A DNA stretch of 64,000 nucleotides from Bradyrhizobium lablabi. GTDB lineage: Bacteria > Pseudomonadota > Alphaproteobacteria > Rhizobiales > Xanthobacteraceae. Below are positions 1-64,000 of this stretch, piece after piece. A model generated the notes under the pieces. That model ran no database searches and was not told where the DNA came from. It saw nothing but the letters and a program-made list of their open reading frames with translations. Made by a program: the position numbers and the translations under genes. The number at the start of each line of letters is the position of its first letter. Positions within the stretch are counted from its first letter, which is position 1. The stretch lies in NCBI RefSeq assembly GCF_900141755.1, contig NZ_LT670844.1, positions 930,001 to 994,000 of the forward strand. Direction: 5' to 3'.

Positions 1-853
1 CAAGTATTTCGTCGCAAGTGGGAATCCCACTCCGGTCACCGCCCGGGCAACCACCCGAATCCTTGATGCATTTCTTTTGCTTCTCCGTTGAGCTTGGTGC
101 GCCGGCGTCTAAATCATCTGAGGCTTGCCGCTGAAGCTGCAGGTCCGGTATCCGCGAGACGTCACCACGCGTCGATGTTTCGTTGGTTTCGGACACTTGG
201 TTGGTAACCTGGGCATGGGTTGTTGGCAGATTGGGAGATTTGTCACTTTTCTCGGCAACAAGTCCGTCACCCGAGCTCTGCTGAACAACGTGCACAAGCT
301 CATGTGCCAGCAATCGCCGGCCGGCGTCGGAGTGCGGCGCGAAGCGGCCGTTGCCGAACACGATGTTATTTCCGACAGTGTAGGCATCAGCCCGGACCTC
401 TCCCGCCGACTGTTCGGCCGCGGGCCCAGTGTGCACGCGCACGTGCGAAAAGTCGTAGGCGAACCTTCGTTCCATCTTCTCTCGTAATTCCGGTTGCAGC
501 GCCATGCCCGAACCGGCCAATACGGAATCCACACTGGGAGGCGCAAAATCGCTGTCGCGGTTGGGATACGCCGCAGAGCGCTGGATGCCCGCGGACACGG
601 AACCGGTCGGACCGGGTGACATCCCAGCCATCACCTGATCCGCGATCCGGTCTGCTTCCAATTCCAATGGACCGTTGCTCGCTCCTATGGTCAGCTTGGG
701 TTGAAACCTCGTTTTTGTCTTTTTGCATTCCTCGCACGTTGCACCCGCCATCGTATGATTGCCACAGGCGCATTTGCGCAGCAGGATCGCGCCGCCCGGC
801 GCGGCCAGGACCGTGCTTTGCTTTCGTGCCGTCGCCAGCGCACGCTCGCTCAT
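1..853 (-). CDS. DUF4157 domain protein of an eCIS locus (C-terminus beyond the window)
   Basis: I read this frame by hand. It starts with ATG at 853-851, overlaps the stop of the 86-residue gene by 4 nt (ATGA), and stays open to base 1, so at least 284 residues are coded and the C-terminus is missing. C28, C30, C40 and C43, with H33, form a small zinc-knuckle-like module. Next comes the hallmark DUF4157 segment: the text PLELEADRIADQVM, then ALQPELREKMERRF, then YDFSHVRVHT, then LLAHELVHVVQQ with HELVH at residues 184-188, a zincin-type HExxH motif. The family is known to accompany eCIS particles, and its members often carry a toxin domain after the DUF4157 part. Effector or cargo-linked role is inferred from context. 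Whatever follows residue 284 cannot be seen. Confidence 0.85.
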   Translation of the reverse strand, partial: MSERALATARKQSTVLAAPGGAILLRKCACGNHTMAGATCEECKKTKTRFQPKLTIGASNGPLELEADRIADQVMAGMSPGPTGSVSAGIQRSAAYPNRDSDFAPPSVDSVLAGSGMALQPELREKMERRFAYDFSHVRVHTGPAAEQSAGEVRADAYTVGNNIVFGNGRFAPHSDAGRRLLAHELVHVVQQSSGDGLVAEKSDKSPNLPTTHAQVTNQVSETNETSTRGDVSRIPDLQLQRQASDDLDAGAPSSTEKQKKCIKDSGGCPGGDRSGIPTCDEIL

Positions 854-1110
854 CGCTTTCCAACTCCCGCGAAAACCGATTGCGCGATCTGTTTCCCGAG
901 CTGCGCCGGAGCGACGCCGCGCGGTGCATGCACACTCGGCGCGCTTACACTCGGCAGCACGGCGCCTGCGGCAAGCTCGTGGCTGATACCCCCCTCGGAG
1001 AGCAGCCGGCCAAGTTCGGCCTCGATCGCCGCCTTGACCCGCGGCCCCTGCGCGCTCGTTACCGGCAAGCCGTCGAGAACCAGTCGTTCGATATGCAGGC
1101 GGATGTTCAT
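850..1110 (-). CDS. Small 86-residue protein in the eCIS operon
   Basis: This 86-residue ORF lies between the AAA+ ATPase and the DUF4157 gene and overlaps each by 4 nt, which argues that it is translated and belongs to the operon. It begins MNIRLHIERLVLDG and contains a Ser/Ala/Pro-rich middle. The N-terminal text, with a hydrophobic LVLDG segment followed by a helix of the type AAIEAELGRLL, resembles small proteins I have seen next to eCIS ATPases, but I cannot name a family. There is no signal peptide, membrane segment or cysteine pair. It could be an adaptor between the ATPase and the DUF4157 protein, which is inference only. Confidence 0.75.
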   Translation of the reverse strand: MNIRLHIERLVLDGLPVTSAQGPRVKAAIEAELGRLLSEGGISHELAAGAVLPSVSAPSVHAPRGVAPAQLGKQIAQSVFAGVGKR

Positions 1111-3095
1111 GCCACCACTCCGGTTTGTTCCAGCCAGTGGAAGTCGGTCTCGTTGACCGGACGATCGAGTTTCACGAACTCGGCCTTCGCCGCGGCAAGC
1201 GCGAATGACATGGTGACCACTGAGCCGGCGTCGGCGCTCAGGAAGGCCGCATTGAGGGCTGCGTTATGAATGCTGCCGCCAGTGAGGGTGAGCCGCGCCA
1301 GGCGATGATAGTCGAGCCCGCGAAGCGGGGTTTGCGCGGGAAACGCGAGCTGCCACATGCGGCGCCGCTCGGCGATGCCGGGAAACGGGAAGTTGACGAT
1401 GAAGCGCAGCCGGCGCGTGAATGCGACATCGAGCGAGCTGCGCAAATTGGTGGCGAGGATCGCGAGGCCCCGATAGGCCTCCATCCGCTGCAGCAAATAA
1501 TTGATCTCGATGTTGGCGCAGCGATCATGGCTGTCCTTGACATCGCTGCGCTTGCCGAACAGAGCATCCGCCTCGTCGAAGAACAGGATGGCGCCGCCGT
1601 CCTCGGCAGCATCGAACAGCCGGCGCAGGTTCTTCTCGGTCTCGCCGATATATTTCGAAACCACGGCGGAGAGATCGATGCGGTAAAGATTCAGCCGCAA
1701 CGCCTTGGCGATCACTTCCGCCGCCATGGTCTTGCCGGTGCCGCTCTCGCCGGAGAACAGCGCGCTGATGCCAAGCCCGCGATTGACCCTCTGGCCAAAC
1801 CCCCATTCGCCGTAGACCTTGCCGCGTTGCCTGACCTGCGCGGCTATCTGGCGGAGCTGGTCGGTCTGTTCGGCCGGCAGCACGATATCGTCGAACGACG
1901 CCTTCGGCTCGATGCGATGTGCCAGCGCGTCGAGCATCGGCCGCACCCGCGCGCTGCAGGAGTCCCACAATCGCGCAGCAAGCGGCGCTCCGGTCGTCTC
2001 GCGTTCCGATTTCACGGCCTCGGCGATCTGATGAATATCGACAATGTTGAGATCGAACTGGCTCGCCAGCAAGGCGGGGCTATCGGCGTCCGCCCCAACC
2101 AATTTTTTCCAGGCCTGCTGCTGCTCCTCCGTCGTCGGCCTGACGACGTCGACGATGTGCGACTCCCGCGGCAGGCGCGGCCAGGCCTCGCGGACCGCGA
2201 GCGCGATGAAGCCGTTGCACCGCGCCAGAAAGCGCCGCGCCGTTGCGGCGTGGGATTCGGATCCGTCGATGTCCTGCGCATCCACGTAAAGCGCAATCGG
2301 CAGCAGCATGCTTTCGCGCTGCCAAATACGCGCCAGGACCTCCAGATCGGCCGGCTGAGTGGGCAGCGAATCCGGCGACAGACGATAGAGCCGCCGCTGC
2401 ACGTCGCTGGCCGCAGACGCCGCGATCGATTGTTTTCCGGCGGAATCAGCGCCGAGCAACTGGACAATCGGAACCTGCGCATCGGCGCGCAGATTCCGCC
2501 ATTGCGAGGCGACGCTGTTTTGCAGCTTTCGCTGCGAAGCCGGCATTGCCTCGGAAAATTCGGGAGGTACAGTGCTTGTTAGGTATGGAGCCAGCCGGTC
2601 GTCGAGGTAGTTCAGACCCTTGAGATAGTTGACGATGCGCTCGTCGGCGCGCAACGCGCTTATCGTCAGTGCCTGCGCTCCCGGCTGATTGATCTCGATC
2701 AGTTTCCAGTAACGCAGCGGCCGCTCCGGTGAGAGCGCATCCCAGGCCGCGTCGTCGAAAATGGACAGCGCAAGTGCGAACGTCGGATAGATACGGGTGG
2801 GGTCGCCCTGCGCACTCGCAAACAGCGCCGAAAATCCGGTATCGAATTCGGCGGCCGCGCACATTAGCAAGAGGTTGCGCTCGAAATGCGACAGGCCCAG
2901 CGTTTGCGCGAGCAGTGTCAGCGCCGGCGGCACGCTTGCATTTGCTTCAGCCTTTGCGACCGCGTCCGCTGCGGCCGCAAGTTTGGCGTGCGGTCGTTTC
3001 TCGCCTACGCCCTGTTCCAGGCACAATTTCAGCCAGCTCAGCGCGGCCCACAAATGGCGTGCATTCGCTGCTTCCCATGCGGCGCTGTCGATCAT
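1107..3095 (-). CDS. AAA+ ATPase of the contractile injection system
   Basis: A 662-residue protein. The N-terminal 400 residues are helical and end in a winged AAA lid-like part. The C-terminal third is a classical AAA+ module with Walker A GESGTGKT near residues 448-455, Walker B ILFFDEAD near 501-507, a sensor-1 stretch LAILATN and an arginine-finger-like RRLRF. eCIS loci almost always encode one such ATPase (Afp15/Pvc15-like), thought to act in assembly or cargo handling in the cytoplasm. Its ATG overlaps the stop of the DUF4255 gene by 4 nt and its stop overlaps the 86-residue gene, so it is translationally coupled in the middle of the operon. All key catalytic residues look intact. Confidence 0.93.
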   Translation of the reverse strand: MIDSAAWEAANARHLWAALSWLKLCLEQGVGEKRPHAKLAAAADAVAKAEANASVPPALTLLAQTLGLSHFERNLLLMCAAAEFDTGFSALFASAQGDPTRIYPTFALALSIFDDAAWDALSPERPLRYWKLIEINQPGAQALTISALRADERIVNYLKGLNYLDDRLAPYLTSTVPPEFSEAMPASQRKLQNSVASQWRNLRADAQVPIVQLLGADSAGKQSIAASAASDVQRRLYRLSPDSLPTQPADLEVLARIWQRESMLLPIALYVDAQDIDGSESHAATARRFLARCNGFIALAVREAWPRLPRESHIVDVVRPTTEEQQQAWKKLVGADADSPALLASQFDLNIVDIHQIAEAVKSERETTGAPLAARLWDSCSARVRPMLDALAHRIEPKASFDDIVLPAEQTDQLRQIAAQVRQRGKVYGEWGFGQRVNRGLGISALFSGESGTGKTMAAEVIAKALRLNLYRIDLSAVVSKYIGETEKNLRRLFDAAEDGGAILFFDEADALFGKRSDVKDSHDRCANIEINYLLQRMEAYRGLAILATNLRSSLDVAFTRRLRFIVNFPFPGIAERRRMWQLAFPAQTPLRGLDYHRLARLTLTGGSIHNAALNAAFLSADAGSVVTMSFALAAAKAEFVKLDRPVNETDFHWLEQTGVVA

Positions 3096-4324
3096 TGAAT
3101 GGTGACCTTCTGTGTCGCATCGAACGTCGGTGGCGTCGTCGCATAATTGACCAATTGGCTGTCGACGCCGTCGACCCGCAGCCGGATCCAGAAATCCCCG
3201 GGCACGGCGACTGCGACGATAAAGGTCAAGTCGCCGGTCTGCGCGCTAAAACTCTCGGCCAGAATTTCGCGGCTGCCGAGCAGCAAGGCGACACGTTGTT
3301 CGGGACGCACCTCCGGCGAGCAGGTCAGATTCAGCTGCGCGTTGCCGTCCGTCGTGCGGCTTGCCGTCATCGGCAAGGCGCTGGTGATCCGCGGCGCGAT
3401 CGCCAGCGGCATTTCGTTGCTGGTGCGATCGGGCCCGCCATTGCCGCTGACCACGGCCGCAACTGTGTACATTCCCGCCGGCCAGTTCGCCGGATCGTTC
3501 GGGACTTTGACGGTCATCTGGGTGTCGGTGGCTCCGGCGTCGACCGGCAGCGTGATCGGAACGGCGAGACGCGCCGTGGCGAATTGAAGGGCGACCTGCG
3601 TGCCCGCGAGATTTTTGCCGGTGAACACCAGCAAGTCGCCGAGGCCCGCGCTCGGCTGATTGTTCGGCGGGGTCACCTGGTCGATCGTCGGGAACGGCGG
3701 AACGAGGCTCGCCTGGGCGATAACCCCACTGTCCGCCGGCCCGCGCGTCAAGACCGGAAGCGGCACGGGAGTTGCGCGCGTGCTTTCAATCAGCACCACG
3801 GCGGCTTCATAGGCGACCGAAAGCCGGTATTGGGTCTGGAAGCCAGTCCACAGCTTGGCGATCTCTTCCATCGAGAATGGTTGCAGGGTGAGACGCACAC
3901 GCTCGATCTGCGCCCAAAGGTCGTTTTTGGGATACGCCGCCTTGATTTCATCGGCACCCAGCAGCGGATGATCGTGCAGCGTGCTCATCGCCTGGCCCAT
4001 CAAATGGTGACTAAAAGGCCGCTTCGCATCGTTTTCCTGGCCAAACGCCGTGATGAGGTAATAGAGATTGAGCCCGAGAACCGGGGCAGCGCCGACGCCG
4101 GATCGCGTCAAGCCCGGAATGCCCATGTTGCGCCAGGAACCGCTCGGCAGAACATGATAGAGAAAGATATTGAGTTGATTGGCGTTGTTGCTGTTGTCCC
4201 TGGCGCGGTCGAGCGGCAGCATCGTCACCGTCGCATCTTGCAGATCGATATCGGTGTGCAGTCCGCTGATGAGCAGATTGTGCAATGTCGCCGTGACGGC
4301 GGCGATCGCTGTACCGTTGCTCAT
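3092..4324 (-). CDS. DUF4255 protein, probable tail-terminator (Pvc16-like)
   Basis: A 410-residue protein. Residues 1 to about 190 match the DUF4255 pattern: MSNGTAIAAVTATLHNLL at the start, then NQLNIFLYHVLPSGSWRN and a segment LGLNLYYLITAFG. In eCIS and R-type particles this domain belongs to the protein that caps the distal end of tube and sheath. The C-terminal half (about 215-410) has the look of two IPT/TIG-type Ig-like beta domains, for example DLLVFTGKNLAGTQV. Such an extension is longer than the minimal cap, which suggests an extra binding or decorating role. It overlaps the genes on both sides by 4 nt. Function is inferred from family and position. Confidence 0.88.
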   Translation of the reverse strand: MSNGTAIAAVTATLHNLLISGLHTDIDLQDATVTMLPLDRARDNSNNANQLNIFLYHVLPSGSWRNMGIPGLTRSGVGAAPVLGLNLYYLITAFGQENDAKRPFSHHLMGQAMSTLHDHPLLGADEIKAAYPKNDLWAQIERVRLTLQPFSMEEIAKLWTGFQTQYRLSVAYEAAVVLIESTRATPVPLPVLTRGPADSGVIAQASLVPPFPTIDQVTPPNNQPSAGLGDLLVFTGKNLAGTQVALQFATARLAVPITLPVDAGATDTQMTVKVPNDPANWPAGMYTVAAVVSGNGGPDRTSNEMPLAIAPRITSALPMTASRTTDGNAQLNLTCSPEVRPEQRVALLLGSREILAESFSAQTGDLTFIVAVAVPGDFWIRLRVDGVDSQLVNYATTPPTFDATQKVTIQ

Positions 4325-5391
4325 GAGCCGCTCCGCCCCGAACGCTGACGTAAATAGTCTTCCAGACTGGTGGCCCCTGACGAAGGCCGGGGTTTTTGGC
4401 GCGGCTCGGCCACACTCGTGGCACGGACCTCGATCCTCCCGATCGTTACCTCAATGGTCGAAGGCGAGGCCTGTGAGACGCGCTGATCCCACGGCTCGCG
4501 CTGCTCTCGTTCCCGTCTTGAGGGCGTAGCGAGGGTTGCGTGCGTCGCTTCGGATGTGGACCTTTGCGCATCCGCGGGCCGGGGCTTGGTGGCGAGAACA
4601 GATAGCCGGCCGATCGCCGATCCATCCTCGGTTTCAGATGGCAGCGATCTCTCGCGCTGCCGAATCTGCCGCGCCAACTCGGGCTCTATTGGTCCCACCC
4701 GCCCGGGATCGGGCTTCGACCGCTCGCGCGGCAAAGCGAACTCGGCAGCTGTCGCCTCCAAACGCGCGGTCGGAGCGTCCTGACCGAATGGACGTCGCAA
4801 ATCGGGTCGGTGCAATGCCGTTCGCAGCTGCTGCGATGCGGCGCCGTCGGTCTGTCCGGGTGCCGCGCGGGATTCAATACCGGTTTCATTGGGCTTGTCG
4901 TTGCTTCGGCCCGGTAACGCCGCACTTTCATTCCCGCCGGTCTTGAACGGACTTTCTCGACCTGGTCGTTTTCGACTCGGGCCCGGCTGTTCCGCTAAAA
5001 CCGTTGGCTCACTTTGCGCGCCATTTTCATGCGAAGACATCGGGTGGGTCTCGCCGTCTTCGGAGACTGTATCCTTCGCAGCACGCGCAGCGCTCGTTGC
5101 CGCCGGGTGACGTGGAATAAGCGCAGGTCCGTCATTGTCGTCCGGGTCGGTCGCGGTGGCATCGAACGTCGCCGGAGATTGCGGCCGTCGATCCGGGGCA
5201 AGCGCAGCCGCGGCGCGCCGGGGGGTGAAGCCTTCAAATTCGACCTCGACGCTCTCGTCCAGCGGAGCCGGCGCGGACATTTCCCAACCCGGCGCACGGG
5301 TCGGAGGGTCGAACACCGAAGACAGGCGGGGTCTGACGGAAAGCTCCGGCGCCAGCGCCCGCGTTACGAGACTTGCCAGGTACTCACTCAT
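4321..5391 (-). CDS. Disordered eCIS-associated protein, 356 residues
   Basis: I place the start at ATG 5391, overlapping the upstream stop by 4 nt; an in-frame ATG at 5460 would overlap the chaperone-like gene by 73 nt and is less likely. Residues 1-35 look helical (MSEYLASLVTRALAPEL). About residues 40-310 are rich in Pro, Ser, Arg, Glu and Asp and look disordered. The last 46 residues carry a compact motif, TIEVTIGRIEVRA at about 312-324, followed by TSLEDYLRQRSG. I recall that C-terminal beta plus helix signature from unnamed proteins of other eCIS loci; I have not checked it. The shape, with short folded ends and a long linker, would suit a tether or measuring role, which is speculative. 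Confidence 0.8.
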   Translation of the reverse strand: MSEYLASLVTRALAPELSVRPRLSSVFDPPTRAPGWEMSAPAPLDESVEVEFEGFTPRRAAAALAPDRRPQSPATFDATATDPDDNDGPALIPRHPAATSAARAAKDTVSEDGETHPMSSHENGAQSEPTVLAEQPGPSRKRPGRESPFKTGGNESAALPGRSNDKPNETGIESRAAPGQTDGAASQQLRTALHRPDLRRPFGQDAPTARLEATAAEFALPRERSKPDPGRVGPIEPELARQIRQRERSLPSETEDGSAIGRLSVLATKPRPADAQRSTSEATHATLATPSRREREQREPWDQRVSQASPSTIEVTIGRIEVRATSVAEPRQKPRPSSGATSLEDYLRQRSGRSGS

Positions 5392-6140
5392 GCGTCCAAC
5401 ATGTCCAGATAACATTGGCGCCGCATCGGACTGAGCGCCAGGATGTCGCCTTCCGGCCATCCATAGGCTCGCGCGAGACGATGCACATCGCGCAGAACAC
5501 CGATCGCCCAGGCGTCGATTTCACTCCAGAAATAGGAGACGATATCGAACGGGGCCCGCCAGTTCGCTTCGCATTCGGCGCAATTGAGATTGAGCCGAAC
5601 CTCGCCTTGCGGATCGGCACGCGACATCTGCTGGTCGAGCGCGTCTATCAGCGCTCGCGGCAACTCGGCGGCTGAAATTTCCCGATCGCCGTGCAGCGCT
5701 CGCTGCAGCACGCGTTCGATGAGATGGCGCTTGCTCTCGTCGACCGAGCCGCCTCCAGGCAGCGCAAGCAGGTCGAGACTGTTTGGAAGGCGAAATGCAA
5801 TGTCGTATCCGTCGAGGCGCAGCGACAGCCCCTTAGCGCGCTCTTGCTGTTCCGTCCCGCCCGTTGGCGCAACGACGATGTCGTCGGCGTCGAATTCCAT
5901 CTCAAGGTTGGCCTGGCAGGCCGGACAGCGCGTCACGGCCGCGAGCCGCGCCCCGAACATTTTCCGGCGCAACGTCAGCAGCAAATGATCGCGCGCCCCG
6001 ATCGTCAGCCGCGCGATCTGGTCCGGCCGCATGTCGACGCAAGCCGCGGACAATAGCGCCAAGGCGCGGCCGGTCGGCCGCGGCGCCGCCCGCCCGTGCT
6101 CCCATGCCGCGAGCAGGTCCTGTGTCGAGGGGACTTGCAT
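5388..6140 (-). CDS. T4-type baseplate / hub-assembly-chaperone-like protein
   Basis: A 250-residue protein starting at ATG 6140 (MQVPSTQDLLAAWEHG), 4 nt after the tube gene stop. An earlier in-frame ATG at 6323 would lie inside the tube gene and is rejected. Two Cys-x2-Cys pairs, CPAC at 72-75 and CAEC at 187-190, probably bind one zinc. The N-terminal helix with RALALLSAACVDM and the C-terminal YGWPEGDILALSPMRRQCYLDML resemble the T4-type baseplate hub assembly chaperone family found right after tube genes in eCIS clusters. The job is probably in baseplate assembly in the cytoplasm. The family call is by resemblance, so moderate. Confidence 0.8.
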   Translation of the reverse strand: MQVPSTQDLLAAWEHGRAAPRPTGRALALLSAACVDMRPDQIARLTIGARDHLLLTLRRKMFGARLAAVTRCPACQANLEMEFDADDIVVAPTGGTEQQERAKGLSLRLDGYDIAFRLPNSLDLLALPGGGSVDESKRHLIERVLQRALHGDREISAAELPRALIDALDQQMSRADPQGEVRLNLNCAECEANWRAPFDIVSYFWSEIDAWAIGVLRDVHRLARAYGWPEGDILALSPMRRQCYLDMLDA

Positions 6141-6144
6141 CGCA

Positions 6145-6672
6145 TCACGCCGCCGGCACCGTGAACGTCGGCTCGGTCGGCTCGACGACGTCGGTGTCCC
6201 GTTCCCAGCCCTCGTTCTCCAGTTTGATATGCTGGATGGCCACCGCATTGGCGTTGGCGTCGAGATCGGGCAACGACTGATATTCCGACACCCAGCAGCG
6301 ATAGATCTTGTAGGTGATGGCAAGCTGGCCGGCCTCGTTGTAGACCTCCAGCAGAAGGTCCTTGCGGAAATCCTTCAGCGACGTCTCGCTGCCGAGAGCT
6401 GCGCCGTAGTGCCAGATCTTGTTTGCCCATTTTTCAAATTCGGTATCGTGGGTCACGCCGCGCTCGAGGGTGATCGCCTCATATTCGGTGCGGCCGGGAG
6501 ATTTGCGGCTGCTGGAGGGATCGCCGCCTTCGCGATGCTTGACCACTTCGGTGGTCCGCTTCAATCCGCCGACCTTGCTGATGCCGGCGACGTACTTGCC
6601 GTCCCATTTGACCCTGAACTTGAAGTTCTTGTAGGGGTCGAAGCGCGTTGCGTTCACACTGAACTCGGCCAT
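6145..6672 (-). CDS. Contractile tail tube protein (gp19 family)
   Basis: A 175-residue protein with the layout of the T4 gp19-like tail tube family: an early beta motif FKFRVKWDGKYVAGISKVGG, then the charged hairpin TTEVVKHREGGDPSSSRKSPG, then ITLERGVTHDTEFEKWANKI and the end segment IKLENEGWERD. Tube proteins of this size stack as hexameric rings to make the inner needle of contractile particles. It follows the sheath gene with a 16-nt gap and precedes the chaperone-like gene. Only one tube gene is in the window; the second tube or tube-initiator gene common in eCIS may be further left. Confidence 0.93.
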   Translation of the reverse strand: MAEFSVNATRFDPYKNFKFRVKWDGKYVAGISKVGGLKRTTEVVKHREGGDPSSSRKSPGRTEYEAITLERGVTHDTEFEKWANKIWHYGAALGSETSLKDFRKDLLLEVYNEAGQLAITYKIYRCWVSEYQSLPDLDANANAVAIQHIKLENEGWERDTDVVEPTEPTFTVPAA

Positions 6673-6688
6673 AAGTTATTTCCCTCTG

Positions 6689-8443
6689 TCAGGTCAGGAC
6701 GTTGCCGGCGATCTGCTGAATCTGAAGCACGACAAACTCGGCCGGCTTCAGCGGCGCAAACCCGACGCGAATGTTGACGATCCCGAGATCGATATCGTTC
6801 TGCGTGGTGGTTTCCTTGTCGCATTTGACGAAATACGCGGCCGCGGGCGTCTGACCCTGGAAAGCTCCCTTCACGAACAGATTGTGCATGAACGCGCCGA
6901 CATTGAGCCTGATCTGCGCCCATAGCGGCTCGTCGTTCGGTTCGAACACGACCCACTGGGTGCCGCGAAACAGGCTTTCCTCGATGTAAAGCGCGAGCCG
7001 GCGCACCGGGATGTATTTGTACTCGTCCGCCATCTGGTCGGCGCCAGTCAATGTGCGCGCGCCCCAGACCACGTTGCCGTAAACTGGAAAGTTTCGCAGA
7101 CAGTTGATGCCGAGCTGATTGAGCGACCCGTTCTCATCGTTGGTCAGGTTGACCGCGAGCCCGCTGATGCCGGTCAGGCTGGCATCGAGGCCGGCTGGCG
7201 CCTTCCAGACACCGCGTTGGGCGTCGGTCGCCGACATGGCGCCGGCGATGAAACCGCAGGGAACGAAGGTGTCGAACTGACCCGTCAGCAGATCGGATGC
7301 GATCACGCGGGGGAAGTACAGCGCGGCGTTTCGTGCCTTGGCGCCGGTAAGATTGAGACTGCCCAGCCCGTTCTTCGCGGTGTTGGCGGCCGTAACGGGA
7401 TTGGCGCTCCACGCAGCCGGCGGATCGACAATCAGCATCGCGCGCCGCGCCTGACAATAGCCCATTGCGGCCTGCAAGACAGTCGAACTGATGTCGCCTC
7501 CCCGCGTATCCGGAGGAATGCACAGCAGGTTAAAGAGGTCGGCTGTATCAAGCGCATAGAGCCCGGTCTTGTTCGCCATGTCTCCTTCAAAGTCAGCATC
7601 GCCGAGTGGTTGACCGTCGTCGCCTCCGCTGTTCGCGGGAGGGCTGCCGGCGCCACCGCCACCGCCGGCACCACCGGCTGCGGCACTCGCTGCTCCGCCG
7701 GTGCCCGCCGGCGCGGCTGTGCCACTCGCAGTTCCACTACCGCCTCCTGCCGCTCCTCCAGTCGAGGCCGTGCCGCCGGCGGCGGGAGCCGTGGCCGTCG
7801 GAGCCGGCGGCGGCTGCGGGGTCTTTGTCGGCAAATTGGGCGTTCCATCCGCGTTCAACGGAACGCGAACAAGTTGAGAGGATTGCAGAAGCACGCGGTC
7901 GACCCGCTGCGCCCTGCCAGCCGCAACGGGTACGTCCTTGTCTTGCTTCACCGACAGATTGATAAATCGCTCCCGGCTGACGGTCTGTCCATTAGCCGTG
8001 AGGGTCACCGTCAGATTGAAGAGATCGGCTGCCTTCAAGCCATATCGGCCAGCGATCCCGTCCGTAATGTTGTTGGTATCGATGGCGGCCGCGAGCCCGC
8101 TAAACCAGCTTCCTGGACTAGCGGCATTGAGCGTCAAGCTGTCGGCGGTCACCTGCCCAATTCCGGTGCCGGAGGCTGGCGCCTTGAAAAGACGCACGAT
8201 GATCGCCTGGCCTCCGCCGTTGCGGAAAAAATCCGCGACGGCATAGCTCATTGGCCGGTCGATCCCGAGACCGCCGAACTGCCGCTCAAAATCCGCAAAG
8301 CTATTGATCGTGACCGGCGTATTGATCGGACCGGAGATCGCGCGCCCGAGAAACGCCGTGATCGATGTCGCGACGCCAGCGATGGTACGGACGCCGCTTG
8401 GAATCTCTTCGACGTAAACGCCAGGATAGGTCAGCACAGCCAT
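6689..8443 (-). CDS. Contractile tail sheath protein with a large Gly/Ala/Pro insertion
   Basis: A 584-residue sheath protein. I chose ATG 8443, giving MAVLTYPGVYVEEIPSGV, the standard sheath N-terminus; an AAGAGGAG ribosome site lies about 9 nt upstream (8453-8460 complement). The N-terminal region has TSITAFLGRAISGP and FGGLGIDRPMSYAVADFFRNGG. The C-terminal region has LRNFPVYGNVVWGARTL, YKYIPVRRLALYIEES and GFAPLKPAEFVVLQIQQIAG, all typical of phage_sheath_1 proteins. Residues 205-277 (about 7613-7831) are a low-complexity stretch of Gly, Ala, Ser, Pro and Thr, in the variable domain that faces outward in known sheaths. The protein would form the contracting outer cylinder. Confidence 0.95.
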   Translation of the reverse strand: MAVLTYPGVYVEEIPSGVRTIAGVATSITAFLGRAISGPINTPVTINSFADFERQFGGLGIDRPMSYAVADFFRNGGGQAIIVRLFKAPASGTGIGQVTADSLTLNAASPGSWFSGLAAAIDTNNITDGIAGRYGLKAADLFNLTVTLTANGQTVSRERFINLSVKQDKDVPVAAGRAQRVDRVLLQSSQLVRVPLNADGTPNLPTKTPQPPPAPTATAPAAGGTASTGGAAGGGSGTASGTAAPAGTGGAASAAAGGAGGGGGAGSPPANSGGDDGQPLGDADFEGDMANKTGLYALDTADLFNLLCIPPDTRGGDISSTVLQAAMGYCQARRAMLIVDPPAAWSANPVTAANTAKNGLGSLNLTGAKARNAALYFPRVIASDLLTGQFDTFVPCGFIAGAMSATDAQRGVWKAPAGLDASLTGISGLAVNLTNDENGSLNQLGINCLRNFPVYGNVVWGARTLTGADQMADEYKYIPVRRLALYIEESLFRGTQWVVFEPNDEPLWAQIRLNVGAFMHNLFVKGAFQGQTPAAAYFVKCDKETTTQNDIDLGIVNIRVGFAPLKPAEFVVLQIQQIAGNVLT

Positions 8444-8452
8444 CGAGGTTTT

Positions 8453-8460
8453 CTCCTCTT
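8453..8460 (-). promoter_or_regulatory. Ribosome binding site of the sheath gene
   Basis: The complement reads AAGAGGAG, about 9 nt before ATG 8443. It settles the sheath start against the upstream ATG at 8464, which has no such site in front of it. Confidence 0.75.
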
Positions 8461-8625
8461 GCAATATCTGTTGGCAGCGAACGATCGATAGAGCCCGAAG
8501 GTCAAAGCGAACGCCCGGCTCGATGGCCTCGCGTCAGCGTTGTGAAATGCTTCTCTCGCGTTGTTACCGACGTCCCGTCGAATGGAACGCCGCCGTCATT
8601 ATTCATTGATCAAAGCCGGTCGGGT

Positions 8626-9876
8626 TCAGCGCGCATACCAGGGGATACCAACATCCCTTCCGTACTCCCGTTCGAGATTCCTGATCGTGGATTCAAAATC
8701 GGAGGCCCGCCTCGGCCTCGGCTTCGATTCCCTCGATTCTTGTGACTTGGTTTCCCGCGGTTTCGTCTCCTGCGGCTTCGCCTCCTGCGATCGCACGTCC
8801 TGCAATTCCTGGTTCAAGCGCGCAATCGTGTGCTCCTGCGCGTCCATCTGCTGCTTGCTCTGTTCGAGATCCGCGGCGGTTGCGGCCTGCTTTTGCTGAA
8901 GGCTCTTGATTGTCTCCTGCGCGTCCGACAACTGCCGTTGCGCGTCATAACTCGATCCTGCACCTGCAGTCGTCGGTTGCGACTTAAGTTGCTCCTGGGC
9001 TGTCTTGAAATCATGGTTGAGATTGTCATAGGCCTCGTGCAACGATCGCAACTCATCTTGCAATCCTCGGTTGCTCTGCTCCGACTGGTTCAGTCTGTCC
9101 CGTGTTTCGCTGACGAGGGCGGACTGGTCGGCTTTCGGCGCTCCGCTTTCCGTACCGTGAAAGAAATAGCCGCCCGCGCCACCAGCGCCGGCGAACAGCG
9201 CCGCGATGATGGACATCACCAGCGGACTGAACTGCCGCTTCGCCGGGGAAGATGGGGCCCCGTCCGGCTTTGACCCTCCCGGCGGGGCGACAGCCGAGTT
9301 GGCGAATTTCGCTCGCAGTATGTCGAAGTCTTTCTTAAGAACGTCGAACAGCTTGTCCTTCTGCGCGATCAATCCCTGGTGGTCGGCGGTCAGCCTTTGT
9401 ATGACCCCATCGTGCTCCTGTTTCAGGACTGCAATGGCGCGCTCGGCCGCCGCCTGGCTCTCCTTGATCCGATTCTCGTGTTGCGTTGCGACGTCGGCGA
9501 CCTCGGAATGCTTGGTCTCGAGTTTTTTCTCCAGTTCGGCAAGCGCTTGCGCACTTTCCGAAAGGTGCTGTTTCAGCCTTGATTCCTCGGCATTCCACGC
9601 CTCGGCTTCTCGTCGCGCCTGAGCCGTGGCCTGCGCTATTGCCGCCTCGTGATCCTGCTTTGCGGTTTCGAGATCGTGCTCCAGCTTGGCAACGTCCCGT
9701 TCACTTGCAGCGAGCAATTTTTTCAATCGCTCCAAATCTGTCGCGTCGGAATCGGAAGCTGCGGATGCCGGTGCAGGCACAGGTGCAGCCGAGACCAGGC
9801 GGGTTCCACACTCCTGGCAGAAACCCCTCCCGGCAGGGTTGTCATGCTGACACTTGTGACACCTGATGGTCGCCAT
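8626..9876 (-). CDS. Zinc-ribbon, coiled-coil, single-pass membrane protein upstream of the sheath gene
   Basis: A 416-residue protein with C6, C9, C20 and C23 as an N-terminal zinc ribbon (RCHKCQ then FCQECG). Residues 45-190 are a long heptad-rich coiled coil with many Lys, Glu and Ala. A membrane segment spans about 217-239 (LVMSIIAALFAGAGGAGGYFF). A second coiled coil covers about 250-370, followed by a low-complexity KPQE/KPRE tail and a final helix ending GIPWYAR. By topology the zinc ribbon and first coil could be cytoplasmic. It is the first gene of the minus-strand string, separated from the sheath gene by 182 nt, so it may be its own unit. I do not recognise a named family. Membrane anchoring of the particle or cargo docking are possible roles. 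Confidence 0.85.
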   Translation of the reverse strand: MATIRCHKCQHDNPAGRGFCQECGTRLVSAAPVPAPASAASDSDATDLERLKKLLAASERDVAKLEHDLETAKQDHEAAIAQATAQARREAEAWNAEESRLKQHLSESAQALAELEKKLETKHSEVADVATQHENRIKESQAAAERAIAVLKQEHDGVIQRLTADHQGLIAQKDKLFDVLKKDFDILRAKFANSAVAPPGGSKPDGAPSSPAKRQFSPLVMSIIAALFAGAGGAGGYFFHGTESGAPKADQSALVSETRDRLNQSEQSNRGLQDELRSLHEAYDNLNHDFKTAQEQLKSQPTTAGAGSSYDAQRQLSDAQETIKSLQQKQAATAADLEQSKQQMDAQEHTIARLNQELQDVRSQEAKPQETKPRETKSQESRESKPRPRRASDFESTIRNLEREYGRDVGIPWYAR

Positions 9877-10382
9877 GTTCGCCGGACCAAGATTCGAACG
9901 GCGTTATTTGCCGTTGTGAACTTGTACGAGCTTTATGAGCCCGACAATATGATCTGCCTCACAGAAGCGAGGCGCAGATTTCGTTGTCAGATAGCGATCG
10001 TTTTAGGTCAGCTTTATTGTCAGAGGGCGCTACCGCGCATTAATGAGTGTGGCGGCGCACGTCTATCTATTTAGTATTTCAATATCCCAAAAACTCGAAT
10101 CGTCGCGACCCCAGACGGTCAACCACAAGATGAATCGCAAATAAGTTCAAAAAAGGGCCGCGGCTCTTCCGCGACCGCCGGCCGGATGTTGATCATTTGA
10201 AACTTTGAAAAAATAAAGTCTTTCCAAGCGTCTATCGAACCGACCGCACTTTCACGCATTAAATTTGTCGCGCATTGTTCGTAACAGCTGTGCTCTCCGG
10301 TCAACCAGTCATCGGCTTGAAATATGTGACTGCCACAGTGACGACGCGGTCACCGCACTAAAACATCGGGGAGAATTTTTCC
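9877..10382. other. Gene-free 506 nt between divergent genes
   Basis: This stretch separates the zinc-ribbon gene (minus) from the phosphodiesterase-like gene (plus) and should hold both promoters. It is clearly richer in A and T than its surroundings, especially 10070-10270, and has no coding frame I can support. I found no convincing terminator, tRNA or repeat unit. Confidence 0.6.
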
Positions 10383-11954
10383 ATGATTATAAAGAGAATA
10401 GCCCTTGGCCTGCTGGCCGGGGTAGCCCTTGGCGCGACCGCCGAGGCAGCCGATATCGACCACGTCCTGCTGATCAGCGTGGACGGATTGCACGCGCTCG
10501 ACGTGGCGAACTATGTCGAAGCGCATCCGAACTCCGCCCTGGCCGAATTGTCCGAACACGGCGTCACTTACAGCAATGCCCGCACGCCCGCGAACTCCGA
10601 TTCGTTCCCCGGTCTGTTGGCATTGGTGACCGGCGGATCGCCGATCACCCACGGTCTGTTCTACGATGTCAGCTATGATCGCGCGTTGTTCGCTCCTGAC
10701 AACGTGACGTGCAAGGGCCCGGCCGGCAACATGATGGTGTTCGACGAAAGCGTCGATCAGTACAACGGCAACGTTTCCCTGAACAAAATCGATCCGGCGA
10801 AGCTGCCGCGTGGACGCAACGAGTTCGGCCAGTGCGTTGCGGTATTTCCGCACAATGCGATCAGGACCAATACGATCTTCGAAGTGGTCAAGAGCAAGGG
10901 CGGCCGCACCGCGTGGGCCGACAAGCACCCGGCCTACGATCTCGTCAATGGTCCTTCCGGCAAGGGCGTGGACGATCTCTACACCCCGGAAATCACCAAC
11001 GTCGGTGGCCTCGACAACACCGTCAGCGTCGATTGCACGGTTGCCAATGATCAGCTGAAAGTGGCGGGCATCATCAATGAAATCAACGGCCTCAAGCATG
11101 ATGGCTCGCCCGGCGGCGGTACCCCGACGGTGTTCGGAATGAACTTCCAGGCGGTCAGCGTCGGGCAAAAGCTCGCCCACGACAACAGCAACGGCAGTTG
11201 CCTGCAGAGCACCCATACCGGCAAGGTCGGCGGCTACCTCGACGGCGCCGGGACACCGACCGAAGTGCTGGCGTTTGGACTGCAGAAGACCGATGAAGCC
11301 CTGGGCAGCATGATCCAGGCACTCAAGCAGCGCGGCATCTACAATTCCACGCTGTTTATGGTCAGCGCCAAGCACGGCCAGTCGCCGATCAACCCGGTCA
11401 AGATCAACAAGCCGGGCCATTTCGCCGACCTCGTCGCGACGCTGCCGGATGCAGCCAGCAATCCCGGCGGCATCGCCATCGCCAACGCCAACGCCTGCTC
11501 TACCGGCTCGTGCGGTTTCGTCCAGGACGACGATATCGCGCTGATCTGGCTGCAGGATCCAAGCCAGACCAAGGCCGTGACCGACTATCTGAACGCCAAC
11601 GCCAAGGCCCTGTTCATCGATGAAGTCCTTAGCGGCGATGAGCTGGAGCTCAAATTCAACAGTCCGGCGCACGACAGCCGCGTGCCGGATGTCATCGTTC
11701 AGCCGATCTACGGCACCGTCTACACGGGGTCGACGGCGAAGAACGCCGAGCACGGCGGAATGAGCTTCGCCGACACCAATGTCGGGCTGGTCGTCTCCAA
11801 CCCGCGCTTCCCGAGAACGGTGTTGAAAACCCCGGTGCTTACCTCGCAGGTCGCGCCGACGATCCTGCAGGCGCTCGACATCGAGCCCGAGGAGCTCAAG
11901 TCGGTGCGGGTCGAACATACTCCGGTGCTGCCCGGCATGTGGGACAACCGCTGA
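10383..11954 (+). CDS. Secreted alkaline-phosphatase-superfamily phosphodiesterase
   Basis: A 523-residue protein with a Sec signal peptide (MIIKRIALGLLAGVALGATAEAA). The mature part opens with DIDHVLLISVDGLHALD, where D34 is the usual first metal ligand of nucleotide pyrophosphatase/sulfatase-like enzymes. The following NSDSFPGLLALVTGG holds the probable Ser nucleophile (S72 or S74). Later SAKHGQSP and NAEHGGMS carry the metal-binding histidines; in the first, the Asp usually seen before His is replaced by Lys. It is monocistronic, ends before a strong terminator and is followed by another secreted phosphoesterase and the type II secretion genes, so T2SS export is plausible. The substrate is unknown. 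Confidence 0.87.
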   Translation: MIIKRIALGLLAGVALGATAEAADIDHVLLISVDGLHALDVANYVEAHPNSALAELSEHGVTYSNARTPANSDSFPGLLALVTGGSPITHGLFYDVSYDRALFAPDNVTCKGPAGNMMVFDESVDQYNGNVSLNKIDPAKLPRGRNEFGQCVAVFPHNAIRTNTIFEVVKSKGGRTAWADKHPAYDLVNGPSGKGVDDLYTPEITNVGGLDNTVSVDCTVANDQLKVAGIINEINGLKHDGSPGGGTPTVFGMNFQAVSVGQKLAHDNSNGSCLQSTHTGKVGGYLDGAGTPTEVLAFGLQKTDEALGSMIQALKQRGIYNSTLFMVSAKHGQSPINPVKINKPGHFADLVATLPDAASNPGGIAIANANACSTGSCGFVQDDDIALIWLQDPSQTKAVTDYLNANAKALFIDEVLSGDELELKFNSPAHDSRVPDVIVQPIYGTVYTGSTAKNAEHGGMSFADTNVGLVVSNPRFPRTVLKTPVLTSQVAPTILQALDIEPEELKSVRVEHTPVLPGMWDNR

Positions 11955-11982
11955 GTCAATTAAAGGCAAGACAAAGTTCTGG

Positions 11983-12012
11983 AGGGGCTCCGCATCCGCG
12001 GTGCCCCTTTTT
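11983..12012 (+). terminator. Rho-independent terminator
   Basis: AGGGGC and GCCCCT pair as the lower stem (11983-11988 with 12003-12008), a T-T mismatch follows, then CCGC pairs with GCGG around an ATCC loop. A run of five T follows, with one C before two more T. It closes the phosphodiesterase gene 28 nt after its stop codon. Confidence 0.9.
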
Positions 12013-12269
12013 CTTTGCATGACCATTTCAAGGACTATTTGCGACAGCGGCTTCGCTCCAGCGCTAAATTTTTCGACGCGCTCCTGGAATAATTTCAATG
12101 ATGCATTGCCATGACCTTGTAGCCTCTGACTTATTTAAGCAGATGTCACAAATTTTTCGTCCGGCTGTGACCCGGCTCTGAAAAATTCCGCGCGGCACCT
12201 CTCCGGTCGCCACTCGCCACTATCGTGTCATTTCTTTAAATTCAACTCTTCCAGAAGGAGGCAATCACA

Positions 12270-14111
12270 ATGCGTTTGCCAACAGCCCTAGGTTTGGTAT
12301 CCGCTCTGGCCCTTGCGGTCGCGGGTGCAAGCGCCGTCGCCGACGATGATCACCGCCGCGATTCGGATGATTTCCATCACGTCCATACCGCAACACCGAT
12401 CAAGCATGTCGTTGTGATCTTCCAGGAAAACGTCTCGTTTGATCATTATTTCGGGACCTATCCCAACGCATTGAACCTGTCGGGCGAGACACCGTTCACG
12501 GCGAAAAAGCACACGCCGAAAGTCAACAACCTCGCCAACCCGCTCGACGTGAACAATGGTTTCGTTCCGCTCACGGGCATCGACCTGCTCAACCACAATC
12601 CGAACAGCAATCCCAACGTCCCTCTCCCGCCCGACAACGCCAAGACCAACGGCGCCGGCGCCGCGAACCCGTTCCGCCTGTCGCCGTCGCAAGTGTTGAC
12701 CGCGGATCAGGGCCACAATGAAAGCCCCGAAGAAAGCGCCTACGACAACGGCAAGATGGACGGCTTCCCGGCCTATGTCGGAACCCAGGGACCGCCGCCG
12801 GCCGGGATCGGCAGCAAGGGGCTGGTGATGGGGTATTTCGACGGCAATACCGTCACCGCGCTCTGGAACTACGCCCAGCATTTCGCCTTGAACGACAACA
12901 ACTATACGACGCAGTTCGGCCCTTCGACGCCGGGCGCGCTCAACCTGATCTCGGGTCAGACCAACGGCATCGCCGCGACCTTGAACGTTCTGGGTACCTC
13001 CAACAAACTGCTGCATTCCACCCACGAGGCCTTCGGCGACCCCGGCCAGCTCGCCAGCAACATCACCGAAATCGGCGATGGCGATCCGCTGCTCGACGTG
13101 TGCTCTAATGGCACGATCGATCAGGTGACGATGGCCGGCAAAAACATCGGCGATCTCCTCAATGAAAAGGGCATCACCTGGGGTTCGTTCATGGGCGGAT
13201 TCGATCTCGGCATCGTCAATGCGAACGGCACGAAAGGCTGCGCGCGCGAAACCGACCCGACTGCGCTGGGCACACCGGCGTTTACGTCGGTCGACTACAT
13301 TCCGCATCACGCCTGGTTCCAGTATTATGCGTCGACCCGGAATCCGACCCATGCCCGTCCGAGTTCGGTCGAGGCGATCGGTCACACCCTGATCCCGCAC
13401 ACCAACATGCCGGATCTGGCCAATCACAACTACGACATCCATGACTTCTTCGACGCGCTCAAGGGGGGCAACCTGCCGGCCGTGAGCTTCCTGAAGGCGC
13501 CCGCGTTTCAAGACGGCCATGCCGGCTATTCTGACCCGCTCGACGAACAGCATTTCGTGGTGAGCGTCATCAACGCGTTGCAGAAGAGCCCGGAATGGTC
13601 GGAAACTGCTGTCATCATTGAATATGACGACTCCGATGGCTGGTACGACCATCAGATGCCGCCGATCGTGAATCCTTCGTTCAGCGCGGCGGTGGATACC
13701 CTCAACGGCCCCGGCGTCTGCAATACGAGCAATGGCTTCCAGCAGGGAAAAACCACGCCGGCAGCACCGCTCAACGGCACTTTCGGCCAGCCGGAATGGG
13801 GTCGCTGCGGTTACGGAACCCGCATGCCGCTCTTGGTGATTTCGCCTTTTGCGAAGCGCAACCATGTCGACCACACCCTGACCGACCAGACCTCGGTGCT
13901 CCGCTTCATCGAAGACAACTGGCTGTCGGGTGAGCGCATTCAAACGGGCGGCTCGTTCGATACCATTGCCGGCTCCCTCAACAACATGTTCGACTTCGAC
14001 GATCGGGACGAAGACCACCCGCGCAAGCTGATCCTCGACGAGGCGACGGGCGTTGTGGTCTCGGCTTCCGGAGGCGGCGACGATCGGGATCACGATCACG
14101 ATCGCCACTAA
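12270..14111 (+). CDS. Secreted phosphoesterase (phospholipase C / acid phosphatase family)
   Basis: A 613-residue protein with a signal peptide (MRLPTALGLVSALALAVAGASAVA) and a strong AGAAGGAGG ribosome site about 9 nt before the ATG. The mature part has IKHVVVIFQENVSFDHYFGTYP, the signature start of the phosphoesterase family PF04185 (bacterial phospholipase C and AcpA-type acid phosphatases); the Glu-Asn pair and the later DDSDGWYDH and GYGTRMPLLVISP segments are metal-site and core motifs. The C-terminus ends in a tail of alternating Asp and His, possibly metal-binding. It lies between another secreted phosphatase-like gene and the T2SS cluster. Whether it prefers lipids or phosphomonoesters cannot be told. 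Confidence 0.9.
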   Translation: MRLPTALGLVSALALAVAGASAVADDDHRRDSDDFHHVHTATPIKHVVVIFQENVSFDHYFGTYPNALNLSGETPFTAKKHTPKVNNLANPLDVNNGFVPLTGIDLLNHNPNSNPNVPLPPDNAKTNGAGAANPFRLSPSQVLTADQGHNESPEESAYDNGKMDGFPAYVGTQGPPPAGIGSKGLVMGYFDGNTVTALWNYAQHFALNDNNYTTQFGPSTPGALNLISGQTNGIAATLNVLGTSNKLLHSTHEAFGDPGQLASNITEIGDGDPLLDVCSNGTIDQVTMAGKNIGDLLNEKGITWGSFMGGFDLGIVNANGTKGCARETDPTALGTPAFTSVDYIPHHAWFQYYASTRNPTHARPSSVEAIGHTLIPHTNMPDLANHNYDIHDFFDALKGGNLPAVSFLKAPAFQDGHAGYSDPLDEQHFVVSVINALQKSPEWSETAVIIEYDDSDGWYDHQMPPIVNPSFSAAVDTLNGPGVCNTSNGFQQGKTTPAAPLNGTFGQPEWGRCGYGTRMPLLVISPFAKRNHVDHTLTDQTSVLRFIEDNWLSGERIQTGGSFDTIAGSLNNMFDFDDRDEDHPRKLILDEATGVVVSASGGGDDRDHDHDRH

Positions 14112-14122
14112 CCCCACAGCGT

Positions 14123-14151
14123 TGCGGCGGGGTGGATCCCACCTCGCCGCA
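14123..14151 (+). terminator. Hairpin after the phosphoesterase gene
   Basis: A 13-bp stem with one mismatch (TGCGGCGgGGTGG against CCACCtCGCCGCA) around a 3-nt loop begins 11 nt after the stop codon. There is no T run after it, so it may be a transcript-end stabiliser rather than a true intrinsic terminator. Confidence 0.5.
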
Positions 14152-14232
14152 GCACGCTTGCGAATGATTTCAGCGCCTCTTGCGGCGGTCTGCTAAACCG
14201 GTCGGGCATTTTTGCTGAACCGGGCACCCGGC

Positions 14233-14691
14233 ATGGTCGTCATTGTTTTCTTTGGATTGCTCTGTCTGCTGAGCGCGGTCCTTGCCTGGATCGACATTCG
14301 TCACGGAATCATTCCGGACTGGCTAAATCTGACGATTGCCGCTCTTGGATTGTCGAAGGCCGTGATCCTCGCCGGTCCATTGGCTGGTTTGGAAGCCGCC
14401 GGCGAAGGCGCGGCCATCGGCGCCATCTTCTGGCTGCTGCGACGGCTCTATTTCGCGGCCAGAAAAATCCAGGGCCTTGGGCTGGGCGATGTCAAATTCC
14501 TGGCAGCCGCCGGCATTTGGATCGGCGTCGCGGGGCTTCCGTTGCTCCTGCTGGTTGCCGCGCTGACGGCGCTTGCCTGCGCCGGCGTAATGCAATTGGC
14601 CGGGCGGCAATTGAGCGGTCGGACGTCGATGTCGTTCGGACCGTTTTTGGCGCTCGGCCTGTTGTTCGCGTCAGTTTTTCAACAATACTAG
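14233..14691 (+). CDS. Prepilin peptidase, short A24 type (GspO/CpaA-like)
   Basis: About 152 residues from ATG 14233 (a TTG at 14212 would add seven). It has four to five hydrophobic segments and the two aspartate motifs of A24 prepilin peptidases: AWIDIRHGIIPDWLN and GLGLGDVKFLAAAGIW (the GxGD type motif). It lacks the N-terminal cysteine-rich methyltransferase domain of full-length GspO, so it is of the short CpaA/TadV size. In the inner membrane it would cleave the leader of the pseudopilins GspG-K coded from 17 to 20 kb. Its TAG stop is part of the start of a dispersed repeat. Confidence 0.88.
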   Translation: MVVIVFFGLLCLLSAVLAWIDIRHGIIPDWLNLTIAALGLSKAVILAGPLAGLEAAGEGAAIGAIFWLLRRLYFAARKIQGLGLGDVKFLAAAGIWIGVAGLPLLLLVAALTALACAGVMQLAGRQLSGRTSMSFGPFLALGLLFASVFQQY

Positions 14692-14757
14692 AGCGTTTTC
14701 GAGCGAAGTGGATACCGGTTCGCGTAAAGAAAACGCGTCAAAACAAAAAGCGGAGCC
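14688..14757. repeat. Dispersed palindromic repeat after the prepilin peptidase
   Basis: The unit starts CTAGAGCGTTTTCGAGCGAA and contains GCGTTTTC and its inverse GAAAACGC 34 nt apart. I recognise this type of short palindromic intergenic repeat from Bradyrhizobium-like genomes. Its first bases provide the TAG stop codon of the preceding gene. Only one copy of this type is in the window, so the repeat status relies on memory. Confidence 0.6.
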
Positions 14758-14821
14758 GATCGGTTCTGATCTAATCAGCGCCGATAGGCGACGGCCGAGC
14801 TGCGACCGACGCATCAAAACA

Positions 14822-15499
14822 TCACCGACCGGGTTTAAGTCGCGGCTCTGATGTCACCGACAATAGCTTTCCCACGTTCGCTGACGGCATATGGGCCTCG
14901 CTGGCCGGCTGGCCGATGCCGGGCTGCGGCAATGCAAGGGTGACGGCCTGCGCATCCTTTTCCAGGGTCGCTTCCCGGCCCTGAACCGATCGCAGCTTCC
15001 AACCCTGATAATCCTCGCCGAGCTTCAGCCGCAGCGCCGCCTTGGTCGATTGATCCAGAAATATCCCGAATCCCTCTTCGCCGCTTGCGATCGTGCCCAC
15101 CAAAGAGAGCGGCGGACGCTCGGGCTCCCTCGGCTTGGGCGCAGCCGCCACTTTCGGAACTATGGCGGGTGCGACCGCAGGCGCCGGCGGCCGCCGCGAT
15201 GACGAGAAGATCGGCCGGTCGCGCGTGCCGGATAATGCCGTGAGGGGGATCGCCCACAATGGATTGGCACTCAGCGCCCGCTCCGGTGCTGGCGCGGGTG
15301 CTGCCGGCGCGGTCACGACTTGCGCCGGTGCCCGCGCGGCCGGTTGCTGCCAGATCGCAGATGCCGGAGGAGATCCGCTGCGCGCGTCTTCGGCGCCCGC
15401 GGTATCCAGCGGATCGAACGCAGCGACGGCAGTCGCGGCAGCGGCGCCGTGCACCGACGCCACCAGAAGCAGGATGCCAATCGAAAATTTCAGCATCAT
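14822..15499 (-). CDS. gspN: T2SS protein in gspN position with a GspC-like HR segment
   Basis: About 225 residues from ATG 15499, which overlaps the gspM stop by 4 nt; longer in-frame starts lie inside gspM. A signal or anchor segment (FSIGILLLVASVHGAAAA) is followed by a Pro/Ala-rich linker. The part LSLVGTIASGEEGFGIFLDQ with LKLGEDYQGWKLRSVQGREATLE resembles the HR domain of GspC, which links the inner-membrane platform to the secretin. It is the last gene of the minus T2SS string. No separate gspC is in the cluster, so this protein may do that job. Family call moderate, T2SS membership firm. Confidence 0.82.
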   Translation of the reverse strand: MMLKFSIGILLLVASVHGAAAATAVAAFDPLDTAGAEDARSGSPPASAIWQQPAARAPAQVVTAPAAPAPAPERALSANPLWAIPLTALSGTRDRPIFSSSRRPPAPAVAPAIVPKVAAAPKPREPERPPLSLVGTIASGEEGFGIFLDQSTKAALRLKLGEDYQGWKLRSVQGREATLEKDAQAVTLALPQPGIGQPASEAHMPSANVGKLLSVTSEPRLKPGR

Positions 15500-16056
15500 T
15501 TCGCCCCGTTCCATTGCCCGGACACCGCGAGCAGAATGCGCAGCTTTCCGCCTCCCGAACTGGACAACGTGGACGGCGCTTGAACGACGAGCTGGTCGAT
15601 GAACAAAAATGGCATTCCGGCTTCGAGGTCGTAGAGCAGGTGCTGTAGTCCCACCTGATCGATCTCGCAACTGGCGAGGATGCTGATGAATCCCGCCTTG
15701 GATTGCGTACCCTTCAATTCGACCTGGGTCGACAACACGTTGCCACCGAATTTGGTCACGGCACCCGCGACACGTTGGATCAGCGCCGCTCCCGCGATGG
15801 TGACCGTCGCGCCTTCCAGAAAGGACGAGCCGGACGGCATCGATACGTCGGCGGGTTGTCCGCGCGTAGAGGCCGGCTTGCGGTCCTCAAGCTGCTCCAG
15901 CATCGCCGCCGAGGACGCTACCGCTTCCCGCTGGCCGAAAATGTCGGCAATCGAGGTGATCAGCGTAAACAGCAGTGCGAACACCAGTCCGGCGTAGGCG
16001 GCCGCCGCCGGCAACGGCGACGCCAACGTCTTTCTCAAAGTAGCGGCGGAGTTCAT
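15496..16056 (-). CDS. gspM: T2SS inner-membrane protein GspM (b-type)
   Basis: A 186-residue protein with one N-terminal membrane helix (AAAYAGLVFALLFTLITSIADIFG) and a periplasmic ferredoxin-like domain typical of short GspM proteins. It overlaps gspL by 4 nt and gspN by 4 nt. GspM partners GspL in the inner-membrane platform. Sequence conservation is low in this family; the call rests on size, topology, the ending FIDQLVVQAPS and the place between gspL and gspN. Confidence 0.85.
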   Translation of the reverse strand: MNSAATLRKTLASPLPAAAAYAGLVFALLFTLITSIADIFGQREAVASSAAMLEQLEDRKPASTRGQPADVSMPSGSSFLEGATVTIAGAALIQRVAGAVTKFGGNVLSTQVELKGTQSKAGFISILASCEIDQVGLQHLLYDLEAGMPFLFIDQLVVQAPSTLSSSGGGKLRILLAVSGQWNGAK

Positions 16057-17129
16057 GTGCCCGATCCGAAATAAGGTGTGAGATGTACCTCGATGTGGAA
16101 ACGTTCGCCAGGGTCGTTCTGCGCGCGCGTGGTCGGCGCAAAAAATGTGGCGCGGGAGAATTGCGGCGACTGTTCCATCAATCGGATCAGGGACGGTGCG
16201 TCCTGCGAAATGCCGACGACCTGGACCTTGTCGCCTTCAATCCGCAATTCGGTCACGTAAGTACTGTCAGGCAGCACCCGCGAGATCGCTTCAAGCACCA
16301 TGACGCTGGACGGCGTCGTCTGCTTTCGCTTGGCCAACAGGCTCAGGGCCGATCCGCCGGCGGCAGTTTGGCCGAGACGCAGCGAGGCGCGGCGTTCCGC
16401 GATCTGGCGTAGCAGTTGCTGCTGTTCGGCGTCGAGCATGTTCCCGGCATAAGCCGCCAGCACCAAGGACGCCGCAGCCGCGAGACCGGTGCCCAACAAG
16501 ATGATGCGCAGGAGGCGCGGCACATCCATCCTCCGCCCCACCGCGCTTTGCAGCGCGGTGTCAAAGACTTTTAATTTTGCTGGCGCGCCGTCGCCGGGCG
16601 GCGGCTCGGCAAAGGCGCTCACGGACGCCGCGCCAAGATTGCTCGCAAGCTGCAGCAGCGGCTGGATTTTGCTTTTCGACGTCGCCGCGAGGGTCAGCTG
16701 AATGCGCTCGTTTGCGATGTCGGAGGGCGGGCTCCAACCGAACACCGCCTCGTTTGCCGTCCACGGCGTCAGCCGATCGATCTGGGCGCGGATCATGCCG
16801 TCGAGAAACTCCACCGCTCGCCTGGGAAAGTCGAGCGATCGGAACAGTATGTGTTCGGGCTCGAGCAGGAGTTCGACGCTGGCGCCGCCAAATGCGGCCT
16901 CCCAGTCGGCTGTGAAAGCGGGGGTTGGCCTTCCCTCCAGCAATCGAAACGAAACATCCGGCAAGGCAGCACCTTTGTTCACCGGCGCCGTTTTGGCGGT
17001 GAAGGTGTTGTCATCCCCTTCGATGAGCGATATCTGCCGCTGTTGCATGAAACGGCCGGCGATCCAGTGAATGGCCCGCGCGACGGCAGCGATCCATTCG
17101 GCAAACAACTCTTTGAGCTCAGAGATCAT
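16053..17129 (-). CDS. gspL: T2SS inner-membrane protein GspL (PilM/PilN-like)
   Basis: A 358-residue protein. The N-terminal cytoplasmic part has an actin-like fold remnant (ELLLEPEHILFRSLDFPRR, MIRAQIDRLTPW). One membrane helix lies near residue 215-235 (LLRIILLGTGLAAAASLVLAAYAG), followed by a periplasmic PilN-like domain with VLPDSTYVTELRIEGDKVQV. GspL binds the ATPase GspE and GspM. It overlaps gspK by 11 nt and gspM by 4 nt, so the genes are translated as a unit. Confidence 0.88.
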   Translation of the reverse strand: MISELKELFAEWIAAVARAIHWIAGRFMQQRQISLIEGDDNTFTAKTAPVNKGAALPDVSFRLLEGRPTPAFTADWEAAFGGASVELLLEPEHILFRSLDFPRRAVEFLDGMIRAQIDRLTPWTANEAVFGWSPPSDIANERIQLTLAATSKSKIQPLLQLASNLGAASVSAFAEPPPGDGAPAKLKVFDTALQSAVGRRMDVPRLLRIILLGTGLAAAASLVLAAYAGNMLDAEQQQLLRQIAERRASLRLGQTAAGGSALSLLAKRKQTTPSSVMVLEAISRVLPDSTYVTELRIEGDKVQVVGISQDAPSLIRLMEQSPQFSRATFFAPTTRAQNDPGERFHIEVHLTPYFGSGT

Positions 17130-18060
17130 CGCCGTCCTCCGCCGGTCGTGTCGGGTGGCTGGTCCGGGCCTCGACCTCGTCCTGCCAGGACAGCACGCGA
17201 TAGGGATCCTCCTCGCCGGCCAGCCCGATCACCACCTCCGATGCGGTCTGACGGCCATTGCCGAATCTGACCGTGGTGAGGATGCGAAAGAAGTCGCTTT
17301 TATCAATTGCTGCATTTGCCTGCGCCGGACCGAGCGCCGTCGCAATCGCGGCCATGTCGTTCGGCAATACCGGCCGTTCCCTCAGAAACTGTTTCAGGCC
17401 CGACGGCGTCATGCCGGGCAATGCGGCGATCACCTCGGGCGCGGCGACCAGCACATTGATTTTTGGTTGTCCGCTATAAACCGTCACCAACGGCAGGGCG
17501 CGATCGACCAGCGCCGGCGGCAGGCCCTGAACCAGCGCAAGCTCGTCGACATGTGCAAACGGTGCCTGCCGCGGAGAATAGGCAAGGCCCGCGGCGCGGT
17601 AGAGCGACACTTCGTCATCAGTGGCATTGGCCTTCGGCGGCGTCCGCCAACCGATGATGCGGTCGGCATATTGTGCGGCATCCTCCGGACCGGCGCCAAG
17701 ACTTGCAAACAAATTGGCCAACAAGTCTTTCGAGGCGGCGTTGAGATCGATGCGCCCAGTCTCGGACACGAACGAGACCGTGATATCGGCGTTGTCCAGT
17801 CGATAGTGAAACGAGCCTTGCATCGGACGCGCTTTTTCGCCTGCCAGCGACAATTGATACGCCGTCAGCTCGACACTGCCAGATACCAGGGCTTCGGCTT
17901 GCAGCCCGATATCGCTGACAGAAAGCGCCTGCGCCGTATTGGACAGATAGGCCGAGAAGATTATCGCCAGTGCCGACAGAGCCGCGACAATCCAGAGCAC
18001 GGCGACCAGGACGAAGCCGTGTTCGGAAGCCGCAGTCGCGTGCGGAGCTTTTCGTATCAT
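17119..18060 (-). CDS. gspK: T2SS minor pseudopilin GspK
   Basis: A 313-residue protein. The prepilin cleavage site lies at HGFVLVAVLWIVAALSALAI, with no Glu at position +5, as is usual for GspK. The long periplasmic part contains ASKDLLANLFASLG and a helix-hairpin-like segment FAHVDELALVQGLPPALVDR, typical of the large alpha domain of GspK at the pseudopilus tip. It overlaps gspJ by 4 nt and gspL by 11 nt. Confidence 0.93.
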   Translation of the reverse strand: MIRKAPHATAASEHGFVLVAVLWIVAALSALAIIFSAYLSNTAQALSVSDIGLQAEALVSGSVELTAYQLSLAGEKARPMQGSFHYRLDNADITVSFVSETGRIDLNAASKDLLANLFASLGAGPEDAAQYADRIIGWRTPPKANATDDEVSLYRAAGLAYSPRQAPFAHVDELALVQGLPPALVDRALPLVTVYSGQPKINVLVAAPEVIAALPGMTPSGLKQFLRERPVLPNDMAAIATALGPAQANAAIDKSDFFRILTTVRFGNGRQTASEVVIGLAGEEDPYRVLSWQDEVEARTSHPTRPAEDGDDL

Positions 18061-18821
18061 TGTGTCCCGCCCTGCCCCACCGCGGCATTTGCCGGGCTGG
18101 CATTGCCTTTGGAGCCATCTTTCGAATTTTGGTCAGCGCCACCGGTTTTGCCGTCACACCCGGGGCCCGGCTGCGCGCAGTTTCCGCCCGCCGGCGCCTC
18201 GGCGTGGATGGAAGTCACGGTCGATACCGAGAGGACGCGTTCGGTCGCAGCATCCCGAACCGTCAGCATGATCGCGGCCGGCAACCGGTCCGCGTCGCGC
18301 CAGCTGCTCTTCCAGACACGGTCGCGGCCCGCATAAGAAAACGACAGCCGGAACGGCGCGCGCAACAACACCACGGGATCACCAAGCTGGATCTGTTCGG
18401 AGAGCGAGGTCCCTTGTGGCAACGGCGCAAACGGCGCCCGCGTACGAACCGTCACGAAGTCACGGCGATCGCTGGTTTCGCCGATCCGCACCACGTCCAG
18501 CCCCGGCCGGGAATTGGGGCCGAGACTGGTCCGTACGAACGTTACCGCCAGCTCCGAGCCTTCGAACAGCGGCTGGCGCTGCTCGCGACCCGGCGGCACA
18601 TATTCGGCGGCCGCAAGATCGGCGCTAATCCGCTGCAATGCCAACGCGACCGATTCGCTGCGCTGGATACGGTCCATTCCCCTGTTCCAGTTTGGCAACC
18701 ATTGCGAGGTGATGTTGGCCAATGCCGAAAGCACCAGGCCCGTCAATGCCAGCGCGACCAGCGTCTCGATCAGCGTAAAGCCGCTCTCACCGTCGCGTTT
18801 GCTGATCGGAGAGACACTCAT
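18057..18821 (-). CDS. gspJ: T2SS minor pseudopilin GspJ
   Basis: About 254 residues from ATG 18821, which overlaps the gspI stop by 4 nt; a longer start at 18914 would sit inside gspI. The prepilin motif is SGFTLIETLVALALTGLVLS. Downstream are QRISADLAAAEYVPP and a beta-rich domain with the C-terminal Gly/Pro-rich tail. GspJ joins GspI and GspK at the tip of the pseudopilus. The tail beyond residue 215 is low complexity and rich in Gly, Asn and Ala. Confidence 0.92.
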   Translation of the reverse strand: MSVSPISKRDGESGFTLIETLVALALTGLVLSALANITSQWLPNWNRGMDRIQRSESVALALQRISADLAAAEYVPPGREQRQPLFEGSELAVTFVRTSLGPNSRPGLDVVRIGETSDRRDFVTVRTRAPFAPLPQGTSLSEQIQLGDPVVLLRAPFRLSFSYAGRDRVWKSSWRDADRLPAAIMLTVRDAATERVLSVSTVTSIHAEAPAGGNCAQPGPGCDGKTGGADQNSKDGSKGNASPANAAVGQGGTQ

Positions 18822-19231
18822 TGGCGCGGCCTGTGCATCAGACGAATGGTTTGAAGGTCGAGCGCTCCGCCGCCCGGAGATTGCACATGAATCTTCACGA
18901 GCTGGGGTATCCATCTGACGTCAGCGTCGGGCACGACCCAGCCTTCGCCCAGCGGTCCGATGTCGATCTGCCATTGATGATTGTTGAGCTCGCCGGACAA
19001 TACCCCGGGACCGATTTCGTTGCGTGGCGGGATCTGCGTGATCATCGCGTTACGCGCCGCCTGCATCAGCTCGACATGTTGCTCCAATGACCGGACGCCG
19101 CGCGCGTTGGTCGACATCACCGATCCGATGGCAACGATGCAGACGGCAACGACCGCCAGCGCGATCAGCACTTCGATGATCGTGAAGCCGGATTGCGGGC
19201 CATCAATTGGTGGCAGTAGAGCGCGAGACAA
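18818..19231 (-). CDS. gspI: T2SS minor pseudopilin GspI
   Basis: A 137-residue protein with the prepilin motif SGFTIIEVLIALAVVAVCIV and a typical GspI continuation (RSLEQHVELMQAARNAMI). Its start lies 29 nt inside gspH, in another frame, an unusually long overlap for this operon; a later in-frame start would remove the leader. It is a tip component of the pseudopilus. Confidence 0.9.
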   Translation of the reverse strand: MSRALLPPIDGPQSGFTIIEVLIALAVVAVCIVAIGSVMSTNARGVRSLEQHVELMQAARNAMITQIPPRNEIGPGVLSGELNNHQWQIDIGPLGEGWVVPDADVRWIPQLVKIHVQSPGGGALDLQTIRLMHRPRQ

Positions 19232-19667
19232 TTTCGATCCTTCCGGTCAGCCAATTGACACGAACCTCGTATCCGGTATCCAGCCGCGTCAGCGCGATGC
19301 TCCCGCCGCACGACATTCCGTTGGCAAAAAAGCTGATGGTCGACAGCGCCGCATGTTGGCGGCAGGTTTGCGGCAATAGCGCGTCGAATTGAACATCGTC
19401 GGGAATCCGGATCATCTCCGTGGTCGCGCCCGAACGGATCGAGCGCGTTCCGGTGTCGACCAGCGTCGTGACCTCGGCCTGATGCCGGATCGCCGCGTTG
19501 CGGTCGGCCTTCAACAGCGTTGCGGCCTGAAGCGCATAGGCCTGCAGGCGCGACCGCGACGTCTGGCGGGGAATTAACGGCAGCAACACAGCCGCGAGCA
19601 TGGCGATGACCGCGAGGACACACACCATCTCAAGCAAAGTGAAGCCGCGTTGCTGTTCGTCACTCAT
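19203..19667 (-). CDS. gspH: T2SS minor pseudopilin GspH
   Basis: A 154-residue protein with prepilin motif RGFTLLEMVCVLAVIAMLAA directly after a short charged leader (MSDEQQ). The rest matches GspH in size and has two Cys in the C-terminal beta domain (LLPQTCRQ and FANGMSCGG) that could form a disulfide. It overlaps gspG by 8 nt and gspI by 29 nt. Confidence 0.9.
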   Translation of the reverse strand: MSDEQQRGFTLLEMVCVLAVIAMLAAVLLPLIPRQTSRSRLQAYALQAATLLKADRNAAIRHQAEVTTLVDTGTRSIRSGATTEMIRIPDDVQFDALLPQTCRQHAALSTISFFANGMSCGGSIALTRLDTGYEVRVNWLTGRIEIVSRSTATN

Positions 19668-20169
19668 TCTTTGCGTTGACCAGATTTTCGGTCGAAATAT
19701 CGGCGGCGATGCCGGATCCGCCCTCCTGGCCGTCGGATCCGTAACTCATGATCTCGTAGGCGCCGCGTTCACCTGGCGAGCGATAGATGTAAGGGTGGTT
19801 CCAGGGATCGTTGGGTACATTGCCGCCTTTCAGATAAGGCCCGTTCCAGGCGGCGACGCCGGGGGTGCGCTGCACCAGTGCGGTCAAGCCTTCCGCCGTC
19901 GACGGAAACCTGCCGGCGTCGAGGTAGAACAGATCGAGCGCGCTGCCGAAACTCTGCAATTGGATCTTGGCGGCCTTGACCTTGGATTCGCTGAGATAGT
20001 TGAGCACTCGCGGGCCGATCAGGCCCATGATGAGGCCGATGATGGTGATCACCACCAGCATCTCGACGAGGGTAAAACCCCGCTCACTCTGCCGATCTCC
20101 GCACTGCGCGCGCAACATGGAGAACCGGCCTGCGCGTTTGCCTTGCTGGCATGTTTCGAACTTCATCAT
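19660..20169 (-). CDS. gspG: T2SS major pseudopilin GspG
   Basis: A 169-residue protein with an unusually long leader of about 30 residues before RGFTLVEMLVVITIIGLIMG. The body has the GspG hallmarks ALDLFYLDAGRFPSTAEGL, WNGPYLKG and the C-terminal calcium-site region DPWNHPYIYRSPGERG with YGSDGQEGG. It builds the pseudopilus that pushes substrates through GspD. A start closer to the cleavage site (internal Met, residue 18) is possible and would give a more normal leader. Confidence 0.95.
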   Translation of the reverse strand: MMKFETCQQGKRAGRFSMLRAQCGDRQSERGFTLVEMLVVITIIGLIMGLIGPRVLNYLSESKVKAAKIQLQSFGSALDLFYLDAGRFPSTAEGLTALVQRTPGVAAWNGPYLKGGNVPNDPWNHPYIYRSPGERGAYEIMSYGSDGQEGGSGIAADISTENLVNAKNE

Positions 20170-20184
20170 GAACCTATCCTCGCT

Positions 20185-21399
20185 TTAGCCGACAAGTTGA
20201 GTGACCGACAGCAGCGCGGTCATGACCGATACGATCAGTCCGCCAACGACCGCACTGATGGTGACGATGGCAAGCGGCCCGACGATGCCGACGATCCGAT
20301 CCAGGCTGCGCTGCAGTTTTTGTTCGTAGAATTCGGCGACCCGGCCTGCCAGCGCAGGCAATTGCCCGGTTTCCTCGCCGAGCCGCAGCATGCGCACCGC
20401 CATCGGCGGGAGGCTGTTCGACGCGGACAGCGCGTCTGAAAGCTTGCCGCCATGACGCACGCGATCCGCCGCCGCGGTCCAGGTGCCTTCGCTGCCGGTG
20501 ACCGCCATGATGTCGATCAGGATACGCAGCGTTGCGGTCAAGTTGACCCCGCTGCCGAGCAGGACGGCGAGATTGCGGCAAAACAGTGTGGTCCGGTAGA
20601 ACCGGAAGATGCCGGAAATGCCCGGAATTCGCGAGACCGCATTCACCACCGCAGCGCCTGCGCCAGGCCGGCGCAACAGCCACCAGATGCCGGCGATGGA
20701 AGCAGCGCAACCAAGCAGCACACTGGTCGCGTTGGCGCGAAGAAAATCCGATAGTCTGATGAACACGCTGAGCGCGGAATCGGATTTCGCACCGAAATCC
20801 TGGAGCACCGAGGAGAACTGCGGCAGCACGAACAGAATGAAGAACAGCATGACGCAAACCGCGGCCATCAGGACGAAGGCCGGGTATTGCATTGCATCCG
20901 TGAGCTTGCGGCGCATCAGCTCGGCTCGGGTTCGCTCCGCGCCCAGCATCTCCAGCACCTGATCGAGGGTCCCCGACACTTCGCCGACGCGAACCAGTGC
21001 GATATACATCGGTGGAAACAGCGCCGGATGATCCGCCACCGCTCCGGCAAGACTTTCCCCGCTCAACAGCGCAGCGCGCAGCTTGCCGACCACGGGGCGA
21101 AGTTTTCCGACATCGGTGTCGCCGGCCAGCAATTCCAGCGCGTCGTCCAGGCGGGCGCCCGCTTTCAAGAGAAGCGCCAGATCTCTGGTGAACGTCGTCA
21201 CCTCCGCCGGGCTCGGCCGGTTGAACAGTCCGAAATCGCCGCGCGAGGCAACAGCTTTGCGCGTCTCCTCGATCGTCTCAATCGGCAGCAGCTTAAGGTA
21301 CTCGATACGGTGGGCGACTTCGGCCGCGGTCGGAGCGGTCAGCCGGCCATGCACGACCTCTCCGTTCTGTGTCAGCGCTCGGTAGCGGAAATTCGGCAC
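20185..21399 (-). CDS. gspF: T2SS inner-membrane platform protein GspF
   Basis: About 404 residues from GTG 21399, 4 nt after the gspE stop; the protein then starts VPNFRYRALTQNGEVVHG, the standard GspF opening. An ATG at 21468 lies inside gspE and is less likely. Two cytoplasmic T2SF domains (about 75-195 and 280-400) alternate with three membrane helices, one being MAAVCVMLFFILFVLPQFS. The second domain has LRLGEETGQLPALAGRVAEFYE. GspF is the polytopic core of the platform. Confidence 0.93.
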   Translation of the reverse strand: MPNFRYRALTQNGEVVHGRLTAPTAAEVAHRIEYLKLLPIETIEETRKAVASRGDFGLFNRPSPAEVTTFTRDLALLLKAGARLDDALELLAGDTDVGKLRPVVGKLRAALLSGESLAGAVADHPALFPPMYIALVRVGEVSGTLDQVLEMLGAERTRAELMRRKLTDAMQYPAFVLMAAVCVMLFFILFVLPQFSSVLQDFGAKSDSALSVFIRLSDFLRANATSVLLGCAASIAGIWWLLRRPGAGAAVVNAVSRIPGISGIFRFYRTTLFCRNLAVLLGSGVNLTATLRILIDIMAVTGSEGTWTAAADRVRHGGKLSDALSASNSLPPMAVRMLRLGEETGQLPALAGRVAEFYEQKLQRSLDRIVGIVGPLAIVTISAVVGGLIVSVMTALLSVTQLVG

Positions 21400-21403
21400 T
21401 GTC

Positions 21404-23095
21404 TCACCGCACGGTTGTGACGCGGAGTATCTCTGCCGGCGAGGTCTGGCCGGCGCGGCATTTCGCAAGGCCGTCGTCGAGCATCGTCGTCATGCCGGCG
21501 CGGATTGCGGTTTGATCGATCTTCAAGCCGTCGGTCTTCTCGCCGATCAATTCGCGAAGCTCGTTGGTCAGTTCCAGAATCTCGAACACGCCCAGCCGGC
21601 CACGATAGCCGGTGCCGCCGCAGCGCTCGCAGCCGCAGGGATCGCGAAGCGTCTCCCCGGCCTCAAAGCCGAGCGCGGCGAACCGCGGATCCTCCGCGAG
21701 ATCGGTTTTGGTCAGCGTCTTCGGCGATTTGCAGCGATCGCAGAGCTGGCGCACCAGCCGCTGCGCCACCACGGCCCGCAAGGTCGAGCGCAACAGATAT
21801 CCTTCGACGCCGAGATCGAGCAGGCGCGGCACTGCGGCAGCCGCAGTCTCGGTGTGCAGCGTCGTCAGCACGAGATGCCCGGTAAGCGCTGCATGCACGG
21901 CAACATGCGCGGTCTCGGAATCGCGCACCTCGCCTACCATGATGACGTCGGGATCCTGACGGACGAACGAGCGCAGCGCCGCGGCAAATGTCAGCCCGAT
22001 CGCCGGTTTGATCTGCGACTGGTTCACTCCGGGTATTTCATACTCGACCGGATCCTCGATCGTCAGGATCTTTCGCGACGGTTCGTTCAAGATCGACAAA
22101 ACGGTCGCCAAGGTCGTGGTCTTGCCGCTTCCGGTCGGCCCGGTGATGACGATCATGCCGTGCGGCAGTGTCAGCAATCGCCGGATTTTGGCTTCGTCGG
22201 CTGAGGAAAATCCGAGCTTTTCGATTACCAGCAATCCGCGATCCTTCGGCAGGATACGAATGACGGCGGATTCCCCGTGCTGCGTCGGCATGATCGCGAC
22301 ACGAATGTCGATGTCCGAGCGCCCGGCCCGCAGCCGCGCCGAGCCATCCTGCGGCAGACGACGCTCGGCGATGTTGAGGCTCGCGACAATCTTGATACGG
22401 GAGATCACGGCCTGCGGCACGACACCGGCTGGCGCGGTGACCGGGCGCAGCAGGCCGTCGATGCGCATGCGGACCGCAAGTCCGGCGTGCAGGGGCTCGA
22501 TGTGAATGTCGCTGGCGCGAAGTTCGACGGCTTTTTCCAGGAGATCATTGACGGCACGGACCACGGGCGCGCCGCTGGCGAGATCCCGCAAACTCTCGAT
22601 GTCATCTTCGCGCGGTTGAAACGTCTCACCGCCCGGCGCCTCGGCGTCTTCACTGCCTAGACGCTGATTGAGCGCAACCGTGATATCTTCGAATGACCCC
22701 ACCTTGATCGTGACGTCGCCCCCCAGCACGATTTCGGCGGCGCGCCGCGCGGCATTGTCGGCGGGATCGGCGACCGCCAGCACGGCGCCTGCCTCGACGG
22801 ACCGATACGGAAACACCGTCATTTCGCGCAAAAAGCGCTGCGAGAAGGGTTCGACCACGGCGGTCGCCGACAGCATGTCCTGCAGCGAGACCCGTTCGAG
22901 ATCGTAGAACCGGGCGGCCTCGTCGGCGAACTCGCTGGCCGACAAATCGGTGTGTTCCCAGAGCTTGCCGCTCACCTGGCCTTGCAAACGATCGCCGCCG
23001 CCCTGCTCGGCGAGTTCGCCGTTGCCGGTGGTCTTCGTCAAATGATTGTTTTGACGAAGATGCTCCACGAAGCGCAAGGACTCGTTACCGGTCAT
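21404..23095 (-). CDS. gspE: T2SS ATPase GspE
   Basis: The hexameric cytoplasmic motor. It has Walker A GPTGSGKTTT near residues 317-326, the Asp box and Walker B region PDVIMVGEVRDSETA, the His box TGHLVLTTLHT, and the zinc site made by CDRC and CERC that marks GspE. The start is uncertain: the frame is open to 23365. I give ATG 23095 (MTGNESLRFVEHL), which has a weak GGAAAG before it, for about 563 residues; ATG 23140 is the main alternative. It diverges from gspD, so the 250 nt between them should hold the promoters of both arms. Confidence 0.92.
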   Translation of the reverse strand: MTGNESLRFVEHLRQNNHLTKTTGNGELAEQGGGDRLQGQVSGKLWEHTDLSASEFADEAARFYDLERVSLQDMLSATAVVEPFSQRFLREMTVFPYRSVEAGAVLAVADPADNAARRAAEIVLGGDVTIKVGSFEDITVALNQRLGSEDAEAPGGETFQPREDDIESLRDLASGAPVVRAVNDLLEKAVELRASDIHIEPLHAGLAVRMRIDGLLRPVTAPAGVVPQAVISRIKIVASLNIAERRLPQDGSARLRAGRSDIDIRVAIMPTQHGESAVIRILPKDRGLLVIEKLGFSSADEAKIRRLLTLPHGMIVITGPTGSGKTTTLATVLSILNEPSRKILTIEDPVEYEIPGVNQSQIKPAIGLTFAAALRSFVRQDPDVIMVGEVRDSETAHVAVHAALTGHLVLTTLHTETAAAAVPRLLDLGVEGYLLRSTLRAVVAQRLVRQLCDRCKSPKTLTKTDLAEDPRFAALGFEAGETLRDPCGCERCGGTGYRGRLGVFEILELTNELRELIGEKTDGLKIDQTAIRAGMTTMLDDGLAKCRAGQTSPAEILRVTTVR

Positions 23096-23348
23096 TGGTC
23101 TTTCCAGCGGGTCGCGCGGCATCAGCCGGCCGTCGAGCATTCGGGTGTCGTTTATTGATCCGAAATATGACACCTGTACGAAGCCGCCCGCGGCATTCGC
23201 ATTTCGACGCTGAAGATCGCGTGGAACCGTCTGTGACCTGCGCCGCCAATTATTACTGTCATAATCCGTGGCTAATGATACCGCCGTGGTCGGATTGATC
23301 GTTCCGAATGAATCCGACGTGTGGGCACAAAGTAAGAACGGCGGAAAC

Positions 23349-25730
23349 ATGGAACACGTCGGCAACCCGAGCCGGTACCCGACGATTGTTCACAGCGTGT
23401 GCGCTGTCATCATGCTGTTATCCGTTAGCCTGCTCACCTCGTGCAATTCCGCAACGCTTGGAACCAGCGACACCGCCGACATCGATGTCCTCGACAAGGT
23501 CCGTTCGCTGGATATTCTTCCGCGCCAACCGCAGCAGGTGAATGCCCAACAGCCCTATACGGGATCTCGAGGCCGCGCGGCGGTCTATGAAGGCACGGAA
23601 GTAACCGACATCGCCGAGGCGCGCCCGCAACCGACCGCAAGTGGAAACGGTTTTGACCTCAATTTCGAAAACACGCCGGTCGCAACCGTCGCCAAGGTCG
23701 TGCTGGGCGATATTCTGGCCACGGGCTACACCATCGATCCGAGGGTGCAGGGAACCGTCACCCTTGTCTCGGTCAAGCCGGTTCCAAAGTCCGATATCGT
23801 CTTCGTTCTCGAAAATGCGCTGCGCCTGAGCGGCGTAGTGCTGGTCCGCGACACCGCCGGCTATCGTCTCACACCGATGGGCGACGCCGTCGGTTCAGGC
23901 CGCGTCGATGCCGTCGCTGCCAATCCCGAACCCGGCTACGGCGTATCGGTCGTGCCCTTGCAATACGTCTCGGCGCAAACCGTGCTTAAGCTGATGGACA
24001 GCTTTGCTACCAAACCGGGAATGGTCCGCGCCGATTCAACGCGGAATATCCTTTTGATTCAAGGCAGTGGTGCGGAACGGCGCACGGCCGTAGATACCGC
24101 GCTTAGTTTCGATGTCGACTGGATGCGTGGTCAATCGGTCGGAATCTATCCGATCGCCAACAGTGCACCCGAACCGATCATTACTGAGCTCGAAAAGATC
24201 ATGGATTCCGGCGAGAGCGGTCTCAGCCAGAATGTCGTGAAATTTCAACCGATCAGCCGTCTCAACGCGATTCTCGTGGTGAGCAGAAAACCGGCGCTGT
24301 TGCGCACCGCAGCGAACTGGATCAAGCGCCTCGACAGTGCGGATACCGGGCGGACCAGCGTGCACGTCTACCGGGTGAAATATGGCGACGCCCGCCAGAT
24401 CGCGCGGGTGCTCACCGAAATGTTCATTGGCGGCTCGTCCTCGGCCTCGCTCGATGCCGCGAGCAGCCAGATCGCGCCGGGATCGGGTTATTCCACAACA
24501 TCCAGCGCCGATCGGCTATCGCTGAACGCCAACAATTCCGGCTCGTCGTCGAATAGCGGATTTGGATCGAGTAACGGATTTGGATCCCGTTCATCAACCG
24601 GAATCGGCGGCAGCGGCACGTCGGGTTTTGGCGCCACGCCGAACTCGGCCGCGAACCCCACCACCGGCGCCGCGCCTGCCGATAGCGGCAGCCGAACCAC
24701 GGGCGGCGGCGGCCAGCCGGTTCTGCAGGGCGTTCGGATCACCGCGGATACCGTCAACAACACGCTGCTCATCTACGCGGATCAGGAAAATTACCGGGTC
24801 ATCGAGACAACCTTGCAGCAGGTGGATCAACCGCAATTGCAGGTCGCGATCGATGCGACCATCGCGGAGGTCACCCTCAACGACGAGCTCGCCTATGGCG
24901 TTCAGTTTTATATGACGAGCCACAATCTGGGGTTAAAGCCGGACAATGGCTCGGCGCTCAACACGCAGTCGACCGCCGCGCCCGCGGCGGCAACGGCCCC
25001 GTCAACCACGACAACGGCCACCGGCGTTGCGGCGGCTGCCGGAACGGTCGCCGGCGCCTTCATCAACCGCGCCTTCCCCGGGTTTAATTTCCTGATCGGT
25101 TCGGAAGCGCAGCCGAGCGCCATTCTCGACGCGCTTCATACCGTCACCAGCGTCAAAGTCTTGTCCAACCCGTCGCTGGTCGTGATCAACAACCAAGCCG
25201 CCACGCTCCAGGTCGGCGACGTCGTGCCGGTTTCCACCGGCAGCGCCACCGTGCTGACGACCAGCAACACGGTCGTCAACACCATCGACTATCGCAACAC
25301 CGGCATCATCCTGCGCGTTTCGCCGCGTATCAATGTCAATGGCAATGTCAGGCTCGATGTCGAACAGGAAATCAGCAATGTCTCGCCGCAGACGGCTGCC
25401 AGCCTGACGCCGACGGTTTCCGAACGAAAGGTCCGCAGCTCGATTTCGGTCGCGACCGGCCAGACTGTTCTGTTGGCCGGATTGATCAGCGAGCAGCAAA
25501 ACAACACCCGAAACGGGATTCCCGGGCTAGATCAGATTCCGGGTCTCGGCGACGCCTTTTCCCATCAGGACTACAAGACGACGCGTACCGAGCTGATCAT
25601 CTTTATCCGTCCCCAGATTATCCGCGACGGCACCGATGCCCACTATGTCGCCGAAGAACTGCGATCGAAATTGCGCGGAAACCTCGGCGCGAGCATTGCA
25701 AACGATCCACGGGTTCCAGGCCTGCATTGA
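23349..25730 (+). CDS. gspD: T2SS outer-membrane secretin GspD
   Basis: 793 residues from ATG 23349. The leader ends in a lipobox-like LLTSC with C32, so it may be a lipoprotein that needs no pilotin. N-domains follow (FDLNFENTPVATVAKVVLGDIL for N0, then N1-N2 with TRNILLIQGSGAER and INAILVVSRKPALL). Residues about 385-460 are a Ser/Gly/Asn-rich insertion and about 538-570 a Thr/Ala-rich one. The secretin core has VGDVVPVSTGSATV, RNTGIILRVSPRIN and the final GLISEQQNNTRNGIPGLDQIPGLG. It forms the outer-membrane channel. Confidence 0.95.
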   Translation: MEHVGNPSRYPTIVHSVCAVIMLLSVSLLTSCNSATLGTSDTADIDVLDKVRSLDILPRQPQQVNAQQPYTGSRGRAAVYEGTEVTDIAEARPQPTASGNGFDLNFENTPVATVAKVVLGDILATGYTIDPRVQGTVTLVSVKPVPKSDIVFVLENALRLSGVVLVRDTAGYRLTPMGDAVGSGRVDAVAANPEPGYGVSVVPLQYVSAQTVLKLMDSFATKPGMVRADSTRNILLIQGSGAERRTAVDTALSFDVDWMRGQSVGIYPIANSAPEPIITELEKIMDSGESGLSQNVVKFQPISRLNAILVVSRKPALLRTAANWIKRLDSADTGRTSVHVYRVKYGDARQIARVLTEMFIGGSSSASLDAASSQIAPGSGYSTTSSADRLSLNANNSGSSSNSGFGSSNGFGSRSSTGIGGSGTSGFGATPNSAANPTTGAAPADSGSRTTGGGGQPVLQGVRITADTVNNTLLIYADQENYRVIETTLQQVDQPQLQVAIDATIAEVTLNDELAYGVQFYMTSHNLGLKPDNGSALNTQSTAAPAAATAPSTTTTATGVAAAAGTVAGAFINRAFPGFNFLIGSEAQPSAILDALHTVTSVKVLSNPSLVVINNQAATLQVGDVVPVSTGSATVLTTSNTVVNTIDYRNTGIILRVSPRINVNGNVRLDVEQEISNVSPQTAASLTPTVSERKVRSSISVATGQTVLLAGLISEQQNNTRNGIPGLDQIPGLGDAFSHQDYKTTRTELIIFIRPQIIRDGTDAHYVAEELRSKLRGNLGASIANDPRVPGLH

Positions 25731-25738
25731 GAAGGAGG
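25731..25738 (+). promoter_or_regulatory. Ribosome binding site of the Sel1-repeat gene
   Basis: GAAGGAGG right after the gspD stop, 9 nt before GTG 25748. It shows that the upstream in-frame TTG codons, which overlap this site, are not the start. Confidence 0.75.
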
Positions 25739-25747
25739 TTGAGTTCC

Positions 25748-26245
25748 GTGTGGCGGACCGTATCTGTAATTTTATTGGCGATCTGCTTGTTCAGCGCCGG
25801 CACGACGTCTCCGGCGTATGCCGACGCAATGAGGCAGGCGGCGGCGGCTTATGCGAGGGGTGACTACATTCGCGCCGCCAACGAGTTGTCGTACCTGGCG
25901 GAGAACGGCAATCCCCGCGCGCAGGCGCTGCTCGGCTTCATGTACGAAAATGGTTTTGGCGTGCCGCAGGCCTATGACGCTGCCGCCGATCTCTATCATC
26001 GAGCGGCCATCCAGGGCGACGCCTTTGCACAGAGCCGGCTCGGCTTAATCTATGACAAGGGCCACGGCGTGCCGCAAAACGCGATTCTCTCCTACAAATG
26101 GCTCGATCTTGCCGCGGCCCGCGCCACCAAGCGCGAGCGCGATTATTACTTGAGGCTTCGCAATGCGGTGGCCTCAAAGATGTCGTCCGGCCAGATCGTT
26201 GAAGGCCAGCGGCTTGCCTTGATCTGGGCGCCGGGACGCTGGTGA
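25748..26245 (+). CDS. Secreted Sel1-repeat protein
   Basis: About 165 residues from GTG 25748, chosen because GAAGGAGG lies 9 nt upstream. A signal peptide (VSVILLAICLFSAGTTSPAYA) is followed by Sel1-like repeats of 36 residues: ARAQALLGFMYENGFGVPQ type text (NPRAQALLGFMYENGFGVP) and DAFAQSRLGLIYDKGHGVPQ. Sel1 repeats make alpha-solenoids for protein contacts. It starts 17 nt after gspD and is surely co-transcribed with it, so a periplasmic helper role in secretin assembly or substrate handling is a fair guess, not shown by sequence. Confidence 0.88.
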   Translation: MWRTVSVILLAICLFSAGTTSPAYADAMRQAAAAYARGDYIRAANELSYLAENGNPRAQALLGFMYENGFGVPQAYDAAADLYHRAAIQGDAFAQSRLGLIYDKGHGVPQNAILSYKWLDLAAARATKRERDYYLRLRNAVASKMSSGQIVEGQRLALIWAPGRW

Positions 26246-26401
26246 CAAAAATGGGCGACGCGCCATTCTGACGAAAGCTTTCGTTGGAGCACGATTCACC
26301 CACCTCTGCTCACGTCCCGTTCGATATCATGTCGCGGGTTCTTCCCGTCAGAAAATCCCTTTGTGTTGAAAACACCGCAACGATTGCGTCCCACCACGCA
26401 G

Positions 26402-26420
26402 GCGTCACGTCGGTGTCAAT
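26402..26420 (+). promoter_or_regulatory. Possible Pho-box-like direct repeat
   Basis: GCGTCACGTCGGTGTCAAT holds two GTCA cores exactly 11 nt apart, the period of PhoB boxes, about 95 nt before the start of a secreted phosphatase-like gene. The first half deviates from the CTGTCAT consensus. One short match can arise by chance. Confidence 0.3.
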
Positions 26421-26514
26421 CGTCCGCAACAACTGACGATGTAATCTGCCGTCGTCGGCAACCCTATTGCGCATGTTCGAATCAATCACTTGGGCCGACC
26501 TCAAGGAGAGGGCG

Positions 26515-28641
26515 ATGAAACGATTGAAAGATGTTATTGGCGCGTCTATTCCATTGGCGCTTGGCGTTGTGTTCCTCGGCGCCGCCTCGCAGTCCGCCGC
26601 CGCGGGCTGTCAACTGAATTCCCCGGGCGGTCAGATCAAACACGTTGTTCACATCGTGTTCGACAATGTGCATCTGCGCCGCGACAATCCCGACGTTCCA
26701 TCGGACATGGAGCAGATGCCGAATCTGCTGAACTTCCTGCAGAACAATGGCACCGTCAGCGGCAACCATCACACACCGTTGATATCGCACACCGCCCACG
26801 ACATCGTCACCGCGCTGACCGGCGTCTATGGCGATCGCTCCGGCATTCCGGTCGCCAACAGCTACGGCTTTTTCCGAACGGACGGCAGCGTCGGCTTTTC
26901 CAGCTCGTTCCTCTACTGGACCGCGGCCGGCGGCGACGGCAAGCCGGAGATGCTCGACGAGCAAGGCAAGATCGCGCCGGCGCCTTGGGTGCCATACACC
27001 CGTGCTGGCTGCGATGTCGGCGCGTTCTCGGTCGCCAACATCGAATTCGAGCGGGTTCCCGACGACGTCACGACATTCTATGGCCTCGGCAGCCCCACCG
27101 ATTTGGCTGTGAAGGCTTTGCTGGCAACGCCGGTGGGTACGGCAACGCATCAGCAACCGACCACGGATTATTTCGGCATCGCCATTCACTGTGCGATCGG
27201 CAGCGCGCTCTGCAACAACGGCTTGGCGGCCAACGATCCGCTGCCCGATGAACCCCACGGCTATAACGGCTTCAAGGGGCTGTTCGGAAATATCAATGTG
27301 CAGCCGGTGATCTCGCCTGGTGGTCCGGTCAAGGACCTCGATGGCAACGTGATTGCCGACCCGTTCGGACGTCCGGGCTTCCCGAACGGCTTTAGCCCAC
27401 TCGCGACGCAATCGCTCGGCTATGCCGCAACCATGCTCGAAGCCGGCGTGCAGGTAGTTTACCTTTATATCGCCGACGCACACGACAACCGGTTTGGTTC
27501 GGGGACATTTGGTCCCGGCGAAGCCGGCTATGTCGCGCAGCTCAAGCAATATGACACCGCGTTCGGCAAGTTCTTCGCGCGCCTGGCGGCCGACGGCATC
27601 ACCAAGGACAACACGCTGTTCGTGGTGGTACCTGACGAGAACGACCATTTCGTCGGCGGCGCGCCGAGCCCGGCGCATTGCGACGGCGTCACCGTCCCCT
27701 GCACTTACGCGGCGGGCCAGGTTGGCGAGATCGATGCGACGATCAATCGCCTCTTGATCACGCAGCGCGCCAACACCACCGCGTTCTCGGTGCACAGCGA
27801 CGATGCGCCGACGGTCTATATCAACGGCAATCCGTTGCCGACCGATGGCGTCACGCGCACCATGGAACACGATCTCGACGCGCTGGTCGCCGTCAACCCG
27901 ATCACCGGCAACACGGACAAGCTGTCGCGGCTGCTGGCCGACCAGGCCGAAATGAAACTTTTGCATATGGTCACCGCCAGTCCGGCGCGGACCCCGACGA
28001 TGACCATGTTCGGCAACGACAACTACTTCTTCTTCACCGGCGGCGGCGGTGCCTGCGTAAACCCCTCCGACTGCGTCTCCGTTGGTGCGGGCTTTGCCTG
28101 GAACCACGGCGACTTCCAGAAGGATATCACCCGGACCTGGGTTGCCATGGTCGGCCCCGGCGTACAATCGCTCGGCCGCGACGACGAGGTGTTCACAGAT
28201 CACGCCGACGTACGGCCGACGATCATGGCGCTGCTCGGCCTGAAGGATGACTATGTGCATGAAGGCCGCGTCGTCGCCGAGTGGATGCACCGTCATGCGC
28301 TGCCGGATGGCATCCGGGATCGCCGTGACAACTTCACCGACCTCGCCGAAACCTACAAGCAGCTCAACGCGCCGCTCGGCCAGCTCGGCCGCGCCAGCCT
28401 GGTTTGGTCCAACCGCTCGGTCACCGGCACCGACAAGACCTATGCCCGCTACCTGAAACGGATCGACGAGATCACCGAAGAGCGCAACGAACTCGCAGGC
28501 CAGATCAAGACGGTGTTGAACAATGCCGAATTCCACAACCAGCCGGTCGACGAGGAGTCCGAGGAACTCGGCCGTCGTGCCAAAGAGCTGATCGAGCAGG
28601 TCAAGGAACTCGCGGAACGCGAAGACCGCGCCGATAGATAA
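26515..28641 (+). CDS. Secreted alkaline-phosphatase-superfamily protein with C-terminal coiled coil
   Basis: 708 residues from ATG 26515, which has AAGGAGAGG just before it; an upstream in-frame ATG at 26467 is less likely. A signal peptide ends near SAAAG. The mature protein starts IKHVVHIVFDNVHLRRDNPD, with D50 as probable metal ligand, then HTPLISHTAHDIVTALTGVYG with a Thr nucleophile candidate. Later segments FVVVPDENDHFVGG and FTDHADVRPTIMALLG hold Asp/His metal ligands. The last 75 residues are a charged coiled coil (ELGRRAKELIEQVKELAERE). It is the third phosphoesterase-type exported enzyme beside the T2SS. Substrate unknown. Confidence 0.87.
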   Translation: MKRLKDVIGASIPLALGVVFLGAASQSAAAGCQLNSPGGQIKHVVHIVFDNVHLRRDNPDVPSDMEQMPNLLNFLQNNGTVSGNHHTPLISHTAHDIVTALTGVYGDRSGIPVANSYGFFRTDGSVGFSSSFLYWTAAGGDGKPEMLDEQGKIAPAPWVPYTRAGCDVGAFSVANIEFERVPDDVTTFYGLGSPTDLAVKALLATPVGTATHQQPTTDYFGIAIHCAIGSALCNNGLAANDPLPDEPHGYNGFKGLFGNINVQPVISPGGPVKDLDGNVIADPFGRPGFPNGFSPLATQSLGYAATMLEAGVQVVYLYIADAHDNRFGSGTFGPGEAGYVAQLKQYDTAFGKFFARLAADGITKDNTLFVVVPDENDHFVGGAPSPAHCDGVTVPCTYAAGQVGEIDATINRLLITQRANTTAFSVHSDDAPTVYINGNPLPTDGVTRTMEHDLDALVAVNPITGNTDKLSRLLADQAEMKLLHMVTASPARTPTMTMFGNDNYFFFTGGGGACVNPSDCVSVGAGFAWNHGDFQKDITRTWVAMVGPGVQSLGRDDEVFTDHADVRPTIMALLGLKDDYVHEGRVVAEWMHRHALPDGIRDRRDNFTDLAETYKQLNAPLGQLGRASLVWSNRSVTGTDKTYARYLKRIDEITEERNELAGQIKTVLNNAEFHNQPVDEESEELGRRAKELIEQVKELAEREDRADR

Positions 28642-28663
28642 GCCTTCGAAGGTTGAGAACTGC

Positions 28664-28695
28664 AAAACCCGCCGGTCCAGCCGGCGGGTTTTTTC
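28664..28695 (+). terminator. Strong rho-independent terminator, possibly bidirectional
   Basis: AAAACCCGCCGG and CCGGCGGGTTTT form a 12-bp stem around a TCCAG loop, followed by more T. It sits 22 nt after the stop of the phosphatase-like gene and 18 nt before the end of the convergent deacetylase-like gene, and the A run on the other side lets it work in both directions. Confidence 0.93.
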
Positions 28696-28713
28696 TGTCC
28701 AAAATTTACGTCG

Positions 28714-29739
28714 CTAGCGAGCCGCTTCAAATCCGCCGAGCGCAGCCGTCAGATTAGCCCCGAGAATATCCGAGAGATATCCGCCTTCCTGGACCAGGAC
28801 GGTTGGAAGCCCCAGCCGCGCGATGGCCGCGCCGATACGTCGGAATCCTTCTGATGTTACCGCGAGACCGGCAAGCGGGTCATGCTCCGACGCATCGAGG
28901 CCGAGCGCTATGACAAGCGCGCCGGGCGCGAAAGCGCGGATCGTCTTTTCCGCTACGGCGAGTGCTTGAATGTAACCGTCGTCCCTGGTGCCGATCGGGA
29001 GCGGGATGTTGAGATTGGCACCAAGCCCGGGACCCGCGCCGCGCTCATGCGCATAGCCCCAAACAAACGGGTTGAAGAAGGTTGGATCGGCATGGATCGA
29101 AACCGTCAACACATCGCCCCGTTCGTAGAAAATGCCCTGCGTGCCGTTGCCATGATGGACATCGACATCGAGGATCGCGACGCGCTCATGCTTCAGCCGC
29201 AGATGGGCAGCTGCGACCGCGCTGTTGTTGAGATAACAAAAGCCGCTGGCGAGGTCGCGATAGGCGTGATGACCGGGAGGACGACAGAGCGCGTAAGCCG
29301 CATCTTCGCCGTCCAGAACCAGTTGAGCCGCCGTCGTCGCCACATCGGTGGCGGCGCAGGCCGCCGCCCAGGTGCCGGGACCGATCGGGCACGACGTATC
29401 GATCGTGTGCCAGCCGAGACGGCCGACAATGTGGGTCGGGTAAGTCGCAGCGTTGCGCACCGGGTGGATGTTGGCGATCATCTCGGGGCCAGAGTCTCCA
29501 AGTGCGGTCCAGCCGTCCCAGGCTTCGGCGAGAAAGCTCAGATATTCCGGACTATGGACTCTTGCGCGCGGGCCCTGCCCGAAAATGGTCGGCTCAACCA
29601 GATCGTGCTTGCCCGCTTTCAGCCCTGCGAGCAGCCGATCCGCGCGTTCGGGCTGCTCGGTGGTGCGCTTGACGACGCCGCGAACCAGAAAGAATTGCGG
29701 ATCATGGCTCCGATGCAGTTCGGTATAGACGGCCTTCAC
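28714..29739 (-). CDS. Histone-deacetylase-family amidohydrolase (acetylpolyamine amidohydrolase-like)
   Basis: 341 residues from GTG 29739, backed by an AAAGGAG site 7 nt upstream (29747-29753). The family motifs are complete: the double His in RPPGHHAYRD, zinc ligands in LDVDVHHGNGTQGIFY and GLDASEHDPLAG, and the active-site loop EGGYLSDILG. Bacterial class II HDAC-like enzymes remove acetyl groups from small polyamines or related amides. It runs next to a GntR regulator (29814-30521, same strand, 74 nt apart) and across from an amino-compound operon, so deacetylating an acetylated amine is the likely job. Confidence 0.92.
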   Translation of the reverse strand: MKAVYTELHRSHDPQFFLVRGVVKRTTEQPERADRLLAGLKAGKHDLVEPTIFGQGPRARVHSPEYLSFLAEAWDGWTALGDSGPEMIANIHPVRNAATYPTHIVGRLGWHTIDTSCPIGPGTWAAACAATDVATTAAQLVLDGEDAAYALCRPPGHHAYRDLASGFCYLNNSAVAAAHLRLKHERVAILDVDVHHGNGTQGIFYERGDVLTVSIHADPTFFNPFVWGYAHERGAGPGLGANLNIPLPIGTRDDGYIQALAVAEKTIRAFAPGALVIALGLDASEHDPLAGLAVTSEGFRRIGAAIARLGLPTVLVQEGGYLSDILGANLTAALGGFEAAR

Positions 29740-29746
29740 ACCAATG

Positions 29747-29753
29747 CTCCTTT
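29747..29753 (-). promoter_or_regulatory. Ribosome binding site fixing a GTG start
   Basis: The complement reads AAAGGAG, 7 nt before GTG 29739 of the deacetylase-like gene. Longer in-frame starts have no such site. Confidence 0.75.
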
Positions 29754-29813
29754 GATCGCAAGAAAATAGAATTTTGCGCGCCCGCAAAGCCGGTCATCGC
29801 CCAAACGCCAGCT

Positions 29814-30521
29814 TCATTCCTTGGCACCAGCAGCCATGGGAGGAATTTCCCGCACGAGTCTTGCGACCTCCCGCCACGCATGACCGATGTGATGATCGAC
29901 ATGCGCCACGATGCGCTCCGGGTGGCCTTGCTCGATCGCAGCGAGCACAGGCTCGTGGGTGCGGGCGATTTCATGCGGATCGTCGTAGAGACGGCCGATC
30001 AGGCCGATCACCATGCGCAGTTCGGATGCCAGATCGTCGAACAGGCGCAACAGCCGCCGGTTGCCGGCGATCTCGCAGATCAGGCGGTGAAACCGGTAAT
30101 CTTCCTCGACCTGCCGTGCCGGATCATCGAGATCGGCGGTCTGATGAAGAACATCGATCTGGCGTCTTAACGCGTCGCGCGTCTCCGGCGTCAGATTGCG
30201 CGCCGCCAGCACGCCCGCATGACGTTCGACGCACAAGCGCAGATCGTAGATCTCGTCGATATCGTCGGCGGCGAATTTTCGCACAAAGAAGCCGCGGCGC
30301 GGAGATGCCACCAAAAGACCCTGGCTCTCCAGAAGGCGCGCGGCCTCGCGCACCGGCGCCCGGCTGACGCCGAGTTCCCTCGCGATCCCCGCCTCCACCA
30401 ATTTGGAGCCTGGCGGCAACCGGCCCTCGACAACGGCTTGCGTCAGAAGACGGGCGACCTGGCCGACGAGATCGGTCTCGGCGAGGGCCGGTAATCCGAC
30501 CGGCGGGGACATTGGGCGCAT
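29814..30521 (-). CDS. GntR-family regulator with FCD domain
   Basis: About 235 residues from ATG 30521; ATG 30512 is three codons later. The winged helix-turn-helix covers about 15-75 (GRLPPGSKLVEAGIARELGV, SRAPVREAARLLESQGLL) and the FCD ligand domain the rest, with conserved metal-binding Asp, Arg and His residues (DDIDEIYDLRLCVERHAG, YRFHRLICEIAGN, EHEPVLAAI-type HEPVLAAIEQG). It diverges from the aldolase-ABC operon with about 118 nt between starts and a palindrome in the gap. It very likely represses that operon until a metabolite binds. Confidence 0.9.
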   Translation of the reverse strand: MRPMSPPVGLPALAETDLVGQVARLLTQAVVEGRLPPGSKLVEAGIARELGVSRAPVREAARLLESQGLLVASPRRGFFVRKFAADDIDEIYDLRLCVERHAGVLAARNLTPETRDALRRQIDVLHQTADLDDPARQVEEDYRFHRLICEIAGNRRLLRLFDDLASELRMVIGLIGRLYDDPHEIARTHEPVLAAIEQGHPERIVAHVDHHIGHAWREVARLVREIPPMAAGAKE

Positions 30522-30558
30522 AAAAAGGTCCGTTTTGGCCGCTGTACAATATTTAATC

Positions 30559-30574
30559 GTCGATTGTCGACAGT
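30559..30574. promoter_or_regulatory. Palindromic operator candidate for the GntR regulator
   Basis: GTCGATTGTCGACAGT lies between the divergent GntR and aldolase genes. It contains the exact inverted repeat GTCGA-TTG-TCGAC, and also a near-palindrome ATTGTC/GACAGT. FCD-type GntR proteins often bind TTGT-ACAA-like sites of this size in such positions. Binding is inferred. Confidence 0.55.
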
Positions 30575-30639
30575 TTGATCTTGCCATTCTATTTGCTGCG
30601 GTGCAACCATTCAATCAGATGAAAGGTGCAATATTAGCA

Positions 30640-31413
30640 ATGACAGCGCACGTACCGCCCGCTTCCGTCAAAGACGAAACCCGACAAATCCGGATCGATC
30701 TCGCCGCCGCCTACCGGCTGATCCACCGCCTCGGTCTCGACGACAGTATCTATACCCACATTTCGGTTCGGCTCCCCGGCAGCCATGACCGTTTCTTGAT
30801 CAATCCCTACGGGATGCGTTTCGAAGAGGTGACGGCGTCCAACCTCGTGGTGGTCGACCTCGACGGACATATTGTCGAGGACCCGTTGGGGCTCGGCATC
30901 AACCCGGCCGGTTTCACCATTCACAGCGCCGTGCACGCGGCACGGACGGACGCGATGTGTGTCCTGCACACCCACACCGTCGCCGGCGTCGCGGTTTCCT
31001 GTCAGCGGCACGGACTGCTGCCGCTCAATCAATGGTCGATGCAGTTCACCGACCGCCTCGCCTACCATGATTACGAGGGCATCGCGCTCGATCTCGATGA
31101 GCGCGCGCGCCTGGTCGCCGATCTCGGCGACAAGTTCGTTATGGTGCTCCGCAATCACGGCATGCTCACCTGCGGACGCTCCGTCGCCGAAGCTTTTAAG
31201 CTGATGCACAATCTGGAACGGTCCTGCCGCGCCCAGCTCGCAATCCAAGCTTCCAACGCCGAAATCGCTCCGCTCTCCGCAGCCGTCGCCCGCAAGACCG
31301 CGGGGCAATATGCAAGCTTCTACGACAAGATCGAAGTCAAGGGTGAGCCGGACAGCGAATGGGCCGCCTTCAAGCGGATGCTGGAGCGGACCGATCCGGA
31401 TTTTATCAATTAG
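30640..31413 (+). CDS. Class II aldolase/adducin-family protein
   Basis: About 257 residues from ATG 30640 (an ATG at 30619 is possible). It has the class II aldolase layout: YTHISVRLPG with the phosphate/metal region, then the zinc-ligand segment CVLHTHTVAGVAVS with two His, and NHGMLTCGRSVAEAFKLM with a third His. Enzymes of this family cleave or epimerise phosphorylated sugars or hydroxy acids; many members without known substrate sit in catabolic operons. First gene of a plus-strand operon with an ABC importer, dehydrogenase, kinase and aminotransferase. The substrate is not deducible. Confidence 0.88.
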   Translation: MTAHVPPASVKDETRQIRIDLAAAYRLIHRLGLDDSIYTHISVRLPGSHDRFLINPYGMRFEEVTASNLVVVDLDGHIVEDPLGLGINPAGFTIHSAVHAARTDAMCVLHTHTVAGVAVSCQRHGLLPLNQWSMQFTDRLAYHDYEGIALDLDERARLVADLGDKFVMVLRNHGMLTCGRSVAEAFKLMHNLERSCRAQLAIQASNAEIAPLSAAVARKTAGQYASFYDKIEVKGEPDSEWAAFKRMLERTDPDFIN

Positions 31414-31470
31414 GCCGCAAGGACAAAGTCCTTTCAATGCGCCGATCAGGCGATCAAAAAGAGAGATGAC

Positions 31471-33021
31471 ATGTTGAAGCGAATCTTGGTTGGCCTCGCC
31501 ATGGTCTGCAGCGTGAGCGCCGCGGCCTTGGCGGAAGAGCCGAAAACAGGCGGCGTCATCAATGCCGTGATCCAGCCCGAACCTCCGGGTCTGATGATGG
31601 GTCTGGTCCAGAATGGCCCGACCCAGATGATCGCCGGCAACATCTATGAAGGCCTGCTGCGCTATAGCCCGAAGCTCGAGCCCCTGCCGGGTCTGGCCGA
31701 GAGCTGGACGGTGAGCGAGGACGGCAAGGTCTACTCCTTCCATCTCAGGAAGGGCGTCACCTGGCATGACGGCAAGGCGTTCACCTCGGCGGACGTGCTG
31801 TTCTCGATCGAATTCCTGAAGCAGACCCATCCGCGCGCCCGCAACAATTTGGTTCAGCTCGACAAGGTGGAAGCGCCTGATGACTCGACCGTCGTGTTCA
31901 CCCTGAAGCAGCCGTTCGGCCCGTTCCTCGGCATCTTCGAGGTCGGCTCCATGCCGATGATTCCGAAGCACATCTATGAGGGAACAGATTTCAAGACCAA
32001 TCCGGCGAACAACACACCCATCGGCACCGGCCCCTTCATGTTCAAGGAATGGCAGAAGGGCTCGTTCATCCGGCTTGTGAAGAATCCGAACTATTACATC
32101 AAGGGCAAACCCTATATCGATGAGATCTATTGGCACGTCATTCCCGATGCAGCGGCGCGATCGGTGGCGTTCGAGACCGGCAAGGTCGACGTGCTGCCCG
32201 GCGGTTCGGTGGAAAACTTCGACGTTCCCAGGCTCAGCGCGCTCAAGAACGTCTGCGTCACCGGCAATGGCTGGGAATTCTTCAGCCCGCACTCATGGCT
32301 CTGGCTCAACAACCGCTCCGGACCGACGGCCAACAAGAAATTCCGTCAGGCGGTGATGTTCGCCATGGACCGCAATTTTGCAAAGGACGTGATCTGGAAC
32401 GGCCTCGGCAAGGTCGCGACCGGCCCGTCCGCCTCCTCGATCAAGTACCACACCGACGCGGTGACGAAATACGATTACGACCCGGCCAAGGCCAAGGCCC
32501 TGCTCAAGGAGGCCGGCTACAATGGCGAGAAAGTCCGCCTGCTGCCGCTGCCTTACGGCGAAACCTGGCAGCGTTGGGCCGAGGCGGTTAAGCAGAATCT
32601 GCAGGACGTCGGCATCAATGTCGAAATGGTCGCGACCGATGTCCCGGGCTGGAATCAGAAAACCTCCGACTGGGATTACGATATCGCCTTCACTTATCTC
32701 TATCAGTATGGCGATCCCGCGCTCGGCGTCGGCCGCAACTATGTTTCCAGCCAGATCGTCAAGGGCTCGCCGTTCAACAACGTCGAGGGATATTCAAACC
32801 CGGAGATCGATCAGCTGTTCGCCGACGGCGCCGTCGCCTTCCCGGATTCCAAGCGCGAGGAAATCTACGCCGAGGCGCAAAAGATCCTGACGGACGACGT
32901 GCCGGTTGCCTGGCTGCTCGAATTGCAGTTCCCCACCATCACCCGCTGCAACATCAAGAACCTCGTCACCACCGCGATTGGCGTGAACGATGGCTTCCGC
33001 GATGCCTGGATCGATAAATAA
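31471..33021 (+). CDS. ABC transporter periplasmic binding protein, peptide/opine type (family 5)
   Basis: 516 residues with a signal peptide (MLKRILVGLAMVCSVSAAALA) and the family SBP_bac_5 features: IYEGLLRYSPKLEPLPGLAESW, then VYSFHLRKGVTWHDGKAFTSADV, and YDPAKAKALLKEAGYNG. Such proteins capture oligopeptides, nickel complexes, opines or other amine-bearing compounds. The gene starts 57 nt after the aldolase and precedes the permease genes. With an aminotransferase and kinase downstream, an amino-bearing substrate is likely. Confidence 0.93.
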   Translation: MLKRILVGLAMVCSVSAAALAEEPKTGGVINAVIQPEPPGLMMGLVQNGPTQMIAGNIYEGLLRYSPKLEPLPGLAESWTVSEDGKVYSFHLRKGVTWHDGKAFTSADVLFSIEFLKQTHPRARNNLVQLDKVEAPDDSTVVFTLKQPFGPFLGIFEVGSMPMIPKHIYEGTDFKTNPANNTPIGTGPFMFKEWQKGSFIRLVKNPNYYIKGKPYIDEIYWHVIPDAAARSVAFETGKVDVLPGGSVENFDVPRLSALKNVCVTGNGWEFFSPHSWLWLNNRSGPTANKKFRQAVMFAMDRNFAKDVIWNGLGKVATGPSASSIKYHTDAVTKYDYDPAKAKALLKEAGYNGEKVRLLPLPYGETWQRWAEAVKQNLQDVGINVEMVATDVPGWNQKTSDWDYDIAFTYLYQYGDPALGVGRNYVSSQIVKGSPFNNVEGYSNPEIDQLFADGAVAFPDSKREEIYAEAQKILTDDVPVAWLLELQFPTITRCNIKNLVTTAIGVNDGFRDAWIDK

Positions 33022-33097
33022 TTGGCCGCCAATCCGCGGCGGCGCTCCGGCGACCGTCGCGGAAGGATGCCTCGCTTAGAACGCAACGGAATTGACG

Positions 33098-34069
33098 ATG
33101 CTCGCATTCATCGCCCAGAGAATTGGCAAGGCCATTATCGTTCTCTTGGCCATCGTTGTCTTGAACTTTTTCCTGATCCGGATGGCTCCGGGGGATCCCG
33201 CGATGGTCATGGCCGGCGAAGCCGGCGCGAGCGACAAGATTTTCGTCGCCCAGCTGCGCGAAAAATTCGGCCTCGATAAACCGCTTCCCGTGCAGCTCTA
33301 TACCTACGTCAAGGGCATCCTCACTTTCGATCTCGGCTTTTCGTTCCGCCAGCAGATGCCGGTTTCAAAACTCATTCTCGAGCGGCTTCCGGCCACCCTG
33401 CTGCTGACGGGAACGGCGTTTGCGATTTCACTTGCGTTCGGCATCCTGTTCGGAACGCTGGCGGCGCGGTTCGCAGGCACCTGGGCAGATACCGCCATCA
33501 CAATATTGGCGCTGATCTTTTATGCCACGCCGCTGTTCTGGGTGGCGCTGATGGCGATCCTGTTGTTTTCGGTCGCCATGGATTGGCTGCCGAGTTTTGG
33601 ATACGAGACGGTGGGTGCGAATTATACCGGCCTCGCCCACGTGCTCGACGTCGGCGCCCATTTGATCTTGCCGGCGATGACGATCGGTCTTTTCTTCATG
33701 GCCACTTATGCTCGCATGACGCGGGCCTCGATGCTCGAGGTCAAGCGGCTCGACTTCGTCAAGACCGCCCGCGCCAAAGGCTTGCGCGATGCCGTGATCC
33801 AGCGCCGTCATGTGCTGCGCAACGCGCTGTTGCCGGTCGTGACGCTCGCGGGCCTGCAGGCGGGCACACTGGTAGGCGGTGCCGTGCTCACCGAAACCGT
33901 GTTCGCATGGCCGGGTATCGGCCGTCTGATGTATGAAGCTCTCTTGCAGCGCGACTATAACCTCTTGCTCGGCGTCTTCGTGGTGTGCTCGGCGATGGTG
34001 CTGGCTTTCAACCTCATCACCGATCTGATCTACCGCTCGGTCGATCCCCGCATCGAGTTCGCGGCATGA
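33098..34069 (+). CDS. ABC transporter permease, DppB type
   Basis: About 323 residues from ATG 33098 (a TTG two codons earlier is possible). It has six membrane helices with the N-terminal motif FIAQRIGKAIIVLLAIVVLNF and the DppB core RLDFVKTARAKGLRD with the EAA-loop, ending FNLITDLIYRSVDPRI. It forms the channel with the next permease. Its TGA stop overlaps the next ATG. Confidence 0.93.
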   Translation: MLAFIAQRIGKAIIVLLAIVVLNFFLIRMAPGDPAMVMAGEAGASDKIFVAQLREKFGLDKPLPVQLYTYVKGILTFDLGFSFRQQMPVSKLILERLPATLLLTGTAFAISLAFGILFGTLAARFAGTWADTAITILALIFYATPLFWVALMAILLFSVAMDWLPSFGYETVGANYTGLAHVLDVGAHLILPAMTIGLFFMATYARMTRASMLEVKRLDFVKTARAKGLRDAVIQRRHVLRNALLPVVTLAGLQAGTLVGGAVLTETVFAWPGIGRLMYEALLQRDYNLLLGVFVVCSAMVLAFNLITDLIYRSVDPRIEFAA

Positions 34070-34905
34070 GGCAATTCTGGCGAATGCTGCTGCGCAATCC
34101 CGGCGGGGTGATCGGCCTCGTGATCCTGGCCATCGCGATCGCGGTCGCGGTGTTCGGCCCGATGCTGTTTCCGACCTCGCCCTGGCGCATGGTGCAGCGG
34201 CCATTTTTGCCGCCGTTCACGCTGAAAGGCGTGCCGCTCGGCACCGATGCGCTCGGCCGCGACGTTCTGGCCGGTATCATCTATGGCGCCCGCGTTTCGC
34301 TGCTGGTCGGCCTTGTCTCGACACTGGCGGCGCTCGCGGTCGGGATTCCCGTTGGAGCAATGGCCGGATATTTCGGCGGCCGCATCGGCGATGCCTTGAT
34401 GCGTTTCACTGAATTTTTTCAAACCGTCCCGAGCTTCGCGCTGGCGATCGTGCTGGTTGCGGTGCTGCAACCGTCGATCGTCTCAATCGTCATTGCGATC
34501 GCCATCGTCAGCTGGCCGCCGGTGGCGCGGCTCGTGCGCGGCGAGGTCCTATCATTACGAACCCGCGAATATGTTCAGGCGGCGATCGTGACCGGGCAAA
34601 CCCATAGCTGGATCATCTGGCGCGAGATTCTTCCCAACGCCCTCTCCCCCGTCATCGTGCTGGCGTCGCTGATGGTTGCTACCGCGATCCTGCTCGAATC
34701 GTCCTTGTCGTTTCTCGGCCTCGGCGATCCCAATCTGATGTCGTGGGGCTACATGGTCGGCGCCGGCCGCACCGTTATTCGTCAGGCCTGGTGGATCACG
34801 GTATTTCCCGGCATCGCCATCCTGATCTCGGTGCTGGCGCTGAATCTGATCGGCGAAGGCCTCAACGACGCGCTCAACCCGCGCCTCAACAAGGACGGGC
34901 GCTGA
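34066..34905 (+). CDS. ABC transporter permease, DppC type
   Basis: About 279 residues from ATG 34066, overlapping the previous stop by 4 nt; a longer start at 33985 would lie in dppB-like coding. It has the DppC pattern: a single N-terminal helix, the PLGTDALGRDVLAGIIYGAR motif, then EYVQAAIVTGQTHSWIIWREILPN as the ATPase-contact loop and LGLGDPNLMSWGYMVGAGR. Pairs with the DppB-type permease. Confidence 0.93.
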   Translation: MRQFWRMLLRNPGGVIGLVILAIAIAVAVFGPMLFPTSPWRMVQRPFLPPFTLKGVPLGTDALGRDVLAGIIYGARVSLLVGLVSTLAALAVGIPVGAMAGYFGGRIGDALMRFTEFFQTVPSFALAIVLVAVLQPSIVSIVIAIAIVSWPPVARLVRGEVLSLRTREYVQAAIVTGQTHSWIIWREILPNALSPVIVLASLMVATAILLESSLSFLGLGDPNLMSWGYMVGAGRTVIRQAWWITVFPGIAILISVLALNLIGEGLNDALNPRLNKDGR

Positions 34906-34907
34906 GC

Positions 34908-36527
34908 ATGTCCACCGGTACAGCCGTCACCATCAAAGATCTGAAGCTGGCCCTGCCCGCCGGCGGCGACCGGCCCTACGCCGTGGACGGGGTCTCCTTC
35001 GATCTTGTGGCCGGCAAGATCCTTTGCATCGTCGGAGAATCCGGTTCCGGCAAGTCGATGTGCGCCCATGCCCTGATGGGCCTTCTGCCCGACAATGTCA
35101 TCGCCGAAGCCGGCGAGATCGTCTTCGACGGACAAAACCTGCTCACGCTTGACGACGAGGCCTGGCTCGCCTTGCGCGGCCGCCGCATCGCAATGGTGTT
35201 CCAGGAGCCGATGACGGCGCTCAACCCCCTGATGCGAATTGGCGACCAGATCGCCGAAATGTTCGAGGCGCACAATTTGCTGACGCCGAAAGTGCGAAAG
35301 CAAAAGGCCGTCGGCCTGCTGCGCGAGGTTGGTCTGCCCAATCCCGAGCAGACCATACGCGCCTATCCCCATCAATTGTCCGGCGGGCAGCGTCAGCGCG
35401 CCATGATCGCCATGGCGCTGGCGCTCGAACCCGCCGTGCTGGTCGCCGACGAGCCGACCACCGCGCTCGACGTCACCACGCAGGCGCAGATTCTCAAATT
35501 GATCCGTGACCTGCAGCGCCGCCGCAATATGGCGGTGATGTTCATCACCCATGATTTCGGCGTGGTCGCCGATATTGCGGACCGCGTCGTCGTGCTTCAG
35601 CACGGCAAGGTGGTCGAGCAAGGCGCGGCCGAGGACGTCCTCACACGGCCGCAACATCCTTATACCCGCGCGCTGCTCGCGGCCGTTCCCACGATGCAGC
35701 CGCCGCAACGGGCCCCCCTGCTCAACCGGCGCAAGGCGGTCGAAGTGGTCGGCCTCGAGAAAACCTATGTCAGCGGCGGTGGCTGGTTTCGGCCGGCGCG
35801 CAGCGTTCAGGCCGCGAAGGAAGTCAGCTTTGACATTTTTCAAGGCGAGACGCTGGGTCTCGTCGGCGAATCCGGTTCGGGCAAATCTTCGGTCGCGCGC
35901 CTCGTCATGCGCCTGATCGAACCCGACCAGGGCACCGTTCGCCTCGGCGACACCGATCTCACGCGGATCAGCGGAAAAGCGCTGCGCGAGCAGCGCCGCC
36001 GCATCCAGATGGTGTTTCAGGATCCGTTCGCTTCGCTCAATCCACGCCGCAAGGTCGGCCATATCATCACCGACGGCCCGATCGCGCACGGCGTCGATCC
36101 GGTCGCCGCGCGAGCACGCGCCCATGACTTGCTCGGCCTGGTCGGCCTAAATATCGGCGCGATGGAGCGCTTTCCGCATGAATTCTCCGGCGGCCAGCGG
36201 CAGCGGATCGGGATCGCCCGGGCGCTGGCGCTCGATCCCGAAATTCTGGTCGCCGACGAAGCCGTCTCCGCGCTCGACGTCTCGGTGCAGGCGCAGGTGC
36301 TCAGCCTGCTCGAAGGCCTCAAAGCGCGGCTTGGTCTTTCCATGCTGTTCATCACCCATGATCTTCGGGTGGCCGCGCAGATCTGCGATCGCATCGCGGT
36401 GATGCAGCGCGGTGAGATCGTCGAGCTCAGGCCTGCCGCCGCGCTGTTCTCCGCGCCGGAGCATCCCTATACGCGCGAGCTTCTTGCCGCGGTGCCGGGC
36501 CAGATAGCTTCGTCCAAGGCCGCCTGA
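34908..36527 (+). CDS. Fused double ATPase of the peptide-type ABC importer
   Basis: 539 residues from ATG 34908, 2 nt after the permease. It holds two complete ABC domains, equal to DppD plus DppF in one chain. Walker A is GESGSGKS at about 43-50 and again near 320-327; the signatures are LSGGQRQRAMIAMALALEP and FSGGQRQRIGIARALALDP; Walker B regions are VLVADEPTTALD and ILVADEAVSALD, the second with Ala in place of Pro. It drives import for the two permeases before it. Similar fused proteins (GsiA-like) are common in this transporter class. Confidence 0.94.
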   Translation: MSTGTAVTIKDLKLALPAGGDRPYAVDGVSFDLVAGKILCIVGESGSGKSMCAHALMGLLPDNVIAEAGEIVFDGQNLLTLDDEAWLALRGRRIAMVFQEPMTALNPLMRIGDQIAEMFEAHNLLTPKVRKQKAVGLLREVGLPNPEQTIRAYPHQLSGGQRQRAMIAMALALEPAVLVADEPTTALDVTTQAQILKLIRDLQRRRNMAVMFITHDFGVVADIADRVVVLQHGKVVEQGAAEDVLTRPQHPYTRALLAAVPTMQPPQRAPLLNRRKAVEVVGLEKTYVSGGGWFRPARSVQAAKEVSFDIFQGETLGLVGESGSGKSSVARLVMRLIEPDQGTVRLGDTDLTRISGKALREQRRRIQMVFQDPFASLNPRRKVGHIITDGPIAHGVDPVAARARAHDLLGLVGLNIGAMERFPHEFSGGQRQRIGIARALALDPEILVADEAVSALDVSVQAQVLSLLEGLKARLGLSMLFITHDLRVAAQICDRIAVMQRGEIVELRPAAALFSAPEHPYTRELLAAVPGQIASSKAA

Positions 36528-36530
36528 GAA

Positions 36531-37466
36531 ATGCGTTGCGCTCTTGTCAGCGGCAGCCTCGATCTGCGCGATTACCTTGGTGCGGAATTCAAGCGCATCG
36601 CCGAGCGTATCGAAATCGTCGACCATCGCCAAAACAGACCGGATAAAGATATCCGCCTCGCCGTCGCCTGGCATCCGCCGGACGACGCCTTCGCGTATTA
36701 CCCCAATTTGCAGGCCGTCTGCTCCATCGGCGCGGGCGTTGACAACATCATCGCCTGTCCGAGCCTGCGGCCCGATATCGACGTGGTTCGCGTCGTCGAT
36801 CCCGCGCAAGCGCAGATGATGTCGGGTTTTGTCCTTTGGCATGTGATCTGGCATCAGCGGCGTTTTGCGGCCTATCTGGATCAGCAACGTGACGGAATCT
36901 GGCGGCGTCAGCACCAACGTGCGGCACAGGACGTGCCTGTCGCGATTCTCGGCTACGGCGAAATCGGCCAGAGGGTGGCCGCCGATCTTGCCCGGCTCGG
37001 CTTCCCGGTGATGGTATGGAGCCGAAGTGCGAAGCCGACACCTCCGTCGGTTAAGGGATTCCACGGCGCTTCGGGCCTTTCCGCCATGCTCGCCGAAACC
37101 GAAGTGCTGGTGAACCTGTTGCCGCTGACGCAGGAGACAACGGGCATTCTCAACAGCGAACTGTTCAACACAATGCGGCGCGGCGGTTATCTCATTCAGG
37201 TCGGCCGCGGCGAACACCTCGTCGACGATGATCTGCTGGCGGCGTTCGAGAGCGGCCAGCTTGCGGGTGCCGCCCTCGACGTGTTCGCGGCTGAGCCGCT
37301 GGTACAATCTCATCCGTTCTGGCGTCATCCGAAAATCGTTGTGACGCCGCACGACGCCTGCGAAGTCCGCGTCGAAGCCGTCGCTTCTACTCTGATCGCA
37401 ACGGCGGATGCGATACGAACCGGCCAACGGCCGCCGCACGCGATCGACCGCCAACGCGGCTATTGA
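36531..37466 (+). CDS. D-2-hydroxyacid dehydrogenase (GhrA-like)
   Basis: 311 residues. The Rossmann motif ILGYGEIGQRVAADLARLG lies near 148-166. Catalytic parts follow: the Arg region IQVGRGEHLVDDDLLAAF, the Glu region AALDVFAAEPL and the His in KIVVTPHDA. The short length without a tail fits glyoxylate/hydroxypyruvate reductase A-like enzymes, which reduce 2-keto acids with NAD(P)H in the cytoplasm. It starts 3 nt after the ATPase gene and overlaps or abuts the kinase, so it is a catabolic step of the imported compound. Confidence 0.9.
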   Translation: MRCALVSGSLDLRDYLGAEFKRIAERIEIVDHRQNRPDKDIRLAVAWHPPDDAFAYYPNLQAVCSIGAGVDNIIACPSLRPDIDVVRVVDPAQAQMMSGFVLWHVIWHQRRFAAYLDQQRDGIWRRQHQRAAQDVPVAILGYGEIGQRVAADLARLGFPVMVWSRSAKPTPPSVKGFHGASGLSAMLAETEVLVNLLPLTQETTGILNSELFNTMRRGGYLIQVGRGEHLVDDDLLAAFESGQLAGAALDVFAAEPLVQSHPFWRHPKIVVTPHDACEVRVEAVASTLIATADAIRTGQRPPHAIDRQRGY

Positions 37467-37474
37467 ACGTGGCG

Positions 37475-38548
37475 ATGAACCCGCTCCCAACCATCGCTGC
37501 CGCCCATCCGATCGACGGTTTGCGCGCGGCATCCGCTATCCCCGAATCGCGCGCTCAACAACTCGCGGCTGAGTATTATGGCTTGCCGGCGACGGCGCTT
37601 CGGCTCAACAGCGAGCGCGATGACAATTTCAGGCTGCGAACTCTGGATGGCCGCGAATATGTTCTCAAGATCGCCAATCCCGCAGAAGACCGCGCGGTAA
37701 CCAATCTGCAGACCGAGGCCCTGCTCCACCTCGCGGTCGCGGACCGGCGATTGCCGATCCCGCGCATCTTCGCAGCGCTGAACGGCGCGTGCGAGCTTGA
37801 TATAAAGTTTGACGACGGCTCGACCCGGATCGTGCGCCTCTTGTCCTTCCTGGCGGGAACGCCGATGCACTCGGTCGGAGCGTCCGCAGCACTGCGGCGC
37901 GATCTCGGCCGCTGCGCGGCAAGGCTTGCACGCGGCCTTCGCGATTTCAGGCATGCCGGTGCCAATCACAAGCTGCTCTGGGATCTTCAGCACGCCGCCG
38001 AATTGCGCGCGCTTCTCGATGCCGTCCCCGCCGACCGGCGCGGTCTGGTGCAGCATTTTCTCGACAGCTTTGAGGCTCACGCGCTTCCCGCGCTGCCACA
38101 CCTGCCCGCGCAGCCGGTTCACAACGATCTCAACCCGCATAACGTCGTGGTCGATCCCGGTAACGAAAACATCACGGGCATCATCGATTTCGGCGATCTG
38201 ACCTTCACCGCCCGCGTCAACGACCTCGCTATCGCGGCGGCCTACCAAGTTGCGGATAGCGATGATCCCCTCGCTCCAGCCTGCGAACTGATCGCGGCCT
38301 ATCATGCGGTCTCGCCGCTCGATCCGGCCGAATTCGATATAGTGTTCGATCTGATGGCCACGCGCATGGCCATGACCGTTGTGATCTCTAGCTGGCGAGC
38401 CCACCGTTACCCGGAGAACCGGGAGTATATTCTACGCAACAATCAAGGCGCCTGGGCGCGGCTCAGCCGGATCGTAAAGCTCTCCCGGGCCGAGGCGACG
38501 CAACAGATCAAGCGCGCCGGAAATTCGGAGCAAGACAGATGTCCGTAA
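37475..38548 (+). CDS. APH-family kinase, hydroxylysine/ethanolamine-kinase-like
   Basis: About 357 residues from ATG 37475; TTG 37463 or GTG 37469 are other possible starts. Kinase motifs are DDNFRLRTLDGREYVLKIANP (nucleotide lysine), VHNDLNPHNVVVDP (catalytic Asp, Asn) and GIIDFGDLTFTARVNDLAIAA (metal Asp). The HNDLNPHN form and the FGD text resemble AGPHD1/HYKK-type kinases that phosphorylate hydroxylysine, whereas choline or aminoglycoside kinases differ. It overlaps the aminotransferase gene by 10 nt. Together they look like a kinase plus phospho-lyase pair. The substrate assignment is inference. Confidence 0.82.
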   Translation: MNPLPTIAAAHPIDGLRAASAIPESRAQQLAAEYYGLPATALRLNSERDDNFRLRTLDGREYVLKIANPAEDRAVTNLQTEALLHLAVADRRLPIPRIFAALNGACELDIKFDDGSTRIVRLLSFLAGTPMHSVGASAALRRDLGRCAARLARGLRDFRHAGANHKLLWDLQHAAELRALLDAVPADRRGLVQHFLDSFEAHALPALPHLPAQPVHNDLNPHNVVVDPGNENITGIIDFGDLTFTARVNDLAIAAAYQVADSDDPLAPACELIAAYHAVSPLDPAEFDIVFDLMATRMAMTVVISSWRAHRYPENREYILRNNQGAWARLSRIVKLSRAEATQQIKRAGNSEQDRCP

Positions 38549-39828
38549 ACGACGAGGCCGTCTCGACACGCGACATGATCGCGCGTCGCAATCGCCTGCT
38601 CGGACCGGCCTATCGGCTGTTCTACGAGCAGCCGGTGCAATTGGTTCGGGGAGAAGGGGTCTGGCTTTACGACCGCGAGAACAGGCCCTATCTCGACGCC
38701 TATAATAACGTCGCCGCCGTCGGACATTGTCACCCGCACGTCGTTCAGGCCATCGCGCGCCAGGCCGCATTGCTCAACACGCATACGCGCTACCTGCACG
38801 AAACCGTGCTCGATTACGCCGAGAAGCTTCTCGCCACCTTCCCGGCCGAGATCGGCCACGTCATGTTCACCTGCACCGGCAGCGAAGCCAACGACCTCGC
38901 GCTGCGCGTGGCTCGGACCTGTACCGGAGGCACCGGATTCATTGCCACGGAAACCGCCTATCACGGCGTGACCTGCGCGCTGACCGAGCTTTCGCCTTCG
39001 CTCGGGTTGCCCGCGGCAAAGGACAGCCACGTGCGGCTGGTGGCGGCGCCGCGGTCGGCCGGCGACGACACCGGCGAGATCTTCGCGCGCGACGTTCGCG
39101 ACGCGCTGGACGACATGAAGCAAAACAACATTCGCCCGGCGGGATTGCTGGTCGACACCATCTTCTCGAGTGACGGCGTGTTCGCCGACCCGCGCGGTTT
39201 CCTGCGCCCGGCGGTCGAAGCGGTGCGAGCTGCCGGCGGCCTTTTCATTGCCGACGAAGTGCAGCCTGGCTTCGGCCGCACCGGCGAGCAGATGTGGGGT
39301 TTTGCCCGCCACGGTCTCGTTCCGGATCTGGTTACGATGGGCAAGCCGATGGGAAACGGCCATCCGGTCGCCGCCATGGCCGCGCGTCCGGATCTGTTGG
39401 CCGAGTTCGGCGCGCGGTCGCGCTACTTCAACACCTTTGGCGGCAACCCGGTATCATCAGCGGCGGGGATCGCCGTGCTCGAGGTGATCGAAGCCGAGGG
39501 CTTGATGGAAAACGCCCGACGGACCGGCGCTTATCTGGTCGAACGTCTCAGACAGTTGCAGGCTCGGCACGACTTGATCGCCGAAGTCCGCGGCGCCGGT
39601 CTGTTCATCGGCGTGGAGCTGCGGCACGGCGGCGCCACCGGGACGCCGGCCACGGCTGAAAGCGCTGCCATCGTAAACATGCTGCGCGAGCGGCGCGTGC
39701 TGATCAGCGCTGCGGGGCCGCATGCCAATGTTTTAAAAATCCGGCCACCGCTGGTGTTCCTAGCCGACCACGCCGACCTGCTCGTTGAGAGGCTGGATCA
39801 AGCGTTGCTCGCCCTGCATCAGGCCTGA
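38539..39828 (+). CDS. Class III PLP enzyme, possible phospho-lyase of the AGXT2L kind
   Basis: 429 residues with the class III fold: [23 protein letters not shown], the PLP phosphate site [28 protein letters not shown] with the catalytic Asp, and the PLP lysine in [16 protein letters not shown]. The DAYNNVAxVGHCHP start and the [10 protein letters not shown] lysine region are typical of ethanolamine-phosphate and phosphohydroxylysine phospho-lyases rather than true omega-aminotransferases. It would split the phosphorylated amino alcohol made by the kinase upstream into aldehyde, ammonia and phosphate. The TGA stop is part of TGATCA shared with the convergent dadA-like gene. Confidence 0.85.
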
Positions 39829-41094
39829 TCAGCCAAAGCGATTTTCGTATCTAGCCAGGGCAAGTTCAGCCGTGTCGATCTCGGGCTTGCGGCCTGACAG
39901 CAAATCCGCGAGCACGCGCGCGGACCCGCACGCCATGGTCCAGCCGAGCGTGCCGTGGCCGGTATTGAGATGGAGGTTCGCATAGCGCGTTGCCCCGATC
40001 ACCGGCGGACCATCGGGCGTCATCGGTCGCAACCCGCTCCAGAACGTGGCTTTCGCGAGATCGCCGCCGCGCGGAAACATATCAGTCAGCGAGTGATCGA
40101 GCGTCGCCCGCCGCGCTTCATGGAGGCTGCTCGAATAGCCTGAAACTTCGGCGGTGCCGCCGACCCGGATGCGATCGCCGAGCCGCGTGATCGCCACCTT
40201 GTAGCTCTCATCCATCACCGTTGACACCGGCGCTGCTTCGGCATCGACGATCGGCACGGTGATCGAATAGCCCTTGACCGGATAGACGGGGATCGAAATG
40301 CCGAGCGGTCTTGTCAGACGCGGCGACCAACTGCCGAGCGCGACGACATAGGCATCGGCCTGCAGCACGCCCGCGCTTGTTGCGACGCCTGATATTTTCG
40401 AGCCGTCCGCCATCAGCCGCTCAATCGTGGTCTTGAGATGAAACTGCACGCCGAGCTTTCCGGCGCGGGCAGCGAGCGCCTGGGTGAACATGTGACAATC
40501 GCCGGTCTCATCCTGCGGCAGTAGCAAGCCGCCCGCGATCCGGTGCTTCACGGCGGCAAGCGCCGGCTCAGCCCCGACGCAGCCGTCGCGGTCGAGCACT
40601 TCATACGGCACGCCATACTGTTTCAATACCGCGATATCCTCGGCGGTGCCGTCGAGCTGGGCCGTTTTGCGGAACAATTGCAGCGTGCCGCGGCTGCGCT
40701 CGTCATAATGGATCGCTGTCTCCGCCCGCAATGCGCGCAGGCAGTCGCGGCTATATTCCGCAAGCGGAATCATGCGGCTCTTGTTGACCGCATACCGCGC
40801 CGAGGTGCAGTTGCGCAGCATCTTGATGAGCCAAAGCCACATTGCCGGATCCAGCTTCGGCCGGATCACCAGCGGACCATGCTTCATCAACAGCCACTTG
40901 ATCGCCTTGATCGGCACGCCGGGGCCGGCCCAGGGCGACGAATAGCCAGGCGACACCTCGCCGGCATTGGCAAAACTGGTCTCGAGCGCGGGCTCCGCCT
41001 GACGGTCGACGACGGTAACCTCGTGCCCGCTCGTCGCAAGGTAATAGGCGGTGGTCACGCCGATGACCCCGCCGCCGAGAACCAGTACCTTCAC
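39829..41094 (-). CDS. dadA: D-amino acid dehydrogenase
   Basis: 421 residues. The FAD-binding start [30 protein letters not shown] type motif ([14 protein letters not shown]) and the following [18 protein letters not shown] are diagnostic of DadA, as is the C-terminal [19 protein letters not shown] and [15 protein letters not shown]. The enzyme oxidises D-amino acids to keto acids at the inner membrane, passing electrons to quinones. It is convergent with the phospho-lyase, with no base between the two stop codons, and is 67 nt downstream of the aminotransferase on the same strand. Confidence 0.93.
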
Positions 41095-41161
41095 GATCGT
41101 CTATGCTCCGTTGCGGCCGCAAGCTGTGGAGATTTCCGCAACCGACAAGCTAAGGCAAGCT

Positions 41162-42490
41162 TCAGGCCACGCGCTTCAGCGCGTCGCCGAGTATTCCCAC
41201 GATATCGTCGATATGGCTGCGCTCGACAATCAGCGGCGGCGACATCGCGACCGTGTCGCCGGTGCTGCGCAGCACAAGGCCGCGGTTGAAGCAGTCGACC
41301 ATGAGCTCGTAGGCGCGCGCACCGGCCGCATCTTTCCGCGGCGACATCTCGATGCCGGCGACAAGGCCAATGGCGCGGACATCGATCACGTTCGGCAGGC
41401 TTCGCAGCGAATGCATCGCGTCCTGCCAATATTCGGTGAGCGCGGCGCCGCGGGTGAGCAGTTTTTCTTTCTGGTAGATTTCCAGCGTCGCGAGCCCGGC
41501 GGCGCAGGCGACCGGGTGGGCGGAATAAGTATAGCCGTGGAACAGCTCGATCTGGCTTGCCGGTCCGACCATCAGTGCGTCGTGGACCTTGCGGCTTGCA
41601 AACACCGCGCCCATCGGAACCGAACCATTGGTGATGCCCTTGGCGGACGCGATGAGATCGGGCGTGACGCCGAAATAGTCGGCGGCAAAGGGCGCGCCGA
41701 GGCGGCCGAAGCCGGTGATCACTTCGTCGAAGATCAACAGGATGCCGTGCTTGTCGCACAGTGCGCGCAGGCGCTGCAGGTAACCCTTGGGCGGTATCAA
41801 TACGCCGGTCGAGCCGGCAACCGGCTCGACGATGACGGCCGCGATCGTCTCCGCACCATGCAGCGCGACCAAACGCTCGACATCGTCGGCAAGCTCCGCG
41901 CCGTGCGCGGGCTGCCCCCTGGAAAAAGCGTTCCGGGCGAGATCATGGGTGTGGCCGAGGTGATCGACGCCAGGAAGGTGCGTTGCGAAGGCCCGGCGGT
42001 TGTTGACGATGCCGCCGACCGACATGCCGCCAAAACCGACCCCATGATAGCCGCGCTCGCGGCCGATCAGGCGGGTGCGGGTCGGCTGACCGGCCGAACG
42101 CTGATAAGCTAGCGCGATCTTGAGCGCGGTGTCGACCGACTCCGAGCCGGAATTGGTGAAGAAGACGCGGTCCAATCCGCGCGGTGCGATCGCCGCGAGC
42201 CTTTCGGCGAAATCGAACGCGATGGGATGCCCGATCTGGAACGACGGCGCATAATCCAGCGTCATCAACTGCCGCGAGACCGCATCCGCGATCTCGCGCC
42301 GGCCGTGGCCCGCATTCACGCACCATAGCCCCGCCGAGGCGTCGATCACCTTACGGCCGTCGACGGTCGTGTAGTACATGCCTTCGGCGGAGGCGATCAA
42401 ACGAGGCTCAGCCTTGAACTGCCGGTTGGCGGTGAACGGCATCCAGAACGCGTCGAGGTTTTGCGTGTTGGGAATCTGGTGGACTGTCAC
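41162..42490 (-). CDS. Class III omega-aminotransferase
   Basis: 442 residues from GTG 42490, chosen because AAAGGAG lies 7 nt upstream; the ATG at 42547 has no ribosome site. Motifs: FWMPFTANRQFKAEPRLI start, FFTNSGSESVDTALKIALAY for PLP phosphate, LIFDEVITGFGRLG for the catalytic Asp, and IASAKGITNGSVPMGAVF with the PLP lysine. The opening text is that of beta-alanine/omega-amino acid:pyruvate transaminases. It lies across from the XRE-cupin regulator at 42654, with an inverted repeat between them, and probably deaminates an omega-amino compound. Confidence 0.92.
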   Translation of the reverse strand: MTVHQIPNTQNLDAFWMPFTANRQFKAEPRLIASAEGMYYTTVDGRKVIDASAGLWCVNAGHGRREIADAVSRQLMTLDYAPSFQIGHPIAFDFAERLAAIAPRGLDRVFFTNSGSESVDTALKIALAYQRSAGQPTRTRLIGRERGYHGVGFGGMSVGGIVNNRRAFATHLPGVDHLGHTHDLARNAFSRGQPAHGAELADDVERLVALHGAETIAAVIVEPVAGSTGVLIPPKGYLQRLRALCDKHGILLIFDEVITGFGRLGAPFAADYFGVTPDLIASAKGITNGSVPMGAVFASRKVHDALMVGPASQIELFHGYTYSAHPVACAAGLATLEIYQKEKLLTRGAALTEYWQDAMHSLRSLPNVIDVRAIGLVAGIEMSPRKDAAGARAYELMVDCFNRGLVLRSTGDTVAMSPPLIVERSHIDDIVGILGDALKRVA

Positions 42491-42497
42491 GGGCTGG

Positions 42498-42504
42498 CTC
42501 CTTT
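42498..42504 (-). promoter_or_regulatory. Ribosome binding site fixing the GTG start of the aminotransferase
   Basis: The complement reads AAAGGAG, 7 nt before GTG 42490. No comparable site precedes the longer ATG start. Confidence 0.75.
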
Positions 42505-42539
42505 GGCGGCTTGCGGTATCGACATCATGTTGACGAATG

Positions 42540-42587
42540 TACAGCAAGTCCTTTTCTTCTGTTACCTAACTCATTGATTTTGCTGTA
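42540..42587. promoter_or_regulatory. Inverted repeat in a divergent promoter region
   Basis: TACAGCAA (42540-42547) and TTGCTGTA (42580-42587) are exact inverses with 32 nt between. They lie between the aminotransferase and XRE-cupin genes and could be two half sites or one looped operator of the XRE-cupin regulator. Confidence 0.45.
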
Positions 42588-42653
42588 TCCGATCGATAAT
42601 ATTCATTCGATCCGCAACACTAGAAACAGCCTTACCAACCCCTGGGAGCGACG

Positions 42654-43202
42654 ATGAGCATCGATGTCGGCGAACGGTTACGATTCGTCCGCAGCCGCAA
42701 CAAACTATCCCAGCGCGAACTGGCCAAACGTTCCGGGGTGACCAACTCGACGATCTCGCTGATCGAAGCCAACCAGATGAATCCGTCGGTCGGCGCGCTC
42801 AAGCGCATTCTCGACGGCATCCCGATGGGCATGGCGGAGTTTTTCGCGCTCGAACCCGACCGGCCGCGCAAGGCGTTTTACCGTTTCGACGAGTTGAGCG
42901 AGATCGGCAAAGGGCCGATCTCCTATCGTCAGATCGGCGACAATTTGTTCGGCCGCGCGCTCCAGATCCTGAAAGAGCGATACGAACCGGGCGGCGACAC
43001 CGGACGCGTGCCGCTGGTGCACGATGGCGAAGAAGGCGGCATCATTCTGTCCGGCCGGCTGGAGGTGACGGTGGACAGCGAACGCCGTATCCTCGGCCCC
43101 GGCGACGCCTATTATTTCGAAAGCCGCCGGCCGCATCGTTTCCGCTGCGTCGGCGCCAAACCCTGCGAATTGATCAGCGCCTGCACGCCGCCGACCTTCT
43201 GA
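42654..43202 (+). CDS. XRE-cupin regulator (PuuR-like)
   Basis: 182 residues with an N-terminal XRE helix-turn-helix (about 5-62: RLRFVRSRNKLSQRELAKRSG, TNSTISLIEANQMNPS) and a C-terminal cupin_2 domain (about 105-175: GRVPLVHDGEEGGIILSGRLEVT, ILGPGDAYYFESRRPHRF). PuuR-type proteins of this shape repress amine-catabolic genes until polyamine or amino acid binds the cupin. It stands between the divergent aminotransferase and the downstream amidase, 25 nt from the latter, so it may control both. Confidence 0.92.
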   Translation: MSIDVGERLRFVRSRNKLSQRELAKRSGVTNSTISLIEANQMNPSVGALKRILDGIPMGMAEFFALEPDRPRKAFYRFDELSEIGKGPISYRQIGDNLFGRALQILKERYEPGGDTGRVPLVHDGEEGGIILSGRLEVTVDSERRILGPGDAYYFESRRPHRFRCVGAKPCELISACTPPTF

Positions 43203-43227
43203 CGCCGCAACCGGAGTTCGTTTCGAG

Positions 43228-44658
43228 ATGAGCGAAGAACTGTGCTTCCTGTCTGCCACCGAGCTTCGCGCTCGCATTCTCGCCAAGGACGTTTCTCCGG
43301 TCGAAATCACCCGCGCGGTGCTGGCGCGCGCCGAGCGGCTGCACCCCGAATTGAACTGCTTCATCACGCTTTGCGGCGATCAAGCCATGGCCGACGCCGG
43401 AAAAGCGGAGCACGCGGTCATGACCGGCGCGCCGCTCGGTCTTCTGCACGGCATTCCCTTCACGGTGAAAGATATCGTCAATACCAAGGGCGTGCGTACG
43501 ACGTTTGGGGCGGTTCCGTACAAGACAAACGTGCCCGATCACGACGCAGTTTGTGTCGCCAGGCTGCGCGCGCAAGGCGCCATTCTTGTCGGCAAGACAA
43601 CGACACCGGAATTCGGCTCCAAGTGCCTGACCGACTCGCCTTTGTTCGGCCGCACCCGCAATGCCTGGAGCCGCGCGCGCTCCAGCGGCGGCTCGAGCGG
43701 CGGCGCCGCGGTCGCGGTTGCGAGCGGCATCGCGCCTTTGGCGGTCGCCACCGATGGCGGCGGCTCGACGCGAATACCGGCATCCTGCAACGGCGTCGTC
43801 GGATTGAAGCAGAGCAACGGAATGATCCCCCACAGCCAGGTGCAAGACGCTTTCGGCAATCAGACCTATGTCACCCCGATGACGCGCACGGTCGCGGACA
43901 CCGCCCTGATGATGCAGGCAATGACCGGGGAAGATGCTTCCGATCCATGGTCGATCGGCATTCCCACGCAGGATTTTATTGGCGGCGCGGCGGCGCACGG
44001 TGATTTGCGCGGACGCAAGATTCTGTTTTGCCTGGCGCCCTCCGGCCGATCGGTCGCGGCGGATGTCGCCAAAGCTTTCAAGGCGAGCCTTGCCAAGCTC
44101 GAGTCACTCGGCGCCGAGGTCGAAGAAATGCCCGGTGACGGATTTGATGTGGAGCCGATCTGGCGCGCCATCAATCACACCATATGGCGTACCCGGTTCG
44201 AAAAGCTTGCGGCCGATCATGGCGACCAATTGAGCGCGACATTCCTAAAGCAGCTGGCTTTGGCCGAGAAGGTCAGTGGCGTCGACTTTCAACAGGCCAT
44301 GTTCGACCGCACCTCATTGTTCCGGCGCGTGCAATCGTTGCTGCAGGGTGCCGATGTGCTGGCGATGCCGACGCTTTCCCGCACCGCGCTTCCGATCGAC
44401 CAGGAGCTGTTCGGCACGATCGATATCGACGGGCAAGTGTTCAACGAGGTTCGCTCAAACTGGTTTCCGTGGACCATGCCGTTCAACATGACGGGGCACC
44501 CGGCTGTCAGCCTGCCCTGCGGCTTTGCTTCCGACGGCCTGCCGATCGGAATTCAGCTGGTCGGCCGCTTTCGCGGCGACGTCGAGTTGCTGCGGGTCAG
44601 CGCGCTGTTCGAGGCGTCGCAAGATCTCCTTGGCCGCTGGCCGGACTCAACACTATAA
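43228..44658 (+). CDS. Amidase-signature enzyme
   Basis: 476 residues of the amidase signature family. The Ser-cisSer-Lys triad is visible: K81 in FTVKDIVNTKG, S156 in SSGGSSGGAAVAVASG and S180 in DGGGSTRIPASCNG. The C-terminal MPFNMTGHPAVSLPCGF segment is also typical. It hydrolyses an amide or carbamoyl bond in the cytoplasm, feeding amine or acid into the neighbouring oxidase and aminotransferase. Substrate is not readable from the sequence. Its last 6 nt overlap the 3' end of the convergent oxidase gene. Confidence 0.92.
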   Translation: MSEELCFLSATELRARILAKDVSPVEITRAVLARAERLHPELNCFITLCGDQAMADAGKAEHAVMTGAPLGLLHGIPFTVKDIVNTKGVRTTFGAVPYKTNVPDHDAVCVARLRAQGAILVGKTTTPEFGSKCLTDSPLFGRTRNAWSRARSSGGSSGGAAVAVASGIAPLAVATDGGGSTRIPASCNGVVGLKQSNGMIPHSQVQDAFGNQTYVTPMTRTVADTALMMQAMTGEDASDPWSIGIPTQDFIGGAAAHGDLRGRKILFCLAPSGRSVAADVAKAFKASLAKLESLGAEVEEMPGDGFDVEPIWRAINHTIWRTRFEKLAADHGDQLSATFLKQLALAEKVSGVDFQQAMFDRTSLFRRVQSLLQGADVLAMPTLSRTALPIDQELFGTIDIDGQVFNEVRSNWFPWTMPFNMTGHPAVSLPCGFASDGLPIGIQLVGRFRGDVELLRVSALFEASQDLLGRWPDSTL

Positions 44659-45945
44659 GCCGAGACGATCGCGAATTCGGCCGTAGAGCACGACGCTCCT
44701 CACGCCTACGGGCCAGAAAGCGTGAAAGCGAATTGGCTTTGGACTTGTGATGGGCATGTCGATCCCGGCCGTCTCGCCCCCGATCAACCGCCGCGCCAAT
44801 TGCGATCCCATCGCGGTCGCAAGTGCGACGCCGCGGCCGTTGCAGCCGAGATAGACTAGCGCGCCTGGTCCCGGCTCGTGGATATGCGGATAGTGATCGG
44901 CGGTCATGGCAAGCCGGCTGTTCCAGCCGTGGGTCCAGCGAACACCGCGAAGCGCCGGCCACAGCCTGCTGGCGTAGCGCATGAGATAGGCGACCGCGGA
45001 TGGATCCCTGATCCATTGCATCGGACCGCGGCCGCCCATCAAGAGGCGGTTCGACGCATCGATCCGGTAGTAGACGGTGATATGGCCGCTTTCGTACAGC
45101 ACCGACCGCGTCGGCATGATTTTTCGCGCGACATCCTCACGCAGCGGCTCGGTTGCTGTGATCGAACTGAACACCGGCACAATGGTGCGTCGCAGGCCGG
45201 GCCAGAGATCGTCGGTAAAACCGTTAGTGGCGATCAGCACCTTCTCGGCCCGCACCACCGCGCGCGGCGTCTCGATACGCCATCGTCCAGCTTCGCGCCG
45301 CAACGAGGTCGCCGGCGTCTGGCCATGAATCGCGGCGCCGGCAGCGAGAGCCGCCCGTGCAAGACCGCGGGCATAGCTCAGCGGCTGCAGATCGCCGCCG
45401 CGCCGATCCAGCATGGCGCGGACATATCGATCCGTTCCGGTTGCCTCCAGCACAGCGTTGCGGTCGAGCACGCTGACCGGCATGCCGCGCCGGATGCACT
45501 GTTTTGCGGTGTCCTCGACGGCAGCCGCGTTGGTTTCGTGATAGGCCGCGCGCAGCGTGCCGTTCTGTCGCGCTTCGCAGGCGATACCAAGACGGCGGAT
45601 GAGATCGAGCGTGAACACGGGCGTGTTGTAGGCGAACGCGATCATGCGCGGGCCGAGGTCGGCGCCGAAATTCGCCTCGATCGTGTCGGGATCGAGTTTT
45701 AGTCCCGGATTGAGCTGGCCACCATTGTTGCCCGACGCGCCCCAGCCCGGCTCCTGCGCTTCGAGGACAATTGTATCCGTGCCCTGCTCGGCGAGATGCA
45801 GCGCCGTCGAAAGTCCGGCAAATCCGCCGCCGATGATCGCGACCGATACGTTCTTGTCGGCGTCGAGCGGAGGCGTCGGAACCGGTGCGACGGCGGTGTC
45901 CGCATAAAGGCTCGGCGGTAGTGCAAAAGATTTGTGGGTTGGCAT
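44653..45945 (-). CDS. FAD-dependent oxidoreductase, PuuB-like amine oxidase
   Basis: 430 residues of the DAO family. The FAD motif is VSVAIIGGGFAGLSTALHLAEQG, followed by the family text LEAQEPGWGASGNNGGQLNPGLKLD. GWGASGxNGGQ is typical of gamma-glutamylputrescine oxidase (PuuB) and OrdL-type proteins. It would oxidise an amine or amino acid to imine with release of peroxide. It starts 18 nt after the ATP-binding gene of the amino acid importer, so uptake and oxidation are co-expressed. Confidence 0.88.
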   Translation of the reverse strand: MPTHKSFALPPSLYADTAVAPVPTPPLDADKNVSVAIIGGGFAGLSTALHLAEQGTDTIVLEAQEPGWGASGNNGGQLNPGLKLDPDTIEANFGADLGPRMIAFAYNTPVFTLDLIRRLGIACEARQNGTLRAAYHETNAAAVEDTAKQCIRRGMPVSVLDRNAVLEATGTDRYVRAMLDRRGGDLQPLSYARGLARAALAAGAAIHGQTPATSLRREAGRWRIETPRAVVRAEKVLIATNGFTDDLWPGLRRTIVPVFSSITATEPLREDVARKIMPTRSVLYESGHITVYYRIDASNRLLMGGRGPMQWIRDPSAVAYLMRYASRLWPALRGVRWTHGWNSRLAMTADHYPHIHEPGPGALVYLGCNGRGVALATAMGSQLARRLIGGETAGIDMPITSPKPIRFHAFWPVGVRSVVLYGRIRDRLGL

Positions 45946-45963
45946 CGTATGATCAAACTCGCG

Positions 45964-46695
45964 TCACAACGGATGCAGCACGCGGCGCAGGAAATCCTGC
46001 GTCCGCGGGTGCTGCGGCTGATTGAGCATGGGTTTCGCCGCGCCCTGCTCGACAATGACGCCTCCATCGATGAACAGCACCCGATCGGCAACGTCGCGGG
46101 CAAATCCCATCTCGTGCGTGACTACGACCATGGTCATGCCGTCATCGGCAAGCTTGCGCATCACCGAAAGCACGTCGCCGACCAGTTCGGGATCGAGCGC
46201 CGAGGTCGGCTCGTCGAACAGGATCGCCTTCGGCTGCATCGCCAGCGCCCGCGCAATGGCGACGCGCTGCTGCTGGCCGCCCGAAAGCTGCGCCGGATAG
46301 GCGCCGGCCTTTTCGCCAAGGCCCACTTGCGCCAACAGCGCACGGCCGCGCTCGAGTGCCTCGGCGCGCGGCTCGTTCTTCACATAGATCGGCCCTTCGA
46401 CGACGTTGTCGAGTGCGGTGCGGTGCGGAAACAGATTGAAGCGCTGGAACACCATCGATACCTGGGTCCGGATCGCGACGATCGATGGAGCCTTGCTGTC
46501 GACCCGCGCGCCTTCGACAAAAATGTCGCCGGCGTCATAGCTTTCCAGGCCGTTGATGCAGCGCAGAATGGTCGACTTGCCGGAGCCCGACGGGCCGATA
46601 ATGCAGACGACCTCGCTTTTCTCGACGGAAGCCGAAATGCCCTTGAGCACCTCGACCGCACCGAACCTCTTGTGGACGTCGCGCAGTTCGATCAT
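45964..46695 (-). CDS. Amino-acid ABC transporter ATPase (GlnQ type)
   Basis: 243 residues from ATG 46695, overlapping the permease stop by 4 nt; longer in-frame text upstream is shadow of the permease. Walker [10 protein letters not shown] lies at 34-42, the signature is [15 protein letters not shown], and Walker B is [19 protein letters not shown]. The text [12 protein letters not shown] and [19 protein letters not shown] are hallmarks of polar amino acid importers. It powers the permease upstream. Confidence 0.95.
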
Positions 46696-47345
46696 CGGCG
46701 GCCCGCCCGCTTCTCGAGGTGCCGGACCAAAAGGATGAGCGGGATGCTCATGGTGAGATACATCAGCGCGACCAGGGTGAACACGCTGGTGTTCTTGAAG
46801 GTAGATGACGCGATCAATTTCCCCTGCAGTGCAAGTTCGGCAACCGTAATGGTCGATGCCTGCGAGGAATCCTTCAACAGCATGATCATGATGTTGCCGT
46901 ACGGCGGCAGCACGATGCGGACCGCCTGCGGCAGCACCACGCGGCGCATGGTCAACCACCAGCCCATGCCGATGGTCTGCGCGGCCTCGATCTGGCCCTT
47001 GTCGATGGCCTCGATCCCGGCCCGGAAATTCTCGGCCTGATAGGCCGAATAAGCGATGCCGAGCCCGAGGATCGCCGCCTGCAGCGCGGTCAGCGTGATG
47101 CCGAAATCGGGCATCACGAAGTAAAGATAGAACAGCAGCACGATGATCGGGATGCCGCGGATCAAATTGATCAGGGCGGCGCTCAAGCCGGACAGCGCGC
47201 GCAGGCCGGAAACCCGCATCAGCGCCCATAACAATCCGAGAATGGTCGACAGGATCAACGAGCCGATGGTGACAAGGATCGTCAGCCATACGCCTTGCAG
47301 CAGGATCGGCAAGAACTCGGCCGCGTCATGCAGAAATTTCTGCAT
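46692..47345 (-). CDS. Amino-acid ABC transporter permease (HisM/GlnP type)
   Basis: 217 residues, four to five membrane helices, with the conserved segment [19 protein letters not shown] and the EAA loop [18 protein letters not shown], followed by [18 protein letters not shown]. These are family features of polar amino acid permeases. Only one permease gene is present, so it probably acts as a homodimer. It starts 17 nt after the binding-protein gene. Confidence 0.95.
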
Positions 47346-47362
47346 CTATACATGGGCCCTTT

Positions 47363-48130
47363 TCATGCGCCCTGGGCCTTCAGTCCCCATTTGTCGAGAA
47401 TCTTGTCGACGGTGCCGTTTCCCTTGAGCTTGACGAGCGAAGTGTTGATCTTCGCGAGCAACTCCGTATCCCCCTTGCGGACCCCGATCGCAACGGTGCC
47501 GACGATGGTCGGCTTGTAGGAATCGACGAGGCGCGCCTCCGGAAAATTGCCCTGCTTGAGATTGTAGGCAAGGATCGGATAGTCGGCGAAACCGGCCTTG
47601 AGACGGCCGGTGTTCACGTCGCGCAGAATATCGGGAATGGTGTCGTAGGCCTTGACCTCACCGAACAATCCGGTCTTTTTCAATGCGTCGACGAAAGCTG
47701 TACCGACCTGGGCGCCGATCACCTCGCCCTTCAGATCTTCCGGCGCGACGTAGGCTTTGGTGTCGGTCTTCGGCACGATCAGGCCCTCGCCGTAGGTGTA
47801 GACGGCATCCGAAAAGTCGATCACCTCCTTGCGCGCCGCGGTCGCGAACATTGCCGCGGAGATGATGTCGATCTTGTTCGACGTCAGCGACGGGATCAGC
47901 GTGGAGAACTGCATCGGCTCGATCTGCACCTGGAAGCCGGCATCCTTGCCGATCTCGGTGACGAGATCGACCATCACGCCCTGAATGCTGTTGGTCTTGG
48001 TGTCGAGGAAGGTGAAGGGCACGCCGGTAGGTGTCGAGCCCACCTTGAGCACCTGCTGCGCGGACCCGGGCGTCGCAACAGCAAGGGCGAGAACCGCGGT
48101 CGCGGCCTGAACGAGACGTTTGAAAAGCAT
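47363..48130 (-). CDS. Amino-acid ABC transporter binding protein
   Basis: 255 residues with a signal peptide (MLFKRLVQAATAVLALAVATPGSA) and SBP_bac_3 features: LKVGSTPTGVPFTFLDTKTN, IQGVMVDLVTEIGKDAGFQVQ, and the sequence DFSDAVYTYGEGLIVPKTD. A GAGAGGGT ribosome site lies before the ATG. It is the first gene of the importer-oxidase operon and is read away from the XRE-cupin gene at 48294. Confidence 0.94.
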   Translation of the reverse strand: MLFKRLVQAATAVLALAVATPGSAQQVLKVGSTPTGVPFTFLDTKTNSIQGVMVDLVTEIGKDAGFQVQIEPMQFSTLIPSLTSNKIDIISAAMFATAARKEVIDFSDAVYTYGEGLIVPKTDTKAYVAPEDLKGEVIGAQVGTAFVDALKKTGLFGEVKAYDTIPDILRDVNTGRLKAGFADYPILAYNLKQGNFPEARLVDSYKPTIVGTVAIGVRKGDTELLAKINTSLVKLKGNGTVDKILDKWGLKAQGA

Positions 48131-48214
48131 CGTACCCTCTCACACGGTTGGGCACCGGCCGGCGCATATTCTGTTTGCCACACAGCTATTGTGCGTTTCG
48201 CCGTCCAAGCCTAT

Positions 48215-48230
48215 TTTCACAATCGTGAAA
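48215..48230. promoter_or_regulatory. Inverted repeat, operator candidate
   Basis: TTTCACAATCGTGAAA is an exact 6-bp inverted repeat with a 4-nt centre, placed between the divergent importer operon and the XRE-cupin gene. It is a fitting site for that regulator; its arms do not match the TACAGCAA motif near the other XRE-cupin gene. Confidence 0.55.
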
Positions 48231-48293
48231 TTATGGTCACATTGCCGGCTAGCGTGCAAGGGATTTTCATGCACATGAAGGAAGCGGTTTGAC

Positions 48294-48911
48294 GTGAGCG
48301 GCGGCAAGCGAATGAGCAAACCGGCCAAGGCGAAGCCGGCGATGGATGTCGCGGTCGGGCAGCGGATCCGCGACTTGCGGCGTTCCCGCGCCATGTCGCT
48401 CGAGGAGGTTGCCGCCCGCACCCGTCTCTCGATCGGCTTTCTCAGCCAGATCGAGCGCGGCCTGTCCTCGCCTTCGCTGCGGGTATTGGCGACGCTCGCG
48501 GACGTGCTCGGCGTCGGCATCGCCGGATTGTTCGGCGCCAAGGAGAGCACCAAGACCGCATCCGATGCGATCGTCACCCGCGAAGCTAAACGGGCGAAAT
48601 TGAACCTGTGGCGCACCGGCATCTCCAAACAGCTGCTCAGCCCGGCCGGATCGGAAGGCCGCCTCAATCTGTTTCTCGTCCATATGGAGCCCGGCGGCAG
48701 CACCGGTGACGAGCTCTATACCCATGACGGCGAAGAAGCCGGCCTCGTGCTGTCAGGCAAAATGAAGCTCACCGTCGATGCCGAAAGCTGGATGCTCAAG
48801 CAAGGCGACAGCTTCCGTTTCTCCAGCCGCCGCCCGCACCGGTTCAGCAATCCGTCGCCCGACGTCAAGGCCGTCGTGCTTTGGGTGAATTGCGTCTCGG
48901 CGGTGTCGTGA
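48294..48911 (+). CDS. XRE-cupin regulator of the amino-acid importer operon
   Basis: 205 residues from GTG 48294 (ATG 48312 is an alternative). The XRE domain covers about 20-75 (RIRDLRRSRAMSLEEVAART, SIGFLSQIERGLSSPSL) and a cupin_2 domain about 125-195 (ELYTHDGEEAGLVLSGKMKLT, LKQGDSFRFSSRRPHRFSNP). It is a paralogue in design of the regulator at 42654, with a different recognition helix. Likely controls the divergent importer and oxidase genes. Confidence 0.9.
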   Translation: MSGGKRMSKPAKAKPAMDVAVGQRIRDLRRSRAMSLEEVAARTRLSIGFLSQIERGLSSPSLRVLATLADVLGVGIAGLFGAKESTKTASDAIVTREAKRAKLNLWRTGISKQLLSPAGSEGRLNLFLVHMEPGGSTGDELYTHDGEEAGLVLSGKMKLTVDAESWMLKQGDSFRFSSRRPHRFSNPSPDVKAVVLWVNCVSAVS

Positions 48912-48922
48912 GCAACTAACAG

Positions 48923-49025
48923 TCGTCATACCCCGCGAAAGCGGGGTATCCAGTACGCCGCAGCCTTTCGATTCTATCACTGACGCCTCTGGAATACTGG
49001 ATCACCCGCTTTCGCGGGTGATGAC
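48923..49025. repeat. Pair of inverted REP-like elements
   Basis: The left arm GTCATACCCCGCGAAAGCGG, continuing GGTATCCAGTA, reappears in inverse on the right as ACTGGATCACCCGCTTTCGC then GGGTGATGAC. Each arm also folds on itself (CCCCGC with GCGGGG; CCCGC with GCGGG). The spacing is about 40 nt. It has the design of a bacterial interspersed mosaic element and lies just after the XRE-cupin gene, where it may end transcription. Confidence 0.8.
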
Positions 49026-49062
49026 AACTGAGAATGCGGCACGTTCGTTGTGAAATCCGTTG

Positions 49063-49215
49063 TTGCGAGCCAACGGGTCGCGCGAATGGGCGTCCGATAA
49101 CAGGCTCCGCGAAGCAATCCAGCTTTTGCGCGGCGAAGTAGAAAGCTGGATTGCTTCGTCGCTTCCGCCTTCGCTCGTTGAGCTTCGGCGGACAAGTCGC
49201 TCCTCGCAATGACGT
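49063..49215. repeat. Long palindromic interspersed repeat
   Basis: Contains GCGAAGCAATCCAGCTTTT and its inverse AAAGCTGGATTGCTTCG, flanked by TTGCGAGCCAACGGGTCGCG at one end and CTCCTCGCAATGACG at the other. I recognise this TTGCGAGG...GCAATCCAG type of repeat from Bradyrhizobium and Rhodopseudomonas intergenic regions. The two ends (TTGCGAG and CTCGCAA) are also inverses. Confidence 0.75.
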
Positions 49216-49258
49216 CAAAACACACCTTCGCGTTCCCGCGGCGCGATGCGCCCGGGTC

Positions 49259-49620
49259 GTGCATGAACCGTTGGCCCTCTCAAATCAGAGGGCGCAGGGA
49301 ATGCCGGGCGCCCGATGCGCCCGATAGCCGCGTGTGCAATGATAGTGGTAGAACGCACACGCGTTAGTCAGGTCACACCGGTTTCACCCAGCATTCCCCG
49401 CGCAATGGTTTACGGTTTATTTCGTGCTCTCCCCGGCGACCGGGCTTTCTTGCCACCGTCGCTAAGCGGATTGCTCCGCCAAACTTGACGCCAGCGTCGG
49501 GGCGTCAGGACCACACGTCTTCGCCGTCCGCCTCATACGCCGTTCGTCAAGAGCGCATCCGCGTCCACCGCATCCTGTCCCGCGTCCGTGACGATCTCGA
49601 GCCGCCCCTCTGTGGGACAG
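49259..49620. repeat. Gene-free stretch with a probable interspersed repeat
   Basis: About 360 nt without a credible gene. It contains the hairpin GCCCTCTCAAATCAGAGGGC and short GC-rich palindromes (GGGCGCCCGATGCGCCC). I recall the text from TTGGCCCTCTCAAATCAGAG onward as a repeated sequence in Bradyrhizobium-like genomes, but only one copy is in this window. After it, to 49783, I see only short low-complexity sequence. Confidence 0.45.
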
Positions 49621-49796
49621 GACGGTAGGGGATATAGGAGTGATTTGGGTCAGGCGGCAAGTGAAAAATTCGGAAATTCAGAAATTTTTCTGTAAAGGGG
49701 ACTGGGCATCGGACGATCGGAGAGCAAACTGATTTGCCCGTCGGGTCACCCTCATTCATGGTCCTGCGAGAGGCGCGTACTCATTAGGGTCAGGAC

Positions 49797-49994
49797 TCAT
49801 TGACCGAGCCAAAAGATAACAGTTGCCGCGATGCAGATAGCGCTGAAGAATGTGTGGGCGCAGCGGTCGTGGCGCATTGAGATACGCCGCCGGTCTTTTA
49901 GCTTTGCGAACATGTTCTCGACCTTGTGGCGCTGTCGATACAAAGTCTTGCAGTATGTTGCGGGCAACCGGCGCCTGGCTCGCGGTGGAATGCA
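49797..49994 (-). pseudogene. IS5-family transposase, C-terminal fragment
   Basis: Read by hand on the minus strand: the frame from about 49994 to the TGA at 49799-49797 gives CIPPRARRRLP, then LYRQRHKVENMFAKLKDRRR, then RHDRCAHTFFSAICIAATVI. The text Y-x2-R-x3-E-x6-K is the exact C-terminal signature of IS4/IS5 DDE transposases, with its catalytic Glu. About 65 residues remain of a protein of normally 250 or more; no start or catalytic Asp region is left. The frame stays open a little upstream but no longer looks like transposase. Confidence 0.85.
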
Positions 49995-50111
49995 TGGCGA
50001 GCTATGCGGACAAACCGGACGCGGAACGGGATCGTCTTCAATCTCGGTGAGTTTGCCTTGACAGCTTGCCAGCCCCGCAGCCGATGATTTTCGCCAAGGA
50101 GGAGCCTCACG

Positions 50112-50765
50112 ATGACCATCACCATTACCGCCTTTGAACGGTCACCCGATGGCGGCAAGGGACTGGCGCGTGATACGCGCGTTCGCTGGGCGCTTGAAGA
50201 AGTGGGCCAACCCTACGAGGTTCGTCTTGTTTCGTTCCATGCGATGAAGGAACCCGCGCATCAGGCGCTTCATCCTTTCGGCCAGATTCCGACTTATGAG
50301 GAAGGCGATCTCGCACTGTTCGAGACAGGGGCGATCGTGCTCCATATCGCCGAGCGCCATGCGGGCTTGCTGCCGGGCGATGCCAATGCCCGGGCGCGCG
50401 CGATCACATGGATGTTTGCCGCGCTCAACACGGTGGAGCCGCCGATCCTTGAACGCGAAACCGCCAGGCTCCTGGAGGGCGACAAGACCTGGTATGGGGA
50501 GCGCCTGCCTCTGGTCGAGGATCGCGTCCGCGACCGGCTGGCCAAACTTTCCGGTCGCCTGGGCGATGCGGACTGGCTCGATGGTGCGTTCAGCGCGGGC
50601 GACTTGATGATGGTGTCGGTGCTGCTCAGGTTGAAATCATCGGGCATTCTGGACGAATATCCGAACCTGGCCGCTTATGTCGCCCGCGGCGAAGCGCGGC
50701 CCGCCTACAAGCGGGCTTTCGACGCTCAATTGGCGGTTTACACCGGCAAGCCACCGACCGGCTGA
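50112..50765 (+). CDS. Glutathione S-transferase family protein
   Basis: 217 residues with AAGGAGGAG about 9 nt before the ATG. The thioredoxin-like N-domain (1-80) has DTRVRWALEEVGQPYEVRLV, NPFGQIPT-like HPFGQIPTYEEGD and the glutathione-binding FETGAIVLHIAERH; the helical C-domain (90-205) ends with AYVARGEARPAYKRAFDAQ. Family members conjugate or reduce small electrophiles. It is a complete gene between IS5-like inverted ends and transposase debris, which suggests arrival by transposition or recombination. The exact substrate is unknown. Confidence 0.92.
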   Translation: MTITITAFERSPDGGKGLARDTRVRWALEEVGQPYEVRLVSFHAMKEPAHQALHPFGQIPTYEEGDLALFETGAIVLHIAERHAGLLPGDANARARAITWMFAALNTVEPPILERETARLLEGDKTWYGERLPLVEDRVRDRLAKLSGRLGDADWLDGAFSAGDLMMVSVLLRLKSSGILDEYPNLAAYVARGEARPAYKRAFDAQLAVYTGKPPTG

Positions 50766-50901
50766 TTGAGGTCCATCCTGGGCTCGAAGTCGTTATCCTA
50801 GTTTTTCGTTCAGTTTATGGGTCCTGACTCTAGTTTCGTCGGCGCAAAGCCCGTCATGCGACACATTTCGGACTCAACGCGGGCATGGACGCAGTTTTTC
50901 G

Positions 50902-52596
50902 TCACCGCGCTGATGGAAGCTCGGTTGGCTTGGCGATCGCTACCACCTCATTCCTGGCGTGCTGATTGGCGGATAACCCGCCCGCGGCGTCGAGCACGGG
51001 ATAAGCGACAGAACAGATGTGCGAGTGAATCCGCCTGAGATCACGCAGCACATCGAGATGCAGCGATGTGGTCTCGATGGTCTCAGGGCGGCCCTCGCGC
51101 AAGCGGTCCAGATGTTTTTCGGTAGCGGCAAGCTCGGTATTGCGCAGCAGCGCCTTCTCCGCGAGGAGCTTGCGGGCTTCATTGACGTCGCCCGACATGA
51201 AGACGCCGAACGCGATCCGAAGCGAGTCCATGGTTCGCTTGTGGAATGCCGACAGTTCTTCTGCGCCTTCGGCGGAAAACTGGAATCGGCGCTTGATCTT
51301 CTTTGTCGCCAACTCGCTCAAATTCTTGTCGATGATATCGCCGATATGCTCAAGATTGATGGCGAAGGAGATGATCTCCATCGCCCGCTGCCCCTCGCGC
51401 TCGTCGAGACTGCCGCGTGTCAGCTTGGTGACATAGAGCTTGATCGCCTCATCGAGACCATCGACGCTGTTGTCCATCCTGGACACCTGATCGACCAATG
51501 CGCGATCGTTGGTCATGATCGCGGCCATCACCTTGCGCAGCATGACCTCGACGTGGTCGCCCATGCGCAGCGTTTCGCGCGCGGCATCCGCCAGCGCGAG
51601 CGACGGGGTCGCCAGCGCGCTGTCGTCGAGATAGCGCGGCCGCGACGGGTCGGCTTCCTGAACCCGATTTGGAAGCAGCTTTTCCAAGAGCCGCGCCATG
51701 CCGTCGAGCAGGCCGATGAATATGATCGCCGTCGCGACGTTGAATGCGATGTGAAATTCGGCGGTCAGCTTCGCGAGGTCGGGTTGCCACGCCTGCAATG
51801 TCTCGGCGATCGGGCGCAGGAATGGCGCGACCAGGAGCACGCCGACCAGCCGATTGATGAGATTGCCGAGCGGGAGGCGATAGCTCGCAGGGTTGTCGCG
51901 GCGGGCGCCCTCGAAGACAGGGTTGATGGCGCTGCCGAGATTGGCGCCGAGCACCAGCGCCAGCGCCGCAAAAGGCGAGATGAAGTGCGCATAGGCCAGC
52001 GACATGATCAGCAATACGGAGGCGACGCTTGAATGCACGATCCAGGTGATGACCGCGCCGATCACGATGCACAGAACAGGATCGCTGGTGATGGCGTTCA
52101 TGAAGACGCGCACGCCGGGAGCGTTCTCCGCGGGCGCCAGCGTATCCAGAAGGATATGCAGCGCCAGCAGCATCAGCCCGAGACCGATCGAGACGCGGCC
52201 GACGTCCTTGATGCGCGAGCGCGCTCCGCTACGAAATGCGACCAGCCCGAGAATGAAGAGAACCGGCGCGACGGCTGCGATATTAAACGACAGGATCTGG
52301 ACAATCAGCGTGGTCCCGACGTTCGCGCCGAGCATGATCGCGAGTGCCGGAACAAGGCTCACCAGGCCTTCCGCCGTGAACGAGCTGGTGATCAGAGCCG
52401 TCGCGGTGCTGCTCTGCAAGAGCGCGGTGAGACCAATTCCCGCCGCGAATGCAGCGAAGCGATTTCTTAAAGCCTGGCCAAGAAGCCTGCGCAGATCGGG
52501 GCCGAACGCGCGCAGGATTCCGCTGTGGACCATATGCAGGCCCCACAGCAGCAATGCCACGCCACCCATCAGGTCGAGAAGGACCAAACTTCCCAT
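50902..52596 (-). CDS. Na+/phosphate cotransporter family protein with PhoU-like tail
   Basis: 564 residues. The membrane part (1-310) carries two inverted Na/Pi repeats with the QSS-type motifs GLTALLQSSTATALITSSF and ITWIVHSSVASVLLIMS. About residues 340-540 are helical and PhoU-like (NSVDGLDEAIKLYVTKL, MEIISFAINLEHIGDIID). Proteins of this kind (NptA/YjbB type) move phosphate with sodium or export it. The gene stands alone on minus; with the three secreted phosphatases it hints at a focus on phosphate supply. Confidence 0.92.
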   Translation of the reverse strand: MGSLVLLDLMGGVALLLWGLHMVHSGILRAFGPDLRRLLGQALRNRFAAFAAGIGLTALLQSSTATALITSSFTAEGLVSLVPALAIMLGANVGTTLIVQILSFNIAAVAPVLFILGLVAFRSGARSRIKDVGRVSIGLGLMLLALHILLDTLAPAENAPGVRVFMNAITSDPVLCIVIGAVITWIVHSSVASVLLIMSLAYAHFISPFAALALVLGANLGSAINPVFEGARRDNPASYRLPLGNLINRLVGVLLVAPFLRPIAETLQAWQPDLAKLTAEFHIAFNVATAIIFIGLLDGMARLLEKLLPNRVQEADPSRPRYLDDSALATPSLALADAARETLRMGDHVEVMLRKVMAAIMTNDRALVDQVSRMDNSVDGLDEAIKLYVTKLTRGSLDEREGQRAMEIISFAINLEHIGDIIDKNLSELATKKIKRRFQFSAEGAEELSAFHKRTMDSLRIAFGVFMSGDVNEARKLLAEKALLRNTELAATEKHLDRLREGRPETIETTSLHLDVLRDLRRIHSHICSVAYPVLDAAGGLSANQHARNEVVAIAKPTELPSAR

Positions 52597-52725
52597 GACT
52601 GTTCGCTTCGAAATTGGAGTCGAACGGTCAGGCTATCAGCAAAGGAGACAGGATCAATCCCATATTGCAGCGGGTAGCCACTGCGAGCGGCCGCCAGATT
52701 CCCTTGTATCGGCGAATGGGGGCCA

Positions 52726-52830
52726 CTAGAGCATGATGACTTTTCTTCGAATCGTCATCCCGCTCTATCTTTCTGTTTGAGCATGATCTTTTCGGAAAGC
52801 CGGTACCCACTTTTCCGGATCATGCTCTAG
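52726..52830. repeat. Palindromic MITE-like repeat, copy 1
   Basis: A 105-nt unit with inverted ends CTAGAGCATGAT and ATCATGCTCTAG. Its interior (CTTTTCTTCGAATCGTCATC, GAGCATGATCTTTTCGGAAA) recurs nearly unchanged at 54387-54492. It overlaps the last codon of the NUDIX gene, whose TAG stop comes from the repeat end. Confidence 0.9.
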
Positions 52831-53234
52831 CCCCGCTTAGGGAACAGTTTGTCGCGGATGTAACGAGAGGTAGGTGTTAACCGGATGCCCCGTGGTTTGC
52901 GCCACGTCGCCTTATCTATTTCCTTCTTGTCACCGATCGCGAGGCGACCGAAGGCTTTATTGGCGATGAAAATAGCATCGCTCATTTTCCGCCCTGATCT
53001 GGGATTCTTGGCCTTGACCTCTCTCCAGAGCTTCAAGCGGCCCAGCCTGAGCTTTGGAAGCTCCTCCCGGATTTCCCTGCGAAGGCAATCTTTTTCCGTT
53101 TCCCGCCCACGCCTGCGACCCCCCGGGAACATCCATAACCGGTCGCGCCTTCTTCTCACCAACAAGACCCGCCCGCGCTTTGCCGCAACGAGTTTTGATG
53201 ACTTCGCCATTACTGTTAAGCACCGCCCAAACAT
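52827..53234 (-). CDS. NUDIX hydrolase with altered Nudix box; stop codon within a repeat
   Basis: 135 residues from ATG 53234 (ATG 53210 is possible). The Nudix box is GRRRGRETEKDCLRREIREE followed by LPKL: the catalytic REUxEE core is present but the Gly near its end is Pro. Such enzymes cleave nucleoside diphosphates linked to another group. The TAG stop at 52829-52827 belongs to the end of the palindromic repeat, so the C-terminus may have been changed by its insertion. The length still fits a small NUDIX protein. Confidence 0.82.
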   Translation of the reverse strand: MFGRCLTVMAKSSKLVAAKRGRVLLVRRRRDRLWMFPGGRRRGRETEKDCLRREIREELPKLRLGRLKLWREVKAKNPRSGRKMSDAIFIANKAFGRLAIGDKKEIDKATWRKPRGIRLTPTSRYIRDKLFPKRG

Positions 53235-53375
53235 CGAATCATTTGCACGATTTTATAGCGATCGGTCCTCGACGCAATTGCAGGCGCTACCTAACGGGCG
53301 GATGCTTGCCGACGGATGGAATGCGGACGTCCTGCGCGAGGTGCCGACTTACGCTCCGGGTCATTGGCTGGGCAG

Positions 53376-54365
53376 CTAGATCCCCCAGCGCAGCGCCGGT
53401 GTGTGCACCGGTGCGTCCCACAGACGCTTCATTTCCTCGTCCAGCACAGACACCGTCACCGAACAGCCGGCCATGTCGAGCGAGGTGACAAAATTGCCGA
53501 CCAGCGACCGCGCCACGACACAGCCGGCCGCTTCGAGCGGCCTGCGGACCGCGTCATACATCAGATAAAGCTCCGAAAGCGGCGTCGCTCCAAAACCGTT
53601 GACCAGAAGAATGACCTCGCCGCGGGCGCGCTCGCCGAGATCAGTGGTGATGGCATTGACCATCTCGGCCGCGATCTCGGCCGCCGGCTTGAGTTTCACA
53701 CGACGGCGGCCGGGCTCGCCGTGGATCCCCACGCCGATTTCCATCTCGTCCTCGGCGATGTCGAATGTCGGTTTGCCGGCCGCCGGAACCGTGCAGCTCG
53801 TCAGCGCGATCCCGATCGAGCGCGTGGCCGCATTGACGCGGTCGCCGAGCGCTTTGAGCGCCGCAAGGTTGCGCCCCTCTTCGGCGGCGGCGCCGACGAT
53901 TTTTTCGACGATCAGCGTGCCGGCGACGCCGCGCCGCCCGGTCGAAAAGGTCGACTTTTCCACCGCGACGTCGTCATCGGTAATCACGGTCGCGATCGAT
54001 CTTTCCGACATCTCGCGCGCCATGTCGAAGTTCATGACGTCACCCTCGTAGTTCTTGACAATGAACAGGACGCCGCCGCCGGTATCCGCAGCCTCGGCGG
54101 CAGCGAGAATGAGATCGGGCGTCGGCGAGGTGAAGACCTGGCCGGGAACCGCGGCATCCAGCATCCCCTGCCCGACAAATCCGCCATGCAGCGGCTCGTG
54201 TCCGGAGCCGCCGCCGGACACCAGCGCCACCTTGCCGAGCGTCAGATGCCGGCGCTGCACGAACGGCGCCTGCTCGCCGATACGCACGATATCCGAATGC
54301 GCCGAACAGAATCCGGCGAGACTTTCCTTCACCACATCCTCGACGGCGTTGATCAACTTCTTCAT
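53376..54365 (-). CDS. dhaK: Dihydroxyacetone kinase, DhaK subunit
   Basis: 329 residues. The substrate-binding residues known for E. coli DhaK are in place: H56 in GGGSGHEPLHGG, D109 in VKNYEGDVMNFD, and H215 in GVGIHGEPGR, which forms the covalent link with dihydroxyacetone. The subunit binds dihydroxyacetone; DhaL supplies the phosphate from ADP recharged by DhaM. Here dhaK is last in the minus-strand operon and is parted from the other genes by a palindromic repeat, so its expression may be lower or separate. Confidence 0.95.
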   Translation of the reverse strand: MKKLINAVEDVVKESLAGFCSAHSDIVRIGEQAPFVQRRHLTLGKVALVSGGGSGHEPLHGGFVGQGMLDAAVPGQVFTSPTPDLILAAAEAADTGGGVLFIVKNYEGDVMNFDMAREMSERSIATVITDDDVAVEKSTFSTGRRGVAGTLIVEKIVGAAAEEGRNLAALKALGDRVNAATRSIGIALTSCTVPAAGKPTFDIAEDEMEIGVGIHGEPGRRRVKLKPAAEIAAEMVNAITTDLGERARGEVILLVNGFGATPLSELYLMYDAVRRPLEAAGCVVARSLVGNFVTSLDMAGCSVTVSVLDEEMKRLWDAPVHTPALRWGI

Positions 54366-54386
54366 CCCGTCCTCCCATGATGGTCT

Positions 54387-54492
54387 TTAGAGCGTGATGA
54401 CTTTTCTTCGAATCGTCATCCCGCTCTAACTTCTTGTTTTGAGCATGATCTTTTCGGAAAACCGGCGACCACTTTTCCGGATCATGCTCTAA
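54387..54492. repeat. Palindromic MITE-like repeat, copy 2, within the dha operon
   Basis: TTAGAGCGTGATGACTTTTC at the start and ATCATGCTCTAA at the end, with an interior nearly the same as at 52726-52830. It fills the whole space between the 139-residue gene (stop 54496) and dhaK (start 54365). The transcript would fold into a long hairpin here. Confidence 0.88.
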
Positions 54493-54495
54493 GCG

Positions 54496-54915
54496 TCAGG
54501 TGTCCTCGATCAGCCTTGCGACTTTTTCCGCGAATTCGCTGAGTAGCGTGTCCAGCTTGTGGTTCTTCTGTTCGGTCCCAAGATCCGGCAGCATCAATGT
54601 GAGGCGCCTGGATCGTTCCCGCTCTTTCAGGAGCAATAGGCGCCGCGGGTGCGCCCGGTGATAGGCTTCGAGAAACTTGTCCCGTTCCTGGGTCGAGAAA
54701 TGGCAGGTCTGGATGATGGAATGAACATGCTGGGCCGGGATCGGCGTCTGATAGGCCGGGTTTGCGATCTGCGTGATAAAACTGCGATTCTTGCCGAGCG
54801 CTTCGGCCAGACGCTGGCGCATGCCGGACGGCCGCTTGTCCAGCACGTCCCGCAGCACCGCCTTGTAGGCGGCGATCAGATCCTGCGAACCCGCAGGCGT
54901 TGGTTGCGTGCTCAT
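54496..54915 (-). CDS. Unrecognised 139-residue protein of the dha operon
   Basis: It overlaps the enzyme I gene by 4 nt, so it is translated with it. The sequence is soluble and basic. Residues about 12-75 look like a helix-turn-helix-type bundle (LIAAYKAVLRDVLDKRPSGM, RQRLAEALGKNRSFITQIAN), and the C-terminal 40 residues are a helix (KLDTLLSEFAEKVARLIED). The text AEALGKNRSFITQI resembles a Cro-like recognition helix, so a regulator or an RNA- or DNA-binding helper of the operon is possible. I cannot name a family. No cysteine pair, signal or membrane segment is present. Confidence 0.85.
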   Translation of the reverse strand: MSTQPTPAGSQDLIAAYKAVLRDVLDKRPSGMRQRLAEALGKNRSFITQIANPAYQTPIPAQHVHSIIQTCHFSTQERDKFLEAYHRAHPRRLLLLKERERSRRLTLMLPDLGTEQKNHKLDTLLSEFAEKVARLIEDT

Positions 54916-56522
54916 GCGGCGGGGCCGGTGTAACGCGCGATCGCGGCCCGCACGGGTCCGAGCGCTCCGGGCGCGACTGAGAAAATGCGCAAGCCCTGAT
55001 CGAGCAGTGCTGCGACCTGCCCGGGCTCGCCCGCGAGGTCGCCGCAGAGGCTCGTTTCGCGGCCCGCGCGATCGGCATATTCCACGACATGCCTGATCAG
55101 ACTGAACACGGCGCGGGACGGACGGGCGAGATCAGCGAGTTGCGGTTCGTCGCGGCTCGCGGCCGCCACATACTGGATCAGGTCATTGCTGCCGATGGAA
55201 AAGAAGTCGGCATCAAAATCCTCGATGGTCAACGCCGCCGCCGGGACCTCGACCATCATGCCGAGTGGCGGCATTTTTGCCTCTATATCCTCGCGACGCA
55301 GCTCCTCAAGGACTTGCTCGAACAGCGCGCGGCACTGATCGAGCTCCTCCGGCGCGGTCACCATCGGAATCATGACCTTGAGATTTCCCGAAGTCGCTGC
55401 GCGGGCCAGCGCCCGCAACTGGGCGCGAAAGACGTCGAGATGCCGCAATGACAGCCGCACGCCGCGTACGCCGAGGAATGGATTGATGTCGCCTTCCTGC
55501 GTCAGCCCCGCGATCGGTTTGTCGCCTCCCGCGTCGAGCGTGCGGATGGTCACCGGCTTGCCCGCGGCCCATTCGAGCATGCGCTTGTAGGTCTGGTATT
55601 GCTCTTCCTCGGTCGGAAGTTTCTCGCGGCCCTGAAACAGAAACTCGGTCCGCATCAGGCCGATGCCGTCGACATGGGCGGGATCGAGACCTCTTAGCTC
55701 GGCCAGACCAGTGACATTGATCATGACCTGAACCGGTTCGCCGGTGGCCGTGCGCGCCGGACCAACGAACGACGCCATCGCCTGCCGGGCCTCCGACTGC
55801 TCGGCACGACGCTGATGATAGATCGCCTGCGTGTCGCTATCGGGATTGACAATCAGAAACCCGGCCTCGCCGTCGAGCAGCGCGTCGGTGCCGTTTTCGA
55901 GGCGATCGACGTCCACGCCGACGATCATCGGCACGCCGCGCGATCTCGCGAGAATGGCGACATGGCTGGAGGGACTTCCGCGCCGCAACACCAACCCGCC
56001 GTCGCGCCAGTCGGTCGCCAGAAACATCGAGGGCGGCATGTCGTCGGCGGCGACGATCACACCGGATGGCAAGGTCTGATCAGCTTCACCCGCCAGATGC
56101 CGCAGCACTCGATCGCGCAAGTCGCGCAGATCGGAGGCGCGGGCGCGGAAATAAGCATCGTCGGCGCCATCGAACGATGCGATTTGCGAGGCCAGGGCTG
56201 CGCTCCACGCGCGGTGCGCGGCCTCGCCGCCGGCAATCAGCGCAAACGCCGGCTCGCCAAGATTATCGTCTTCAAGCAGCGCGATCTGAAACGACAAAAT
56301 GGCTTCCGCGTCATCGTCGCCAGCTTGCTGTGCGAGCATGCTGAGATCCGCTTTGGCAGCCAGCAGCGCCTTGACCAGCGCCCGATGTTCTTCCGCCACG
56401 GTTCGGGATTGACGCAAATCGTGCTTTGCGGGAGCCAAACGCACCAGCGGGCCCAGCGCTATTCCGGGAACAGCGGGTCTGCCTTCGATGCGTTGCGCGG
56501 CTCGCCGCGTTCTATCGTCCAT
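54912..56522 (-). CDS. PTS enzyme I-like PEP-protein phosphotransferase for DhaM
   Basis: 536 residues, full enzyme I architecture. The phospho-His domain has H187 in RRGSPSSHVAILARSRGVP, where the usual TSH is SSH. The PEP barrel has RTEFLFQGREKLPTEEEQ, the signature SIGSNDLIQYVAAASRDEP, and SLCGDLAGEP with the active Cys. It takes phosphate from PEP to HPr and then to DhaM. In many bacteria these parts are fused as one DhaM chain; here they are separate genes. It overlaps HPr by 11 nt. Confidence 0.92.
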   Translation of the reverse strand: MDDRTRRAAQRIEGRPAVPGIALGPLVRLAPAKHDLRQSRTVAEEHRALVKALLAAKADLSMLAQQAGDDDAEAILSFQIALLEDDNLGEPAFALIAGGEAAHRAWSAALASQIASFDGADDAYFRARASDLRDLRDRVLRHLAGEADQTLPSGVIVAADDMPPSMFLATDWRDGGLVLRRGSPSSHVAILARSRGVPMIVGVDVDRLENGTDALLDGEAGFLIVNPDSDTQAIYHQRRAEQSEARQAMASFVGPARTATGEPVQVMINVTGLAELRGLDPAHVDGIGLMRTEFLFQGREKLPTEEEQYQTYKRMLEWAAGKPVTIRTLDAGGDKPIAGLTQEGDINPFLGVRGVRLSLRHLDVFRAQLRALARAATSGNLKVMIPMVTAPEELDQCRALFEQVLEELRREDIEAKMPPLGMMVEVPAAALTIEDFDADFFSIGSNDLIQYVAAASRDEPQLADLARPSRAVFSLIRHVVEYADRAGRETSLCGDLAGEPGQVAALLDQGLRIFSVAPGALGPVRAAIARYTGPAA

Positions 56523-56793
56523 CCTGAAAATCTCCGTCGACCAGCGTCACCAGCGCCTCAAGTGCAGCCTTCGCATCAAGCCCCTCCGCGCGAAAATAAA
56601 TCGTCGAATCCTTCGGCGCCTTGGTCGCCATCACCTTGACGATGCTCTTGGCGTCGACCCAGGGACCATCCGGCGACAGGCCGAGGTCGATACGTGATTC
56701 GAAGGCTTTTGCGAGTTTGGTCAGCTTGACGGAAGGGCGCGCATGCAGCCCCACCTCGTGTCGCATTAGCACCGATGCCTGATGCTTGTTCAT
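56512..56793 (-). CDS. HPr-like phosphocarrier of the dha operon
   Basis: 93 residues of HPr fold with the active H17 in MRHEVGLHARPSVKLTKLA. The Ser-regulatory region reads VDAKSIVKVMATKAPKDS, close to typical HPr, so a phosphorylation site by HPr kinase might exist. It passes phosphate from enzyme I to DhaM. It lies 13 nt after dhaM and overlaps the enzyme I gene. Confidence 0.93.
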   Translation of the reverse strand: MNKHQASVLMRHEVGLHARPSVKLTKLAKAFESRIDLGLSPDGPWVDAKSIVKVMATKAPKDSTIYFRAEGLDAKAALEALVTLVDGDFQDGR

Positions 56794-56806
56794 CGCATGC
56801 CCCGCA

Positions 56807-57199
56807 TCAGACCGGCGTCAGCTCTTCGGCGGTGCGACGCACGGCCTCCAGCGTCGCTCCCGAAGCCGCTTCGGTCGCCGCCATCACCGCGCCCTCGACG
56901 ACCGGCGCGTTGCAGACGACGACACGGCCGCGCCGCTCCTCGGGCAGCATTTCGATCGCCATCTCGCTGTTGGTTTCCGCGCCGCCGAGATCGACCAGAA
57001 TGGCGACACCCTTTTCCGACCACGCCTGGTCGATCGCCTTCATGATTGCTTCGACGCTGGTGCCCAATCCGCCGCCGGGGTCTCCGCCGCACCAGCCCAG
57101 CGGCACCTCGCGGCCGACCATCTGCTCGACCATGAGCGCCGTGCCCCGGGCGACGTCCGCCGAGTGGGACACAATGACGATTCCGACATTCTCGCTCAT
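56807..57199 (-). CDS. dhaM: Dihydroxyacetone kinase phosphotransfer subunit DhaM (EIIA domain only)
   Basis: 130 residues, EIIA-Man-like. The start GIVIVSHSADVARGTALMVEQM has the phospho-His H12, and ILVDLGGAETNSEMAIEMLP is the conserved core. It rephosphorylates ADP held by DhaL. The protein lacks the HPr and enzyme I parts which are fused in enterobacterial DhaM; those are the next two genes. It overlaps dhaL by 4 nt. Confidence 0.94.
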   Translation of the reverse strand: MSENVGIVIVSHSADVARGTALMVEQMVGREVPLGWCGGDPGGGLGTSVEAIMKAIDQAWSEKGVAILVDLGGAETNSEMAIEMLPEERRGRVVVCNAPVVEGAVMAATEAASGATLEAVRRTAEELTPV

Positions 57200-57810
57200 G
57201 CTAGTCCTTCCATAACTTCTACGACCGCGTCGACGATCAACGCGGAGGATCGCGCGCCGGGGTCCATGTGACCGATGCTGCGATCGCCCAGAAACGACGC
57301 CCGCCCGCGGATCGCCCGCATCGGGATGGTTCTTTCGGCGGCTTCCCTTGCCGTCGCCTTCAGCCGCGTGGTGATGTCATCCCCGCCCTCGCGCAATACC
57401 CGCGCCACGGGGAGCAGCACGTCGAGCATGGTCTTTTGGCCGATGTCGGATTTTCCCCGCGCCTTGACGGCCTCGATCGCGGTCGCAAATGCCTCGGCGG
57501 CCTGCTCGCGCGTCACCTCGTCTGTCAGCGACTTGCCGAGCGACATGAACAGGGTGCCGTAGAGCGGACCCGAGGCGCCGCCAACTCTCATCACAAGCGT
57601 CGTGCCGACGCCCTTCAACGACTCGCCGAGAGTTCTGGCGGAAAGGTCATCCACGGCCGCCAGCACGGCCTCAAAACCTCGCTTCATGTTGGCCCCGTGG
57701 TCGCCATCGCCGATGGCGCGATCGAGATCGGTCAACTCATCGGCGCTGGCGATGACCCGGCGCGCGACGGTTTCGAACAGGCGTTTGCGGGCTTCGCGGT
57801 CGATCGTCAT
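57196..57810 (-). CDS. dhaL: Dihydroxyacetone kinase, ADP-binding subunit DhaL
   Basis: 204 residues. The Mg-ADP site is intact: D30, D35 and D37 in LTDLDRAIGDGDHGANMKRG. GVGTTLVMRVGGASGPLYGTLF and HMDPGARSSALIVDAVVEVM are also conserved. DhaL keeps a tightly bound ADP that is phosphorylated by DhaM and gives its phosphate to dihydroxyacetone on DhaK. It overlaps the ABC ATPase gene and dhaM by 4 nt each, tying transport to phosphorylation. Confidence 0.95.
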   Translation of the reverse strand: MTIDREARKRLFETVARRVIASADELTDLDRAIGDGDHGANMKRGFEAVLAAVDDLSARTLGESLKGVGTTLVMRVGGASGPLYGTLFMSLGKSLTDEVTREQAAEAFATAIEAVKARGKSDIGQKTMLDVLLPVARVLREGGDDITTRLKATAREAAERTIPMRAIRGRASFLGDRSIGHMDPGARSSALIVDAVVEVMEGLA

Positions 57811-58844
57811 GCACGCCCCCCTGCCCCATCGAGACCAATCCGCTTGCCGACCGAATCGAAATAAAGCGGGTCGGTAAATTCGAGCGAAACCTGATCGCCT
57901 GCCTTGAGCTCCTGGACCGGGTCCGCGAGCGTCACCAGCGAATGGGTGGCGAGTTTTAGATGAACATGGTTCTGATCACCGAGATGCTCCACCCAATGGA
58001 CCTGTGCCAGCGGTCCGGGACGATCCGCCGACGAAATCTTGATATGCTCGGTCCGCAAGCCCACGGTTCGCGCCTCGCGCGGCATCTTGTCAGCACCCAG
58101 AAGCTCGGCAGGGATCAGGTTGATGGCCGGCGTCCCGAGCCGGCTTGCGACATAGGCGCTGTTCGGCCGTTCGTAAATCTCGCGCGGTGCGCCGAGTTGA
58201 ATCAAAACACCCTCGCTCATGACGCCGATCCGGTCCGCCATGGTCATGGCCTCGATCTGGTCGTGCGTCACATAGAGGATCGTCGTTCCCAATTCGCGCT
58301 GGATGCGCTTGAGCTCCAGGCGCAATTCGGCGCGAAGTTTGGCGTCCAGCGAGGACAACGGCTCGTCCATCAGATAAACCGCGGGCTCACGGACCAGCGC
58401 CCGGCCGATCGCGACCCGCTGCATTTCACCGCCGGAAAGCGCGGTGGCGCGATTGTCGAGCTTGAGCTGGATGTGAAGCAGTTCCGCGACCTGCAGGACG
58501 CGCCGCCGCACCAATGTCTCATTGATGCGTCGCGCCGGAGAGCGCAATGGAAAGGCCAGATTGTCGTAGACCGTCAGATGCGGATAAAGTGAATATTGCT
58601 GGAATACAAAGGCAACGTCGCGTTCGGCCGGCACTTCCGCCGTGACGTCGCGTCCCTGGATCACCACATTGCCGCGATCGGGCTGTTCCAGACCGGCGAT
58701 CAACCGCAGCGTCGTCGTCTTACCGGCGCCGGTCGGGCCAAGCAGCACGACGAATTCGCCATTCGCGATCGAGAGCGACAGGTCACGCACCGCTTCGACC
58801 GCGCCAAAACTCTTGCTCACTTCGACAAGGGCGACCTCAGCCAT
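57807..58844 (-). CDS. ABC transporter ATPase, carbohydrate type (second of two)
   Basis: 345 residues from ATG 58844, overlapping the other ATPase by 8 nt; the longer ORF start at 58946 lies inside that gene. Walker A GPTGAGKT is at 36-43, the signature is LSGGEMQRVAIGRALV and Walker B AVYLMDEPLSSLDAKLR. A C-terminal OB-like TOBE domain follows (GDQVSLEFTDPLYFDSVG). It belongs to the CUT1 (MalK-like) group. Such importers with two different ATPases are known for rhizobial glycerol uptake (GlpS/GlpT). Confidence 0.92.
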   Translation of the reverse strand: MAEVALVEVSKSFGAVEAVRDLSLSIANGEFVVLLGPTGAGKTTTLRLIAGLEQPDRGNVVIQGRDVTAEVPAERDVAFVFQQYSLYPHLTVYDNLAFPLRSPARRINETLVRRRVLQVAELLHIQLKLDNRATALSGGEMQRVAIGRALVREPAVYLMDEPLSSLDAKLRAELRLELKRIQRELGTTILYVTHDQIEAMTMADRIGVMSEGVLIQLGAPREIYERPNSAYVASRLGTPAINLIPAELLGADKMPREARTVGLRTEHIKISSADRPGPLAQVHWVEHLGDQNHVHLKLATHSLVTLADPVQELKAGDQVSLEFTDPLYFDSVGKRIGLDGAGGRA

Positions 58845-59934
58845 GACGTCCCCCCGCGTAGAGCGCCGAGGACAGCGCCTGCCCACTCGAAGCGTCGAAC
58901 AGCGAGAGCCGGTCCGGCCGCAACGCCAGCCCGACCTGTTCGCCAACCCGCACTGCTTTGCCCGACGGCAGCCGCGCTTTGACCTGCCCGTTGGCTGTTG
59001 TCACCGTGACGATCTGCGTCGTGCCGAGATATTCGGCGCCGATCACCCGGCCTCGAAGCTGCGAGGCATCCGCAAACGACACATTCTCGGGCCGCACCCC
59101 AAGCGCAAACTCGCCCTCGGCGCGATCTACAAAAACTTCCGGCATCTCGATCGCGGCGCCGTCGATCCTGATACTGCGATCACCGCGCTGCAGCGCGGCC
59201 TGCACTTTAAGAAAACTCATCGGCGGCGCGCCGATGAAATCGGCCACGAACATCGTATTGGGCCGATCGTAGATCTCCTGCGGCGTGCCGATCTGCTCGA
59301 CACAGCCCTGATTCATGATGACGATACGGTCCGCCATCGCCATCGCCTCGAGCTGGTCGTGGGTGATGTAGACGGTGGTGGCATCGATGCGGTCGTGCAA
59401 TTCGCGGAGCTCCCCGCACATCAATCTGCGAAACTCGGAATCGAGCGCGCCCAGCGGCTCATCCATCAGAAAAGCCTTGGGCCTGCGCACGATGGCGCGG
59501 CCGAGCGCGACGCGCTGCCGGTCGCCGCCCGATAGCCCGCCGACGCGGCGGTCCAGCAGGTGATCGATCCGGAGTAGTTTCGCCGTTTCCTCCACGCTTT
59601 GTTTGATCTCGGCGCGCGGGTAATTCTGGCACTTCAGCGGGAAGCCGATGTTCTGGCGCACATTCATGTGTGGATAGAGCGCAAACAACTGGAACACAAA
59701 GGCGATGTCGCGCGCCGATGCCGGCAGCGCGGTGACGTCTTCGCCGTCGAGCAGGATGCGGCCCGAGGTCGGCAGTTCGAGGCCCGCCATCATGCGCAAG
59801 GTCGTGGTCTTGCCGCAACCTGAGGGACCGAGGATGACGAAGAACGAACCCTGCTCGACCGTAAAGTCCACGCCTTTGACGGCGGTGAAGTGACCGAATG
59901 TCTTGGCGACGTGCTCGACCCTGATCTCTGCCAT
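58837..59934 (-). CDS. ABC transporter ATPase, carbohydrate type (first of two)
   Basis: 365 residues. Walker A GPSGCGKT is at 36-43, the signature is LSGGDRQRVALGRAIV and Walker B AFLMDEPLGALDSEFRRLM. The TOBE domain follows with FALGVRPENVSF and VGEQVGLALRPDRLSLFD. It pairs with the next ATPase to make a heterodimer under the two permeases. It is 6 nt from the small membrane protein gene. Confidence 0.93.
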   Translation of the reverse strand: MAEIRVEHVAKTFGHFTAVKGVDFTVEQGSFFVILGPSGCGKTTTLRMMAGLELPTSGRILLDGEDVTALPASARDIAFVFQLFALYPHMNVRQNIGFPLKCQNYPRAEIKQSVEETAKLLRIDHLLDRRVGGLSGGDRQRVALGRAIVRRPKAFLMDEPLGALDSEFRRLMCGELRELHDRIDATTVYITHDQLEAMAMADRIVIMNQGCVEQIGTPQEIYDRPNTMFVADFIGAPPMSFLKVQAALQRGDRSIRIDGAAIEMPEVFVDRAEGEFALGVRPENVSFADASQLRGRVIGAEYLGTTQIVTVTTANGQVKARLPSGKAVRVGEQVGLALRPDRLSLFDASSGQALSSALYAGGRHG

Positions 59935-59940
59935 ATCAGC

Positions 59941-60144
59941 TCAATCCGGAAAATGGCTGACGATCACAAAGCCGAGCGTGCCAGCCAGGATCGTGACGAA
60001 GGAATAGCCATAAAGGTTCAGGGACAGTGGTTGCATCAGCATCACGACGCCAAGCCCGATCAGCGCCATCGCCACGCCCTCGCAGGGGCCGCGACGGAGC
60101 CAGAGCGGCCATCTCGATACGGATTGCGCCAGTCTCTCGGTCAT
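59941..60144 (-). CDS. Small 67-residue membrane protein of the ABC operon (GlpU-like)
   Basis: 67 residues from ATG 60144, overlapping the permease stop by 4 nt. Two membrane helices lie at about 25-40 (EGVAMALIGLGVVMLMQ) and 48-62 (FVTILAGTLGFVIVSHF). A small membrane protein in exactly this place is also seen in the rhizobial glycerol importer operon (glpU). It probably helps or stabilises the permease, which is inference. The residue pattern does not allow a family name beyond that. Confidence 0.82.
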   Translation of the reverse strand: MTERLAQSVSRWPLWLRRGPCEGVAMALIGLGVVMLMQPLSLNLYGYSFVTILAGTLGFVIVSHFPD

Positions 60145-61094
60145 TTGCGCACCGCTCCAAAGGTGATGCCGCGCAACAGATGGCGACGCAGCAGGATGGT
60201 GAAGCACAGGATCGGGATGAAGAATAATGTCGTAGCGGCCGCGACCGCGGGCCAGTCCTGGCCGCCCTCGCCGATGATGAAGGGGATGAAAGGCGGCATC
60301 GTCTGCGCGTCGCCGCTGGTGAGCAGCACCGCGAAGGCATATTCGTTCCAGGCAAAGATCAGGCAGAAGATTGCGGTTGCCGCAATCCCGGTCGTGGCCT
60401 GCGGAAGCACCACCTTGAAGAAGGCCTGCAGCCGCGTGTAGCCGTCGACCATCGCCGCCTCTTCATATTCGCGCGGGATTTCATCCATGAATCCCTTCAA
60501 CAGCCACACCGCGAGCGAAACGTTGACGGCGGTATAGAGCAGGATCATCCCGAGTTTTGTATCGGTCAGTCCGAGATTGCGGAACATCAGGTAGATCGGG
60601 ATCGCGACCGCGATCGGCGGCATCATCCGTGTCGACAGGATGAAGAACAACAGATCGTCGGCGAGCGGCACCCGAAAGCGGGAAAATGCATAGGCGGCGA
60701 TGGTCCCAAAGCACACCGCAAGAAAGGTCGAGCCGAATCCGATCACCATCGAGTTGACAAAGCGCGGCACCACCTTCGAGGGCCCGCCGATCACCATGTT
60801 GCGCGAGCGCACCAGGCGCTCGTACCAGGTCTGCGGCGGCGGCAAGCTCGCCAGGAACTCCGGCGTCTGCCGCGAGCGCGTCGTGAACAAATTGACGTAG
60901 CCCTCGACCGAGGGCTCGAACAGAATTTTTGGCGGATAGGCGATCGAATCCGGCGGTGTCTTGAATCCCGTGAGGAAAATCCACAGCAAGGGCAGAATGG
61001 TCACGATCGCATAGGTCGCGACGATGATCGAGGCCGTCATCTTCGACCATCGTGACGGTTCGGCGACGGAATAGGCGCTGGCGGTCATTGTCAT
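60141..61094 (-). CDS. ABC transporter permease, carbohydrate type (second)
   Basis: 317 residues from ATG 61094, overlapping the first permease stop by 4 nt; the longer start at 61196 lies inside that gene. Six helices; the EAA loop is EIPREYEEAAMVDGYTRLQAF, followed by LPQATTGIAATAIFCLIFAWNEY. The MalG-like family text FFILSTRMMPPIAVAIPIYL is clear. Long periplasmic part at 50-110. Confidence 0.93.
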   Translation of the reverse strand: MTMTASAYSVAEPSRWSKMTASIIVATYAIVTILPLLWIFLTGFKTPPDSIAYPPKILFEPSVEGYVNLFTTRSRQTPEFLASLPPPQTWYERLVRSRNMVIGGPSKVVPRFVNSMVIGFGSTFLAVCFGTIAAYAFSRFRVPLADDLLFFILSTRMMPPIAVAIPIYLMFRNLGLTDTKLGMILLYTAVNVSLAVWLLKGFMDEIPREYEEAAMVDGYTRLQAFFKVVLPQATTGIAATAIFCLIFAWNEYAFAVLLTSGDAQTMPPFIPFIIGEGGQDWPAVAAATTLFFIPILCFTILLRRHLLRGITFGAVRK

Positions 61095-62035
61095 CGCTGC
61101 TTCACCCGGTTGAGGGCCTTGACGTAGATGTTTGCGGCGCCAAAGACGGTGACGAAGAGAATGATGGCGAGCGCCGACGAATAGCCGGTGCGCCATTTCT
61201 CGAACGCCTCGCGCTTCAAGGTGATCGAGGCGACTTCCGTCGTCGATCCCGGGCCGCCGGAGGTCAGGAGATTGACCATGTCGAACATCTTGAAGTTCTC
61301 GATCGCGCGAAAAAGAATCGCGAGCATCAGGAACGGCATCACCATCGGCAGCGTGATCGACCAGAACTGCCGCCAGGGCGAGGCGCGATCGACCTCGGCT
61401 GCCTCATAGATGTAATCCGGGATCGAGCGCAAACCCGCAAGGCAGATCAGCATGACATAGGGCGTCCACATCCAGGTATCGACCATGATGATCGACCAGG
61501 GCGCGAGCTTGACGTCGCCGATCATCTGGAACGAGCTCGGGTCGACCCCGGTCAAAAGCGCGATCGCGCTGTTGAACAGCCCGATCTGCGGCTGCAGCAG
61601 AAAGGTCCAGAAATTTCCGACCACCGCGGGCGACAGCATCATCGGCAAGAGAATGATGGTGGTCCAGAAGCTGTGACCGCGGAAGCGGCGGTTGATCAGG
61701 AGCGCCAGCCCAAAGCCGAGCACCAGTTCGAGTGCGATCGACCACAGCACGAAATGGGCGGTCGCCTGCATGGCGTGCCACACCTCGGTATCGCCTAATA
61801 TGTCGCGGTAATTGTCGAGGCCGATGTACTTGATCGGCGCGTTCGGACGATTGGCCCGGTAGTTGGTAAAGGAGAGCTGGATCGTCCACAGCAGCGGGAA
61901 AATGTTGATTGCGAGCAGCAGCAGCACCGATGGCGTAATGAAAAGCCAGGCAATGGCTTTGTCGGACATCTTGCCGAACCGCAATCGCAGTCGGCGTGGG
62001 GTCCGGGCAACGGCCTGCTCGGCGAGAGTGCTCAT
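61091..62035 (-). CDS. ABC transporter permease, carbohydrate type (first)
   Basis: 314 residues from ATG 62035 with an ACAGGA site before it; the ATG at 62122 lacks one. Six helices with the MalF-like motif AIAWLFITPSVLLLLAINIF and the EAA loop SIPDYIYEAAEVDRASPWRQ. It pairs with the next permease. The gap to the binding-protein gene is 89 nt. Confidence 0.93.
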   Translation of the reverse strand: MSTLAEQAVARTPRRLRLRFGKMSDKAIAWLFITPSVLLLLAINIFPLLWTIQLSFTNYRANRPNAPIKYIGLDNYRDILGDTEVWHAMQATAHFVLWSIALELVLGFGLALLINRRFRGHSFWTTIILLPMMLSPAVVGNFWTFLLQPQIGLFNSAIALLTGVDPSSFQMIGDVKLAPWSIIMVDTWMWTPYVMLICLAGLRSIPDYIYEAAEVDRASPWRQFWSITLPMVMPFLMLAILFRAIENFKMFDMVNLLTSGGPGSTTEVASITLKREAFEKWRTGYSSALAIILFVTVFGAANIYVKALNRVKQR

Positions 62036-62124
62036 GTTGGTCCTGTCGTTCACGGATCCGGACACGCTCGAGGAGGCAGTCTCCCGATCCCCTTGGGGAC
62101 CGGGAAACCTGCGGCTGATCAAGC

Positions 62125-63450
62125 TTAGATCTTACCGTCTTCCTTGAACACCTTTTGCCAATCCTTCACCAATAGATCGAGCGCTTCCTGCGCCGTTCCC
62201 TTGTCGGCCACGACATAGTCATGGACGCGCTTCTGCATGTCGAGCAGGAGCTCGGCATAAGAGGGCTCGGCCCAGAAGTCTTTCACCATATCCATGGACT
62301 TCAGGAAGTCGGCCGCAAACGGCGCACTTTTCGGGAAAGATGGATCCGTGAGCACCGCCTTGTGGCAGGAATAGCCGCCGAGCGCCCACCACTTCTTCTG
62401 GACGTCAGGCTGCGCGAACCATTTGATGTAGGCGAGCGCGTCGTCCCGGTGGTCGGAATAGGAGACGACCGAGATGCCCTGCCCGCCGAGCTGCGTGAAC
62501 TGATACTTCTGCTTCGGATTGACGAAGAAGCCGATCTTGTCGCCACCGACATTGGGGTCCTTGTAGAGGCCGGGGAAGAACGCGAAGAAGTTCATCTGCA
62601 TCGCGACCTGTCCGGACTTGAAGGCGTCGAGGCCCTCCGACATGTAGGCATTGCTCATCCCGGGCGCGGTGCAGCATTTGTAGAGCGACTTATAAAACTC
62701 CAGTCCCTTGACCGCGTCGGGTGAATTGACAAAACCTTCCATCTGATAGGGCTTCTTTGGATTTTCGTACTGGAAACCCCAATCATAGAGCACGTTGGTT
62801 ACGCCCATCGTGATGCCTTCGGAGCCGCGCTCGGTATAGATGTAGGCGCCGTAGACCTTCTTGCCGTCGATCTCCCTGCCTTGAAAGAACTCGGCGATCT
62901 CCTTGAGTTGATCATAGGTTTCGGGCGGGGCGAGATCGCGGCCGAATTTCTTCTTGAACTCGGCCTGGATCTCCGGCCGGGCGAACCAGTCCTTGCGGTA
63001 GGTCCAGCCGATCGCGTCGCCCATCGCCGGCAGCGCCCAGTAGTTCGGGGTGTTCTTGGGCCATTCGGAATAGCCGACCACGGTTGCCGGCATGAAATCG
63101 TCCATCGAGATTTTCTCTTTGGCGAAGAAGTCGTTGAGTTTGACGTAGTGACCGTTTTCGGCGGCGCCGCCGATCCATTGGCTGTCACCGATAATGACGT
63201 CGCAGAGTTTTCCCTTTGAGTTGAGTTCATTGAGGAAGCGGTCGGCGTAGCTCGTCCACGGGACGAACTCGTATTTCATTTGAACTCCGGTCTTGGTGGT
63301 GAAGTCTTTCGAAAGTTCCACCAACGCGTTGGCCGGGTCCCACGCCGCCCAGCACAAGGTCAATTGTTTGGTCTGGGCCACCGCCTGACCGCCGAGACAC
63401 GAGACGGCAACAACCGCAGCCGCCCCCAATGCACGCATCATTTGGATCAT
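62125..63450 (-). CDS. ABC transporter binding protein, carbohydrate/polyol type
   Basis: 441 residues from ATG 63450, preceded by AGGGAGG; the longer ORF is not supported. The signal peptide is MIQMMRALGAAAVVAVSCLGG plus QAVAQ. The mature protein has SBP_bac_1 features: LCWAAWDPANALVELSKDFT, then DVIIGDSQWIGGAAENGHYV and AWDPAN-type ligand residues. It is the first gene of the operon that ends with dhaK, so dihydroxyacetone, glycerol or a related polyol is the likely ligand. Four Cys residues are unusual, with a CC pair in SLYKCCTAPGM. Confidence 0.92.
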   Translation of the reverse strand: MIQMMRALGAAAVVAVSCLGGQAVAQTKQLTLCWAAWDPANALVELSKDFTTKTGVQMKYEFVPWTSYADRFLNELNSKGKLCDVIIGDSQWIGGAAENGHYVKLNDFFAKEKISMDDFMPATVVGYSEWPKNTPNYWALPAMGDAIGWTYRKDWFARPEIQAEFKKKFGRDLAPPETYDQLKEIAEFFQGREIDGKKVYGAYIYTERGSEGITMGVTNVLYDWGFQYENPKKPYQMEGFVNSPDAVKGLEFYKSLYKCCTAPGMSNAYMSEGLDAFKSGQVAMQMNFFAFFPGLYKDPNVGGDKIGFFVNPKQKYQFTQLGGQGISVVSYSDHRDDALAYIKWFAQPDVQKKWWALGGYSCHKAVLTDPSFPKSAPFAADFLKSMDMVKDFWAEPSYAELLLDMQKRVHDYVVADKGTAQEALDLLVKDWQKVFKEDGKI

Positions 63451-63837
63451 TACAACCTCCCTGTTGTCGCAGGCGATTGCCTGCTCGTCTTGCCAATCAC
63501 GCTTCGCCATTCGGCGGTCATGCACGCAGACTGAGTCCGCCTCGCTGAAAGTGCGGGCGAGGCCATGTTTAGTATTATTGTTAAGTCGAAGCCTTTCACT
63601 AAACATATTTTCTGTCAATCGGGCGCTCCGAATCTTTTCGAAGTGAAGTAATTGCTGCAGTGCAACCGTTATCGAGCTCGCGTTCCCGTCGCCCGATCGG
63701 CATGCCGGAACCAATCTTGTTTAGTGAATTTGACGGGCAAGCTCCTCTGCGTATTCGCAGATTCGCAAAAGCCAAGGCGGGCTTGCCGCGATTGGCGACG
63801 TCAGAGCTTCTCGGGTGACTTCTCGTTTAAAGCCCAG
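63451..63837. promoter_or_regulatory. Gene-free upstream region with repeated GTTTAGT motifs
   Basis: About 387 nt hold the promoter of the dha-ABC operon. GTTTAGT at 63567-63573 and ACTAAAC at 63598-63604 make an inverted pair 24 nt apart, and GTTTAGTGAA at 63719-63728 is the exact inverse of TTCACTAAAC at 63595-63604. They could be sites of one regulator. The segment 63560-63620 is AT-rich. I see no gene here. Confidence 0.45.
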
Positions 63838-64000
63838 CTACGCTGCAGGCTCATCCGGAAGCGGCGACGGCTCAGGTGCGACTGGTTGCGCTTCGCGGCT
63901 GAGAAAGATCTTTCGCAGCGCGGGTGCGACGACGAGCAGGAGCAAGGGTCCAATGAACATGCCGCCCACGACCACCGTCGCGAGCGGGCGCTGCACCTGG
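63838..64000 (-). CDS. RND efflux pump, C-terminal end (CusA/CzcA type), partial
   Basis: Read by hand: the frame from the right edge to TAG 63840-63838 gives VQRPLATVVVGGMFIGPLLL, then LVVAPALRKIF and a Pro/Ala/Glu-rich tail ending PDEPAA. PLATVVVGG with a final membrane helix and VxPALR is the standard end of heavy-metal RND pumps, which sit in the inner membrane and push metal ions or small molecules out. The 5' part is beyond base 64000. Substrate cannot be told from this end. Confidence 0.85.
   Translation of the reverse strand, partial: QVQRPLATVVVGGMFIGPLLLLVVAPALRKIFLSREAQPVAPEPSPLPDEPAA

Follow-up and report, generated by a model that had tools for sequence, protein, structure and literature searches.

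The chromosome of Bradyrhizobium lablabi encodes a complete contractile injection system (CIS) of the extracellular (eCIS) lineage, with a fibre protein that ends at its baseplate anchor, a probably TelC-like effector and a putative docking protein, ZnTM, encoded beside the sheath. We estimate the probability of this explanation as a whole at about 60%. Sheath and tube would be built up on the baseplate inside the cytoplasm; the effector would be loaded by the AAA+ protein, possibly aided by the small protein s86, and delivered on contraction. With no receptor-binding fibre detected, attachment must have another source. The particle may dock at the membrane of its own producer via ZnTM, comparable to CisA in Streptomyces. 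Three features are new: the anchor-only fibre, a membrane-type protein that is specific to one lineage and encoded next to the sheath, and the TelC-like effector; the functions proposed for them here are hypotheses.

Gene content of the cluster

The cluster is located on the chromosome of a single-contig Bradyrhizobium genome (C1; 7,909,999 bases). The window, the whole stretch of 64,000 bases under analysis, covers C1:930001-994000. Eighteen genes, from the sheath to DUF6519, form one leftward run of 22.7 kb, all on the minus strand. Neighbouring genes overlap by four bases at 9 of the 17 junctions, one of which depends on a corrected start, and no gap exceeds 60 bases, in keeping with the tight coupling described in the original prediction.

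The sheath gene (591 residues as called; window 6689..8464) matches PF04984 (E 8e-10) and PF17482 (E 2e-9); its start is likely a few codons downstream of the called one, at the ATG of residue 8. It is followed by a tube gene of the T4 gp19 family (175 residues; 6145..6672; PF06841, E 5e-46) and by a 250-residue protein (5388..6140) that had been called baseplate-chaperone-like and matches T4_baseplate (PF12322, E 5e-12). The start of the latter was taken from a relative in locus L127, within a frame open from 6323. The next gene (4321..5391) encodes a proline-rich protein without a Pfam match, with conserved ends and a variable middle. Its start was placed by a 4-base overlap in a frame open from 5460, and a tape-measure-like role is our guess. 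A Pvc16-type cap or terminator (410 residues; 3092..4324; Pvc16_N PF14065, E 1e-45) and an AAA+ ATPase with a winged-helix domain in an Afp15/Pvc15-like place (662 residues; 1107..3095; AAA PF00004, E 8e-26) complete this part. DUF4255, the family named originally, we take to be Pvc16_N.

Between the ATPase and the effector lies s86 (86 residues; 850..1110), which has no Pfam or NCBIfam match. It is present in 64 of the 76 loci classified below (30 of 34 anchor-only, 34 of 42 long-fibre), and from its gene position we would guess at a role in effector loading. The idea that certain relatives have s86 fused to the ATPase was rejected, the long frames having no ATPase match. The DUF4157/eCIS_core effector (698 residues; C1:928757-930853; PF13699, E 3e-31) extends across the left edge of the window, with its first 284 residues encoded at 1..853. 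The sheath, tube, baseplate-chaperone-like, DUF4255, AAA+ and DUF4157 proteins originally reported together all have Pfam matches in the cluster, and the observation is confirmed.

The baseplate and spike genes absent from the window sit directly left of base 1, where the original prediction had suggested that they might be. They are preceded by a CIS_tube/Afp7-like gene (C1:928043-928696; CIS_tube match just under the cut-off) and a LysM/tail-X-like gene (C1:927684-928046; weak tail-X match). Then follow the hub (C1:926537-927691; weak VgrG-related match among the left-side genes), an OB spike (C1:925995-926540; Phage_base_V over the cut-off), a DUF4280 PAAR-like tip gene (C1:925658-925981; match just under the cut-off), gp25 (C1:925297-925653; over the cut-off), two baseplate J genes (C1:922513-925293 and C1:919337-922516; Baseplate_J/TIGR02243 over the cut-off for both), a gp48-like gene (C1:917160-919340; weak Mu-gp48 match) and DUF6519 (C1:915723-917147; E 4e-62, far over the cut-off). 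The names Afp7 and LysM for weakly matched genes are our assumption, based in part on eCIS gene order. The gene order of the cluster, including the weakly matched tail-X, VgrG-related and Mu-gp48 genes, is shared by two other Bradyrhizobium genomes, G007 and G022.

The locus combines the sheath, tube, gp25, baseplate J, spike, PAAR-type tip, Pvc16, AAA+ and DUF4157 genes that define eCIS gene content in the part of PMC8213781 available to us, and a DUF6519 domain lies downstream of the baseplate genes. Judged by its genes, the system is of the eCIS lineage, of the DUF6519 ('eBAP5') type with a gp48-like baseplate, which agrees with the eCIS-lineage CIS predicted for a soil- or plant-type alphaproteobacterium. 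It is complete: a single gene run holds every core part intact.

The fibre protein terminates at its anchor

DUF6519 (eBAP5) is described in the accessible part of PMC12923769 as the baseplate anchor of the fibre, which contains an inserted domain and is followed by macroglobulin shafts, beta-helices and lectins. The DUF6519 protein of the cluster has 474 residues, no internal stop, and terminates at the anchor domain, without the receptor-binding part of a fibre. As no other fibre gene was seen in the cluster, we file the system by lineage and not by mode of action. The DUF6519 proteins of G095, G103 and G104 (464-465 residues) have the same end point. Those of G007, G022, G221 and G222 have 1060-1109 residues and contain a Beta_helix match in addition to DUF6519; G022, G221 and G222 are close in the sheath tree, so this long-fibre set represents two lineages.

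Twelve of 195 genomes of the genus were over the cut-off (G035, below it, is left out of the count). Six are anchor-only (G000, G095, G103, G104, G112, G215) and six have a long fibre (G007, G022, G175, G198, G203, G204), with G198 and G203 classed by frame length only; judging by contig and place, G175 corresponds to G222 and G204 to G221. In two sets of genomes with named loci, 50 of 50 and 22 of 25 contained the DUF6519 family. More broadly, 76 loci, including L004, L128 and L020, were classified into 34 anchor-only and 42 long ones by a partly checked frame-length rule (about 740 residues or less versus about 830 or more). Seven of the 80 tube loci described below were left unclassified: L039, L068 and L077 had no match, L050 and L056 were fragmented, L060 met a contig end and L096 was intermediate (700 residues).

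No named fibre gene was seen after the anchor in 20 stretches, including the intermediate G266, using crude gene calls and Pfam checks of five proteins. The anchor of Arthrobacter sp. AK04 is followed by a 493-residue protein without a Pfam match, which could be a fibre. Behind the G215 anchor there is a 1070-residue frame. CisA-like candidates following the anchors in Calothrix and Hydrogenophilales were rejected as DUF2252 and GTPase proteins, respectively. Seven loci of Rhodanobacteraceae (L178-L182, L195, L196) encode anchor-only DUF6519 proteins with lysine/alanine-rich tails at the end. On a quick sheath tree of 79 rows, the anchor-only label requires nine changes, eight of them forced by starred branches, a number that sheath exchange may inflate. 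The tree omits L039, L052, L060, L067, L087 and L102, whose sheaths were too short, and L022, a copy of L079.

A serious competitor, which we hold to be somewhat less probable than not, is an ordinary released eCIS in which either the short DUF6519 protein or the C-terminal half of the gp48-like protein binds the receptor, and particles freed by lysis strike other bacteria. In its favour, DUF6519 contains an inserted domain (PMC12923769, as far as available). To the eye, the gp48-like C-terminal half looks like a beta-helix, and conservation of the protein spans almost its full length; anchor-only fibres are also kept in several other genera, so the state is viable. However, long-fibre systems have this half of the gp48-like protein just as well (the G007 protein is about 35% identical over residues 29-726), so it is not a fibre replacement, and the gp48-like protein has no Pfam beta-helix match. 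The term 'extracellular' in the original prediction does not follow from the sequence: the sole fibre-type gene found is anchor-only, and the nearest solved sheaths are Streptomyces structures, reported to be cytoplasmic. If anchor-only DUF6519 systems truly lack a receptor-binding part, many systems called extracellular from gene content (34 of the 76 classified loci) may work otherwise. The fibre question is testable in Bradyrhizobium: of the 12 genomes in the genus sample, 6 have the fibre extension and 6 lack it, and members of the genus can be cultured and subjected to gene deletion in the laboratory.

A probably TelC-like effector domain

Four sister systems carry three different effector C-termini behind one N-terminus; on this comparison, the C-terminal part is exchangeable. 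The model of the C-terminal domain has a pLDDT of 96.1. TelC is its top match both in Foldseek, with a weak score, and in VIA, where TelC reaches 7.8 versus 3.6 for the next row and is collinear over domain residues 6-323. H455, D496 and D535 are invariant in 60 of 60 aligned proteins and lie on three successive helices of the model. A motif count gave 147 of 151 proteins, with seven other cluster proteins (P0002-P0008) left out. Conserved polar residues on H2, H3 and H4 of lipocone proteins are ancestrally His, Glu and Asp, according to the part of PMC12419801 at hand. The His/Asp/Asp arrangement on the modelled helices is reminiscent of this pattern.

Like the lipid II phosphatase TelC (PMC5555719, PMC12419801, both available in part), the domain is helical with a beta hairpin and occupies a polymorphic C-terminal toxin position. 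TelC, in contrast, depends on a type VII system for its export, and no sequence similarity between it and the effector domain was detected. The TelC-specific Asp was not seen by eye in the effector, and the model has two hairpins versus one in TelC. The domain is probably a phosphoesterase of the TelC/lipocone-like kind whose substrate would be a lipid-linked head group, for example that of lipid II. An effector with this activity would most likely have a bacterial envelope as its victim, which would put the target among bacteria and not plants. Plant contact, considered in the original prediction, does not follow from the sequence either, the best structural match being an antibacterial toxin domain.

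There is a substantial, if smaller, chance that the domain is not TelC-like but a different enzyme or a toxin without enzymatic activity, which might target eukaryotes. The weak Foldseek score, the missing sequence link and the lack of a Pfam name would fit this, while the gap in the VIA scores with its collinear alignment, and the peptidoglycan-binding domains fused to two of 60 effector relatives, argue for the TelC-like assignment. The domain gave no Pfam or PADLOC match, and a comparison with viral folds yielded nothing at an E-value of 0.001 or below. Among the matches listed for open-licence PMC texts, as far as these were accessible, no paper brings together eCIS, DUF4157 and lipid II, and the terms 'DUF4157', 'contractile' and 'PVC' are absent from the available main text of the lipocone paper (PMC12419801).

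Far from the cluster, the genome encodes a second DUF4157/eCIS_core protein (551-residue frame; L177:6504-8159, plus strand, C1:4576504-4578159), preceded by a 284-residue protein with a hydrophobic stretch; it is a possible orphan effector. The anchor-only cluster of G112 has a 2364-residue open frame with a weak DUF4157-like match in the effector place (L206; C2:412596-419690).

A membrane-type protein is encoded beside the sheath

ZnTM (416 residues; window 8626..9876, minus strand) is the product of a gene that precedes the sheath gene by 161 bases. It consists of an N-terminal zinc ribbon, a coiled coil, a glycine-rich hydrophobic stretch at about residues 216-234, a second coiled coil and a conserved C-terminal tail. 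A protein search yielded 32 members, the window's own included, which are mostly metagenomic; no relative was found in viral contigs. Both the hydrophobic stretch and the tail are conserved in 15 aligned members, with hydropathy peaks of 1.27-1.94 and a positive flank on the N-terminal side. The simple hydropathy scale and the flank charge suggest a cytoplasmic N-terminus.

Full-length ZnTM occurs in 4 of the 195 genus genomes (G000, G095, G103, G104), in each case just upstream of the sheath and together with an anchor-only fibre; the other 15 matches span about 60 residues or fewer at the zinc-ribbon end. None of the six long-fibre genomes has it. In the anchor-only G112, no comparable gene was seen upstream of the sheath. 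G215 carries in this place genes for two membrane-type proteins (338 and 167 residues) and an Amidase_2-like protein, the latter under the cut-off (L209:8998-11126, minus strand), a possible lysis or docking set. As these two genomes lack ZnTM, its association with the anchor-only state is not general. A rough look at other anchor-only genera noted no ZnTM-like gene upstream of the sheath. In Caballeronia and Paraburkholderia, the anchor is followed by a coiled-coil protein that is rich in cysteine and has a hydrophobic, glycine-rich stretch (peaks 1.15 and 1.66). The layout of these Paraburkholderia and Caballeronia proteins (P0160, P0161) is similar to that of ZnTM, but no sequence link was found.

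CisA (PMC12237407) and the thylakoid-anchored CIS (tCIS; PMC8894136) are precedents for membrane action in the parts of these papers available to us. By analogy, docking at the producer's own membrane via ZnTM would be the single most likely of several routes, though its odds are well short of even. Membrane docking is a hypothesis also because anchor-only systems such as that of G112 exist without ZnTM. Still more speculative, and improbable in its full form, is a rhizobial counterpart of the CisA system: a fibre-less Gram-negative CIS of the eCIS lineage, held at its own inner membrane by ZnTM, that would fire a lipid-II-attacking effector outward or on itself.

ZnTM might instead be a holin-like release or lysis factor, or a neighbour without a role in firing; we regard this as rather unlikely. 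The glycine-rich hydrophobic stretch, the 161-base separation from the sheath and the resemblance of the G215 genes to a lysis set speak for it, whereas no amidase-type gene was found beside ZnTM in the window, and a zinc ribbon with long coiled coils is unlike a holin.

Relation to known systems and distribution

The cluster shares with DUF6519/eBAP5 eCIS the position of the DUF6519 gene after gp25, baseplate J and a Tail_P2_I/gp48-like gene, as well as DUF4157, Pvc16 and AAA+ genes (available part of PMC12923769). It differs in that DUF6519 stands alone, with no macroglobulin, lectin or beta-helix extension, and in having two baseplate J genes, the second of which eBAP5 systems are said there to largely lack.

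The nearest solved sheaths are those of the S. coelicolor CIS (8bky/9gtp, E 2e-73; also 8bl4/9gts). The Streptomyces CIS is described as a cytoplasmic type IId system with CisA in the portions of PMC10066040 and PMC12237407 that we could consult. The absence of a detected receptor-binding fibre and the predicted single-pass protein in the cluster are further likenesses. Unlike type IId, which has cis1a and cis1b, the cluster contains one gp19-type tube match among the genes scanned, plus the CIS_tube-like protein, and it has a DUF6519 anchor and a PAAR-like gene. CisA is encoded after the baseplate genes and ZnTM before the sheath; the likeness between the two proteins is one of layout only. 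The nearest solved tube, 7b5h, is a tCIS structure (PMC12923769, seen in part). The Anabaena system offers a precedent for membrane anchoring, which is achieved there by a fibre-type Cis13 and a Cis12 extension (PMC8894136, same limitation).

The sheath query matched 6 of 60 genomes, its own included, one of them at E 5e-4 only. The tube query has at least 530 relatives in genome contigs, the best 80 of which were kept; among these 80, tube identity is 80-92% and the cluster gene order recurs as far as the flanks reach. They come from Pseudomonadota, Chloroflexota, Acidobacteriota, Verrucomicrobiota, Cyanobacteriota, Myxococcota, Actinomycetota, Bacteroidota, Armatimonadota and archaea.

The cluster is bounded by metabolic genes, and its GC content (0.616) compares with 0.618-0.633 in the flanks. 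To the right, after a 506-base gap, two divergent phosphoesterase-type genes (Phosphodiest and Phosphoesterase) occupy window 10383-14111 on the plus strand. No capsid, portal or terminase gene is found among the flank genes scanned (five metabolic genes on the left, the two phosphoesterase-type genes on the right), and two small open reading frames in the left flank have no Pfam match. Genome-wide there is one sheath-family match and one Phage_base_V match, the latter inside the cluster. In an empty-site check, UPRTase and GTP cyclohydrolase genes occurred together in eight relatives, and none of the right-flank genes tested lay within the stretches compared around them. CIS tail genes are phage-derived, but a prophage remnant, the alternative raised in the original prediction, or an R-tailocin is extremely improbable given that the Pvc16, AAA+, DUF4157 and DUF6519 set is conserved as a unit across phyla and that the scanned flank genes include no head gene. 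Neither of the two findings that would have refuted the original prediction was made, since baseplate and spike genes are also present.

The open-licence PMC literature, as far as accessible, yielded no study on a Bradyrhizobium eCIS; one paper in it cites a Bradyrhizobium type VI secretion system. A CIS of another kind, which has two sheath-type genes, is present in two further Bradyrhizobium genomes, G019 and G031 (L023-L026).
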